Assembly (NCBI GenBank): GCA_963971285.1
Contig: OZ020261.1
Span: forward strand, 124,001 to 188,000
Direction of reading: 5' to 3'
From: Astropecten irregularis
Taxonomy: Eukaryota > Echinodermata > Asteroidea > Paxillosida > Astropectinidae
DNA: 64,000 bases
Positions within the stretch are counted from its first letter, which is position 1; every line of letters starts with the position of its first letter. Shown here in pieces: positions 1-64,000 of the stretch. The position numbers were made by a program, and so were the translations under genes. The notes below the pieces were generated by a model, which was not told where the DNA came from, did no database searches, and saw only the letters and a list, made by a program, of their open reading frames with translations.

Positions 1-73
1 TCCAATCAGATTTTCAAATCCTTGAAAAGATGTTGCTAGCTAAAGTCTTCTTTTCCGCACTCGTCCATGACAG

Positions 74-2542
74 ACATTGACGAGTGTGCGAGCAACCCTT
101 GTCAGAATGGCGGATTATGCATTGATGCTGTGAATAGTTACACTTGCTCGTGTCCAGCTGGCTACACTGGAACGCTCTGCCAAACCGGTGAGTATAAGAA
201 TCTTATGATATTTCAGTGGTCAAAACTTAATCCAATGCAGTCTTCAAATCGTTGAAAAGATATTGCCAGCTAATGTCTTTTTTCGTACTCCTCCATGACA
301 GACATTAACGAGTGTGCGAGCAGCCCTTGTCAAAATAGCGTATCATGCATTGATGATGTGAATAGTTACACGTGCGTCTGTGCACCTGGCTACACTGGAA
401 TGCTCTGCCAAACCGGTGAGTAAAGCACAAAAATCATATCCATTCCAGTGGTCTCTTGATTTGGCTTTTAATCAAAAAGATCCAGCGTATCCTATGCATT
501 ATGTAGTAAACGGCTACGAAAAGGCGTTGGCGGCAAGATTTGTACTCCGGCCGCCGTAAAAATATTTCATTGCAAAAGATTCAAACCAGCAAAGGAAATT
601 GTTCGTTCCGTGGGAGAACTTCTGATGCCGCCGCTCGGCGTCGGGCAGCGCGAAGGATAACGGCGCTGAGTCAAAGCCGAGAGGACCCTCAGCGCCTGAC
701 TGCAAGGGGGAAACCACGGAGCCAATACATCGTCAGTTGGGAGGATTGGTTGTGGTGGTGCAGAGGCGACATCTGCTGGACGGCAATCTTCTCGCTTTAA
801 TCTGAGGAGGTCCTGCCGGGTGGCTGCGTAGAATGTTCTGGGGATCATCTTCCTCTGTTATCATGGGAGCTCCGTAGGCTCGGGATTGGGATTGCTTCTC
901 TCTGAGGTACGGCGTCCAAAGAGCGGTAAGATCAGTTCTGGTGGATACACTTACTACTGGTCTAGCCGTGTTGATGGCTGCCACTCGGATGGGGTATCGA
1001 TTGCTATGTCAGACCGGTTGACTCAGATGGTAGTGGAGAACCCACCTGTCAACGAGCGTACGATGAGGCTCCAGATTAAACATTCTGTAGTCATAGAGTA
1101 TGCTCAGACTGATGTGAGTTCGCCATCGGACAAGGGTACATTCTACACCCAGCTCGAGTCTGTTCTGGATGAATGTCCCCATTAAAACACTCTCTTGGTT
1201 ATGGGAGACTTCAATGCCCACACTGGTGCTGAAATGTACGAGACGGGCCTTGAACTTCTTGGGTCTGGTATCAAGGGTCAGAATTGCACTAGGATTATTG
1301 ATCTTGCAAATGGCCAGGGACTTAAAGTTGCTGGCTCTCAATATAGTATCAGCGCCCGGAGTCGAGCGGCATAGTTGGACTTGGCGTTAAGTTGGCGATG
1401 TGCAAGAGGATAAAGATTTCTGTCTTCAGGTCTCTGGTCTTGTCTGTCTTGTACACTGTTGTGAGATATGCGCTTTGACTTGGCCTGAAGAGGCAAATAT
1501 TTCACTTCAGTAGGCTACATGGTCTCTGAGGAGAATCCTAAGGTAACACTGGTCAGACCGTGTGTCTAACGAGAGGTTACTCAGGAAGAGTCAGATGAGA
1601 CCTATTACCTGCTTGATACGTAAGCGCAAGATGAGACTGTGCGGTCATGTGACTAAACCCCCTGCCAGCGATCCTCCCAGGCGGATTCTCTCTTTGAGAA
1701 TGCCTTTTCATAGGACTCGCCTGGTAGGGCGTCCCCGTGACACGAAGTAGCGTCAGGTGTATTGTTTTTTGGCTGAGATGGGGATGGGTCGCGTGGCAGC
1801 AAAGGGATGGCTATCAGGATACGTACGGAATGAGCTATTACTCGAAATAGGTACAACAACGCGCTGCCGCGGCGCATACTCCCACCGATCGACTGATTGC
1901 GTGGTCTCGGGTTCGAATCTTAATCCCATCAACTCCTGGGAAAGATATTGCCAGCTAATGTATTCTTCCGCACTTCCCATGACAGACATCGACGATTGTG
2001 CGAACAACCCATGTCCTAATGGGGGGATATGCAGTGATGCTGTGAATGCCTACACGTGCTCGTGTCCGGCCGGCTCCGGAGGATCGCCCTGCCAAAACTG
2101 TAAGTATATCACAGACTACTGCGTTCATTTCAGTGGTCTCGGGTTCAAATCTAAATTCAATCAACTCTTTCTTGTTAAAAATAATCACCTTACAATAATC
2201 ACACATTGTTCGGGGTTTGTTTTTCAACCAGGTGGATTACGTCTTGTGAACGGTCCGTCAGCAAACGAGGGAAGAGTTGAGGTGTTGTACAACAGCCAAT
2301 GGGGGACCGTTTGCGACGACGGTTGGGACATCAACGACGGTAACGTAGCCTGCCGTCAACTCGGCTACCAGTCTGCCATTCAGGTCTGGAGTACTGCCCA
2401 CCATGGCCAGGGTATAGGATCAATATTTCTGGATGACTTGGCGTGCACCGGATCCGAGACTACCCTCGGATCCTGCGGTCATGCTGGTTGGGGTGTGGAA
2501 AACTGTGGACACGGGGAGGATGCAAGCGTCAAGTGCTGTTAG
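74..2542 (+). CDS. EGF/SRCR-domain protein, 3' part of gene (3 EGF exons + SRCR exon)
   Basis: Partial gene whose 5' end lies outside the window. Exons by splice sites and frame: 74-187, 302-415, 1986-2099 and 2232-2542, with stop TAG at 2540-2542. The first three are each exactly 114 nt, phase 1-1, and each encodes one six-cysteine EGF domain beginning D-I-[DN]-[ED]-C, like calcium-binding EGF repeats. The second has N-S-V-S in place of the usual N-G-G-x between cysteines 2 and 3. The last exon encodes about 100 residues of an SRCR domain: it opens GLRLVNGPS, contains [10 protein letters not shown] and ACRQLGY, and ends in Cys-Cys. EGF plus SRCR architecture is typical of extracellular or scavenger-receptor-like proteins, which are greatly expanded in echinoderms; ligand and orthology are unknown. 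The three EGF exons share about 70 nt of upstream intron, a sign of tandem exon duplication. No transmembrane segment follows the SRCR domain, so the C-terminus is probably extracellular. Confidence 0.85.
540..1840 (+). pseudogene. Decayed non-LTR retrotransposon (endonuclease and RT C-terminal pieces)
   Basis: Fragments of a LINE-like polyprotein in all three + frames, lying in the intron between EGF exons 2 and 3. Around 836-1180 the translation contains [20 protein letters not shown] and, further on, [10 protein letters not shown]. Around 1195-1370 it reads [14 protein letters not shown] and then [12 protein letters not shown]. These are landmarks of the apurinic-type endonuclease in elements often mis-annotated as craniofacial development protein 2. 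At 1545-1830 comes a typical C-terminal tail ([11 protein letters not shown], then GRPRDTK and MGMGRVA). The central RT catalytic region is missing, and frameshifts and stops interrupt the pieces, so it is dead. The clade cannot be fixed from the tail alone. The orientation matches the host gene. Confidence 0.75.
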
Positions 2543-2562
2543 ACACGATATGATTATGTTAA

Positions 2563-2715
2563 TCGGTTTGCGGAAACACCATGTGAGAATCGTTCGTGCA
2601 TACGCACTTCGATTTCGTTCGCACTTCTCGTTAGGTTGAGACCAAACAAGAAGTGCGAACGAAACTGAAGTGCGAAAGTATACAAACGATTCTTACATGG
2701 TGTTTCCCCAAACCG
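2563..2715. repeat. Palindromic (hairpin) repeat just 3' of the SRCR stop codon
   Basis: Two arms of about 66 bp (2563-2629 and 2650-2715) are near-perfect inverted complements around a short spacer; the outer end reads CGGTTTGCGGAAACACCATG. It starts 21 bp after the EGF/SRCR stop codon, so it probably lies in that gene's 3' UTR and could fold in the mRNA. It is probably a small MITE of unknown family. Confidence 0.75.
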
Positions 2716-3732
2716 ATCCACATACCAATTGTCACCATGCAAAGCCTAAAATCTTTGACGATGTGATTACTTATGTATATAATCGCCAATCAGGGTTAAA
2801 CTGAAATGTCGGGAATGGCCTATACGTCACCTCTTGTCATGTCAAATCCCAAACTTTAAGCTAATGACAATTGAAAGGACTATCTCAAACATTTGAAGTA
2901 TAAACGTGTGTTTCTTTCTCCAACGAAAAACTGAGGGAAAAAAACAATATAGGCCTACAGTATAAACAAAACCGTAAACACTGTAATCGGGGCCATTACG
3001 CAGACTGTCATCGTTTTTTTTAACTGAAAAGTATTCGGTAAAATGAAAGATTTTTGGTGTCGCGTTAATAGTCTATAAGAAGGTCCGTAAAGGCAAGGGG
3101 TATTTTCCGAAACCAGTCAGGATATTTCGCCACAAACCATACTTTTAGAAATCATGGATTATGGTTTCTTTATTTGGAAGTCAATTGAATGATATTTATA
3201 AAGATGTACATAATACAAATAAATAAATGTTTAAATAAGTGAATCTTTTATTCCGATGGCTTATTTGTTATCAAACATCTATGGTGTGTTACTTTCGCAT
3301 CTTGGTTTAGAATAGGATTTAAAACGGATTGATTCACAAACTAGTATATAAGTAATTTTCGTCACTTTAGTTAGCTTAGCTTCGAAAGAGACGATATACA
3401 TTTCATATATAGGTGTTTAATGTAAAAGAAAAACGTTATCGTCATACCGTTGGTAGACTCCACTCTCTCGATATTGTAAGTTAGGATTAGGATCATGATC
3501 GTGTTCAAATTGTTTTATTCTTACACTAACATTTTATTTGGTAAGTTTTCATACATTGCATGTGTACTCAAATCATTCGTTGTCGTTTGTGTCGAGACAG
3601 CGCTTTGGGTCTTATTTTTAAATGGAAGACGCTTTATTTACTTATGATGATTATTATTATTATGTTAAGTACTTGTTACGGTGAAGAAATTAAGATACAG
3701 TTGATAAATGAAGAAATATAGATATATATTCG
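2716..3732. other. No gene seen; AT-rich intergenic DNA
   Basis: No ORF, splice-compatible exon or RNA gene is supportable here. AATAAA-like hexamers near 3219-3227 could serve as polyadenylation signals for the EGF/SRCR gene, but this cannot be shown. Confidence 0.5.
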
Positions 3733-3930
3733 TGAAATAACCACAAGGGAAACTGACTGAGTTATTTTAAGTCATTGAAAAGTGAACAAAGAAAAATTGA
3801 CTGGAGCGGGATTCGAACCGGCGACCTCCTGAATACCGTACAGGCGCTCTACCAACTGAGCCATCCAGCCCTATGTTGGTGGTGACTCCAATAGTCAACT
3901 ATCTTTGTTCGTTTGGCAGTCAGAAGTCGG
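3733..3930 (-). mobile_element. tRNA-derived SINE, family 1, copy a
   Basis: The reverse strand has a tRNA-like head: A box TGGCTCAGTTGG and B box GGTTCGAATCC, with a 7-bp acceptor stem and a mostly paired anticodon arm. Position 33 of the tRNA-like fold is C instead of the universal T, and one T-stem pair is mismatched. The same head, with the same flanks (upstream GGTCACCACCAACGTAGGG, downstream TTTGTTCACTTTTCAATGAC), recurs at about 6.7, 32.7, 33.0, 48.6 and 52.0 kb. It is therefore a dispersed SINE and not a tRNA gene. Confidence 0.8.
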
Positions 3931-6272
3931 TAAGGGCGAGTCGGCTAGGGGGCGAGTTGACCTGTTTCCCTTTTAAAGTAGGTATATGCTATGCACCAGG
4001 ACTTCAAATTAATAAAAGTGTTTAGTTAACTATATATATCATTAGTGAAACAAATTAAAGTATTGCCCAAAGTTACCTTGTTGCAAATCCAAGAGGAAAA
4101 TAATCAGAGAAAACACTACCGGAAAAGAAACAAAGATTGAAAACCTAATTAAACAATAAAACGCTGACTCACCATGACTCACCACTTTTTAACAGAATTT
4201 TCAATCCATTTTTAGGTTTGGCAAAACATTTTTGAATTTGTTTTCAGTGTGGTATGTCTTATAAACTGCCAGAACATCCTTTAAGCCTATTCAGAACTTC
4301 AAATTCAAACTTTTTTTAAATTCACTACACCCCAATGTTCATTATACAATAAATAGTTAGGGAATGTTTAAATATTAGAAACGCGTGAGGCCTTCAGAAT
4401 TCCAAGTATTAAATAAATGTATGAATAATGTTCAACATGACCACGATCTCCCGAGTGCGAACATAGCCAGTTCCATGTATGCACCTGCACAACAGACTGA
4501 AGCACTGGACCCCCAGGTTGTGATAACCCGTCATAATTACACAATATATTCATTGCATGCCTTCCCCTTTATTGTCAAACCCCGATTATGAAAGACTGTT
4601 GATATGTATAATATTATATACTGTTTATAACTCGTATGTAACACTTCATTCAAACGCATTGCCCTAGTTGCGCTGAAGGATTGAAAACTTCTATAAAACA
4701 GAAACGAAATAAAATTTCAGAAAATCACTTCACTAACTTTGAACTGGACACTTCCAGATTATACTCTGTAAAAATCATCGAAGTTGAAGTCTTTTCTTTG
4801 GAAATATTGTCCGTCATTTACAGCGACATCGATTCCGCTATGTAAACAAAGCGTCACCAGTTTTCGATAACTTGGTTGTGCGGCAAAGTTTGTTGACATC
4901 GGAGTAGCTATGGCGTGCCAAGTCACTCAAAAATTTACGAAATATTGTCCTGACTCGATTTGATGGAATTGGGTCGATGGAGTTATTTATAAAAGGTCCT
5001 GAAACGGTTTTGATTCAAAGATCGTGAATGATAAATTATTTTTTATAAATAAATGGTTGAATCAACATATTAAGAATTTGGTACAGATCATGGTAGATAA
5101 AATTATTATCACAACATTTTTATAATATCTGGCATCATTATGAGAGGCCTAAACGTGGATAGCTTAAGTTCATCAGCTTAGCAAAGTTTCAAATTAAAAA
5201 GAGATAAATAAAATATGGCACTTCGATTTGAGAAAGACTTTAACACTTTTGTTACATTGGCATGCCATAAAAACCCAGATCGCACTGGGATCACGTGACC
5301 TGCCGTCTGACATCGGAAGAATAAAAGTTGTTCGAGCAGACGACAGTTTAGTTTGAAATATTTGACCACAGATTGTGTCTTTCATAAACGTTTGAACATT
5401 AGCCTTAAAATGCATTAGTAATCTATAATCTAAAATTACATAGTTTTTTACTTTTGAGTATCACTCACGACTGGAAACTTTATTCTCAATATCCTGAATG
5501 TCGGAGATAGCCCTGAGTGTAGTCATCACTTCAGATATACTGATCACAAAGTATCACGCACGGTCTCGTGGTAAATGGGAATCAAATTTCGTCATCGAAA
5601 ACATATGTCCATCGGAAACTCATGACCGGACGATAACATTAACAAGGAGTTTTCGGGCTGGCATACTGATTCCATTTACAGGTTAATTGTTGGTGCTTAA
5701 GTAAATGTTTGTGTTTAAGCAGCTCTATGAAATTGGGTCCAGGTCATTGTTTTTAAGAAGAGCGGGTATAGACTTTTGTATAGTACGCATTTTATTTTAA
5801 TCACAATGACCTAGACCAATAAACGGACACCTGGAACAATGCACATCTATAACCAGCAACATTCAAACAAATTTCTCATTATGTAGGCCTATACAGGTGC
5901 TATCTAAAACGACACTGCTCGTTGGTACCCTGTAATAGTTCAATAAATTGTACAATAGAAGTTAATCAATCAAATAAATACAGCAAACAACCGCAATGCG
6001 TGTTTACATATTGTCTATTTATGTTGGTTTCCTTAGGCCTTTGTTTCATTATTGTTTCGAAATTCCAGCCCTTTAGTATTCAAAGGGAGGGATCAAACAC
6101 AAGAGTGAACACAAACCTCTAGCTACAAGTCAGCATACACCAAAAGAGCACCTCTGCAGAAAGCTGATGAAGGAGAATCTTCAAATTGCGATCGTCGAAT
6201 TGCCAGCTGATTTCAGCTCGCCTCACAACTAGTACAAGAATAGAACTTACCCTGAAGCTGCTGAAAGAAGTC
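3931..6272. other. No gene seen; AT-rich intergenic DNA
   Basis: Only short ORFs without family resemblance or splice support. The last few hundred bases presumably contain the promoter and 5' UTR of the K2P channel gene, but no convincing TATA box or initiator was identified. Confidence 0.5.
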
Positions 6273-7826
6273 ATGAAGAAATGGATGAAATCATCCCTTC
6301 CTTTCATCACACTACCTATCTATATTCTCATCGGGTCTCTCGTTTTTGTTTACCTGGAAGGGCCCAACTCAAAACAAGAGGTCCACGCGATAGCCGCGGC
6401 TATTAGACAATTCCGAAGCAATCACAGCGAATGTGGAGTCACTGATGAAGTGATGGTATCATTGTTGGGAAGCATTGATACGGCCCGGCAGCAAGCTGCT
6501 TTCTGGACAAATGCTAATCCGGAGAGTTCATTAAAGCAGTTATGGTCCTTGGAGAATGCTTTTGTTTTCTGCTACTGTATTGTCACAACAATAGGTGAGT
6601 ATTTTTACCTTTAAAGAGCAACGTGAACTGTTGTTACTTTTTAAAAAGTTAACGCACAGAAATTGACTGGAGCGGAATTCGAGGCAGAGACATCAAGAAT
6701 ACCGTACCAGCGCTATTACCAACTGAGTTATCCAGCGTTATGATGGTGGTGTCCCTAATAGGCAATTATATTTGTTCGTTTGAAGGCCAGAATCCATGAA
6801 ACCACTAGTGGATGGCCGTGGCCTAGTGGTCTGGCGTGTAGAACTCAAAGTTTTGTGGTCACAGGTGGGTTCAAAACCAGCCATGGGCTAGTGGTGCTTG
6901 CGTCCTTGGGCAAGACACAAGGTAACTTGGGTACCTGTGAGGGTAGAGATGGCTTTGCGATTTGATAAGCCTTTGGTGCGCTTTACAGTAGCCGGTGCCG
7001 TATACTCCCCCAGGGAGTTGAGATGGTTTCAGGAATGTAAATTATGGCACAATGACCAGGGATGACAATATAAGCGCTATGTCTTTGGACAGATGTGAGC
7101 GCGGAATATATTCAGAATTATCATTATTATTATTACCATCATATACCGCTGTCTGCTAATTTCTTTGCTGCAGGATTTGGATGGTTTGCTCCACGTACAT
7201 TCGGAGGGCAGATCTTCAGTGTGCTCTTTGCTATCCCTGGCATTCCCCTGTATGCATACATGGTTGTCGTCATTGGTAGCGCATGCCAAATCATTTGGGA
7301 AAAGTGCGTGTTGCTGTTCAACAAGGGAGCTAAAGCCGTCAAGTCCAGGACAGCACGTCGTATCCTGTTTGCGTTGGTGACAGTAATGGTACTGTGGGTA
7401 TTCTTAATGGGGATCCCTGCTTCTATCTTCGCCCTGATGGAAAACTGGTCTTTTGTGAAAGCACAGTATTTCTGCTTTATAACATTCAGCACCATAGGTT
7501 TTGGTGACATAAGCCCTACCAGCCGTTACACTCTAGCCGGAAGCTTATACCAAATTGGAATCACTGTATTGTTTTTCCTTTGCATGGCTATATTGTCAAT
7601 AACCTTCACAGGAATACGCACGGCTTACCTCCGTACTGTTAGGCAACTGGAAAATCATAAATCACGAAAGTATACCATCAAGGATGATAACATGTACTCC
7701 CTGGATGCTAGCATTGAAATGGGTGGTGCAGAAGATTATGATGGATGCTCAGAACCCAAGCTAAGATGTGTATCAAGTATTAATGAATCATCTCCGAGCT
7801 CAGATTCAACTATAACTACAACATAA
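6273..7826 (+). CDS. Two-pore-domain (K2P) potassium channel, 324 aa, two exons
   Basis: Background K+ leak channel of the plasma membrane. Exons 6273-6594 and 7174-7826, with donor GTGAGT and acceptor TTTGCTGCAG. The first in-frame ATG is at 6273; the longer frame upstream begins only at a TTG. Order: M1 (residues about 8-27), long extracellular cap loop, pore loop 1 with filter TIGFG (from residue 106), M2, M3, pore loop 2 with TIGFGD (214-219), M4, then a Ser/Thr/Asp-rich cytosolic tail. The intron interrupts the first glycine codon of filter 1 in phase 1, a position conserved in K2P genes. Filter 1 has Phe where most K2P channels have Tyr; THIK-type channels also have Phe there, but subfamily cannot be assigned by eye. 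Length is normal to slightly short, so an upstream exon is possible but not needed. The intron contains two SINEs. Confidence 0.9.
6655..6790 (-). mobile_element. tRNA-derived SINE, family 1, copy b (degenerate)
   Basis: Diverged copy of the family-1 head and 5' flank, in reverse orientation within the K2P intron. The B-box region is damaged (GAATTCGAGGC), but the A-box side and the flank ending near TTTGTTCGTTTG are still recognisable. Confidence 0.65.
6811..7138 (+). mobile_element. tRNA-derived SINE, family 2, copy a, in K2P intron
   Basis: tRNA-like head with A box TGGCCTAGTGG and B box GGTTCAAAACC. A body follows that includes CTTGGGCAAGACAC, GTACCTGTGAGGGTAGAGAT and GGGAGTTGAGATGGTTTCAG, ending in an AAGCGCTAT-like motif and an ATT-rich microsatellite tail. 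A second copy with the same order lies in reverse at 46180-46475. Its 3' end is only about 35 bp from the K2P exon 2 acceptor. Confidence 0.8.
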
Positions 7827-9522
7827 AGCCATTTAAACCACGAATCCAGGCTTATCACGGCATATTCAAAGGGACTTTGCAATAGGAATATTATGGCTTA
7901 AACATGTGCCAAAAAGCAACTGTTTGGGGGGCCTGTGATTTTATCCACTTCCTCACAATTTTTCAGTGTTAACAACAGATTTTTTGGTTTGTATGCTAAT
8001 TGGAATTTCCATATTCATGAGCAAAACTGTGATGTCATCCGGGTAACTGAGACCTGAAACCCTTGATCTGTACACGAAAAGTTGGGGTTGTTTTATAGGT
8101 TTTCTGATATACCTTTTTTTTCAATGAGTTTCATTGTGCCGGATATGTTCCTTTCACTCTACTGGTGGTGTAAATTTTTGCCAAACCATTTCTGTTGGTG
8201 AAGTTTGCATCTTCATTTTGTATGTTATTTGTTTTTTTTTTCATTATACTTTAGCTGTTGCTTCCCCAAATGAGTATGCATGAAAATCTCCCATTTTTCA
8301 AAGCCATTAAAATGAAAACCAAAAGCTGGTTTGAAATCAAAAAGGACTTGCCATTCATTTTCTGTCAGTATATTCTCTGTATGAAGGCAATAAAATAACC
8401 TGACTTTAAAAAGCACTGAATAAACCATTAAATGTCAACAACATTGACTGCATTCCCACCAGCAGCATTTCTAATTAAACTACCAGCAGCAGTATATCGC
8501 CGGCAATACAGCCAGAAGGAGCAGCAGCAACAGTAGGCACCACCGCAGTGCCAACAATAAGGAGCAAGTAACAGCAAGACAGGTATAGCAACTCCTTATC
8601 CAGCAGCAGCAACACTATAACTACCATGCAGCAAAAGCTGCATAATGCACTGGCACCTAAACTGGAATAACTGTTGACAAGTTGAGAAACATCTCTAAAT
8701 CGGAATGCCTTTTTTATTTTGATACTATAGCTAACTAAATCCATGTAAATAAAAACATATAATATGATTTTCCAATAGAAACGAAGTCATAACTATACTT
8801 TATAAAACCTTATTCACGGTTCATTCATCCTACATTCGAAGCAGTGCAATCGAACCGAAGCTTGGATTCAAAGTAGTCTGGTACCAGTTTTCTCTTTAGA
8901 ATTGGTGATGTTTATATATAAAATTATTTTTTAATTTCATGACCGAGAAAAGTTCCACTCATAACAGTGAATTATGATAATAACTTGGCGTTGAAAGTCA
9001 CCACAACTGCCACATACTTTCATCAACTGCCACAAACGTCACCATCTGTAACCAACCTATATCTATAGGTAAAACGTCACTCATGTTATAGCGGGCCAAA
9101 TGCATAAGCTGTACACAAAAATATGTCATACATATAGTGATTTCGCTATGCATAAAGGTTATGTTGCTTGTGACTGTTAGCTGGTTTTTGTTTCACCAAG
9201 CATGCATATTTTTTGTTCAGCAATACGTACTTTAAGTGTAGCTCTTGATGCAAATTTTGTGGCAGTGTTTTTTGGCGATGAGAACCTTTTTCGATTATCG
9301 TTTCTGTGGCGATGAAACCAAAAACCCAGCCAATTTCCACAGTTAGCTTGTCATTGAAAGGAGTATAAACATGTCAATATAACTTGATAATACATAATTA
9401 AGTGTAGATTTCCCGTTTCAACCCAACAAAGCACTATATTGTGAACCAATTTATTCAGTGCACATCTAGGTTTAATTACACATCAATTAATATGAAAATT
9501 AAAAAATCGGCACTTTAAACTT
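7827..9522. other. No gene seen; 3' flank of K2P gene with a CAG-rich patch
   Basis: Follows the K2P stop codon. Contains probable 3' UTR (AATAAA-type hexamer near 8391) and an imperfect CAG/CAGCAA-rich low-complexity stretch at about 8480-8640. No exon or RNA gene is supportable. Confidence 0.5.
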
Positions 9523-9855
9523 AAGGTAGCTTCACACTGACTTATCAGATGATACAGTAACAGTCATCTGTGAAATTTCCAGTCCAACACGATGCCCACT
9601 TTTTGAGAAAACAGTGAAAAACGACCACGGCATTTTCAAATCTTTTCAAAGGCGTTTTGATCTCATCCCAGAATAAAAAAAAACTGGTGTTGATCTTTAT
9701 TCTTTTCTGGATAAATACAGCATTTCAGGCAGAAACATTTTACCGGAATACCGGTATGTTTCTACCATCACCATCTTTATACCCTGTAAATTAGGCAAAT
9801 CTGTGAAGACTTCTATTTTGGTATGCTACCAAAGTATGATAGTACCATTAAACAG
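9523..9855 (-). mobile_element. Kolobok-like MITE (K family), copy near 9.7 kb
   Basis: Reverse-orientation copy of a dispersed element about 330-370 bp long, seen more than a dozen times in this window. Diagnostic internal blocks are the complements of GGGTATAAAGATGGTGATGG, AGAAACATACCG, GCCTGAAATGCTGTATTTAT and CACTGTTTTCTCAAAAAGTG. The element ends in ACCAAAGTATGATAGTACC next to a TTAA. TTAA target sites plus a terminal A-G-G fit the Kolobok superfamily; piggyBac also uses TTAA. Confidence 0.7.
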
Positions 9856-11240
9856 GAAAATGTTGCGATAAAAACATAACTGAATGGTACATGGTTGGTA
9901 AACAATCTAAGGAAGACATTATAAAAATCCCTCTTGAACATGAAATAAGTTCCAAATACTGGCTTAAGCACATATTCGTAAATGTGCATAGCATGGAAAG
10001 TCTTCCCTATTAAAAAAAATTGATAGTCAACCAAATCACATGTGATATCTGTTTCCTTGAACATTCATTTTACAGTTATACTGCTAAGCATTATATTTTG
10101 CACGACAATTTGGCGAGCAACTTCATATAACTTTGCAAGGTTTTTATGCTTAAGCAAATAAATATTGTTAAGCATCACAATGCAGAATTCTATCATCCAG
10201 ATGTGGGGAAAGTTTTTGTTGTACAGTCATGTAATAGGAAGAGAATCGTCGCTTAGCATTATGCTTTAAGCAGTGCCATAATATTATCTGTAATACACAT
10301 ATAAATCGTACATCATGTAAATATCTCCAATAAGGTTCATATACTGTAAATCTAGACACTTGCTGTACAACACTAAAAATAATCAATGTAAATGTACAAA
10401 ATATGTATTTTTGAAATTGTCATATTTGTTTGTGTGTATCTAATGTCCCCTGTAACAATGGTTAATGTTCCATATATTATCACTGAACTATTATGTTTTT
10501 ATAATGGGCCTTCGTGATAAATATTGTCATATATTTTTATACAACAATACTGACATTGAATTTGAGGGCAAGGTCACCCGGGTCATTAGTATAGTTGCTG
10601 GTCAACTTTACGTACAGTATGGGGAGTTCATTGGCATTCAGTGCAGCATTGTACTGAGGCATTGTTTGTAGGTCACACCATACAGCTCACATAATGGCTA
10701 GGATGACCAGCTCGCGATTGTTTTCCAACACAAACTGTTTGTACCTGGCGCATGCGCTCGTGGCCATTCTCTGAGACCTCATGGCCAAAGTTTTGATCTG
10801 TCCAAAGTTTTGGACACGAATTCCCGATATAGAAAAATCGTAGTTAAGTCGTAATAAAATCCTGAGGCATTCTTGATTGGACATCGGGACTGAATCGTGG
10901 TTTTATACTATTATTAGTACATGTATACGCAATTGTGGAATTTTACCCTAACTGCAACCGGGGATTTGTGAAATGGCGGCTTGATCACAAATCATATACG
11001 AATCTACATGTAAAGCGAATCACACGAACACACACCAGAGAGGGACGAAGCAAGTCTCATAGATGCATCCGTCATTTCCCCAGCTGATTCGTAACTGATT
11101 TTGGACGTTCGTACAACATTAGTAATTGAGTTTTGCAAATAGAAGTCTATCTCTGAACAATTTATGCAAAATAAATTTTTCAGTTCGACGATTGCTGTCA
11201 GCTTCGACGGCATATGGATGAAGCGCGGACATATAAGTCC
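9856..11240. other. No gene seen
   Basis: AT-rich sequence with short unsupported ORFs on both strands. No exon, repeat family or RNA gene was recognised. Confidence 0.45.
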
Positions 11241-11241
11241 A

Positions 11242-11348
11242 GCAGCCGATTTCACGAAACTTTACGCCATGGCGTAAGTCCACTTACGCCACAAATGTTG
11301 CGTAAGTTGGACTTACGCCATGGCGTAAAGTTTCGTGAAATCGGCTGC
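11242..11348. repeat. Near-perfect 107-bp palindrome (hairpin MITE)
   Basis: Left and right arms of about 49 bp, starting GCAGCCGATTTCACGAAAC, are inverted complements with one or two differences around a loop of about 7 nt. The arms contain internally palindromic TTACGCCATGGCGTAA. Likely a small MITE. Confidence 0.85.
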
Positions 11349-11439
11349 AGGTGTGGACTTGCGTGTGCAATTGAATTACACACTGGCCTAGTCATTGACT
11401 GTCATGTAATGAGTAATATTGTATAAAGTAATGTGTAGC

Positions 11440-12107
11440 CGAAATACAATGGATGGAAATTCTAAGGAGTATAAACAATGGTATGAAGGACACTGGGATG
11501 TTTGTGCGGTGAACTACGAAGGGTCATCTGGCGGCATGGAACAGGGGCCTGTGAGATTTGTTGGAGTTGATCGATAAAAAGAATCACAAGCGCTATGCAG
11601 TTGTGTTGTCCGATGGCGCCTCTAAACATTTGACCATCTCACTGAATGTGTGTTACTGTTAATCATGTTGCAAAACGTATAGGTACAGCACTGGACAAAG
11701 TAAGAACAAACGCCTCGCAAACGAAAGGTGTCATACTGAGATGAAGGGGTCGCTGTATAGTTACCGACCCAATCATTAGTAAGTTGACAACCTATTATGG
11801 CAAGGCCATACAGAATAATATCAATGATGCGGAAGCGACGGCAACGGCTGTCGAGGCAACCCTGTTGCATGCGTCATCCACAGATGACAACCCAAAACAC
11901 CATCTATGTCCCGACGGAGAGCAATCAAGGTGCTTCTTTAACCACGGAATTGTATCTGGTGAAACACCAAAAACACACAAAGGAAATAATAACAATTGTG
12001 TTACATCCAGAAGTGACAAAAGGTAATGAAAACAAACGTCTGTGGGCTCCAGCAAAGGTCCAGTACTTTATACAATCACTTCCAGCATTTCAGCATTTAA
12101 GATGATA
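11440..12107 (+). pseudogene. Decayed Mutator-like transposase fragment
   Basis: Broken + strand translations match the core of metazoan Mutator-like transposases. At 11462-11550: YKQWYEGHWDV then NYEGSSGGMEQ. At about 11590-11630: KRYAVVLSDGASK. At about 11660-11700: NHVAKRIGTALDKV. At 11775-11990: LTTYYGKAIQNN, then EATLLHASSTDDNPKHHLC and DGEQSRCFF. The order and spacing of NY-GSS--ME, DGASK, NHVAKR-GT and YYGKAI blocks are those of the Mutator-like transposase domain. Stop codons and frame changes between blocks make it a pseudogene, and the 5' and 3' ends are not recognisable. Confidence 0.75.
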
Positions 12108-12639
12108 GTTCAAGTTGAGTTGGCGTGTACAAATGCTAATGTTACCATCCGAGAAAATGGTAAGAATCCATCCATTGCATGGACAACATGAACATCTCAG
12201 CAATGTCAATGGTCAATAAATTCACTGGGAAGTAATATGTAAGTGTCACCAATAACCCGAACTATATTTAAATGACATAACATAAATTATTCAATTCACA
12301 TACACGTAACTGCAGCGTTTTACATGCATTTTGAACATACTTGTTGGTGTGATTTGAGTCTTGTCTCTAGGAAAGTTTGAGTTTGAAGTTGATTGAAAAT
12401 GATATCATATAGATCTAGTTTTATCTTTAAAATCTATGAAACTGACATAGTGACTGTGATAGTTCATACAACTCTCTATACAGTGTATATTTATTTTGTT
12501 CCTTTAGCTTACAATACAAAAACGTCAGTGGCGAGTATGGTGAAAGAAATGGTGAGCAGGTGTTGCAGAAATTGGAGAAAAAAAGTGAGGGAGTACGATG
12601 AGGCAACAGAAGGGAAGGGGCACGAATGAAGACAATCAG

Positions 12640-13720
12640 GGAATGCAATGCCATTGATATTTATACACCCATCATGCACCATGTTCATAGCAGCACAACA
12701 AGGTTTGGTGAACTAGTCTTCACCGATGCTTCGGGAAATATGAACAGACATGGATGTCGTGTACTATGTACCTGTTGTGAACTCACTGCTGTGCTGGTGG
12801 ATTTCCTCTTAGAGTACAAGTAACAACCAGTGAAAGTACTGATACTTTGGCAGAGGCTCTACATTTGTACAATTCATTGCTGACTGATGATGCTTATAGA
12901 GAGGACAGAGATGACCGGAAACCTTCATGACTGATGACAGCTTATCAGAAAGGCGGGCTTTAAGGAACGTGCACCCCAAGACTACCTTGCTCTTGTCCAT
13001 ATTTCATGTTCTTCAAGCTTCTTGGACATAACTGCAAATGAGACTCAATAAAATAGTTAGAAAAAAGCACAAACCAGCTCTAATCTCCCTGTTGAAAACC
13101 TCTCTAACCGTTGACAAGCTAGAGGAGAATTAAGAGCAAGCTGTCAATTGTGTGATGTGGTTCTTCATAGTTAGAAGGGGTTGATGCCACAGACATAAAT
13201 AACCCATAGACCGACAGTGCCCTATTCAAATGCATGGCGGGGTACCGCAATTGTGACGGCACCCGACTATTGCCAAACTATGGACAAAAAATGTTACTTT
13301 TACGCACGATTGAACAGAGAGGATTTATTCAAACGGGAAATTCTAGATGAAAACGAATTGGTATCAACTTTAAACCCATTGGAGCATTAGGTTAACCTCA
13401 CATACCATTGCACAGTAATATATTTTTCTCAAATAATGGAAACATTGAATGAAAACTTTTGTGTTTGAAATTTCATCTTGATTTTATGAGAGGGAACTAG
13501 CGGGAGATTACGTGCACAACTGGCCTCTTTTAGAATATTTGCGAGATTTTGAAATAACGCGCGCGCGCCTCGCGCACTGAGTGACGCGCACTTTGCCCAT
13601 AGTTTTTTGAGATGGTGTCCGTTTTCAAAATTACGCGCTCACGCCCTCTGCTGTCGGTCTATAGGTTATTTATGTCTATGGTTGATGCCCACTTGTACAT
13701 CTACCAGGAAGAGTTCCTCT
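12640..13720 (+). pseudogene. MULE transposase fragment, first (duplicated) copy
   Basis: Out-of-frame pieces of a MULE/SWIM-type transposase: ELVFTDASGNMNRHG near 12710, TDTLAEALHLYNSLLTDD near 12835-12890, then FMTDD, SERRALRNVHPK and CSLLVHISCSSS-type remnants to 13190. The sequence resumes at 13690-13720 after a 491-bp TIR insertion. About 350 bp (12805-13190) is repeated with high identity at 13710-14080, so the pseudogene has a partial tandem duplication. No intact frame remains. Confidence 0.6.
13189..13679. mobile_element. 491-bp TIR element with 10-bp target duplication, inserted in MULE pseudogene
   Basis: Ends are inverted complements over about 30 bp (left ACAGACATAAATAACC, with ATAGACCGACAG further in). 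The flanks GGTTGATGCC (13179-13188) and GGTTGATGCC (13680-13689) are a perfect 10-bp direct repeat, and together they restore the MULE sequence seen in the neighbouring copy (GTTGCTGCCCACTTG at about 14075). A 9-11-bp duplication fits the Mutator superfamily. There is no ORF. Confidence 0.75.
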
Positions 13721-14360
13721 TGGATTACGAGTTACAACCAGTACAAGTAATGAGACTTTGGCAGAGGCTCTACATTTGTACAATTCATTGCTGACTGATG
13801 ATTCTTACTTCATGACTGATGACAGCTTATCAGAAAGGCAGGCTTTAAGGAACGTGCACCCCAAGTCTACCTTGCTCTTGTCCATAGTTCATGTACTTCA
13901 AGCTTCTTGGAGATAACTGCGGGACTAAAGAAATAGTTAGAAAAAAGCGCAGACCAGCTCTACTATCCCTGTTGAAGGACATGGTCTACTCTGAAACCAT
14001 TGACAAGCTAGAGAAGAATTACGAGCAAGCTGTCAATGACATGAATGATGTGGTTCTTCAGAGTTACTTGGGGGTTGCTGCCCACTTGAAGGACATCTAC
14101 CAACGCAGAACCTTCTGGGCAGTTTGCCATCGTGAAGGCATGAATGTTCAAGGAAATAATACCAAAATTTTTTCGAGGCTTCAAAGACAATTCCGAAGAA
14201 CCACATATTTCAGAGAACGAAAGCAAACAATGTCATCCAGCTAGTGGACTTGTTAGTCGCATGTCTCGAGGCCTATTATGAGAGATGCCTGCTGGACATT
14301 CAACAACAGGCTAGATAGAGCCATGCAATCACGATTCCTGCCTCACCACTCACTTGGATC
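13720..14360 (+). pseudogene. MULE/SWIM-type transposase fragment, second copy, 5' of hAT insertion
   Basis: Readable protein pieces: TLAEALHLYNSLLTDD and FMTDDSLSERQALRNVHPK (13755-13865), TLLLSIVHVLQASW (about 13872-13912), then one open stretch 13915-14165 with CGTKEIVRKKRRPALLSLLK, ETIDKLEKNYEQAV, LKDIYQRRTFWAVCHREGM and QGNNT. After a frameshift follows NNVIQLVDLLVACLEAYYE (14226-14283). This is the usual MULE domain order, with DD motif, LLL-FHVLQA-WRWL, WA--YRE and RGNNTNN. A hAT transposon interrupts it at 14360/24452 and its downstream continuation lies at 24460-24565. Dead through frameshifts and insertions. Confidence 0.75.
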
Positions 14361-15111
14361 CATGGGCGTCAATCGGTGGGGGACGGGGGGGGGGGACGTG
14401 TCCCCCCCATGATTTTTTCAGGGGGGGACACAATATCAAATGTCCCCCCCATGTTTTTGTCAGAGCTTCGACTGTTCTTCGAACAGCACGCTGGGCTTTT
14501 CTGCGTTTTCTGTGACGAGGTGATGCCATTGCATTTTTGTTTTAACAATCCTTTCACCCGACATTAGTTCGTGTCCGTTGTTTTGACGTAATTACCGAAA
14601 TAAAGTGAAAAATCTAAAAAATTCCATTGTCTCATTAATATTCATAAGATGACGTCTTTGTAAAATGAGGGCAAATTTGGGATACAACCTTTCCCTACTG
14701 AGATACAGGCCAACATAGGACGTGCACATAACCTATGGGCCGCGGAAGTAAACAATGACACAGCAAAATTGCTGCACGTGCGAATGGTGGTTTCTCCGAT
14801 TGCGGACCAGGCGAGGAAAAATCGTGTACAAAACCTATGGGGACGATCCGTCCGGCGAAGAAATTTTGCCAGCACAGCCGACGTCCCTTATAGACTTGAT
14901 TCGGGTCGTGAGAAAGACGACGGAATGTCATACACACACTAGTGCATATCACTGCATATGGCGACCAACAAAAGCGACTTGAAATAGCGTGTATTAGACT
15001 TTGCCATACTGCCACGGTTGCCAAACCTTCCCAGAATTCCTATGTTATCATATTGTTTTGAGCTAAAATGCTAGTTGCACCAGATGAGCACATTTTTCAA
15101 GAATCAAGATC

Positions 15112-18100
15112 ATGGAGATGCCTGTTAGAAAAGTGGCAACTGTAAGTTAAAATGTCTGAAGTTCACTTGATAAGTGTTAATGTAAAATTGTACAAAGTTA
15201 AATGATCCTGTAGAAGGGTTTGCATTTGTGGCGTTATTGAAATAGAGTAACGTTAACTTAGGTGTCCACTCAGACTCAGTCATGACATGGATCTAATGCG
15301 TACCGTATATAAAGTTTACAAGAGAAAATTTCTCCCATTAAAAAACACGTGCGTGCGTGTTTTTACATTGACTTGATGACTGGTGTCCTAAACCAAGAAA
15401 TAGCCACGTTTGTCAAAATTTTGATATGAATTTCACAACTTGTTTATGCCTTCAATAACTGTCATTTTGTGACTGTCGTTTGATGATATATGATTTAAAG
15501 TAGGCCTACGGTATAAGTAAAGTACATGTATAACCAACGTGCAAGAATCTGAGCTAACCTAGATCTAGGCCTAGGCTAACTTACTAAAAATTAGGCCTAA
15601 CGTTTAATAGCCCTAGCCCTAGCCCTAGGCCTAATAAGCTGGCTCTGGGTTTTAAACTTCGTCGGGCCTAAAGGATAAAGCCAAGGACTGTCCATGCACC
15701 TATGCTAGACTCAGATTTCTAACCTTCATTAACTCAAGGCTATAGCTTCATATTCTCTCAGTACTTGAATGAAAGTGTAGTGTAACGACTTAGGGGGAGG
15801 GGTATACAGAGGCCATATGAACCATCTCGAATGAAGAAAATCGAAGAGCAAATCTATTGCTTAGATTAGTGAAAGTCTATCACCTGCACCTTATTATGTT
15901 TTTTTTTTCTTAAATTGAAGCCCAAAATATTCCATCAGCCTTTTTGTATCCATGAGATTAAAATTCCGACCCCCCCCCCCATGAGCAACTAGTCATAGGC
16001 CTATCAAGTGCCTCAATTGCACTCAATTAGCAAAAAAATTCAGAGCCAGTTCATTGTTCCTACTGTTGGAGGCCATGCTGAAGACAAGTATAGTAATTCT
16101 ATATCTACTCTAGATCTTCTCTAGATCCAGTATTCTATATGAGTATTAATAATAGTGAACTTTCTCTTTACATGACAGAAGCTCCCTTCAAAGCGACATC
16201 AACCTCACCATCAGGTTTCGCAATCTAATGAAAGGACAGCATCAGAAACTGGTAAGTGCAAACCCCCTTTAAATCAGCCCCCCCCCCCCCCCAAAAAAAA
16301 ATCAAATAAATAAATAAATAAATAAATAAAAATAAAGTAAAGAGGGATGGTGAACTTAGACCACAGTTAAGTTTTTTTTTTTTAAATGTCATAACTTTAA
16401 AAGTATAAGGGCCTATTTCATGAAACTTGGACAAAAGGTTATTCAAGTATTACTGATAATTTTGCATGAGTTGCAGGTCACATCATTTTGGGTTAATGAA
16501 CTTTAACCATCAAAGTCAGCACTGCTACTATATTGAATTGCGTAATGCAGGCGAGACTGCCAGAGGCGTTCCACTTGTTACTTTATTTATGTCTTTTTAA
16601 AAAATCTGAAACTTTTAACTGCTACTAATTCAAGACTGCTAATTGTTTTCTCACAAAAAAGATTAATTTAGAAAATTCAAATCGAGAGGATGAAGTACTT
16701 ATGATTTTGTGTTTTCTTTGAAAGTTATGAAGATAACACTAAATCGAAATATACAATAATAATATGGACTAGGATAATCCTGTGCATATTTTAAATCTTA
16801 AAAATCTGAAGATTATCTGTTGTAACTCATTTTCCTAATTTTATATAATTTATATTCAGAAAGTGATTACGCACGACTGATGTCAAATGCTAAAAGATGT
16901 CATCTGAAGTTTAGGGCAGATGTACGCGGTGATGGGAATTGTTATTTCAGGGCATTAGCTGATCAGCTCAAAAGAATCGGGGCAGCAGCTTCAACTCACA
17001 GACAGCTCCGCAGCATGATTTGTGATTACATGCAAATAGAGGTTAGAACATTGGCTGAAATATATTGATTGGTTTGTTGCTAAGTTATATCTCATTTATA
17101 TTTCTAATGCACGAGAAAGAAAGAGAAAACATGATCCTGTTATATAAAAAAAATGCAGATCAGTTATCTCATAATTATACTGTAATTCTACTTTCATCTT
17201 TGGTTCTCTCTCTTTTTGTGCACTTAGCTAGAGTACTATATTTTGAGGGGGGGGGGTATTTGTTTCCCAACAATGGCATTCAAGAAACAATTTGATTCAA
17301 TTCAATTCAAAATAACATTTATTTTCTTCCAATTCTTTATACATGAATTATATAAATAAATTTCCCAGTTGTTGCAACTGTAGTAAATTCAACAGTTCTT
17401 TGTTTAATTATTATTTTTGATTAAATGCTAGCATGCTGATTGCTGCAAATTTGTATATTCGTATAAATAAATTCAATAATCTTCACAATTTGATGGAGTT
17501 TTCTCTGTCACATTTGTACCAAAGCAGCAAACAAGGGACTATAATGTTTAATTAACACCTATAGAATAATTACCAGCATCAACTGTGCAATAATTAGAAA
17601 CAAGTTCCAAAGAAAGTGAAAGATCAATTATTGTTATCCCCTCTTAATTTATTCAGCATACATAGAGATAAAGCAGATGCTTAATAACATAAAATAAGTG
17701 TGCCATCAAAATTAGGTGCTATTAACCATCATGCTCTTAACTTAGAAAATCAGATAAACAAAATTCTAATTCCTTTGTCAAAGAATTGTTAGATAAATGA
17801 TGGGATTTTTTTGTGTGTCATTTTACAGACCCCTTGTGACCAGAGAGTTATAGTGACAGATGAGTACATCAAAAGAATGAGACAGGTTTGTTCTTGGGCA
17901 GGGCAGCCAGAAATACTCGCAACTGGAAAGGTGTTTGATGTCAATATAAAAGTTGTCACAAGCGCTGCAGAAAGCACTGCTTGTGGGTTCTTCATGCATG
18001 AATTTGACAATGTTGGTGCAAAGGATACCCTTTACTTTGGTCATATACATGAGAGCCACTACATAAGTCTGGGTAGGTTAACACAAAATCATGATATAGC

Positions 18101-19624
18101 CATCGTATAACTAATACTTAGGCACAGTAGTCTAAACTGCCAGAATGGACAGATGATCTTTAAAAAATGTATTATTTATTTATTTATCTATTTCTTTTTC
18201 CTTCATTCATTCGTTGTTCAAGGGGGGAAGGAGCAAGTTTTTTTCTCATTCTTTTTAAAGCTCAACCCAAGGAAAGATCTCAAAGGAGTAAGGTTCAATT
18301 AATCCTAATACCTAGGATGAGTGTGGAAGGATTAATGCCCAATTGTGATGCACACTCCAATAACAGGTCATCAGAAAAGGTCTTAGGCTGCTGCAGTGCA
18401 CATTAGTATGGAACAAACTATGACTTTGAAATATGCAACCTCACTTTCACTTTTGTGAGGTCACATAAAGTATTCTATACTACCTTAGTTTCACATCCAA
18501 ATTGAAACATGTCTCTTTTTTTTTTAATTTAATTAATCATTCTTTTAAAATGGCAATCTTTAAGACTCATGTGTAGTCAGTACCTTTCCTTGTGCACCTC
18601 AAAAATAAGTTGTAGATAAAAGGAGCCATAACAACACTCATTTCTCTTGGCATTATTATAGATGTCCCTGAATCTCAACAGGGCGGCCCCCGAATGTCAT
18701 GTCTTCTGGTGGCCTATGGGCTTACTATCCATTTTCCTCTGTTTATGGTGAACAAGTGTAATTTTGCAATATCAAGACTGTGGATTTAAATACATTCAAG
18801 TTTTTGGTGAAGAATACAGTACCAATTATCTTAAATGAATATAATTTGACTTAATTAATTTAGAATTAGTGCTTTCAGTAATATCTCTATCTGTGATATT
18901 TGTACAGAACCAGACCTGAGCCATGCTGATGCATCGGACAGTAATCAAACGGCAAATACAACGGAAACAGGTTAGTATAATACATCAAATTTTTTATCTC
19001 AGTATAATACATATTATGAATTAAAGCTATGAATAAAAAAAAACCCTGTATTTGTTAAAAATCAACAACTATAGCAAAAACTTTATATAGGAAGAAAATA
19101 ATATTTAGAATAATCAACACTGTTGATCAGGAAGAAATACCACCCTCAGAATAACTCTAAATGTGACATGAAATTGGAATTTGGTAATTTGGGCCTGTTT
19201 TCATTGTAGGGTGTCAATCGGTCTTAAATTTCTCATGATGGAAAACAGCATTAAGAACTTTACGTATGTGTCATCTACTTAAATATTATTGCAATAAATA
19301 GAACTACAAACGTCTGAGAAATTTCATACAATTAAAGTTGATTCATAATATTGGTGTGTGAAGTTCATTTTGTCAGTAATAATTAAAATGACAGAACCTA
19401 GGTTATGTGCTGATTGTACATTGCAGGACCTTAAAGAATTCTGAGTGTTGGAAAGTGTGTTTTGAAGGATGTTGATGTATGTGCAGAGTTGATTGTTGCA
19501 TAAATAAAGTTTGCGAATGTGTACCTTAAACAGTAATATTTTTCTCCCGATATTCAGTTCCTGCTCAAAATACAGTCCCTAGAAAGAAGAGAAGGCAAGA
19601 AACACTTCATTCTTTTTTTGCAAG
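15112..19624 (+). CDS. OTU-type cysteine protease domain, 5' exons of the hAT-borne fusion gene
   Basis: Six short exons with GT-AG borders and matching phases: 15112-15141 (ATG at 15112), 16179-16251, 16860-17041, 17829-18072, 18908-18970 and 19558-19624. Exon 3 holds RADVRGDGNCYFRALADQL, the OTU catalytic motif, with Asp59 and Cys62 of the predicted protein. Exon 4 ends DTLYFGHIHESHYISLG, with catalytic-type His172 in the HY motif. OTU enzymes cleave ubiquitin from proteins, so if active this would be a deubiquitinase. Exon 6 encodes a basic patch and the ETLHSFF motif often found at the N-terminus of TTF-finger hAT transposases, and it splices in frame (phase 2) to the transposase exon at 20962. 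The frame is open across all six exons. The alternative of a separate host gene is disfavoured because the TIRs enclose everything. Confidence 0.75.
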
Positions 19625-19655
19625 GTATGTACTAATAATTATCATTCATAACAGA

Positions 19656-20035
19656 TGATATCATTGCTGGGCTGATAAAACCTTGTATGTTACCCAAAAA
19701 AAAATCGGCAGAGTGAAAATAATTCTTATTTTAACAAACTGCATGGGCTATGTTATTTTTACTCTTATATGTTTGATTCGTAAATCATTATGAAGTGACT
19801 TGAATGCACCCCCCCAAAAAAAAATGGAAGGCAGGAAATTGAGATACAGGGTTTGTGCACTAGGCCAAAGTTAATTTTAAAAAAATATGAGGAGTTTGAA
19901 GAGATGAATATATACTCTCATTTGATTATCAGGAGACCAATGGCACCTCACACTTGACATTTATAAAAAAAAAAGAAGAAGCAATATTCACCACAATGCG
20001 AGATGCAAAGTTTTATCAGCCCAGCAATGATATCA
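19656..20035. mobile_element. 380-bp TIR element nested in an intron of the hAT gene
   Basis: Ends are perfect inverted repeats of 26 bp (outer part TGATATCATTGCTGGGCTG). It lies in the intron between the fusion gene's exons 6 and 7 (19625-20961). No ORF; target duplication not clear. A MITE of undetermined superfamily. Confidence 0.75.
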
Positions 20036-20961
20036 CCAAGACTTCTCAACATATTGAGACCAAATTAAGGGTCTAATGACATAAGGGAATCAGACATTTC
20101 ACTTTGACATAGTTCATCCTATCCTAATTTTGTAATTCCCAAGAGAGCTGTCACTTATACATTTTTTATTGTTGTAAAATAGGGTCTATTGTGAAGAACT
20201 GACCATTCTAAAATTCATATTTTTAATCATATTTTCTGAGTTCATTCAATGCTCAGTGCTAATGTCAAGGGGGGATATTTTTCTTATGGCAGGCAGGATC
20301 AACTGTAACATTTTTTTTATTATTATTATTCCATTTTAGATCATGGTTTGCATGCACTTTTTGCTCACCTGTCTAATAAGCTCAAGTGAGCCTTCCTTTA
20401 AATCACAAGATTTTTGCAATCTTAATTTACTCCCCCAAAACACCTGGCTATATCATAAACAAATTTGACATGAATTATTCTTATGCAGTGAGAAACGAAA
20501 TAATAGGGACCCATCTTGAAAAGGAGGCTTGGAAATTCCCTGGTGACAAATCCTTTTTTTTTCTGAGTCTTGCAGGCAAACATGCCTAACATGAGTAAAC
20601 TTCATTGTCAAGGATATCCAGAAATGGGAGAAAATGGGGTAATCGCCCCCCCCCCCCCATGAAATGAATGGATTTTAGTTCATAAATTATCTCATAACAT
20701 TATTGCTGGATTTTGACCAAACATTGAAAAAATATAGAAGTACATGATGGGGACTTTTGGGATTGTTATCGTAACCATGGCATATTTTTTTCCCTTGTTA
20801 GTGGTTGACATCATATATGATGACACTTGTAGCAGGCTACTCATGTTACCGCTCTAGTATGGCAGACTTTTTATTTATCTAGGTTTATTTTTACAAATAA
20901 AAACATTTATAACAGATTTCATAAATACTTATTAAAATGTCAATTTCTTTAACCTCTGCAG

Positions 20962-23671
20962 GCAACCAGGTGACCACAGTCCATCACCGAGCCCAGCAGT
21001 TTCAACACTGACTCCATCATCCAGCTTTCCTATCTCAAGAGCTGATGCAACTATCTCACCCATTTCAACGGCTGATGCAAATAGCTCACCCATTTCAACG
21101 GCTGATGCAACCATCTCACCCATTTCAATGGCTGATGCAACCATCTCACCCATTTCAACGGCTGATGCAACCATCTCACCCATTTCAACGGCTGATGCAA
21201 CCATCTCACCCATTTCAACAGCTGACGCAACTAGCTCACCACTATCAACAGCCGATCTTTCTGCTAGGTCTCCAGTTGTCACTGCTGTACCAACGTATAG
21301 GTCCCGTGTCTCAACTCTGACCTCTGATGCAACTAACTCTCCAATCTAAACGGCTGATGCAATTAGCTCACCAATCTCCACAGCTGACACACCTACTGCA
21401 TGTACATCACAAGTTGTCACTGATGCAGCATTGTCTTTCTCCCCTGCATTGATACCCCAACCTGAATCCCACGTTTCAACAGCATCTTCACCATGCAGCT
21501 TCCTGGACTTGGAGCCTGTTTCAGATCCTGCTGTACCTTCCTGCCCTCGGGCCTCACGGGATGTCTTAATTCCTTTTCCAGAGAAGCCCAATCAACCTAA
21601 AGATGTTTCGTGCTTGCCATTGCAGATTTTGGGTAATAAAAAGCTAAGGTTTCAGTATGCTTGGTTCTCTCAATTCCCTTGGTTACATTTTGATGCTAAT
21701 GTGGATGGAATTTTGTGCTACACCTGTTCTAAGGCATCAAAGGAAAAACTGATGGCAATGGCAAAATACAAAGACGATGCTTTTGTCTCAAATGGATTCC
21801 AAAACTGGAAGAAGGCGATTCAGAAATTTCGCAGCCATGAAGTTTCCAATGCTCACCATATTTCATCAAGTAACCTAATCGCCCTCACTAAGACTAATAT
21901 AAAGGTCCAGCTCAATAAGAGATTTCAAGAAGAGCAGCAAGTAGCACAGAGAGCCCTGATACAGATTATTTCAGCACTACATTATCTAGCTCACCAGGGA
22001 CTAGCTTTGCGTGGTAAGGAAGATAGAGAGGGCAACTTCAGGCTTCTCCTAAACTTACTTGCATCAAATGACCAAAGTCTGAAAAACTGGCTGGAGAGAA
22101 AGACCACTTTTACAAGTGGTTCATGTCAAAATGAGGTGCTACAATTAATGTCCCACAGATTGTTGAGAGATATTTGCGAGGAGGTTAATGCATCAAAGTA
22201 CTTCGGTATTATTATTGATGGGACTCAGGATTGTGTCGGTAAGGAACAGGAGTCCATATGCGTTCGTTACGTGACAAACACATTTGATATCAAGGAAGAA
22301 TTCCTGGGACTCTATGAGATACCAAATACAACTGGGGTTTCACTCTGTAACATGCTGCAAGACGTATTGACAAGACTGCAATTGCCAATCAAGAATCTAC
22401 GAGCACAGACATATGATGGGGCAAGTAACATGTTGGGAAAGTATCAGGGATGCCAGGCACACGTTAAACACATTCAACCACTGGCAAGTTACACACACTG
22501 TGGAGCCCACGTTTCCCATCTGATCATGTCTAAAGCTGTACAGGCTGCTCCATTTGTAAGAGATGCCCTTGACCATCTCCAAGAGTTGGGGAACATCTAC
22601 AAGAAATCTGGCAAATTTAAACATCTCTATCTGAATTTGCATGCAGAAGATGAACATTCCTCATCAAGAAAGCTGAAGCCCATCTGCCCTACAAGATGGC
22701 TCACACGTTGTGCTTCCGTAGTTGCCTTGTTGAATAACTATGAAGATGTTTTAGAAGCACTGATGATAGCATCCCGTGACTTTGGGACAGAATTCTCTTC
22801 ACGAGCAAATGGGATAAAGAAATGCATCTCTTCAGGAAAATGTGTCCTCGGCCTAGTTGCAGCCCTGCCAATCTTGCAATGCCTGGAGAAGTTCAACAGA
22901 TGTTTGCAAAGTTCCACTACTACCATTTCAGGAATGCTTGCCTCAGCTGACATTGTTAAGAGTGAACTCCAACAACTTCGCTCTGATGAAAGCTTCAGCA
23001 GGCTATTTGAAGATGCAAATTCAAAGATTAAGAAGTGGAACGTTGATTCTCTAACTGCAAGATCAACAAGAATCCCAGCGAGGTATAATGATGGGTCCCA
23101 GCAATATGTTTCAAGTTCCATCGAGGAAACGTATCGCACTGATTTTTTCAAGGTTATTGACAGCGCCCTTTCTAGTCTGAGAACATACTTCAGTACCACA
23201 GATCTCCAAGAGCAGAACAAGTTGGCATCAATGCTTTTATCTGGTTCCTTCCACAAAGACCTTGTGGAAAAGTATCCCGAGCTAGAGGATGCACATACAC
23301 TTGAGCCAGAGTTAGCCTTCTTCCGGCATCAATTTAGCTGTTCATCTCTTGAAGAATACAGAATTCTCTTCAAAAACATGGTGCCAGACGTAAGGAGAAT
23401 GTTCCCCCAAGTTGAACGACTACTACGACTTTTGTTAATATCACCCGCCAGTTCATGTGAGGCAGAAAGATCTTTCAGTGCTCTGAGGCGGGTGAAAACT
23501 TGGTTGAGGAACACAATGAAGCAAGACAGATTGAACCATCTGATGGTTTGTCATGTGCATCGTGACAAGTTAGCTGAAATAAATTTACATGATATAGCAG
23601 TATCATTTGCTCGCAATTGTGAATCAAGGAGGCACATTTTTGGTAGGATGAGATATACCTATGAAATTTAA
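20962..23671 (+). CDS. hAT transposase (last exon of the OTU-hAT fusion), one nonsense codon
   Basis: Large last exon, in frame with the OTU exons; the whole spliced CDS is 3369 nt (1123 codons including stop). It begins with a 10-residue Ala/Ser/Thr/Pro repeat region, then a TTF-type zinc finger (FSQFPWLHFDANVDGILCYT, Cys at LCYTC, His near FRSHEVSNAHH), a DUF4371-like core, and the hAT C-terminal dimerisation region (SSCEAERSFSALRRVKTWLR). Candidate catalytic acids: Asp in IIIDGT at 22217-22219, Asp in TYDGASNML at 22415-22417, and Glu in CEAERSF at about 23459-23467. The only lesion seen is TAA at 21347-21349 (codon 349), in a repeat where sister units have TCA at that position. Codons from 21350 on remain open for 773 residues. 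The first ATG after the stop lies inside the zinc-finger region, so internal initiation would not restore the protein. Confidence 0.85.
21030..21255 (+). repeat. 30-bp coding minisatellite in the hAT transposase exon
   Basis: About seven tandem 30-bp units, each encoding ADATISPIST with small variations. Because 30 is a multiple of 3, the frame is kept. Two further diverged units at about 21326-21385 contain the nonsense codon. The region forms a low-complexity linker between the basic N-terminal segment and the TTF finger. Confidence 0.9.
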
Positions 23672-24459
23672 CGAAGTAAAGAGTGCTAAATAATATGGCT
23701 CCATTCATGGGTACCCCAAGTAAAAAAAATGTATGCACCCCTTCAAGGGCAAGTCCACTCCAACAAAAGTTAATTTGAAGAAAGAGAGAGAGAGACAGAG
23801 AAAAACAAAACAAGAATAAAACTGAAAATTTCCTCAAAATTGGATGTAAAATAAGAAGTTTTGGTATGTTCAAAAATTTCATTTTCATAAAACAGTTATA
23901 TGCATAACAAGGGTGAAATGCAAATGAGACAGTGGATGATGTCACACACTCACTATTTCCTTTGTATTTTATTACATACGGTATATACTATTTCAATATT
24001 TGCAATTTTGAAAATAACAAAGCTCTTTATTTTCGACATGTTCAGGGACAAATCAAACCCTGTTTAAAAACAGAATAAAGAAAAATTATGATATTTCACA
24101 TTTCTTTTGTTGTCTGTTTTCAGTATTTAATAGATATGTTAATAAAGCTTCTTAACATTCTTGTTGAAAGCATGATAAAGGCATCCTTTCATATAGTTTT
24201 CATATAATCAAAGGTCAAATTGAAGGAAACAAAGTCAGAAAGAGGTAATTGTGTGTTGGTGGGTGGGTGTGTGTGTGTGGTGGGATAGAGAGAGCTAGAG
24301 AGAGGGGGGGGTACGTGGAGAGAGGGAGAAAGAAGACGGGCTTCAGCAATACGTCATGGTATTAACTTTGAAAGTATACCTATAAAAGTGACATGCTTGC
24401 ATGTTGCTATTGTGTCCCCCCCCCATGCTCAAGTTTGGATTGACGCCCATGCTTGGATC

Positions 24460-24565
24460 TATGTCTGACCAATCCAGAATTGGCTGCAATGGTGATATGA
24501 CATTCACTGTTTCAAGTGAAGAGGTTGACAAGACATACACTGTGGACACGTCGTTTGATGTGTGT
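24460..24565 (+). pseudogene. MULE/SWIM transposase continuation, 3' of the hAT insertion
   Basis: Reads MSDQSRIGCNGDMTFTVSS, then KTYTVDTSFDVCTY before a stop. The MTFTVSSE--DKTYTVDTS--VCTY pattern is what precedes the Cys-x-Cys of SWIM zinc fingers in MULE proteins. Removing the hAT and one copy of its 8-bp duplication joins it to the fragment ending at 14360. Confidence 0.6.
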
Positions 24566-24869
24566 ACCTATTGAAGAGGAAAACCGGTTAAAGAAATATA
24601 TCTACTGACAGAGAAAGTCAAATAGATCAAAGGTAAATGAACTTCATCCAAAATGTTTTTTTATGTACAGAACATACTACAGGTAGGCCTAAATGTATAG
24701 TGGTGTCGACCGAGTGGTCCCAGCAGTGCAGTTTGTGCAACCAGCTAATGTAGGAACAGGTCTGCATGTAGAAGACCATCGCCAGACAAGCTGAACAGTT
24801 GGGGTTCTTGCAAGCGCGATGATGGTGCAGATCGTCGGAGAGCAGAGGCACCATGGACAGCACTTACAA

Positions 24870-25230
24870 GCTCTGGATTCTACAGGTTCCATCCAACCAA
24901 AATTCCAGCAGCGTCGTCACTAAACAACAGGCTGACTGAGATAATTGCAAAGAAACGGATGGCACCACTGGCTGAAGAACACCCCAAGCCAAGGAAACGT
25001 GTGCCATCATATTCCAGCTCGGATGATGAGAAGTCTTCAACGTCATCTGAGATCTGGAATTTGGAGCGTCTTGTACAGAAGCAAAAGAAGACGATCAGGG
25101 AGCTGGAGAAAGAGAACGAGTCTCTGCGGGACTTAAATCTGCATCTGCAGAAAAAACTGTACTACGCTTCCAAAAACCAGGATAAAGTTTCATGTTTTTT
25201 CTTGTCTCAAAAATTTTTGTTGGGGTAGTG
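24870..25230 (+). CDS. Unrecognised coiled-coil protein fragment or exon
   Basis: Open frame through about 24870-25228 with TEIIAKKRMAPLAEEHPKPR, a Ser/Asp-rich linker (SYSSSDDEKSSTSS) and a heptad-like segment (WNLERLVQKQKKTIRELEKE, continuing ESLRDLNLHLQKKL). The coiled coil is convincing, and the layout (basic segment, acidic Ser cluster, short coiled coil) resembles nuclear or DNA-binding adaptor proteins such as the N-termini of BEN-domain proteins, but no domain is identifiable. A possible next exon, with an open frame ending LNMHFNCSTGQLPFQ before a GT, lies near 25245-25370. No start codon can be chosen with confidence. It may be a host exon or part of a transposon. Confidence 0.4.
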
Positions 25231-25379
25231 TTGTCAGCAATTTGCTCCAAGAAAGTGCAGATTGTTGTTGCATTCATTTGCCGATGAGGCAGCTCATGAA
25301 ATTAGGTCCAGAGACCAAAAAGTCTTAAACATGCATTTTAATTGTTCAACGGGTCAGCTTCCTTTTCAGGTGATGATTG

Positions 25380-26950
25380 GTACAAAGATGATACACGCAT
25401 ATATTTACAATAAGAACTTTTGATAAATATATATTATTAGAATCGGAGGAACAAGAGAGGGATTGCAGAACTGAGCCTCAGAGCTTCGCAATGGCTGACT
25501 ATACTGAGGAAAAGGTGAGCATGGTAGACACTTAAATACAGGCACGTGAGTGGCCACATTAAAAACAAGCTGGAAAAAGCTCCCAATAAGCTGAAATTCA
25601 GAAAGTTGCCATAATTTTGTACAGAGCAGGTATTAAAAACCCTATAATAAGTATAATAGTATGAATTTGGAGGGTGGAGATGGAAATTAAAGATGACAGA
25701 CACAGCCATCAGTTATGCTAGCCTTCAGGTTACTGCCAGCCGTTGAACATAAAGTTTGCCTCTGTTGTAATTGACATACAGTAGTAGAAGATTTAAAATT
25801 TATTGATGCAAATTTCTTTGACCGTGCACAGTGCATCTCTCTCCTCCAATAAAGAGAAGACTGCGTCTGTACTGAAGTCCACTTTGATGATGATTTGATA
25901 ACCTCATTTTTTACTGGCATTTGTTTTCTCTTGTTGTTTCTTTGAAGCTTGAGAAAAATGCAGCTCTGGTATTTATTTGTGGTTTGATACACGCATCACA
26001 CAACATTAACATTTTGGGGAAATAATGCCTGAATCTTCCAAACAAAGGCCGATGTTATGTGTACAATTGCGTTGAGTGTGCAACATACATGTTCTCGTAT
26101 GATGACCCTACAATGCACAGTGGAGAAGTTGCTGACTTTATTTGCACAACACAGGTATCCAGCCACTTGCTTTCAACAAGAGAATATGCAAGGCAGGTTC
26201 AAGCAAGAGTACTGGGCATGTTGGTTTTTGCACATCTACTTAGCATAAGGAATAGTGCATGCATATTAGGCCAAATCACAATGGCTATCCCTTTCCCTTT
26301 TAGAAAAGATCTCCCACACAGGCATGCAACTCAGACTTGACCAAAAACGAGGAAACTCCAATCTTTACAGGACCTTTGTGCATTGTTTTTCTAATTTCAA
26401 TGGCATGCGTGTGATGAGAAAAACAAGGAAATCAGCTGATCCGAGGAAAATTGCATGCCTGCCCACAGTGTATTCTTTGGAAAGATCCAGAAAATTGTCT
26501 CCTAAATGCTTGTGTCCCTTCTTTTCCCATGGTACATTGTAGTTTAATTATGTAAATGAGAAGATTAGAGCAATGTGCTTGGAAGTTGTGTATAGAGATT
26601 AGGCAGTTTAGTTCAGTTCAGCAGAGAGCAGAGTGTGTGACAGACCTCTTGTTTTCTCTTTCTTACATTTCTGGTTGTCTTATCTGAGTTTTGATTATCT
26701 GTGTTAATTTTGATTTGCTGCTGTTTTGATTAGTTTTCTTAGTTCTGTAAGCTCTATTATTGTTTTTTGCAATAATAATTGGTTTTTGCTTTTGGCTGGT
26801 TTTGATTTGAGTTTTTTGTTTTGTTTTGTTGGTTTTTCAGATGCTGGATCCTCAATCCTCCCAATTTCCAATAACAAATATCTTGCAAATTAGGCTTGCC
26901 CTTCACCGACGTGGATGAGCACTGTATACTCAGTGCTTGTGAGAGCACGT
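25380..26950. other. No certain gene; one short open stretch at 26059-26280
   Basis: Mostly AT-rich noncoding sequence. A + strand stretch at 26059-26275 reads MYNCVECATYMFSYDDPTMH and stays open for over 70 codons without recognisable family features; it may be a decayed exon. Nothing else is supportable. Confidence 0.3.
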
Positions 26951-26961
26951 GAGAAAAAAAT

Positions 26962-27042
26962 CACACGCTTGCTCAGGTGGGATTCGAACCCACGACCTCC
27001 TGCATACTAGTGCAGATGCCTTACCTGCTAGGCCACCGAGCT
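26962..27042 (-). mobile_element. tRNA-like (Leu-like) SINE head or tRNA pseudogene
   Basis: The reverse strand folds as a tRNA with a perfect 5-bp T stem (GTGGG TTCGAAT CCCAC), D stem GCCT/AGGC and B box GGTTCGAATCC. The anticodon loop has 8 nt instead of 7, and the first acceptor pair is A-A. It is therefore more likely a SINE head or pseudogene than a functional tRNA. Confidence 0.55.
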
Positions 27043-27599
27043 AGCTGGGGTCTGCAGGGTGAATCGAATCCAATATCGCGGCGGGTACCGCAGTAAATCA
27101 TGAATATTAAATGATTTTGGTCGGGAAAACAAATATCTTGGATATTATGCTGATGTTAGCACCAAATGTAAGATCAGAACAAAAGCTTTCAAAAAATTTA
27201 AACTTTTATAGGGCTACCTTAAAAGAGTGAGCTGTAATAAACCAACAAACAACACAAGGAGTAAAATTTGTAAAAGCTCCGAAAAAAATAAATTCAAAAG
27301 TTAAAGGGTACATGTACCCAAGAAGTTACCCAAGGTGGCACATGGGCTTTCAGAGGGCATGAACTGTGGGGAACATTTACTGTGGAAGCATTCAACAAGA
27401 TGTCCAGAGCTACATGTGTCATCTCATTATTGCCCTGGGCACCTACATTTCAACAAATGATTAAATCTGTTTAAATGGCGGTGTATGTTGTTTGATGCCA
27501 TTTCACAGCCGACGTTTAAGCAGCCTTTCCAAAATGCCGACATGAACAACACGAAAGACGCGGCAAGGAACAAGCTCTCAAATGAAAGGAAACTACAAA

Positions 27600-28050
27600 A
27601 CAGATCCCTCGCAAAATAGATTGAGTATAAGGAGGTTGCTGAACAGTTCCCTTGCACAAGAGGTTTGAGTATTTAAGGAAGCTGCAGAACAGATCCCTCG
27701 CAAAAGAGGTTTGAGTAACAGGAAGCTGCAGAACAGATCACTCGAAAAAGAGGTTTGAGTAACAGGCAGCTGCAGAACAGATCACTCGAAAAAGAGGTTT
27801 GAGTAACAGGCAGCTGCAGAACAGATACCTCGAAAAAGAGGTTTGGGTAACAGGAAGCTGCAGAACAGATCCCTCGCAAAAGAGGTTTGAGTAACAGGAA
27901 GCTGCAGAACAGATCCCTCACAAAAGAGGTTTGAGTAAAAGGACGCTGCAGAACAGATCCCCCCAAAAGAAGCTTGAGTAAAAGGAAGCTGCAGAACAGA
28001 TCCCTTCCAAAAGAGGTTTCAGTATAAGGAAGAACAGATTCCTTGCAACA
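27600..28050. repeat. 44-bp minisatellite, about nine to ten units
   Basis: Tandem array of a 44-bp unit containing GAAGCTGCAGAACAGATCCC and AAAAGAGGTTTGAGTAACAG; outer units are diverged. Because 44 is not a multiple of 3, the long ORF visible on the minus strand (27673-28146) cycles through all three frames every 132 nt and is an artefact of the repeat. Confidence 0.9.
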
Positions 28051-28429
28051 GGGTTTTGGAGAGTGAGTATATGGTGTATTTTTAAATTTGAATAATTCGC
28101 TTTTCCCAAACAAACAGCAGACAGGCATAAAATCGCACAAAATCAATTTGCCAACTCCATGATGAATTGCGCTACTCTCTTTACATTGTCAAGATTCTGT
28201 TGGTGTTCCCAATTGCTTTTGTTCAAGCGGGAAGGCAGTTCTCTGCTATCAAACGGATTATGGCATGTCTAAGTGATTGGAGATTGCGTCTAGGACATCA
28301 CTGAAATCCTCTTGTGTATTTCAACAGAGGAGCCAGAGCCTGTCCAGTTTGACCCACAGCCAGCAGTTTCCAGGTGGAGTAGAAGTTTTAGCTGTACTAG
28401 ATCCAGACCACCCAATGCAAAGATATTGG

Positions 28430-28890
28430 GGCACTGAACCTCTGCTGTATGGAGCGGAGAGTTGGACCCTCACTGCCAAGATGGAGAAGTCCCTGGATGG
28501 CTGCTACAACCGCATGCTGAGGACAGCCCTAGATGTGTCATGGCTTAGCCACATGAAGAATGTAGACATGGTAGATCTCTATGCAAGCATGCCAAGAGTA
28601 TCAGAAAAGATCTGAGAGTGACGACTGAAGCTCGCTGGACACTGTGTCCAGCATAAGAAGCAGTCTGCCTGCACGACCATCATGGGAGGCAAAGCAAGGC
28701 AATACCATTCGGGGGATGAGGCATCTCACCTTCTTGGACCAGCTCAAGAGAGATACAAGCCTCACCATTGCCGAAGAGCTGCGCTCCTGCATGCTGGATC
28801 GGGATGACTGGGAGGCAATGATTCGTGGTTTGGCTTGTGACGTCTCTCTGGCAGTCCCGACATAGTAGTAGTAGCAGTAGTAGTAGTGAA
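28430..28890 (+). pseudogene. Non-LTR retrotransposon RT C-terminal fragment
   Basis: Translation begins LLYGAESWTLTAKMEKSLDG, continues CYNRMLRTALDVSW, then after a stop and frameshift RLKLAGHC, and in the next frame RHLTFLDQLKRDTSLTIAEE and LRSCMLDRDDWEAMIR. These are the standard tail motifs of LINE reverse transcriptases. It ends in a TAG/CAG triplet microsatellite (about 28863-28890), a typical 3' tail of such insertions. Only the last 130 or so codons are present. Confidence 0.75.
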
Positions 28891-29099
28891 CCTCGATACG
28901 GCAAGTTGAGTAAGCTGACAAGTCCGAGACACAAGATTCAGAATCACTTCCCAAGATTGATGGAGAGAGCAGAACAGAACAGAACATGAGTACAACTAAT
29001 GCAGCAGGAGGAGGATGAGACATTCCTACATAAAGTACGAATAATTTGGTGACATGTGATCAAGATCTACCAATCAGATGAATGGAATTTATGAAGGCA

Positions 29100-29515
29100 T
29101 GATATAAATTCATCTAACTCGCAGTATGTATGAATTGTCCCAAACTTTGTGATGCACACGTATGTACACGATACATGTGTATTGTACATGTATGCAGCAC
29201 TAGTACAAGTACATGTACAGTGTATGATCATACAAGATGTACAAGTACAACTGTACATGTACTTAAAGGGCTGCATACATGTACATGTACATCTAACTCA
29301 CAGTATGAATTGTCCCAAACTCTGTGCATTATGCACACGCACATGTACACAATACATGTGTATTGTACATGTATGCAGCACTAGTACAAGTACATGTACA
29401 TGTACAGTGTATGATCATACAACATGTACAAGTACATACATGTATGTACAACTGTACATGTACTTAAAGGGCTGCATACATGTACATGTACATGTACAAC
29501 TGTACATGTATGATG
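29100..29515. repeat. Direct duplication of a TGTACA-rich unit of about 185 bp
   Basis: The block at about 29124-29300 is repeated at 29300-29500 (shared anchors TGAATTGTCCCAAACT, TATGCAGCACTAGTACAAGT and ACTTAAAGGGCTGCATACAT). Both units are dominated by the self-complementary words TGTACA and ACATGT. The long + strand ORF (29149-29760) over this region is compositional and not a gene. Confidence 0.8.
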
Positions 29516-29616
29516 GCATTAGCCTTCTCATATCAGAGAAGCTTGCCTTAATGGGGAATTTAAGGTTTATATACACACCGATACATAATTATGTACACTG
29601 TAGTACTGTACATGTG

Positions 29617-30167
29617 TTAATAGCGCTCCGCACTAATGACGTCACAAAAACCCTGGATGTAAGACAAACATTGACTCACACACGTAGTGTACATGGACCT
29701 GCACACCCGGCCCATGCACGCCCGTGTGCCAGAGATGCCAAGTTCAAAAATTTTTCATGAGTGAGATTTTCATGACGCGGCGTCTCAGCGCGCGCACATA
29801 CGCGAAAGTGAGGGAGCAGAGCAACCAAGTGGGGGGAGGGGGTGTCCCCCCTCCCATGGTAGGGAGCTTTTTCAATTTTTAGCTCTTAATGGTGCGATCT
29901 GGTGCATACTTAAGTGACCTTTTTCTCTGTCTTTTTTATTTATTTTGAAAAACAAAAGGGAAACAATGCAAATAATGCTAATTTTTTTTTTTCTTGTCGG
30001 GTCTCGATGCGTGAGAAATATGGGTGTCATGCGTGAGACCGTGAGACGGACCCTAAATGCGTGAGTCTCACGCACAATGCGTGAGACTTGGTAGCTCTGG
30101 TGTGCATGGTCGCAATGTTTGTCTGAGATCCGTTGCTATTTTTAGCGCAACTGCGGAGCGCTATTAA
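29617..30167. mobile_element. TIR element, TAATAGCGCTCCGCA family, long copy
   Basis: Inverted termini TTAATAGCGCTCCGCA and TGCGGAGCGCTATTAA, with subterminal inverted AGACAAACATTG/CAATGTTTGTCT. A second, shorter copy is at 34884-35050. The interior has G/C homopolymer runs and repeated GCGTGAGAC-type words but no coding sequence. Confidence 0.75.
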
Positions 30168-30369
30168 AACAAGATTTGTTAGGAAATACATGTATGTGTG
30201 TACATGTATAACTGATGGCAAGGTAGAGTATACATGTACACAGCACTTAAATGGACCACATGCTCAAAGCTGAAAAAGATTGAATCTCCTGACGTTCCTG
30301 GTATACATGTAATATCATTCATGTACATCAGTTGCCTAAAACATCAGTTGCCTATAGATTACATACAGG

Positions 30370-30650
30370 GTATAAAGATGGTGATCATAGAACATGTACA
30401 TACAATGTATGTTACAATTTTTCTGCCTGACATGCTGTATTTTATTCAGAAAAGTGTAAAACCAATGACCAAAGTCACCAAAAACAGTTTTGATCTCTAG
30501 ATGAGATCAAATTTCCTGTGATTAGATTTGAAAATACTGTGAGCGTTTTTCACTGTTTCCTCAAAAAGTGGGCTTCGTATGGGACGGAAATTTATTTTCT
30601 GTCTTTATGTTTATGCCTTTGAATCGAAAAAGTATGAAGTTACAATCAAC
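30370..30650 (+). mobile_element. Kolobok-like MITE (K family), diverged partial copy
   Basis: Contains ACAGGGTATAAAGATGGTGAT, CTGCCTGACATGCTGTATTT, AAAACAGTTTTGATCT and TTTTTCACTGTTTCCTCAAA in family order; the termini are eroded. Confidence 0.6.
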
Positions 30651-30655
30651 TAGGT

Positions 30656-31047
30656 CAATACAGGCGTTTCACAATTTAGAGCGCCACCAAGAGGGCAGCA
30701 GGGAGAGACCGATTTACGCGGTGCATGATGGGAAATTGTCGACATAGGAGATTTTTCCTTTACGTTCATTGTATTGCTAATTCTTGGGTCGTTTTGTGCA
30801 TTTATTTCACGTGTTATCACAATGGTTTATGTTTGCGTATCTTTCGGATGCACAGCACACACGTCCAAACTGGAAACATTGAGAATTACCTATGGATGAA
30901 AGATATACGGTGGGTTAAATGGCAAAGACGAGTGAACGTATAGGGGAAAAATCTCCAATATCGACAATTTACCATCATGCACCGCGTAAATCGGCCTCTC
31001 CCTGCTGCCCTCTTGGTGGTGCTCTAAATTGTGAAACGCTTGTATTG
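30656..31047. mobile_element. 392-bp TIR element with arms of about 90 bp
   Basis: Left arm starts CAATACAGGCGTTTCACAAT; the right arm is its near-complete inverted complement (ending GTGAAACGCTTGTATTG). Arms of about 85-90 bp run to a centre that reads MVYVCVSFGCTAHTSKLETL, resembling the start of a THAP finger and so hinting at a P-element-like origin. The host-flank duplication is at most 3 bp (GGT), so the superfamily is uncertain. Confidence 0.7.
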
Positions 31048-31289
31048 GGTCTCACTCCAACAATGGCAGCCGGAGTTTTTTTGTATGATGTGCTCCACTG
31101 CCCTGAAGTCACCAGAACTAATGCCTCACGTCTTTATGTTAAACATGGACACATCATAACTTCCCATGCCATTCAAGGGTGGGGACAAAATGCTGTTCAG
31201 TTTAGTCACATAACATGGCCCATGGTGAAGCAAATCCTGCTGCATCTTTTATGCAGTCTTCAACACACGTACCCTAATGTCCAACACCT

Positions 31290-31480
31290 AGTATCAAACA
31301 GCAGTTCTGACAAGGGTTCATCATCATCAGATCGAGCGAACTTGGGCAACGTCTGAGAATGGCACTCCACTGATCCCTTTGCTCCATTGCTGGTAGGTCA
31401 CAGCGGCTTATGCCAGAGTCACGCTCCAGGGTGTCCACAAGGGTTGCCTTTGTAGAATTGGTTCCTACTCCGCCCATACT
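31290..31480 (-). pseudogene. LINE C-terminal tail fragment
   Basis: The reverse strand reads TKATLVDTLERDSGISRCDL, then EQRDQWSAILRRCPSS. The T-x-VDTL-RD-G motif, followed by a DR-W---V-RC-S tail, is the terminal signature of many LINE reverse transcriptases. Very short remnant; no catalytic motifs. Confidence 0.6.
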
Positions 31481-31514
31481 GCAATTGGATCTGCCACACA
31501 AATTCTTCCAACTC

Positions 31515-31575
31515 CATGTACATGTGCATACATGTACATGTGCATGTGCATGTGCATGTACATGTGCATGTACAT
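31515..31575. repeat. (TGTGCA/TGTACA) microsatellite
   Basis: Alternating ACATGTGCATGTGCATGTAC words. This creates the Cys-Thr and His-Val repeats of the local spurious ORFs on both strands. Confidence 0.85.
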
Positions 31576-31579
31576 ATAT

Positions 31580-32670
31580 AGACCTTTCTTTTGTTTACAA
31601 ACACTGGTTGGCAAGGCATGGGCAGCCAAATGTAACAAATCATTTCGTCTTCTTGACAGACGGCGTAACCAACTTCAACGTTTTTGTTAAAATTCCATAC
31701 TATGTGCAAAATACATACCAGCATTGCTTGTGGTGTTTCCATTACATTCAGCAATATCTTTCAATGTTTATGAAATGTTGTTTACAAATTGTGGTTATTT
31801 TTAAACTTGGTCTGTGACATTGCAAAAGAAAGGTCTATAGGCAGTACATGGTTGACAAGCAGACATTTCGAGAAGCAACCAATGCATAGTCGCATATTGC
31901 TTTTGTCTGATCACAATATGCACACGACAAATTCAAGATGGCCAACAAACACAAACTCAAAAGTGTTAGTGAGAAAACATCCCTCTGAAATCATGTCCAA
32001 TCTATTTGATTATGGCAGCATACCAAAATGTAGATTTCCAGCATTCACCAAGACGGAAGGCAGCAAACTTTCATGCAGCCGAAGTTGAGCTGTATTTCTT
32101 GTCATGAATGGATTGTAGCCTCAGCATCGTCCTCTTTTTACGCATCATCTGTTTAAAAACAAATCACAAAAAATGATCAAATAATACCTTGAGCATGTAG
32201 AGGTATGCGTCGACCTACTGACCAAATGGATAACTTCTAACCATTGGTATCTGAACTGTACCCATTTTTTCATGATGAAATTTGGACCGAATATCCCTAA
32301 AAGATAAACTTCAATTTGCAATACATAAGCATATATGTAAAGGCACATTGAACATTTCCAGTCCTTTTGGCACACATCCGCATAACATCTTGGGAATGGG
32401 ATCCTGCATTATGTGGATGTCCTTTGACACTAAGTTCACAGTGTGTATGCTATGCTAGTCCTGGATCACGACTATGTTATTACTCGAGCGTACGAACCGA
32501 TTACCCGCATTGACCAGCATGCACGTATATACAAGTAGGTAAAGGTCTCTTTAAAACATAGTCTTGGGAATCTTGTAAAATCTCCCGCCGAAAACGGGAG
32601 AAAACACACTGCGCATGCGTCACTTCAGAAGCAGCCTATTAACATACACAAACATGTCCGTAACAACTAT
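31580..32670. other. No gene seen
   Basis: Short unsupported ORFs only. No splice-compatible exon, repeat family or RNA gene was recognised. Confidence 0.4.
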
Positions 32671-32672
32671 AC

Positions 32673-32975
32673 TGCATTGAAAGTGAACAAAGAAAAATTG
32701 ACTGGAGCAGGATTCGAACAAGCGACCTCCGGAATACTGTACAGTTGATCTAACCAACTGAGCTACCCAACCCCAGGCCTTGAATTTGGTTCTGAAAGGG
32801 GCAAGGCCACTTTTCCATTGCAAGGGGCACTTCCATTGGAAAATCATAATGTCTATGGAAACATTTGAAGGGGGCACCAAGGCCAAGAACCAGGGCAACA
32901 AAGGCCATGGCCTCTGTTAAATTCAAGGCTTGCAACCCTATGCTGGTGGTGTCACTTTAGAACAGTCATTTAACT
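32673..32975 (-). mobile_element. SINE family 1, copy c, interrupted by a nested insertion
   Basis: Reverse copy of the tRNA-derived SINE. Its A-box side (ACCAACTGAGCTACCCAACC) is separated from the CACCACC-type flank by an insertion of about 160 bp at 32774-32933. Confidence 0.75.
32774..32933. mobile_element. 160-bp MITE nested in a SINE
   Basis: Ends AGGCCTTGAATTT and AAATTCAAGGCTT are inverted repeats (12 of 13). An AACCC at both borders (32769-32773 and 32934-32938) matches a duplication of SINE sequence. No ORF. Confidence 0.6.
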
Positions 32976-33120
32976 TGATAATTGTCTATTGGGGTCACCA
33001 CCAACGTAGGGCTGGATGGCTCAATTGGTAGAGCGCCTGTACGGTTTTCAATAAGGAGGTCGCCAGTTCAAATCCTGCTCCAGTCAATTTTCCTTTGTTC
33101 ACTTTTCAAGTCATTTGTCT
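32976..33120 (+). mobile_element. SINE family 1, copy d
   Basis: Forward copy: GGTCACCACCAACGTAGGG, A box TGGCTCAATTGG, B box AGTTCAAATCC, then TTTGTTCACTTTTCAAGTC. It sits head to head with copy c, forming an inverted pair. Confidence 0.8.
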
Positions 33121-34540
33121 TAATTTGTTTATGCATCACACATTTTAACTCACTTGCTCATGATGTACTGGTTGTTGACTGGGGATCTTGCAGGTTTTGC
33201 AAGGCCATGTCTGTCCACTTCTGCTCCTGTTCCTTGATAGTCTCTGCTGACATGCCATCATCTGCAAACACATCTGGTAGCTCCGCCTAGCAATAGAAAA
33301 GTGTCATGAAAAAATAAAACAATTAACTTAATTCTTCTATGTTCAAAGTAGGGCTTTAAGTTTACGAATAATTTTGTAACCGGTTACCCTGTCTGTTTTT
33401 CGGTTACGATTACCCGTATAACAAAGAAAAACAAAGAAATAGTAAGTTTGGGTCTTTTAGGAACTTGGTTGACAACATTCTTTTGTAACAACATTTGACA
33501 GTGGTAGACATAGCAAAATGTTTGGCCTTTGCTTTGCATAAGCCTGCTGGTCCAATTTTCAAAACATCATTGGCATTTTTGTCTTTGTGAACTCTAGATG
33601 TGTCTATGTTTTAAAAAGAAGAGGTCTGACATTAAAAAGATACTTTTCGATTAACCTAACTGGGAAAATGTACCCGGGTACACCTTTGAACGGTCGGTTA
33701 ACCGGTTAACCAGATACAAACTGCAGCCTTAGTTCAAAGACAATTTCTTTTACAGTACAGTACAGAAATACACGGCACGTGTGTTACTTTTGAAGTCAGG
33801 CACAGCCAATTAACATACACGTATATGCATTGGGTAATCATACATATTCAACAATGTGTCATGGAGATAACGTAGCAGTAGCATGCTACATTGTATTAAC
33901 AAGGTGTACACGCAACTCACAAGCTTTACCCAAGACGTTGCTACAGGTTTTTAGTTGCTGTATATTTATGTGCGTTGGGTCAGTACAGGTAATCGGTTTG
34001 TACATTCGTGTATCCACCCCAACAGCGTCGTGAACCAAGACTAGAGTCGTAGCAGAAGCCAAGGTTAGGAAAAGGCCCCTGGTTCGCTGCATGGAGGGCA
34101 TCTAATCCTACTTCCAGTCTTCCAATGGCAATCTTCCATTAACCAACAACGTGAACATGTATGCATCACGTGCGTATCATGCATGTACAGGTCATAAGCC
34201 GTTTTCGCATTGGGCTTAATGTTATAAGAAGTTTCCGTGAGACACTGTTAACATTCCATTGTTGTAACTCTTCCGTGCGTCCGCGCTGGATTAATTTTGG
34301 CTGACGGTAAGTCATAACCTTACCATGTTACTGACCTTTCAATCTGACACCAAGCGCACTTTACAACCAGAGGTGTGATGTGACTCATGGAAAAACTACC
34401 ACAGGTCACAGGGATAGATGACACGGATGATGACACGGTGGATGTCACGCGACTACATTGTAAGTTTAACTTGACAAAACCTGTCCGCACTGGACTTTAC
34501 AGCCACGTAAAACTAACATTGTAACTCTTCAGCTACCCAG
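33121..34540. other. No gene seen
   Basis: Noncoding, AT-rich. GGTTACC/CCGGTTAACC-type words recur at 33375-33715 but form no clear element. Confidence 0.4.
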
Positions 34541-34614
34541 TTGGCCCTGTAAGACTTACCGCTGTGAACGGTTAAACTTGCTTTCGACGTCCTGCACTGA
34601 ACATTTGGAAAGTC

Positions 34615-34702
34615 TTCCGGCCATCCGCATTGGACTTAATTTGGTAAAACTGACAAGAGTCTCTGTAAAAGTTACCAAAATAAGTCCAATGCAGACAGGG
34701 GT
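34615..34702. repeat. Short inverted repeat
   Basis: GCATTGGACTTAATTTGGTAA at about 34628-34648 and its diverged complement TTACCAAAATAAGTCCAATGC at 34673-34693 form a hairpin with arms of about 22 bp. Similar GCATTGG-CTTAAT words occur near 34213 and 34290. Confidence 0.6.
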
Positions 34703-34883
34703 ATACTTGTATTCATACCTGTGGAACTGCAATATCATCATGAGGGAGTTTGTCCTTGCGCCAGTCATCATCTACTGTGTCTAGAAGCCGGCCATCAGGT
34801 AGAAATTCAGAGTCCATGATGGCTTACTACAAACATGACAAACACAATGTTATATACCCGACAGAATTAGAAAAAATTCATAC

Positions 34884-35050
34884 TTGGCAATAGCGCTCCG
34901 CACTTGCGCTTAAAATAGCACCCGATCTCAGACAAACATTGCAACTATGCATACATGTGAGCGTGTGCGCATACATGTACACTACGTGAGACAATGTTTG
35001 TCTGACATCCGGGGATTTTGTGATGTCATTAGTGTGGAGCGCTATTACCA
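34884..35050. mobile_element. TIR element, TAATAGCGCTCCGCA family, short copy (167 bp)
   Basis: Ends TTGGCAATAGCGCTCCGCAC and its inverted counterpart GTGGAGCGCTATTACCAA, with inner AGACAAACATTG/CAATGTTTGTCT. Same termini as the element at 29617-30167. Confidence 0.8.
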
Positions 35051-35276
35051 ACAGACCAACAGCACACAGCCTACTCACCGCTGATACTGGACAGTTGTGA
35101 ATAACTTGGGTTCCAAAAATAAGGGTATAAAACCACTTTTAAATGGGTCTAGGTCTACCAGTACCACTACCAGTCTACCACAACCGACGTACATGTACGT
35201 AGCCCCCATATGCTAATTTGACTTTTTAACATTTTTTTTTTTATTATACTGAACTTGCCCTAGCTGCAACTTACAA

Positions 35277-35965
35277 CTGTAGCCCTATATTACTCCTTGT
35301 TTACAATTCCGATATTGTCATCGTATATAGGGCTACAGGACATTTAACTTTAAAAACACGAGAACATGATTTCCCACCCCTCAAATGACTGTTAATCGGT
35401 GATTTGTGGCAAAATGACTAACCATGATGTTCACTGGGGTTGTGAAAATGCATTCAGTGGATGGGAACAAGTCTACCAGACAACTGTTGACTAAAAACAG
35501 GTGGATAGATGGAGTGCATTCACTTGAATACCCGCAACAGTTGTCACATAATGTACAGGGTAAACTGGTTCCCGTTCGCTCAGTTGTCTCCAGACGTCTA
35601 CGTATGTAACTCATCTTATGTGCATGTAGGCTAGACTTGTAGAAATAATTCTAATTTATTTGCTTTATTATTTCGCAAAACCCCATTGGAAAAGGCACGG
35701 CAAGCATAACGTTTGTTTGTGTACGGGAATTTTGGCTCAAAAACTCTCGTTTTTGTTGACCCCGGAAATGATAATTAAATTTAAAAATTAAACATTAGGG
35801 AACACCAGCTGGTGGGTCATTACATTATGCCACAAAAAGCCGCTTAACGGTCTTTTTAGAGGTGGAAAATCATGTTAGCTCCTGTTTTTCAAGTTAAACG
35901 CCCTGTAGCCCCTTTATACGACGAAAATGTCAGAATTGTAAATAAGGAGTAATATAGGGCTACAG
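35277..35965. mobile_element. Long-TIR (foldback) element, CTGTAGCCC family, copy 1
   Basis: Both ends carry CTGTAGCCCTATATTACTCC in inverted orientation, and similarity of the arms continues for well over 200 bp each. No intact coding sequence. A second copy follows at 36005-37111. Confidence 0.8.
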
Positions 35966-36004
35966 TCAGACCTACATGTACTGCAGCAGCTACGGCAGGC
36001 CCTA

Positions 36005-37111
36005 GCTGCAGTAACTGTAGCCCAATATTACTCCTGACGTTGTTGTCGTATATACATGATATAGGGCTACAAGACAAGCAACTTGAAAATCTAAAAAAAT
36101 GAGTAAAAAATACCCCACCCCTAAAATGACTGTTAATCGGCAATCTGTGGCATAATGACTCACCCCGGTGTTCCTGATGTCGTGAGGAAGCAATCAGAAG
36201 ATATAAAATTGAATTATCATTTTGGATGTCAACAAAAGGAGCAATTTTCAACCCAAATTTCATACAAAAAAGTCACGGATTCTGTGACTTTTCCAGTGGA
36301 GCTTTGCGAAATAATAATAAGGAAATACATAAGAATGATCTATACTCTGTCCACTCTACATTCGATTTACATACAACGGAGTGAACGGGACCAGTCTACT
36401 CTGTACATGCGCGTAATGCCGCTGGGAAACTATTATGCGCCAACTGTTGTCTGAAAAGATGCAAACGGGTATTATGCATTGCTAAACCATGGAATTAAGA
36501 CTCTCAATCAGGCAACATTCGTCCCATAACAGTTCCCCAGTGGCATGCGCGCATATTTACAGAGTAGACTGGTCCCATTCGCTCCGTTGTATGTAATTGT
36601 AAATGGAATATAGACTGGACAGGGCTGGTAGAGATCATTCTTACATACATACGTATTTCTTTTTTTTTAGTATTTTTCACAAAGCCCCAACTGAAATTTG
36701 GTCTGAAAATTGCTTGTTTTGTTGACATCCGAAATGATAATTGAATTTGTTATCTTCTATCTGAATGCATCCTCACGACATCAGGAACACCGGGGCGAGT
36801 CATTATGCCACAAATCACAGATTAACAGTCATTTAAGGGGGTTCCTGAAGTTTAATACACTCAGGCTAGGTTTAGTACACTCAGGTTAGCTGGTACCCAG
36901 CTTTAACTTAGCCTACCTAGAATTTAGGTGAGTAGAAGCCTACCAGCTAACCTGAGCTGAGTGTGCACTAAACTTCAGGAACCCCAATTCAGGCCTAATT
37001 GCAAATTGGGGTGGGGAATAATGGACTAGAGATTGTCAAGTTAAATGTTCCGAAGCCCTATATGTACGACAACAACGTCAGGAGTAATATTGGGCTACAG
37101 TTACTGCAGCT
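36005..37111. mobile_element. Long-TIR (foldback) element, CTGTAGCCC family, copy 2
   Basis: Ends AGCTGCAGTAACTGTAGCCC and its exact inverted complement. The inner arms (with CGTATAT, GACTGTTAATC, a CCGGTGTTCCTGATGTCGTG block and others) pair over several hundred bp. A smaller palindromic element (36837-36985) has inserted in the right half. Confidence 0.8.
36837..36985. mobile_element. 149-bp palindromic MITE nested in a foldback element
   Basis: Ends GGGGTTCCTGAAGTTTA and its inverted complement (CTAAACTTCAGGAACCCC), with further inner pairing (CTCAGGTTAGCTGGTA / TACCAGCTAACCTGAG). Confidence 0.75.
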
Positions 37112-37189
37112 ATTTTCAGATTATGCTAGGCCTACCCATGTTTTCCACACCTAAGTCAAGTGATATTGAAGTTCATCATCATCAGATCA

Positions 37190-37955
37190 TAATCAGATCG
37201 CAGTGGCTATCGTTATGGCAGCCGTAACATGTTTCCAATTTTCTATCGTTACGGCACAGTAACATGTCAAAATTAAATGACGAAGCTTGAGCTTCCGCGA
37301 TTTAGCACAGGCGCGGCATGCACTGTTACAGTACAGTTTCCTCTTTTGTAGCATTGTCGGCATTGAGGCAGAGTTTTATATTTCTTTTCACAAATCGGCT
37401 TAAAAATCGCCATTCATTTCTTTTCAGAATGACCAAAAAGGTCAATCAGGTAGGTCTATCCCGAGTATCCCCCTAAAACAAACCAACAACACGTACAGAA
37501 ATTGAGACGTCAACAGTCATGTTAAACATTACTCTTTGGTTCTTTGGGCAATTTTTTCTCCCAAGAATAAAAATGTCAGAACGGCCCTACATTTTAAAAT
37601 CTTTGAATTTATGTTTTTCCAAGCATGGGCAAAACGATGCCACTGACAATATTAAATAGGCCCTAGTTGAAAAAAAAGAAAACAACTAACGTTAGCATGT
37701 CATAAAACAGGTCGGCCGGCCGGCTGCATCGACGGCTTTCTTGCTTTGCATGCACAGTGTACAACTAAAGAAAAATATAAAGGTTACATCCGGCCGGCTG
37801 AACGCCCCATGATTGAACCACGCTGGGCCCACCACGCTGGGCCCAGCGTGGTTCAATCTTATATGTTACCGCGCTTGTGCAGTTGCAGTGCCGTAATGAT
37901 AGAAAATGGGAAAAACGTTACGGCTACCGTAACAATAGCCACTGCGTAATTAATC
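37190..37955. mobile_element. TIR element of about 765 bp with GCAGTGGCTAT termini
   Basis: Left GCAGTGGCTATCGTTATGGC, then GCCGTAACATGTTTCC and ATTTTCTATCGTTACGGCAC, is mirrored at 37870-37950. A second perfect palindrome (GATTGAACCACGCTGGGCCC, arms at about 37811-37860) lies inside. No coding sequence. Confidence 0.75.
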
Positions 37956-37999
37956 AGATAGGCCCTAGGCCCTAACGTTAGGCCTAATTTGTATCCAAG

Positions 38000-38876
38000 T
38001 TAGGCCTAACTCTTGGACTTGGAGGATATAATCATTTCTCCGTAATGGTCATCAGTGGAATTGTTTCCTAGGTGGTCACAACTACGGAACACCTTAAAAT
38101 CAAATTATTTCTAAACATCACTTACACAAGAGCAGTATTTTCACGACCTTTATTTTCTCGTCCCGCCAAATAATTCACCAGTTCACTGCACTGTCTACGT
38201 ACGTGGTACGTACCTTTCCAGCTTGAGTCTAAACAGCGCCACCAATAGTTTATTATGAGACATGTCATGCCTGATGCATTGTTACGAAGCAGAAAAAGTC
38301 GGGTCAAAAAAATATTGGACAAGTCAGAAGCGGATGTATTTTTCCAGAAGATGTTTTTAATTAAATTAAAGATAACACATTATTTTTAGAAGAATTCGTT
38401 TTGAAAAATCGAACATATTTTTAAGGCTCGTATGCATTTTCAAAAACCTATTCAAATTTATAACGACCGAACATTTTCAGATGTTTTGGCAAATCCGATA
38501 ATATTTTTTTATTCAAAAAGCGAACATTTCATGGGCATGATTGCCTCAGAGACTTGTGAGAATAATTTCTTGAAATCGGCCGTTTTTAGGGAAATTATTT
38601 ACTATACGTATAGAATATGGCACACCATGGTTGCCAGCACATTGGCAAAAGGGTGTGCCTCGATCGAATGTTTTGAGAAAAAAACGGCTTTGGAAATTAA
38701 TTTCGTCAAGTACCACTTTTTTTCTGGCCAATTTAATTTAAGTAAAAGGTTGCTGAAAAAAAAATATAAGTATGAAACACTGAAGGTATTTTTCGCGCAT
38801 TTCGTAACTTATTTTTTGACTACACAAAAATTAATGTCAATTTTGGGTAGCCGTGCCAGTCAGATAATGCAAAAGA
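38000..38876. other. No certain gene; AT-rich open stretch at 38432-38914
   Basis: A 160-codon open frame exists on the + strand at 38432-38914, but it is Phe/Lys/Ile-rich like the base composition, runs into an inverted repeat and matches no family, so it is not called as a gene. Confidence 0.4.
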
Positions 38877-39006
38877 GAAAAATACAAATTAATAGCACTT
38901 TATTGACTAACTAACGTAGACATAGTGTGCACAATAATTTCTCTAGTTAGTCAATAAAGACTAAGATAACAATAGTTAGTCAATAAAGTGATATTTGTAT
39001 TTTTCT
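38877..39006. repeat. Inverted repeat of about 130 bp
   Basis: Outer arms AAAATACAAATTAATAGCAC, followed by TTTATTGACTAACTAA, are mirrored at 38970-39005. A further internal copy of the TTAGTCAATAAAG word makes it partly threefold. Confidence 0.75.
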
Positions 39007-39231
39007 ACAAATGATAAATGTTGACCATCTCAAAAATGGTATAATGTCAAGTTAGCATTGCTTATGTAGAATGTATTGTCTTGGCAAATGGGTGGAAGTA
39101 TATAATTATGTTACACTCACTGCCAATGATCTGTGGGGCAAAATGGTGTATTGTGTTGCACAATATTCATTATTGTGTCTCGATCTGTTTTAGCAAAGAG
39201 ATGTATCTGAAAATGGCGGTGAATGACCTTA

Positions 39232-39733
39232 GGGGCCGTCCATAAAGTACGAACACACGAAGGGGGGGGGGGGGGGGGGGGGTGGGGGTTATGGTTGACT
39301 ACGCCATGCGTACAGGGGGGGGGGGGAGTTTAGGCCAATGCGTTCCGTACGCAAACGAACAAATTGCATAGTCAAATCGCGCGAGAAAAACGAGAAAAAA
39401 GCACCGGAATTGGGTTCTGTTTTTTTTTTTTCTTATTCAACATAATAAAAAATCAGTAGAAAAATACATTCGCAAATGTATAAAAACCTGTACGTTATAC
39501 TTAAGTCATTCATTTCAGAATTTGAAAGTGACGTCCTAATAACGGTACCGGCCCGGATTACGGTGACATTTTAATATGATGCTAAAAGCAAGGTACCACG
39601 AGAAGTGAAAAATCTAATGTGGAATGCGTATGCGTACAGGGGGGAGGGGGACCACTGCGTACGCCATGCGTTCAGAGGGGGAGGGGGGTTAAAAAGTCGG
39701 CATTTCGTGCGTACGTACTTTATGGACGGCCCC
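39232..39733. mobile_element. 502-bp Harbinger-type MITE with TTA target duplication
   Basis: TIR GGGGCCGTCCATAAAGTACG at the left and its complement at the right. Flanks TTA (39229-39231) and TTA (39734-39736) give the 3-bp TWA duplication of PIF/Harbinger elements. Subterminal poly-G blocks follow CGTACGCCATGCGT-type words. No transposase. Confidence 0.85.
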
Positions 39734-40726
39734 TTAATGATCACATGCTATCCCCCGGGTCAGCCCTTTCTGGGAATGGTCGTGTTTTACCGTCACAAAA
39801 CAAGCGAGAAAATGGTGACGAGGTTGACTGGTGTCGACCGACCCTGGGGAGCTAAACGAATGCACCCTACGCATTGTACAAACTTTGGACTTACGCCCGA
39901 TGGAAAAAGCGCCCTCACTTTGCCTAGGGCCGTTTAAAATCCTCAAATATTTCTTGTAAATAAGTTACACCCATTTGCCAACAAGGGGCCGAGTGAATCT
40001 CCACTGCACTGTTCAAGGTAGTATCATTCTTTAGCAGCATACCGAAATAGAAATCTTTACAGATTCGCCTATAACTTACAGGGTATAAAGATGGTGATGG
40101 TAGAAACATACCGTTAAAAAAAATCTGCCTGAAAATAAAGCTGTATTTATCTAGAAAATCTATAAAAACCAGTGACCAACACAAAGATCACAAATAGAAG
40201 AGAAAAGACATAATAAAAACTGTGGTCGTTTTTTTTTTTGTCACTGTTTTCTCAAAAAGTGGAAATCGTATCATCATGGGACTGTTGAGAACTTTGGCTC
40301 GACCGATTCTGAATATTACCTACAGTCCCGTTATGTGTCCTTGCTGTGCATGTGGTAGCTCATTTCCCATTGATTATTCGTTATTATGCTAGTGACCAAG
40401 TATTGACCAATAACTGATCACTGTAATTGCAAGTGTGAACTAAAATTCCGAACTTCAAGTCCCTTGCAAGGCCACGTGGCACGATCGTCCGATCCGAGAT
40501 CACGCCATAGTTTTGCATGATGCAATAGGCCCCAGAAGCTGTTGCTGCGTCACAGCGAGCGATCACGCAGAGCCCCTCCCCTATACAAGGCGAAAGTGGA
40601 GCCTGGGCCTCCATTCGATCAAACGGCCATAAAGGACCTCACAGACAACATTTGCTTTACTACGAGTGATTCATACTTAAATAAACCAAAAAACCGTTTA
40701 CAGTTTCTCTGGAAGCCTCAAGTTAA

Positions 40727-41102
40727 AGGCATTGCATACGTTTGGTAATGACTCTGAAAATTTATGGCAATAAAAACTTACTTGGTGAGAAGTACAGCTG
40801 CTTTGGATAGTATAATGCATATTGAGAAACGTTCAATTCGAAGTACCGCGGTTATGGAAAAATATGTCACTTTTTATCTCCAAAAATTATGAATCTGAGA
40901 AGCGTTATGGCCGTAACGCTTCTCAGCTATTGACTTACTGTTATCTGGCGTTAAATAACCGGTCTAGTTTGTCGCCAAAATCTCACAAACGCTACCACCT
41001 TTTGAACTGAAACTTTCACAGGTTAGTTTTATGGTATATATATGCAATTATATTGGTTTGAAACAAACAATAGGCTCAAATTACCAAACGTATGCAATCC
41101 CT
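40727..41102. mobile_element. 376-bp Kolobok-like MITE with TTAA duplication and empty sister sites
   Basis: TIRs AGGCATTGCATACGTTTGG and its inverted counterpart (22 of 23), flanked by TTAA at 40723-40726 and 41103-41106. In sister copies B and C the same place reads CCTCAAGTTAACACATGATA with a single TTAA, the uninserted site. A perfect inner hairpin (GAGAAGCGTTA / TAACGCTTCTC) lies near 40896-40925. Terminal AGG plus TTAA fits Kolobok. Confidence 0.9.
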
Positions 41103-41546
41103 TTAACACATGATATTAACGTCATTAGCCTGTAAAATAAGCCCCCTTGACTAGGCCTTACATCTGTAAATACAAGTCGAAACGCTCAACAAAAGCAATG
41201 ATCGAATTTGTATTGGCATGTGTGACAAAAATATCAATGTTTATTCACCAAATTCACTGCTCACCAGATCTCAGTTAAAGCCTTTTACAATTAAATTCAA
41301 CATTTTTATTTTTTTATTTTTTTTTTTGGAATGGCAGGACTATCCGAATGTTGAATACGGTATTCATAGGAAGAGAGCTCTAATTATAGAATCAATTGAC
41401 TACGTATGGAATCCATTTATAGACAGATGTAATCGATACTCGTACTAACGTAAATGCTTCTTTGCTATGGGAAACTTACACTTCCGCTGTTCTCGATTAC
41501 CGTATAGTCGAATTTAATAAGACGGAAACATTGCATATCCTTAAAG

Positions 41547-41911
41547 GTACTATCATACTTTGGTAACATACCGAAACAGAAAATTTTACAGACTAACCTC
41601 ATGATAACTTATAATTACAGGGTATAAAGATGTTGATGGTAGCAACATACCGTAAAAATATCTCAGCCCGAAATGCTTTATTAATCCAGAAAAGAATAGA
41701 ACATGACAATTTTTTTTTTATCTTTTAAAGATAAAAATAAAAGAGAAAAGACTGAAAAAAAAAGACTGTGGCCGTTTTCACTGTTTTCTAAAAAAGTGGG
41801 TACCGTATGGGACTGAAATTTGTACAGATGACTGTTACTGTATCTTTCTTGAAAATGTTGCCCCTGAATCTGTACTTTCTTTGAGAAAAACCAAAATATG
41901 ATATTACCTTT
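41547..41911 (+). mobile_element. Kolobok-like MITE (K family), best-preserved copy in unit A
   Basis: Left TIR AGGTACTATCATACTTTGGTA after TTAA; right end ACCAAAATATGATATTACCT before TTTAA. Interior blocks in order: GGGTATAAAGATGTTGATGG, AACATACCGTAAAAATATC, GAAATGCTTTATTAATCCAG, a self-complementary ATCTTTTAAAGAT, CACTGTTTTCTAAAAAAGTG, and TTTCTTTGAGAAAAACC. No ORF, so it is non-autonomous. Confidence 0.8.
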
Positions 41912-42654
41912 AAAACAGAGAAAAGATTTTGTTCAGAGGCTGAGCCTGGGTGATACATCTTGCAAATTGAATTGCGAAGCAAATATCGCTGACGCAACAA
42001 TGAAAATGCGGCGTGTTTTTGGTGTTTTAGTTTCATTGTTGGTTTGTATGTTTTTTGTTTTTTAGACAATTTCATTTGTAATTTACTGCAGGTGATGAAC
42101 CTACCCGCATTTTGTGAAAAGGCCGTGAAAGAGCAAATGAGAAACAAGTCAGACAACCCCATCGGTATTTGACCTCTTTTCAAGAGCACTTGGAAAGCCA
42201 GCGCTATAATTATACCTGCAGCTTTAAAAAAGGGCAGCTTGTTTCAGCCCAAAGTACGACACAAGTAGGGTTATTCGGTAATAGGGCGTTCCAGGACTGG
42301 GGAGCAAAAAGCAATTAGTTTCAGGTGAAGAACACTGGATATTTATTTTATATCTATTTCATTTAGCTTGGTAAGCAATGCATCAGAATATAACATATTG
42401 CATATGCATCAGAATATATATTGGATGGTGTTTGAAAGACAGCAGGCATGATGGAGAATTAATGTAGGAACTAAAAAAGAAAGGATCCATCATTCATTCA
42501 CTCTTAAACTTAATACTTTACATTGCTGCAAATTAATTTCCAATTGTTTCCCAGTTGTTTTTTTTTGTTTCTTTTTTTTTTCTTCGAATCACATTGAAAA
42601 GAATAGGCCCACTTGCATAATCATCAAATAAAACAGTAAAGTAAACTGTTTAAA

Positions 42655-43003
42655 TATACTTTGGTACCATACCGAAGCAGAAATCCTCACAGATTTACCT
42701 ATAACTTACTGGGTATAAAGAATGTGATGGTAGAAACAAAGAAATTGTTTTGCCCAAATGCTGTATTTATCCAGAAAAGAGTAAAACCAAGGACCGAAAA
42801 CAGTTTTGATCTTTTAATGATCAAACATAATTGTGAACATATTTTTTTTTATATATGTGGAAATGTTCACTGTTTTCTCAAAAAGTAGGCACCGTATGGG
42901 ACTGAATTTTTTTTTACACATGACCACTACTGTATCTTACTTGATATTTGTTCCCATGAATCTCACTTTCTTTGACAAAAACCAATGTATAATGATTACC
43001 TTT
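42655..43003 (+). mobile_element. Kolobok-like MITE (K family), second copy in unit A
   Basis: Begins TTTAAATATACTTTGGTA and ends ACCAATGTATAATGATTACC before TTTAAA. Same internal order, with family variant GAAACAAAGAAATTGTTTTG and palindromic GATCTTTTAATGATC. Confidence 0.75.
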
Positions 43004-43265
43004 AAAGACAATAATTTGATTGTCATCACGAAAGTTGTTTTTTTTTACGATGACGAACCCGATTTTATAAATTGTTTTCACGAGCTATATTGTACGAAGC
43101 TGTATTGGGGACATGCTGAAAAAATTAATTTGCCTCTCTCTGACCTAACTGGTACATACGAGTTATATGTCGTACGTAAGAGTTACATGTCGTACGTACG
43201 AGAACTCAGATATAAGTCGTACGTACGACTTATATCTCGTACGTACGACATAAAAACATTATATG

Positions 43266-45700
43266 GTACGACAGGTGATGGTAGAAACATACCGTTAAAA
43301 AAAGTTTGCCTGATAATAATGCACTATTTATCTAAAAAACATCTATAAAACCTGTGACCTACATTATTTTTGATCTTTTAAAGATCAAAAATAGAAGAGA
43401 AAAGACATGATAAATACTTATGTCGTTATTTTTCACTGTTTTCTCAAAAAGTGGACATCGTATTATCATGGGACCGTTAAGAACTTTGGCTCGACCGATT
43501 CTGAATACCTATAGAGTCCCGTTATGGTCAGTATAAAAGAGACTATTATGAAAATCGCGGCACTAGCGCCCCCCCCCCCCCATATTGTGTCCTTGCTGTG
43601 CATGTGGTAGCTCATTTCCCATTGATTATTCGTTATTATGCTAGTGACCATGTATTGACCAATAACTGATCACTGTAATTGCAAGGGTGAGCTAAAGTTC
43701 TGAACTTCAAGTCCCTTGAAAGGCCACGTGGCACGATCGTCCGATCCGAGATCACGCCATAGTTTTGCATGATGCAATAGGCCCCAGAAGCTGTTGCTGC
43801 GTCACAGCGAGCGATCACGCAGAGCCCCTCCCCTATACAAGGCGAAAGTGGAGCCTGGGCCTCCATTCGATCAAACGGCCATAAAGGACCTCACAGACAA
43901 CATTTGCTTTACTACGAGTGATTCATACTTAAATAAACCAAAAAACCGTTTACAGTTTCTCTGGAAGCCTCAAGTTAACACATGATATTAACGTCATTAG
44001 CCTGTAAAATAACCCCCCTTGACTAGGCCTTACATCTGTAAATACAAGTCGAAACGCTCAACAAAAGCAATGATCGAATTTGTATTGGCATGTGTGACAA
44101 AAATATCAATGTTTATTCACCAAATTCACTGCTCACCAGATCTCAGTTAAAGCCTTTTACAATTAAATTCAACATTTTTATTTTTTTATTTTTTTTTTTG
44201 GAATGGCAGGACTATCCGAATGTTGAATACGGTATTCATAGGAAGAGAGCTCTAATTATAGAATCAATTGACTACGTATGGAATCCATTTATAGACAGAT
44301 GTAATCGATACTCGTACTAACGTAAATGCTTCTTTGCTATGGGAAACTTACACTTCCGCTGTTCTCGATTACCGTATAGTCGAATTTAATAAGACGGAAA
44401 CATTGCATATCCTTAAAGGTACTATCATACTTTGGTAACATACCGAAACAGAAAATTTTACAGACTAACCTCATGATAACTTACAGGGTATAAAGATGTT
44501 GATGGTAGCAACATACCGTAAAAATATCTCAGCCCGAAATGCTTTATTAATCCAGAAAAGAATAGAACATGACAATTTTTTTTTTATCTTTTAAAGATAA
44601 AAATAAAAGAGAAAAGACTGAAAAAAAAAAGACTGTGGCCGTTTTCACTGTTTTCTAAAAAAGTGGGTACCGTATGGGACTGAAATTTTTACAGATGACT
44701 GTTACTGTATATTCCGTGAAAATGTTGCCCCTGAATCTGTACTGTCTTTGACAAAAACCAAAGTATGATATTCTCTTTAAAACAGAGAAAAGATTTTGTT
44801 CAGAGGCTGAGCCTGGGTGATACATCTTGCAAATTCAATTGCGAAGCAAATAATTGCTGACGCAACAATGAAAATGCGGCGTGTTTTGGGTGTTTTTGTT
44901 TCATTGTTGGTTTGTATGCTTTTTTTTTGGACAATTTCATTTGTAATTTACTGCAGGTGATGAACCTACCCGCATTGCGTTTCACCCCAAAGTACGACAC
45001 AAGTAGGGTTATTTGGTAATAGGGCGTTCCAGGACTGGGGAGCAAAAAGCAATTAGTTTCAGGCGAAGGACCCTGGATATTTATTATATCTTTTCGTTTG
45101 GTTTGGTCGGCAATGCACAAAAATATTACTTTAAAGTTGGTGTTTGGATGCGAAGCTGTATTAGGAACAAGCTGAAAGAATAAAAATGTGTACGACTTAC
45201 ATGTCGTACGTACGAGATATAAGTCGTACGTACGACATATATCTCGTATGTACGAGATATAAGTCGTACGTATAACTATAAAAAAAAAAATACAGGGTAA
45301 AGAAGGTGATTGTAGAAACATATACCGCTAAAATTGTTATGCCTGAAATGACGTATTGTTATCTAGAGAAAGGTAAAACCAAAGACCCCAAACGATTTTT
45401 TTTTAAGATAAGACATAACGGTGAAAAGATTTTTTAAAATCAATATGCTGTGGAAATGTTCACTGTTTTCTCAAAAAGTGGGCACTGTATGGGACTTATT
45501 ATTATTATTATTATTTTTTTTTATTTTTATTTTTTTTAAGACCACTACTGTATCTTCCTTGATATTTGTGACCATGCATTTCTTTGACAAAAACAAATAA
45601 AAAAAAAATTAAATAAAGAAAATATTTTGATTATCATCAAGAAAGTTGTTTTTGCGATGACGAATCCGATTTTATAAAATGGTTCCATGAGCTATTGTAA
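43266..45700. repeat. Composite repeat unit, copy B (with internal deletion)
   Basis: Head-to-tail next copy: K-type MITE remnant (43266-43500), D, X (from about 43690), Y (43980-44412), K MITE (44417-44784), Z (44785 onward). Relative to copy A, Z lacks the stretch after CTACCCGCATT and joins directly to AAAGTACGACACAAGTAGGG; after about 45130 it jumps to the W palindromes (45180-45280) and a further K remnant (45285-45610). X and Y are almost identical to copy A but lack its 376-bp MITE. Confidence 0.8.
44417..44784 (+). mobile_element. Kolobok-like MITE (K family), copy in unit B
   Basis: Starts AGGTACTATCATACTTTGG after TTAA and ends CCAAAGTATGATATTCTC before TTTAA. Very similar to the copy at 41547-41911, as expected from duplication of the whole unit. 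Confidence 0.8.
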
Positions 45701-46180
45701 ACATTCCATTGTGGAAATTATTCAGTGGTCTAGCCGGTAGGATTGGCAAATCTTTTTATTTTTTATACAGCTCAGCTCAGTACATGTATAAGCCTTCGTA
45801 ACACACGTTTTAACGAATGTTAGTCAGCTTGAGGTGCCGCGGATACCACTTACTACCGCCGTGTGTTACACGGTACCAAGACTTCTGCAACTAACGTGTT
45901 AAGCAAACAAAGACCAGGGCACCAGCCTCTATTTATGGCGCATCGCTTATGGAGGCTAATGCCCTTTTCCAAACCTCGGCTCCGGCTCCGGCTCCGGCTC
46001 CAGCGATGTCATCCAAAAGGGCAATTCCACGGTATAACGTAAGTTACCTGTTAAGTGACTTTGACATATTGCGCTCAATATGTCAATTTCAAGTTTATTG
46101 GTTTGGAGGATGTTTTGAAACGGTAAGTAAAGTTTGTGCACGACCCAATGAGAAAGTCTCCCGAATGACCCATTCCCAGT
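45700..46180. other. No gene seen; short GGCTCC microsatellite
   Basis: About four GGCTCC hexamers at 45978-46002. Nothing else is recognisable between the composite repeat and the SINE at 46.2 kb. Confidence 0.45.
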
Positions 46181-46475
46181 AACTATAATATTACTACTGG
46201 TCATCGGGCTATAATTCACATTCCTGAAACTATCCCAACTCCCTGAGTATACAGCCAAGGGTACTTTTAAAGCGCACAAAGGCTAATCATACCACATATC
46301 CACCCTTGCAGGTCCTCAAGAGGAGCAATATGTGACAAAGCGCCTTGCCCAAGAGCACAAGCACCACTAGCCCATGGCCGGATTCGAACCCACAATCTGT
46401 ATATTGATCACAAGACCTTGAGTTCGACATGGTAGACCACTATAGGCAACGGCACCACATATATATCGTCTATCT
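46180..46475 (-). mobile_element. tRNA-derived SINE, family 2, copy b
   Basis: Reverse-strand copy of the SINE in the K2P intron: B box GGTTCGAATCC, CCATGGGCTAGTGGTGCTTG, CTTGGGCAAGGCGCTTTG, GCCTTTGTGCGCTTTAAA and ATACTCAGGGAGTTGGGATA in the same order. Confidence 0.8.
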
Positions 46476-47010
46476 AAGCGTGAACGAGTGTCACAAAAGG
46501 GGATAACAGCAATTATGGTATTTTTTATCGAGGCACAAGTCACGCATGCCAAGCCCGAGTCAAATGGTCGGAGTTTTCGGGTTTTTTTTTTCATTCTGGG
46601 TACGAGTCATCGAAAACAAGGACTTGGGCTCGAGTCGTAGTCCGGGTTAGTCAGGTTGTATTATTGCTGTGTATATGTTATCTTTTCTTGATGTATTGTT
46701 ACATATTGTCATTATGTGAAGGAGAACCAACGAAATGAAATGAATTGAAAGGAAGTACAGTTATTGGTAAACCCATAAATCGACCGAGTTTTGTTGTCTT
46801 CTGTGTGTCAGCTGTATGTCTAACGTCGATGTGACAACGCACACTGGCCCATAGATATGACCCATTGGGAACCTTCTCGAAAGGTACCTTCATATCGGTT
46901 GAATATTGGCTAAAACATCAGTAGATTGTTTATTCTGTTAACAGGATTAAACAGTTCACTGGCCAAGCAGACCTGTTAAATTGTAATGTGGCCACACCAG
47001 ATATATCCTA
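46476..47010. other. No gene seen
   Basis: No ORF or repeat recognised apart from a homopolymer T run near 46580. Confidence 0.4.
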
Positions 47011-47479
47011 CAGTGTGCCCCCCAAAAAAAAAAAAAACCATAGAAATAGTATGTTTGTAGGTATTTGATTTTTAGTCTAACACATTCAATATCTCCCAGG
47101 CCATGTTCTGATGAAATTTCAATGCAATCCATGTATGCATCACTGAGCAATTACTGATTGTCTGGAAAAGTCAATGGTGGTCATCTTAACATTCTTAGTT
47201 GTGATCTGTAAATCTCCCCTCAATGTGCCCGCCCACATTCACTACACACAGATCACCACTGAGATGACCACATCTGTCACTCGTTTGTAATGGTAGCAAA
47301 ATGGACTTTTCAAGACAATCAGTAATTGCTCGGTAATGCATGAATGGATTGCATTGAAATTTGGCCAGAATTTACCCAGTGAAATAGTGAATGGAATAAA
47401 CAAAAAATCAAATAGCTGAATACATACAACTTCTTTTCATAATTTTTTGAAAAAGGGTATCGTTTTGGGGGACACACTG
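47011..47479. mobile_element. 469-bp Tc1/mariner-type MITE with TA duplication
   Basis: TIR CAGTGTGCCCCCCAAAA and inverted TTTTGGGGGACACACTG, flanked on both sides by TA (47009-47010 and 47480-47481), the Tc1/mariner target. The arms pair for about 150 bp (for example CATGTATGCATCACTGAGCAA against its counterpart at 47325-47345). No transposase. Confidence 0.85.
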
Positions 47480-47639
47480 TATATCTGATAACGGTTGGCA
47501 CTGATAACTCAGGCTAGTTTGCAGTTTTGTGGTCGTTTTTACCATGGAGCTATAAAACAGATATAGCTCCATGTTCTTACCATACTGAGAAACAAAATGT
47601 GCGCTTGGGAGATATAATTATTCCCTTCTCTTTAGCACT

Positions 47640-48080
47640 TTAAAGGTAATATCATACTCTGGTTTGGAGAGTCTGCTGAGGACGAACAGAGCACACTGTT
47701 CGGAACGTCGAGATACCAACGGTTCTTCTCAAAATCTCACAGTTACAGAAGAGATAACACGGTGTCACCGCAAACCTACCTTATTTTAGTACTTACACCA
47801 TGCATATAGCTTCTTCTTTTTTTCACAAAACTTTGCCAAGGTGCACAAGCCTCAAAACGCCATTTGTATCATTTTGTACTGGTCTAACTTTACTGTATGA
47901 AGTTGCTTTGGGTCACTCTGCCGATAGTAATTGACCTTTTTCCTTGATGAACACAGAATTTGCTGGCAGGATTATCAGCTCAAATATTACAAATGAAATT
48001 GTCACCGAAGGTTGATGACTCCTCTACCGAGGTCACCTAGAAAGTCCTGCATGCGCTGTAGATTCGAATAGGGCGTCAAA
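47640..48080. other. Upstream region of the defence-peptide gene; solitary K-family terminus
   Basis: TTTAAAGGTAATATCATACT at 47638-47657 matches the K-family MITE terminus, but no body follows. The rest shows no repeat or ORF. It is the immediate 5' flank of the gene starting at 48149 and presumably holds its promoter. Confidence 0.4.
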
Positions 48081-48084
48081 ATGC

Positions 48085-48090
48085 TTATAA
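48085..48090 (+). promoter_or_regulatory. Candidate TATA box of the defence-peptide gene
   Basis: GCTTATAAGG lies about 60 bp before the ATG at 48149. A start site about 30 bp downstream would give a short 5' UTR of about 30 nt, typical of compact secreted-peptide genes. No experimental support. Confidence 0.4.
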
Positions 48091-48148
48091 GGCCACCGTT
48101 TGGACTGGTTTGGTACATTCATCTCACCGAGACTACCAGACCTACACC

Positions 48149-50508
48149 ATGGCTCGCTCAATGCTGTTAGTCTTGCTCGTCGCTTGTGTCGCAGTTATTG
48201 TGGCAGGTAAGTTATATTTTATTGAAAGTGTGTTTTTACTTTTTATCCTTAGTTTAAATTGTCCACGTTGGTTGAATATATAATATTGGAACATGCCAGC
48301 ACAAGAATACATACTGCGCATGTGTGGATGTCGATTTGATATCGCCAATTTGCATCTTTTGTTACAATTTTCCTTTCCTTTGTTGCCGGTGCGTGGTGCA
48401 ATGCACAACCGCAAATGTGTGTCCTTGCGCAGTCTGAAAGTAGAGCACTGTAATTGAAATAAGTATTTAGTATTCCTAAAATAAACTATTGTTTGTAACA
48501 ATCGAAACTATGTGCAAGGAAGTGATCAAAATTTTTCTTAGTTGACTTCTCTGGGTAGAAACTTTTTTCTGAAGAGACCAGTTTTTAGCATCTGACTGCC
48601 AAATGAACACAGATAATTGACTATCGGGTACACCACCAACGTAGGGCTGGATATCTCAGTTAGTAAAGCGCATGTACGGCATTCAGGAGGTCGCTGGTTC
48701 GAATCCCGCCCCAGTCAATATTTCTTTGTTCACTTTTCAATGACTGAAAAGTCAGTTAGTTCCCCTTGTGGTTATATGATGATTGTATAAGACCGGTTTT
48801 TAGTTAGTTGGAATAATGTAAAAAGCTTATTCGTCCATTATGTTTGCTTTGATATGGTATTTCCTGGCGTCGCTCTGAACAGCCCTGCACATACATTTTG
48901 TTTTTGTATGGGCTCAATTCTGCCTTCTTCTAATCCATAATGTCTACCACACAAAGTCCGTACTATGAGGAGGTCCCCAAACATTCGGCTGACCACGTTT
49001 CAGTAGCTAGATGTGCATCTCCAAAAGGAACCAAATCTCATTTGTGATGTAAATTAGTTGGGTTCGAAATCATTTTTGAATAATGGCATACTAAACTGTG
49101 TATGTACTTTATGTCCATGTACATGTACACGGCGTTTAAAGTAGACTTCATGTTTGCTGTATAATATGCAACGTATCTTCTGCTTATAATGTGAAGTATG
49201 CCTGCATCATGATAGATCAAGCACTAGCGAGTGTGGAAGTTCGCATTGTACATTCACCGGCCGACCTAAAATCCCCAACCAAAAGGGTATCAAGTGTGAG
49301 TAATCTCGTTCCTTTTACGTTTCAGATGAAATCACTGAAGCCGATCTGCCCAACACCAACGTGGAAGAAACTGACGAGAGTCGTTTTGATGAACAAGCAG
49401 ACCTTGTCGATTCAGACACTGAAGATGAGGACACGGACCTTTTAGATGAGGAGGACACTGATCTTGAAGACGCGGAGCTTGATGATGAGGACGCGGACCT
49501 TGCTGTGGAGGTCGTAGACCTTGAGGAAGACGAGGAAAGGTAGGCTTATTTCAATGACCAAATCACTTTATATGTATGATGAATTCGACCTTTTTGTTTT
49601 AAAAGGCCCAAATAAACGATCAGTTCTCATTGCATTTTAATTGGAGGGCACGTCTAAGCTATAAACACACATCCAAAAGAAAAAGAATTCCTATGACTGA
49701 TATAAATCCGGATTCTGTACGCTTACAGGAGCTTCGTGCACATGGTTGTATTTGCGAAAAATGATGCAAAACGTTCGAATTCCTATCGAATCATTAGTGT
49801 CATGAGTAACGAATTATCTTCGACTGCTATCTTAATGTATATCCAAACAATTAGTTTAATTTCAATAATTACTTTCCAAGATTAAGGTATTGTAACTGTG
49901 ATGTTTGAAGGTAGGCCTACTATCAAAAAAGGCAGTATACCGAAATGGAAATCTTCAGATATTTTACCTACACTTACAGGGTATAAAGATTGAGATAGTA
50001 GAAACATACCGTTAACGACTTTCTGCCTGAAATGCTGTATTTATCCAGAAAAATATCAAACCAAAGGCCCCCCCCCCATACAACAAAATATTTTGATATT
50101 GTAAAGATTAAAACGGTGAAAAGATTCAGAATTTATTTTGGGCGTTTCCAGCGTTTTCTCAAAAAGGGGGCACATATTGGACTGAAAATTTCACAGATTT
50201 CTTTGACAAAAAACAAAAGATGATATAAACTTAATTTTTTTTTCTCTTCTAGCCAACCCATGATGAGCGAGCGCCGTAGTCGTAGATGCAGGACTATGCG
50301 GTGTTTGAGGCGGAAGTGCCGGGGGAACAAAAAATGCCTGAAGTGCATGAGATCTAGAAAGTGTCGTAACTTTGCCGCCAGAATAGCAAGGTGTATGCGC
50401 TTTCGCAGATGTCGTGGCCGTCTTTTCCGTCATCGGAAGTGCAGTCAGCGCAAATGGTGTCGCAACCTTCGTCGTCATTACCGTGCCCGCCACCGTCGCC
50501 GTGGTTAG
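48149..50508 (+). CDS. Precursor of a 10-cysteine, Arg/Lys-rich secreted peptide (antimicrobial-peptide-like), 175 aa
   Basis: Three exons: 48149-48206, 49326-49539, 50253-50508; all GT-AG, and the phases (1, then 2) join into 528 nt with stop TAG. Exon 1 is almost exactly a signal peptide (MARSMLLVLLVACVAVIVA). Exon 2 encodes an acidic propiece (residues 20-91) with about 20 Asp and 18 Glu and a single Arg, built on D-L/D-T-D-L repeats. Exon 3 encodes about 84 residues with about 30 Arg and 7 Lys and ten Cys at 103, 108, 113, 119, 122, 128, 138, 144, 154 and 160, ending RHRRRG. Signal peptide, anionic pro-region and cationic Cys-rich mature part is the plan of animal defence-peptide precursors such as echinoid strongylocins, but the cysteine pattern matches none I recognise. 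A final Gly could be a C-terminal amidation signal. Intron 1 holds a SINE; intron 2 a Kolobok-like MITE. A protamine-like role is unlikely given the signal peptide. Confidence 0.8.
48580..48775 (+). mobile_element. SINE family 1, copy e, in intron 1 of the peptide gene
   Basis: CACCACCAACGTAGGGCTGG, A-box region CTCAGTTAGTAAAGCGC, B box GGTTCGAATCC, then TTTCTTTGTTCACTTTTCAA and a GTTCCCCTTGTGGTTAT tail. Same orientation as the gene. Confidence 0.8.
49907..50237 (+). mobile_element. Kolobok-like MITE (K family) forming the 3' end of intron 2 of the peptide gene
   Basis: Contains ACAGGGTATAAAGATTGAGA, GAAACATACCGTTAACGAC, CTGCCTGAAATGCTGTATTT and GCGTTTTCTCAAAAAGGGGG in family order, ending AAAAGATGATATAAACTTAA. 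The T-rich tract and acceptor TTCTCTTCTAG of exon 3 begin directly at its end, so branch point and part of the acceptor context may come from the MITE. Confidence 0.75.
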
Positions 50509-50879
50509 TTGCTGTCGCTTTGCAATGGTTATGAAAATAGCTAAAATTTATAATGACGTTGATCAATACTTATGACGGTATATAACACTCTTGTGATGGC
50601 CAAAGTATAATGGCATCACACCACACTCTTGTAATGGGTAAAGTATATTCTTTAAATGGAACACTCTAAATGAAAATTTACCTCGATAAAATGAATATTT
50701 AGGACGAATTTCCAAAATTCTGTAGAACACACAAACACAAATTTAGCGAAAAAGTTGACACGATGAAGTTAAGTCTTAGAAACTCTAAGTTACTCAATGT
50801 AGTTTTTAAAATATATTTGCTATAGGTGATGGAGTGAGTTTGTATTTGTGTATCTTGTCATGTGGCGTAACTGAGGTCT

Positions 50880-50930
50880 GGCAAGTGCATAGAGCTATAT
50901 ATATATATATATATATAATACAGCTCTATG
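50880..50930. repeat. (AT)n hairpin
   Basis: CATAGAGCT followed by about eleven AT dinucleotides and then AGCTCTATG: a palindrome centred on an AT microsatellite, in the likely 3' UTR of the peptide gene. Confidence 0.8.
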
Positions 50931-51079
50931 TGCAAAGTGTTGCACTTGCTCCGTGCGCTACTTGTTGAAGTTCGCGCCACTAAACAGGACTCTAAAACGG
51001 CTCATAATGATATTAAAATGATATAAAAACATTAATCCTTCTACTCGGGTGTCATGGTATCTATTTGTCTTCATGCAGA

Positions 51080-51085
51080 AATAAA
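51080..51085 (+). terminator. Candidate polyadenylation signal of the peptide gene
   Basis: AATAAA in GCAGAAATAAAATTTTT, about 570 nt after the stop codon at 50508. It is the first canonical hexamer noticed downstream. Confidence 0.35.
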
Positions 51086-51145
51086 ATTTTTAAACGCAAA
51101 CGCTCATGTTTCCGTATTCAAATAATTGTGTTGCTTAGAAATATA

Positions 51146-51505
51146 GGTAATATCATACTTTGGTTTTTATGAAAGAAATACAGATTCATGGGCAAAACTA
51201 TCAAGACAGAGAAAAAGACAGTCATCTGTGAAAATTTCAGTCCCATACGGCGCCCACGTTTTCAGAAAACAGTGAAAAACAGCCATATGATGTCTTTAGT
51301 CTTTTCTCTTTTATGTTTGATCTTTTAAAAGACCAAAAAGATTTTCGGGCGTTGTTTCACAAATGTCTTGATAAATACACCATTTCAGGCAGAAAAATGC
51401 TAACAGTATGTTTCTACCACCAACATCTTCATACCCTGTAAGTTATACGTAAATCTGTGAACATTTCTGTTTTGGTTTCTTACCAAAGTATGATACTTCC
51501 AGTTC
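51146..51505 (-). mobile_element. Kolobok-like MITE (K family), reverse copy downstream of the peptide gene
   Basis: Reverse order of family blocks: AGGTAATATCATACTTTGG at the left, CACGTTTTCAGAAAACAGTG, a central TGATCTTTTAAAAGACCA, CATTTCAGGCAGAAA, TATGTTTCTACCACCAACATC, and ACCAAAGTATGATACTTCC at the right. Confidence 0.75.
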
Positions 51506-51984
51506 TGTGACCAGACTACTGTATGTGAAAGTAAAATACATATCATCACGAAAAACAACCACAAGACAAAACAAAACAAAGTAAATAAAAAAATCAAAAA
51601 ACTAAAACAACAAACCTCAAAATAAACGTTTACAATATCCAATCACTTTGGAAATATACCTGATTTGATTGTCATTGTTCTGCAATACAAAGGAACGTTT
51701 AATCTTGGCCCAAATTAAACAACATTCAAGCTTTCAAACTCTTAAAACTGAGCACAAGATGAAAGTCCCAAGTTTCTCAAAGACTCTTGTTTGTTCCTTG
51801 GGGCAAGTCTCCTTAGTGCACGTGCCTCGCTCATCCTGTCCCTACCTTCCTTGTCTCTCCACATTCTCTCTCAGCATCTCCTCAATATAAGTGAGCATGT
51901 AGCAGTTGTTGTTATGAAGGACACCTCTAGGGGCGGATCCGGGGCGTGGGTTGAGGCGCGCGCCCCCTTTTCTTCCAGAAAAAA

Positions 51985-52175
51985 ACAAACAAACAAACAA
52001 ACACCCCAACAAACAAACAAAGACAAATTGACTAGAGCGGGATTCGAACCGGCGACCTCCTGAATACCGTACAGGAGGTCGCCGGTTTGAATCCCGCTCC
52101 AGTCCATTTTTCCTCGTTCACTTTTCAATGACTTTAAATTCAGTCAGTTTCCCTTATGGTTATTTCATGAAAAAA
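51985..52175. mobile_element. SINE family 1, copy f, rearranged into a perfect foldback
   Basis: At 52030-52104 the 3' half of the tRNA-like head (GAGCGGGATTCGAACCGGCG) is followed after a 9-nt loop by its own inverted complement. The normal 3' SINE tail (TTTCAATGACTTTAAATTCA, TTCCCTTATGGTTATTTCAT) follows. The 5' half of the SINE is missing. It is preceded by a CAAACAAA low-complexity stretch. Confidence 0.8.
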
Positions 52176-52680
52176 AAAAAGAAAGAGGAAAGAAAAAAAG
52201 AGAAAGAGGAAAAAATAGGGAAATAGGGAAAGAAAACAAATATTGCTGTACTGTTACACTGCTAACCTCATGTGGGTGGAGGACGAGTGACCAAACCCAA
52301 TGATATGTCCAGCTCTGTGTTGGAGGTCCCTTCAAAATAGGCATCGTGGCTGGATTTCATTCATCTTTAAGATTAATCTTGAGTTTCTCTGAACACATTC
52401 ATCTGGATTGTAGATTGACATATATTTTTTTGAGATTCATTGTGTCAAATCCAGTGTAAAGATTAAATACTGTACTCACCATTTAGGTGACGTTTCACTG
52501 AAAAGCTACAAGTTTCATCAGACTGGCGACTCATACCACTGCTCACTGTCCTTTTATTGACGCTGAAGACTGCCGTAGAGGGCGTGGTAATGAGACCGTC
52601 AACGGCCTCCTCGTCCCTGATGAGCACATTCTCACCTCTCCTCACTGGCTAAAGGAATCCATTTGGATCAGGAGGAGAGG
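52176..52680. other. No gene seen
   Basis: Purine-rich GAAAGAGGAAA stretch at 52165-52225, then unremarkable sequence up to the composite repeat. Confidence 0.4.
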
Positions 52681-53082
52681 TGACACAAGTAGGGTTATTC
52701 GGTAATAGGGCGTTCCAGGACTGGGGAGCTTAATAGCAATTAGTTTCAGGCGAATGACACTGGATATTTATTATATCTTTTTCATTTGGCTTCGTAGGCA
52801 ATGCATCAGAATATAACATATTGCATATGCATCAGAATATATATTGGATGGTGTTTGAAAGACAGCAGGCATGATGGAGAATTAATGTAGGAACTAAAAA
52901 AGAAAGGATCCATCATTCATTCACTCTTAAACTTAATACTTTACATTGCTGCAAATTAATTTCCAATTGTTTCCCAGTTTTTTGTTGTTGTTTTTTGTTT
53001 TGTTTCTTCGAATCACATTGAAAAGAATAGGCCCACTTGCATAATCATCAAATAAAACAGTTAAGTAAACTGTTTAAATATA

Positions 53083-53425
53083 CTTTGGTAGCATACCGAA
53101 GCAGAAATCCTCACAGATTTACCTATAACTTACTGGGTATAAAGAAGGTGCTGGTAGAAACAAAGAAATTGTTTTGCCCGAAATGGTATTTATCAAAAAA
53201 AGAGTAAAACCAAGGACCAAAAACAGTTTTGATCTTTTAATGATCAAACATAATTGTGAACAGATTTTTTTTAAATATGTGGAAATGTTCACTGTTTTCT
53301 CAAAAAGTAGGCACCGTGTGGGACTGAATTTTTTTTACACATGACCACTACTGTATCTTACTTGATATTTGTTCCCATGAATCTCACTTTCTTTGACAAA
53401 AACCAATCTATGATTACCTTTAAAG
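53083..53425 (+). mobile_element. Kolobok-like MITE (K family), first copy in unit C
   Basis: TTTAAATATACTTTGGTAGC at the start and AACCAATCTATGATTACC before TTTAAA; nearly identical to the copies at 42655 and 59808. Confidence 0.75.
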
Positions 53426-54064
53426 ACAATAATTTGATTGTCATCACGAAAGTTTTTTTTTTTTTTTACGATGACGAACCCGATTTTATAAACTGTTTTC
53501 ACGAGGTATATTGCACGAAGCTGTATTGGGGACATGCTGAAAAAATAACATATATGGTACGACAGGTGATGGTAGAAACATACCGTTACACAAATTCTGC
53601 CTGATAATAATGCACTATTTATCTAGAAAATCTATAAAACCAATGACCAACATTATTTTTGATCTTTTAAAGATCAAAAATAGAAGAGAAAAGACATGAT
53701 AAATACTGTGGTCGTTATTTTTCACTGTTTTCTCAAAAAGTGGACATCGTATTATCATGGGACCGTTAAGAACTTTGGCTCGACCGATTCTGAATACCAT
53801 AGTCCCGTTATGGTCAGTATAAAAGAGACTATTATGAAAATCGCGGCCCTAGCGCCCCCCCATATTGTGTCCTTGCTGTGCATGTGGTAGCTCATTTCCC
53901 ATTGATTATTCGTTATTATGCTAGTGACCATGTATTGACCAATAACTGATCACTGTAATTGCAAGGGTGAGCTAAAGTTCTGAACTTGCAAGGCCTCGTG
54001 GCACGATCGTCCGATCCGAGATGATGCAATAGCTAGGCCCCAAAAGCTGTTGCTGCGTCACAGC

Positions 54065-57000
54065 TAGTCTTGATCCAAGACCGATATTACCGTTTGTCCC
54101 ACTCCGACAGCACCGATATAATCAACGAACTCGCTGGCCTGCTGCCACTGGTACCTGTGCCGCCGCTGGTACGCGTGCATGCTGTGAACGAATATCGGTC
54201 TTGATTCAAACCTCACGACCCGTGAAATTCCGAGGACATTCCAAGCATACCTCAAATACCTGCTTTCTATGCACTAGCGCGCTGTGACGTATGAGTGTTA
54301 TATGAATGAATGCGTCTGGTAACTAGTGTTCTTGTAATGTTGTAATTGTGAAGTATAATGCTATGCCTATGCAGTGTAACGTAATTTCATTCTCTCTTGT
54401 GCTATGGTTGTATCTGATTTCCTAACATTTGCCGCCCAAAAATTGAATAGAATTCTCAGTTTTAAATTGAGAATTTGGGGCTCAAGTTGTCTAACCTCCT
54501 CGTGGTGAGCCCTGGTAACTGTGCCAACAGCTTCCTGTTGACTCAGGCGAATGACAGCACTAGAGATTACTACTGCTACTACTGCTACTACTGCTACTAC
54601 TGCTACTACTACTGCTACTACCTCCAAGTAAAGATGACCTCTCGACAGATGCAGTCTGGCCTTACCCCTTCCCCGGAACACGTGCCCTCCTCAGGGCAGG
54701 CACCAGCTGGTGTCACGCCGGATGGGATATCAGTCCTGCAACTGAATGTAGAAGGTATCACGAAGTCCAAGATTTCAGTAATTGAACACCTCCTTCAGTC
54801 ACAACAATTCACTGTCATCCTCCTTCAGGAGACTCACTCCAAAGAAGCCTCCAAGCTGAAGATCCCTGGTTATGTCCTAGCAGCCCACACAAAGAGTGAT
54901 GTCCATGGCATTGCATCCTTTGTGAGACACTCCACCCAATGGCGAGAGCTTGGTACATCTGCTCCTGATTCGAGCCTGGAATGGGCAGCCACTGAGGTGG
55001 AAGGCGTCACCATTGTTAATATCTACAAACCACCTCCTTTTCGGCTCCAACCTGACTCAATCCCAGTCTTTACCAGTCCGTGCATCTATGCCGGTGATTT
55101 CAACTGCCGAAGTACAACCTGGGGCTACTCTTCATCGAACCCAGATGGTGATACTCTCGAAGACTGGGCATCGGCCTCTGGTATGCACCTCCTTCACGAT
55201 CCCAAGCAGCCAGATAGCTTTCATTCTGGCCGCTGGAACACAACGTCCAACCCAGACCTAGCATTTGTCAACTTAGACGGTCCAGTACCCTCCCGCATCA
55301 TCCTGGACCACTTCCCCAGATCACAACACAGGCCCTCACTGATCATCTCGGAAAGTCCAATCACATCAATCCCTTCCAAGCCAGTGAAGAGGTGGAACTT
55401 CCGCAAGGCCAACTGGACCCAGTTCGAAAGTCTTGTGGATTCAGGTGTTGACGATCTTCCCCCCTCCTCAACTGCCAACCTGGACCAAGCATACTCTTCT
55501 TTCTGCAACCTCCTTATCAGTGCAGCAAAAGCCACCATCTCTCGCGGCTTCCGCAAGCGCTACATCCCACTTTGGGACGATGAGTGCTCTACCCACTACC
55601 AAGACTTCCTCCACACCCAACCTGGTGACGAAGATGCAGCTTCCAAGGCATCAGCACTGACTGACTGTTTAGACAGGAAACGCCGAGAACGCTGGGAGGA
55701 GACTGTACAAGGTATTGATTTCTCCCACTCCAGTAGGCGAGCCTGGAGAACTTTCAATCGTCTCACAGGCAGAAGCGCAAAATCCACACGATGCCCTGTG
55801 TCTGCGAATGCCATTGCAAAACAACTCTTGGAGAACGGGAAGTTCAAAGAAGCCAGCAAGGAGCATGCACGCCATGTTAAACAAGAAACATCCGCCCTGT
55901 GGCAAGCCCCTGGAGTCGACGGTTTCCTCTCTACTCCCTTCACCATCCAAGAGCTTACGCTAGCCGTCCGCCAACTCAAGAGTGGAAAGGCCCAGGGACC
56001 AGACAACATCCCTCCAGAGTTTCTTATCCACTGCGGCCCAAGATGTCTTGAATGGCTTAGGGAATTTTACTCCAAATGTCTCTCAAACACGACCGTACCC
56101 AAGATCTGGCGCAAGGCAACAGTCATCGCGATACCCAAACCCAAAAAGCCAACTGACGACCCGAAGAATTATCGTCCAATCTCGCTCCTTTGTGTCCCGT
56201 TCAAGCTCCTGGAAAGACTTCTCCTAGTTCGATTGGAACCTATCATCGATCCACAGCTGCCTAACGAGCAAGCTGGCTTCCGTCGTGGTAGGAGTACTGT
56301 CCATCAGATCGTCAACCTTACTGATGACATCGAGGAAGCTTTCGAAAAGGGCCTCAAGGCAGGCGTGATATTGGTGGACCTCACAGCCGCATACGACACG
56401 GTATGGCATCAGGGTCTTACCTTGAAGCTACTACGGACCATCCCTGACCGTCACTTTGTGCGGTTCATCTGTACTATCATCTCTAACCGCAGCTTCACAC
56501 TCAAGACAAGCGACGGGCAGGTCAGCCGTCTGCGCCGACTCAAAAATGGGGTCCCCCAGGGCTCAGTTTTGGCTCCGACACTCTTTAACATCTATCTCAG
56601 CGATCTTCCCCCAACCTCATCAACCAAGTACGCATATGCAGACGACCTTGCACTCCTGTATTCTGGTAGAAGCTGGACGACGGTTGAGAATACACTCTCA
56701 ACTGACATGGATGCCCTCGCTAAGTACCTGAGGACTTGGAGATTAAAGCTGAGCTCTGCAAAAACAACCGCGACGCCTTTCACCCTGAACACAAAGGAAG
56801 CTCACCGACAGCTTACAGTCAAGCTGGATGGCTCAACACTGCCGTGCAACCCCACCCCGACTTACCTTGGGGTGAAGATGGACAGACAACTCACCTTCAG
56901 ACAGCACATCGAGGCACTGCGTGGCAAAGTGGCGTCAAGGAATAACCTCCTACTTCGTCTCGCTGGCTCAACCCGGGGAGCTTACACAAGCACTCTCCGA

Positions 57001-58074
57001 ACAGGCGCCCTTGCACTAGTCTACAGCGCTGCAGAATATGCTGCCCCAGCATGGTGTAGGAGCACCCATGTCAAAAAACTGGATGTTACTCTCAACGACA
57101 CCATGAGAATAGTCAATGGCTGCCTACGACCAACCCCAGTGAAATACCTCCCTGTCCTCTCGGGAATTGCTCCACCTGCACTTCGCAGAGAACACCACAC
57201 GGCCATGTTGGTTAAGAAGGCTCTTCTAGACACCTCCCACCTTCTACATGCTCGCATTACAACCGCCCAAAACCTCGGCCACCAACGCCTTCGCTCTCGT
57301 CGACCTTTCAGCCGTCATGCGAAATCCCTAGCAATCTCCAACTTCAACCTAATGGAGCAATGGAAGCATGACTGGCAAGAGACGACAAAGCCTGCACAGC
57401 TCACCATCCCTCCCAGCACACACATCCCACCAGGAGCTGACCTCCCTCGTAGAGAGTGGGTCACCCTGAACCGCCTCCGCACTGGAGTAGGTCGTTTTGG
57501 TGCCAGCATGTACCGATGGGGCCTCAGCCCCTCAGCAGCCTGTCAGTGCGGTGCTCCTGAGCAGACGGCGGACCACATCCTGTCAGAATGCACCAGGCTC
57601 GGACCACCTATGGGATCCCACACTAACCTGACCAACCCATGCCCAGCAACTGTGGAATGGTTGCGGCACCTTCGTGAAGTAGTATAGTATAGTATGGCAG
57701 CAGGTCTCATACGCAAGAAGAAGTTTTAAATTTATCAGTCGACTGCTATGAAATTGGCCCCAACCACGGTGCTCTATGACTTGTTATGTATATTATGTGT
57801 ATTACGCATCGACCATCGTGTGACCAGACTGTATGAAAAACAATCTGCACTATTGCGCTTGCGTGATTATTCAAGATCGATCGAATTTAAATATATACGT
57901 ATTCATAGCCTCATACCATGCTTCAAGACTGGCATATTGGATCAAAGTGGCAAGCATACCAGCGGCGGCACAGGTACCAGTGGCTGCAGGTCATCGAGAT
58001 CGTTGCATTATAGCCCCCTCTATAGGTGTTATCGGACCGGGACAAACGATAATGCCAGTCTTGGATCAAGACTA
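54065..58074. mobile_element. 4010-bp long-TIR element (Mutator-like) with 9-bp target duplication
   Basis: Left end TAGTCTTGATCCAAGAC and right end GTCTTGGATCAAGACTA are inverted repeats. Similarity of the two ends extends inward for about 150 bp (shared GCCACTGGTACCTGTGCCGC). It is flanked by CGTCACAGC at 54056-54064 and 58075-58083, a perfect 9-bp duplication of module X sequence that is single in sister copies. A 9-bp duplication with long TIRs is characteristic of Mutator-like elements. The interior carries a complete LINE ORF and no recognisable Mutator transposase. Confidence 0.9.
54634..57687 (+). CDS. Non-LTR retrotransposon endonuclease/reverse transcriptase, 1017 aa, intact ORF
   Basis: ATG at 54634; the frame is also open upstream through a Tyr/Cys-coding TAC-TGC microsatellite, but without an ATG. 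N-terminal APE-type endonuclease: SVLQLNVEGI, LLQETHSKE, YAGDFNCRSTTWGY, PDLAFVN and an SQHRPSL terminus-type motif. Central RT: NYRPISLLCVPFKLLERLL, NEQAGFRRGRSTVHQI, LVDLTAAYDTVWHQGL, NGVPQGSVLAPTLFNIYLSD and catalytic YADDLALLY. C-terminus: a Cys-rich CQCGAPEQTADHILSECTRL knuckle. Such proteins nick DNA and copy their RNA at the nick. The full set of catalytic motifs with no stop or frameshift suggests recent activity. The style is I/Jockey-like, clade unproven. No separate ORF1 is visible. The ORF lies inside the 4-kb TIR element, probably a nested insertion. Confidence 0.92.
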   Translation: MTSRQMQSGLTPSPEHVPSSGQAPAGVTPDGISVLQLNVEGITKSKISVIEHLLQSQQFTVILLQETHSKEASKLKIPGYVLAAHTKSDVHGIASFVRHSTQWRELGTSAPDSSLEWAATEVEGVTIVNIYKPPPFRLQPDSIPVFTSPCIYAGDFNCRSTTWGYSSSNPDGDTLEDWASASGMHLLHDPKQPDSFHSGRWNTTSNPDLAFVNLDGPVPSRIILDHFPRSQHRPSLIISESPITSIPSKPVKRWNFRKANWTQFESLVDSGVDDLPPSSTANLDQAYSSFCNLLISAAKATISRGFRKRYIPLWDDECSTHYQDFLHTQPGDEDAASKASALTDCLDRKRRERWEETVQGIDFSHSSRRAWRTFNRLTGRSAKSTRCPVSANAIAKQLLENGKFKEASKEHARHVKQETSALWQAPGVDGFLSTPFTIQELTLAVRQLKSGKAQGPDNIPPEFLIHCGPRCLEWLREFYSKCLSNTTVPKIWRKATVIAIPKPKKPTDDPKNYRPISLLCVPFKLLERLLLVRLEPIIDPQLPNEQAGFRRGRSTVHQIVNLTDDIEEAFEKGLKAGVILVDLTAAYDTVWHQGLTLKLLRTIPDRHFVRFICTIISNRSFTLKTSDGQVSRLRRLKNGVPQGSVLAPTLFNIYLSDLPPTSSTKYAYADDLALLYSGRSWTTVENTLSTDMDALAKYLRTWRLKLSSAKTTATPFTLNTKEAHRQLTVKLDGSTLPCNPTPTYLGVKMDRQLTFRQHIEALRGKVASRNNLLLRLAGSTRGAYTSTLRTGALALVYSAAEYAAPAWCRSTHVKKLDVTLNDTMRIVNGCLRPTPVKYLPVLSGIAPPALRREHHTAMLVKKALLDTSHLLHARITTAQNLGHQRLRSRRPFSRHAKSLAISNFNLMEQWKHDWQETTKPAQLTIPPSTHIPPGADLPRREWVTLNRLRTGVGRFGASMYRWGLSPSAACQCGAPEQTADHILSECTRLGPPMGSHTNLTNPCPATVEWLRHLREVV

Positions 58075-58700
58075 CGTCACAGCGAGCGATCACGCAGAGC
58101 CCCTCCCCTATACAAGGCGAAAGTGGAGCCTGGGCCTCCATTCGATCAAACGGCCATAAAGGACCTCACAGACAACATTTGCTTTACTACGAGTGATTCA
58201 TACTTAAATAAACCAAAACACCGTTTACAGTTTCTCTGGAAGCCTCAAGTTAACACATGATATTAACGTCATTAGCCTGTAAAATAACCCCCCTTGACTA
58301 GGCCTTACATCTGTAAATACATTTGTACAAGTCGAAACGCTCAACAAAAGCAATGATCGAATTTGTATTTGCATGTGTGACAAAAATATCAATGTTTATT
58401 CACCAAATTCACTGCTCACCAGATCTCAGTTGAAGCCTTTTACAATTAAATTCAACATTTGTATTATTTTTTTTATTTTTTTTTTTGGAATGGCAGGACT
58501 ATCTGAATGTTGAATACGTTATTCATAGGAACAGAGCTCTAATTATAGAATCAATTGACTACGTATGGAATCCATTTATAGACAGATGTAATCGTTACTC
58601 GTGTTAACGTAAATGCTTCTTTGCTATGGGAAACCTACACTTCCGCTGTTCTCGATTACCGTAGTCGAATTTAATAAGGAGAAAACATTGCATATCCTTA

Positions 58701-59058
58701 AAGGTAATATCATACTTTGGTAACATACCGAAACAGAAAATTTCACAGAACCCCATGATAACTTACAAGGTATAAAGATGGTGATGGTAGAAACATACCG
58801 TTAAAATATCTCAGCCTGAAATGCTATATTAATCCAGAAAAGAGTAGAACGTCATGACCAATATCTTTTAAAGATAAAAATAAAAGAGAAAAGACTGAAA
58901 AAAAAAGACTGTGGCCGTTTGCACTGTTTTTTTTTCAAAAAGTGGGTACCGTATGGGACTGAAATTTTCACAGATGACTGTTACTGTATCTTCCTTGAAA
59001 ATTTTGCCCCTGAATCTGTACTTTCTTTGACAAAAACCAAAGTATGATATACCTTTAA
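58701..59058 (+). mobile_element. Kolobok-like MITE (K family), copy in unit C with full TIRs
   Basis: AGGTAATATCATACTTTGG after TTAA at the left, ACCAAAGTATGATATACC before TTTAA at the right. This is the clearest matched TIR pair of the family. Confidence 0.85.
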
Positions 59059-59807
59059 AACAGAGTAAATATTTTGTTCAGAGGCTGAGCCTGGGTGATA
59101 CATCTTGCAAATTGAATTGCGAAGCAAATATCGCTGACGCAACAATAAAAATGCGGCGTGTTTTTGGTGTTTTAGTTTCATTGTTGGTTTGTATGTTTTT
59201 TGTTTTTTAGACAATTTCATTTGTAATTTACTGCAGGTGATGAACCTACCCGCATTTTGTGAAAAGGCCGTGAAAGAGCAGATGAGAAACAAGTCAGACA
59301 ACCCCATCGGTATTTGACCTCTTTACAAGAGCACTTGGAAAGCCAGCGCTATAATTATACCCGCAGCTTTAAAAAAAAAAGGCAGCGTGTTTCACCCCAA
59401 AGTACGACACAAGTAGGGTTATTCGGTAATAGGGCGTTCCAGGACTTGGGAGCAAATAGCAATTAGTTTCAGGTGAAGAACACTGGATATTTATTTTATA
59501 TCTATTTCATTTAGCTTGGTAAGCAATGCATCAGAATATAACATATTGCTTATGCATCAGAATATATATTGGATGGTGTTTGAAAGACAGCAGGCATGAT
59601 GGAGAATTAATGTAGGAACTAAAAAAGAAAGGATCCATCATTCATTCACTCTTAAACTTAATATTTACATTGCTGCAAATTAATTTCCAATTGTTTCCCA
59701 GTTTTGTTTTGTTTATTTAGTTTTTCTTTTTTTTTTCGAGTCACATTGAAAAGAATAGGCCCACTTGCATAATCATCAAATAAAACAGTAAAGTAAACTG
59801 TTTAAGT

Positions 59808-60155
59808 ATACTTTGGTAGCATACCTAAGCAGAATTCATCACAGATTTACCTATAACTTACTGGGTATAAAGAAGGTGCTGGTAGAAACAAAGAAATTGT
59901 TTTGCCCAAATGCTGTATTTTTATCCAGAAAAGAGTAAAACCAAGGACCGAAAACAGTTTTGATCTTTTAGTGATCAAACATAATTGTGAACAGATTTTT
60001 TTTTTAATATGTGGAAATTTTCACTGTTTTCTCAAAAAGTAGGCACCGTATGGGACTGAAATTTTTTTTACACAAGACCACTAATGTATCTTACTTGATA
60101 TTTGTTCCCATGAATCTCACTTTCTTTGACAAAAACCAATGTATGATTACCTTTA
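59808..60155 (+). mobile_element. Kolobok-like MITE (K family), second copy in unit C
   Basis: Family blocks TACTGGGTATAAAGAAGGTG, AACAAAGAAATTGTTTTGCC, CACTGTTTTCTCAAAAAGTA and TTTCTTTGACAAAAACC in order, ending before TTTAAA. Confidence 0.75.
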
Positions 60156-60904
60156 AAGACAATAATTTGATTGTCATCACGAAAGTTGTTTTTTTTTTAC
60201 GATGACGAACCTGATTCTATAAACTGTTTTCACGAGCTATATTGTACGAAGCTGTATTGGGGACATGCTGAAAAAATTAATTTGCCTCTCTCTGACCTAA
60301 CTGGTACATACGAGTTATGTCGTAAGTAAGAGTTACATGTCGTGCGTACAAGAACTCAGATATAAGTCGTACGTACGACTTATATCTCGTACGTACGACA
60401 TAAAAACATTATATGGTACGACAGGTGATGGTAGAAACATACCATTAAAAAAGGTTTGCCTGATAATAATGCACTATTTATCTAAATAACATCTATAAAA
60501 CCTGTGACCTACATTATTTTTGATCTTTTAAAGATAAATAAATACTGTGGTTGTTATTTTTCACTGTTTTTTCAAAAAGTGGACATCGCATCATCATGGG
60601 ACTGTTGAGAACTTTGGCTCGACCGATTCTGAATACCAACAGTCCCGTTATGGTCGGTATGAAAGAGACTATTATGAATATCGCGGCACTAGCGCCCCCC
60701 CCCCCCCCCCCCCCATATTGTGTCCTTGCTGTGCATGTGGTAGCTCATTTCCCATTGATTATTCGTTATTATGCTAGTGACCATGTATTGACCAATAACT
60801 GATCACTGTAATTGCAAGGGTAAGCTAAAGTTCCGAACTTCAAGTCCCTTGCAAGGCCTCGTGGCACGATCGTCCAATCCGAGATCACACCATAGTTTTG
60901 CATG

Positions 60905-61424
60905 TAGTCTTGTTCAAGACGGTATTGCGTCGTTGCACCTGGCCAACAGATCGCACGTACGTGTACGTGTCAACACAACAAACGACCCGAAATAACGTCT
61001 ACGCCAGACACACAAGCCTGTAACACCGTCTTGTCCATTTACTCCAAACTGCCCGGGCAATAACACCCCCCCCCCCCAACCCCCGCGTAGTCGGCGCATC
61101 ATGACGTAGCCTTATAATTATTTGCATTAATCTTTAAACAAAAAAATGAAAATTTGCATGGGAATGAAGTACCGCAACAACGTCGCCTACATTATGCAAA
61201 ACGCATTTATACACAATGTAGACCTATGTGTATGTACATATGCCTTACATGTACATTGATATCGTACCATATTGCTGCTGATCGTTTTGAATTTGGAGGC
61301 CTTGGATTTTGCGACACAAAAGTTGGGTTTTTTCGCAGGTCGGTGGAATGTTCCACTTAGTTTGCGTGTGGGTGGGTAATTGTTTGGAGGGGCTCGCGCA
61401 TAAATAACGTCTTGGACAAGACTA
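60905..61424. mobile_element. 520-bp TIR element, second member of the TAGTCTTG family, 9-bp duplication
   Basis: Ends TAGTCTTGTTCAAGACGG and inverted CGTCTTGGACAAGACTA. Flanks TTTTGCATG at 60896-60904 and 61425-61433 are a perfect 9-bp duplication of module X. Same terminal motif as the 4010-bp element but with an unrelated interior and no ORF. Confidence 0.9.
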
Positions 61425-61914
61425 TTTTGCATGATGCAATAGGCCTCAGAAGCTGTTGCTGCGTCACAGCGAGCGATCACACAGAGCCTGCCCCTCCCCT
61501 ATGCACAGTAGTGTAGACACGTCCTCAGACCTGGGGGGTTGATCGTGTAGCTGGGTGGTACTTCCATATACGTTTGTGCACAAAATCATCCCCCCCGGAT
61601 ATACGCCCATGCCTATGCACGGCGAAAGTGGAACCGAGCCTAAACCTCCGTTTGGTCAAACGGCCATAAAGGACCTCACAGACAACATTTGTTTTACTAA
61701 GAGTGATTCATACTTTAATAAACCAAAAACACCTTTTACAGTTTCTCTGGAAGCCTCAAGTTAATAGGCCTACATGATATTAACGACAGTAGCCTGTAAA
61801 ATAACTCCCCTCGACCAGGCCTTGCATCTGCAAATACAAGTCGAAGCGCACAACTAAAGCAATGAATTTGTATTTACATGTGTGACAAAATATAAAAATG
61901 TTTATTCAACAAAT

Positions 61915-62400
61915 TCACCCTTTACAAGGCGCATGCTCACAATACACGGGTTTACACTTCGAAAAGTGCGCCAGCGTGATAGTGCCTCGTTTTGAAGTCG
62001 CGATCAAAACCGCCGAAGTGTAAACCCGTGTATTCACGGGTTTACACAATGGCAGCCATCTTAGATTTTCATCGCAACTTCAAAACGAGGCACTTCCACT
62101 CATGCGCACTTTCCGAAGTGTAAGCCCGTCCATTGTCGAAGACAATACACGGGTTTACACTTCGGCGGTTTTGATCGCGACTTCGAAACGAGGCACTACC
62201 ACGCATGCGCTTTTTTAGAAGTGTAAACCCGTGTGTGTATTGTCTTCGACAATGGACTTCGAAAAGTGCGCATGCCTGGAAGTGCCTCGTTTTGAAGTTG
62301 CGATCAAAGTCTAAGATGGCCGCTAAGGTGTAAACCCGTGTATTGCGCAATCATGATTTGCGCGTGCGCTGTTGACTCAAGACCGACTCTCCAAAAGTCC
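61915..62400. mobile_element. Foldback element of alternating inverted units of about 90 bp
   Basis: Four or five copies, in alternating orientation, of a unit containing ACACGGGTTTACACTTCG, AGTGCCTCGTTTTGAAGT and TCGCGATCAAA. It is inserted in module Y, where sister copies read continuously. The 93-codon minus ORF across it (62069-62350) is a by-product of the repeat. Confidence 0.8.
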
Positions 62401-62608
62401 CCCATTAAATTCAACATTTTTGAATGAATGGCAGGACTATCTGAATGTTGAATACGGTATTCATAGGAAGAGTGCTCTAATTATAATAATCAATCGACTA
62501 CGTATGGAATCAATTTATAGACAGATGTAATCGATACTCGTGTTAACGTAAATGTTTCTTTGCTATGGGAAACCTATACACAAGAAGGAAATAACATTGC
62601 ATATCCTT

Positions 62609-62977
62609 AAAGCTACTATCATACTTTGGTAACATACCGAAACAGAAAATTTCACAGACTAACCCCATGATAACTTACAAGGTATAAAGATAGTGATGGT
62701 AGAAACATACCGTTAACATATCTCAGCCTGAAATGCTTTATTAATCCAGAATAGAATAGAACATGACCATTTTTTTTTTATGTTTTAAAGATAAAAATAA
62801 AACAGAAAAGACTGAAAAAAAAAGACTGTGGCCGTTTTCACTGTTTTCTCAAAAAGTGGGTTTCGTATGGGACTAAAATTTTCACAGATGACTGTTACTG
62901 TATCTTCCTTGAAAATGTTGCCCCTGAATCTGTTCTTTCTTTGACAAAAACCAAAATAATTATGATATTACCTTTAA
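62609..62977 (+). mobile_element. Kolobok-like MITE (K family), copy in unit D
   Basis: CTACTATCATACTTTGGTAAC at the left, AAACCAAAATAATTATGATATT and TTACC before TTTAA at the right. Orthologous in position to the copies at 41547, 44417 and 58701. Confidence 0.75.
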
Positions 62978-64000
62978 AACAGAGAAAAGATTTTGTTCAG
63001 AGGCTGAGCCTGGGTGATACATCTTGCAAATTGAATTGGGAAGCAAATATTGCTGACGCAGCAATGAATATGCGGCGTGTTTTTGTTTCATTGTTGGTTT
63101 GTATGCTTTGTGTAGACAATTTCATTTGTAATTTACTGCAGGTGATGAACCTACCCACACATTGTGAAAAGGTGAAAGAACAGATGAGAGACAACCCCAT
63201 TGGTGTTTGACCTCTTCACAAGAGCACTTGGAAAGCCAGCGCTATAATTATACCGGCAGCTTAAAAAAAAAAAAAAAAAAAAAAAATTGCGGGGCGTTTA
63301 ACCCCAAAGTACGACACAAGTGGGGTTATTCGGTAACAGGGCGTTCCAGGACTGGGGAGCAATTAATAGCAATAATTAGTTTCAGGCGAAGGACACTGGA
63401 TATTTTTTTTATATTTTTTTTTTATTTGGCTTGGTATAAGCAATGCACAAGACAGCAGTTTAAAAGACAGCAGGCATGATGGAGAATTAATGTAGGAACT
63501 AAAAAAGAAAGGATCCATCATTCATTCACTCTTAAACTTAATATTTACATTGCTGCAAATTAATTTCCAATTGTTTCCCTTTTTTATCGAATCACATTGA
63601 AAAGAAATAGGCCCACTTGCATAATCATCAAATAAAACAGTAAAGTAAACTGTTTAAAATTAATATACCTTGGTAGCATACCGAAGCAGAAATCCTCATA
63701 GATTTACCTACAACTTACTGGGTATAGAGAAGGTGATGGTAGAAACAAATAAATTGTTTTGCCCGAAATGCTGTATTTACACATGACCACTATTGTATCT
63801 TACTTCATAGGCCTATTTGTTCCCATGAATCTCACTTTCTTTGACAAAAAACAAACTATGATTACCTTTAAAGACAATAATTTGATGGTCATCAAGAAAG
63901 TTTTTTTTTACGATGACGAACCCGATTTTATAAACTGTTTTCATGAGCTTTAATTGTACGAAGCTGTATTGGGGACATGCTGAACAAAATAATTTGCCTC

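Follow-up and report, generated by a model that had tools for sequence, protein, structure and literature searches.

Deubiquitinase-type domains recur across unrelated transposons. In the excerpts available from Bao et al. (2010, PMC2836005), Ginger1 DNA transposons are described as encoding a transposase with an OTU or Ulp1 protease domain, and the accessible parts of two further articles report OTU domains in Helentrons (PMC4067079) and deubiquitinase activity among members of the VTD family, together with the solved structure of a Helitron VTD (PMC9741609); the authors of the latter, in the part available, regarded the OTU domains of transposons as untested at the time. The domains of Helentrons and Helitrons are, like the putative one described here, transposon-encoded cysteine proteases of the ubiquitin-cutting type, as far as the accessible parts of these two sources go (PMC4067079, PMC9741609). 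A second motif of relevance is the PIP box (consensus Qxx[I/L/M]xxF[F/Y]), for which pogo and, putatively, maize Ac are named in the excerpts of PMC5371812. Finally, hAT transposons of the DUF4371 or zinc finger MYM-type protein 1 (ZMYM1)-like kind share an 8-bp target-site duplication (TSD), short terminal inverted repeats (TIRs), a DUF4371 core and a C-terminal dimerisation region. Here, we describe a transposon of this last kind that encodes an OTU module, found in a 64-kb stretch of Astropecten irregularis DNA (the window), which would make hAT the third superfamily with a deubiquitinase-type domain. No paper on an OTU-hAT transposon was among the matches listed from open-licence PubMed Central, and the family may have an entry in Repbase or Dfam; in the portions available, PMC9017028 has OTU in its reference list only, PMC12062965 has no occurrence of the term sought, and the matches listed for PMC3705208 hold nothing on the residue sought.

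The features of the element are given below; P0122 and P0001 are OTU-bearing proteins of the sea cucumber Apostichopus japonicus.

14353..14360, no strand: left target-site duplication, CTTGGATC
14361..14374, + strand: left terminal inverted repeat, CATGGGCGTCAATC
15112..15141, + strand: exon 1 (prediction), start codon ATG flanked by A at -3 and by G at +4
16179..16251, + strand: exon 2 (prediction), phase 1 at its end
16860..17041, + strand: exon 3, coding for the N-terminal half of the OTU domain, including the cysteine of DGNC (Cys62, codon at 16940-16942) (Pfam OTU; 65% identity to P0122)
17829..18072, + strand: exon 4, coding for the remaining half of the OTU domain, including the histidine of HY (His172, codon at 18057-18059) (Pfam OTU; 58% identity to P0122)
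18908..18970, + strand: exon 5, 63 nt, phase 1-1, its initial EPD continuing the match in P0122 and P0001
19558..19624, + strand: exon 6, coding for a basic stretch and for the PIP-box-like QETLHSFF (19596-19619), where P0122 has QSTIHSFF
20962..23671, + strand: exon 7 of the preliminary description, S/T/P-rich linker, then transposase
21041..21387, + strand: 30-bp minisatellite, arrays 21041-21240 and 21324-21387, coding for part of the linker
21347..21349, + strand: in-frame TAA stop, codon 349, interrupting the modelled seven-exon frame
21350..23671, + strand: hAT transposase ORF, 773 codons, DUF4371 and C-terminal dimerisation region (Pfam)
21582..23671, + strand: alternative exon 7 (prediction), acceptor ranked 4 of 619 AGs, bypassing the stop
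22217-22219, 22415-22417 and 23465-23467, + strand: candidate DDE residues Asp, Asp and Glu (invariant columns D290, D356 and E706, alignment A2)
23815..23820, + strand: AATAAA, possible polyadenylation signal
24438..24451, - strand: right terminal inverted repeat
24452..24459, no strand: right target-site duplication, CTTGGATC

The element is a real hAT transposon with an OTU module. Its 14-bp TIR is perfect, the right end being the exact inverse of the left, and the same 8-bp TSD flanks both ends, a combination that, under equal base frequencies, chance would produce about 7e-5 times in 64 kb for ends no more than 20 kb apart. Within 21350-23668, Pfam DUF4371 (5.4e-23) and Dimer_Tnp_hAT (7.7e-9) both match above their cut-offs, and a relative has a Hermes-like RNase H fold; the invariant Asp, Asp and Glu are presumably the catalytic residues of the transposase. 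The TIRs and perfect 8-bp duplication that the preliminary description had set as the borders of 14361-24451 are thus recovered exactly, and the hAT core and dimerisation domain that it had read correspond to the two Pfam families. No second copy of the element lies inside the window, and no ORF of at least 200 aa besides the transposase lies within the element.

Two described classes were considered and rejected. Helentrons and Helitrons are rolling-circle elements with a Rep/helicase and are not known to have TIRs or a TSD of the hAT kind, whereas the present element is bounded by both and has the transposase as its sole ORF of at least 200 aa. Ginger1, according to the excerpts of PMC2836005, has a Gypsy-integrase-like transposase with a C-terminal OTU domain, whereas here the transposase is of the DUF4371/hAT type and the OTU domain is N-terminal.

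Transposase relatives were found in number (282 at E <= 1e-5, the best-scoring being P0002 of A. japonicus), and 120 of them were listed. Compared with the DUF4371 or ZMYM1-like hATs, the element differs in encoding an OTU domain upstream of the usual N-terminus, whereas 114 of the 120 listed relatives show none in the given ORF; 97 of the 120 are without an NCBI source and were taken as single-ORF predictions from metagenome contigs, so that absent upstream exons say little. We consider it probable that the element is a degraded autonomous hAT of the DUF4371 (ZMYM1-like) branch with an OTU module spliced before the usual transposase N-terminus.

The OTU assignment is firm at the level of the domain. 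The first 245 residues of the predicted protein match Pfam OTU (PF02338) at E 1.9e-15 (58 bits, against a cut-off of 23.3), and the motifs DGNC and HY lie where the preliminary description had put them, with Cys62 and His172 in place. The closest solved sequences are OTUD1, Otu2 and OTUD3 in a single-sequence search and OTUD5, OTUD3, OTUD1 and Otu2 by profile, OTUD1, OTUD3, OTUD5 and yeast Otu2 being also the closest folds, and an OTU fold is present in the predicted structure of P0122, whose OTU domain is 58% identical to that of the window. The third member of the triad departs from the usual pattern: the residue directly after HY, which we take to be the third catalytic position and which is usually Asn or Asp, is Ile (HYI) in the window, whereas OTUD5 has Asn and OTUD3 has Asp. 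The element thus departs from the OTUD-type deubiquitinases in this residue, as well as in being transposon-encoded. Val or Ile also follows HY in seven of the eight proteins that an OTU profile matched at E <= 0.0025 (P0001, P0005, P0060, P0062, P0064, P0110 and P0122), the eighth, P0123, being a stand-alone OTU protein with HYN and no known link to a hAT; P0121, a weak OTU case, has GHF instead of HY.

This residue is an argument for an alternative that we find quite possible, although we lean the other way, namely that the module is a ubiquitin-binding, non-cleaving domain which tethers ubiquitinated proteins. The Ile or Val in the window and in seven of the eight matched proteins would fit such a role, as would DGKC in P0122 where the window reads DGNC, but both the cysteine and the histidine are retained in the window, P0122, P0001 and P0005, and other acids can complete an OTU triad, as in A20. 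That the module cleaves ubiquitin, and for what purpose, is what we infer, with one catalytic residue standing against it.

The predicted seven-exon chain was supported in its splice sites and contradicted in its reading frame. All six introns are GT-AG, the phases are compatible and match as had been proposed, the exons total 3369 nt, and exons 3 and 4 together (426 nt) form a symmetric phase 1-1 cassette encoding the OTU domain. Acceptors were ranked among 619 scored AGs with a rough model based on approximate consensus frequencies, in which the acceptors before 16860 (rank 94) and 18908 (rank 58) are weak; both of these exons are backed by matching sequence in P0122. The chain had been described as one protein of 1122 codons, and this frame is not open in the window copy because of the in-frame TAA at codon 349, which comes in addition to the final stop and sits in the minisatellite between the OTU and transposase parts. 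It consists of two open stretches, an OTU part of 348 codons and the transposase ORF of 773 codons (stop to stop), and the claim of an intact protein is therefore wrong as modelled, unless splicing bypasses the TAA. The 21582 acceptor keeps the frame when joined to exon 2, 4 or 5, and the stop-free products predicted through it are of 893 aa (exons 1-5), 872 aa (exons 1-4) and 730 aa (exons 1-2, without the OTU domain), as against 348 aa by the original route. In the transposase ORF, Met first occurs at residue 135, behind the C..C of the zinc finger, so that a complete transposase needs a start from the upstream exons.

Support for the chain comes from the sea cucumber. A search for OTU relatives among proteins of about 617-1963 aa (476 candidates, E <= 10) found one, P0001, and a search among proteins of about 178-565 aa (229 candidates) found P0122 and P0123 at E <= 0.01. 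P0122 (A. japonicus) contains the OTU domain, the EPD of exon 5, KQSTIHSFF in place of the RQETLHSFF of the window, and an S/T/P tail; over the motif region, 15 residues align with seven identical (pairwise E 2.9e-4). The match through OTU domain, EPD and motif supports the exon 3-4-5-6 chain. The OTU domain and the transposase are equally diverged from their sea cucumber counterparts (57.9% identity to P0122 and 59.9% to P0002, respectively), and the records of P0122 and P0002 give an identical length for the longest contig (27,981,011 bp), which at most suggests a common location. The annotation of A. japonicus separates the OTU protein, which ends in its S/T/P tail, from the transposase, and the two may be distinct products.

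P0001 (A. japonicus, 642 aa) has the same OTU and linker start, 71% identical to that of P0122, and runs into an unrelated protein, a part that looks membrane-spanning by eye. A host gene may here have captured OTU exons from a transposon, or else the gene model is a chimera. A hAT superfamily with an OTU module would also make transposon-borne OTU exons a source of new host genes, and P0001 looks like such a chimera.

The basic stretch with ETLHSFF noted in the preliminary description is present in exon 6. QETLHSFF fits Qxx[ILM]xxF[FY] as a motif match, PCNA binding being putative, and occupies the place of the N-terminus in hAT-only relatives (MDIRKFF, QANILDFF and similar). It is thus a motif in common with the PIP-box transposases named in the excerpts of PMC5371812 (pogo and, putatively, maize Ac), joined here to an OTU module, with putative binding. 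In a survey of 48 relatives, from which 72 of the 120 were left out as having no finger anchor or fewer than 60 residues before the finger, a relaxed [ILMV]..[FY][FY] occurs within the first 20 residues in ten (shuffles: mean 1.2, maximum 4). The Q-containing form occurs in one of the 48 within the first 20 residues and in two when everything ahead of the finger is counted, one of the two having Val, which is outside the published I/L/M. The PIP box as a general hAT trait was accordingly set aside, the Q form being rare although the relaxed form is over-represented.

To look for fusions elsewhere, the 120 listed relatives and three OTU proteins were scanned with an OTU profile made from the window, P0122, P0001 and P0123, built without P0005. 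Matches at E <= 0.0025 came from five of the 120, whereas none of 123 reversed decoys scored better than 0.26. P0005 matched from the DGNC region to HY, whereas in P0062, P0110, P0060 and P0064 the second half of the OTU domain alone matched, in N-terminal regions ahead of the hAT part. P0005, a single ORF of 962 codons with 16 member sequences in its cluster, reads as a divergent OTU domain followed by a linker and a hAT transposase and is, judged by its sequence, the cleanest OTU-hAT fusion in one ORF, the very arrangement that the preliminary description had proposed to look for in other genomes. Against Pfam OTU, P0005 scores 1.7e-4 (22.5 bits, just below the cut-off of 23.3), P0060 1e-4 (23.2 bits, against the same cut-off) and P0062 0.11, and no match up to E 10 was reported for P0064, P0110 or P0121. 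P0121 has GDGRCFFR near its start and matched weakly (0.0065) a profile that includes P0005, the best decoy being 0.34, which brings any OTU signal to six of the 120 listed relatives (of the 282 found), P0121 weakly. In the structure model of full-length P0005 the OTU part did not fold (pLDDT 23-33 over residues 41-80, 43-53 over 81-100 and 24-32 over 101-200), and this model therefore gives no structural support for its OTU domain.

In a tree of 93 transposases (92 relatives and the window, proteins below 600 aa dropped), the seven OTU-positive rows, window and P0121 included, are scattered and need seven changes; one common OTU origin in the clade is not supported by it. P0005 and the window are 23% identical over the OTU domain and 52% over the hAT part, which we read as separate capture or replacement rather than one inheritance. 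The OTU-hAT association thus appears, from these comparisons, to be conserved in at least one named relative, with what looks like a true one-ORF fusion in another. As for the fusion first proposed for the window, the association is borne out by P0122, P0005 and the four half-OTU ORFs, and the window frame itself is interrupted. Beyond these relatives, scans of IMG/VR viral contigs confirmed none, and phage records had no match to P0005. Among prokaryote genome contigs, one of 143 matched stretches held up; it is part of a hAT, at 25% identity, lies on a contig assigned to a mussel symbiont, was taken for host DNA and has no match to the OTU profiles. In P0056, P0057, P0059 and P0082, the hAT part is preceded by N-terminal extensions of a different, cysteine-rich kind (such as MPGCTDEVWAACSVGTCLTLLCYEHF), which suggests that the DUF4371 hAT branch gains varied N-terminal modules.

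The stop in the linker could also be a normal end instead of a lesion, the element making a small OTU, PIP-like and linker protein (348 aa, ending at 21347) that acts in trans, and the transposase from another splice form or start. We hold this to be rather doubtful: the window chain does stop in the linker, P0122 likewise ends in its S/T/P tail and the OTU-skipped form of 730 aa is in frame, but P0005 is a single ORF across OTU domain, linker and hAT part, four more ORFs continue from the OTU half into the hAT part, and no Met stands ahead of the zinc-finger C..C in the transposase ORF. It is highly improbable that the OTU exons lie beside the transposase by chance (as a piece of a host OTU gene, or another OTU-bearing transposon captured or nested, with no joint product), for although other transposons carry OTU genes, as in the available parts of PMC2836005 (Ginger1) and PMC4067079 (Helentrons), and the OTU-bearing relatives are scattered on the tree, P0122 has OTU domain, PIP-like motif and S/T/P stretch in the same order, OTU and hAT parts are equally diverged, the splice phases are consistent, the P0005 fusion is uninterrupted, the element has no other ORF of at least 200 aa, and the best among 25 of 109 inverted-repeat pairs (33 nt, in intron 6) leaves the OTU exons outside.

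Under the favoured reading of a hAT with a spliced-in OTU module, the phase 1-1 cassette would be included or skipped by splicing to give a transposase with or without the module, and joining exon 5 to 21582 would avoid the TAA. The OTU domain might then deubiquitinate the transposase itself, or else proteins of chromatin or DNA repair at the termini of the element, and in this way might stabilise the transposition complex. Should the PIP-like motif be functional, it would recruit the longer form to PCNA, a clamp under ubiquitin control. A broader proposal, which we regard as distinctly unlikely, is that hATs captured OTU domains repeatedly (at least the window/sea cucumber and P0005 types) and use a splice-controlled, PCNA-tethered deubiquitinase that would keep the transposition complex from being removed at replication forks in a ubiquitin-dependent way, as part of a general DNA-transposon strategy that would have been reached separately in Ginger1, Helentrons and hATs. 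A cut-and-paste hAT with a Hermes-like, biochemically tractable transposase would permit a direct test of the role of ubiquitin cleavage in transposition.

Several other features of the window were recorded. Intron 6 holds a 33-nt inverted repeat (94%, arms 19656-19688 and 20003-20035, 314 nt apart), perhaps a small nested element. Upstream of the element, 1751-2542 and 7074-7826 (both + strand) contain SRCR/EGF exon(s) and an ion-channel piece (Ion_trans_2 7e-15, in two stretches). Between about 40000 and 64000 lie several related repeat copies, at most 93-98% identical, in direct and inverted orientation, and 54466-57687 (+ strand) is an ORF of 1073 codons that encodes the domains of an endonuclease and of a reverse transcriptase (RVT_1 1.8e-33) and, to judge by its sequence, is an intact-looking ORF of a non-LTR retrotransposon.
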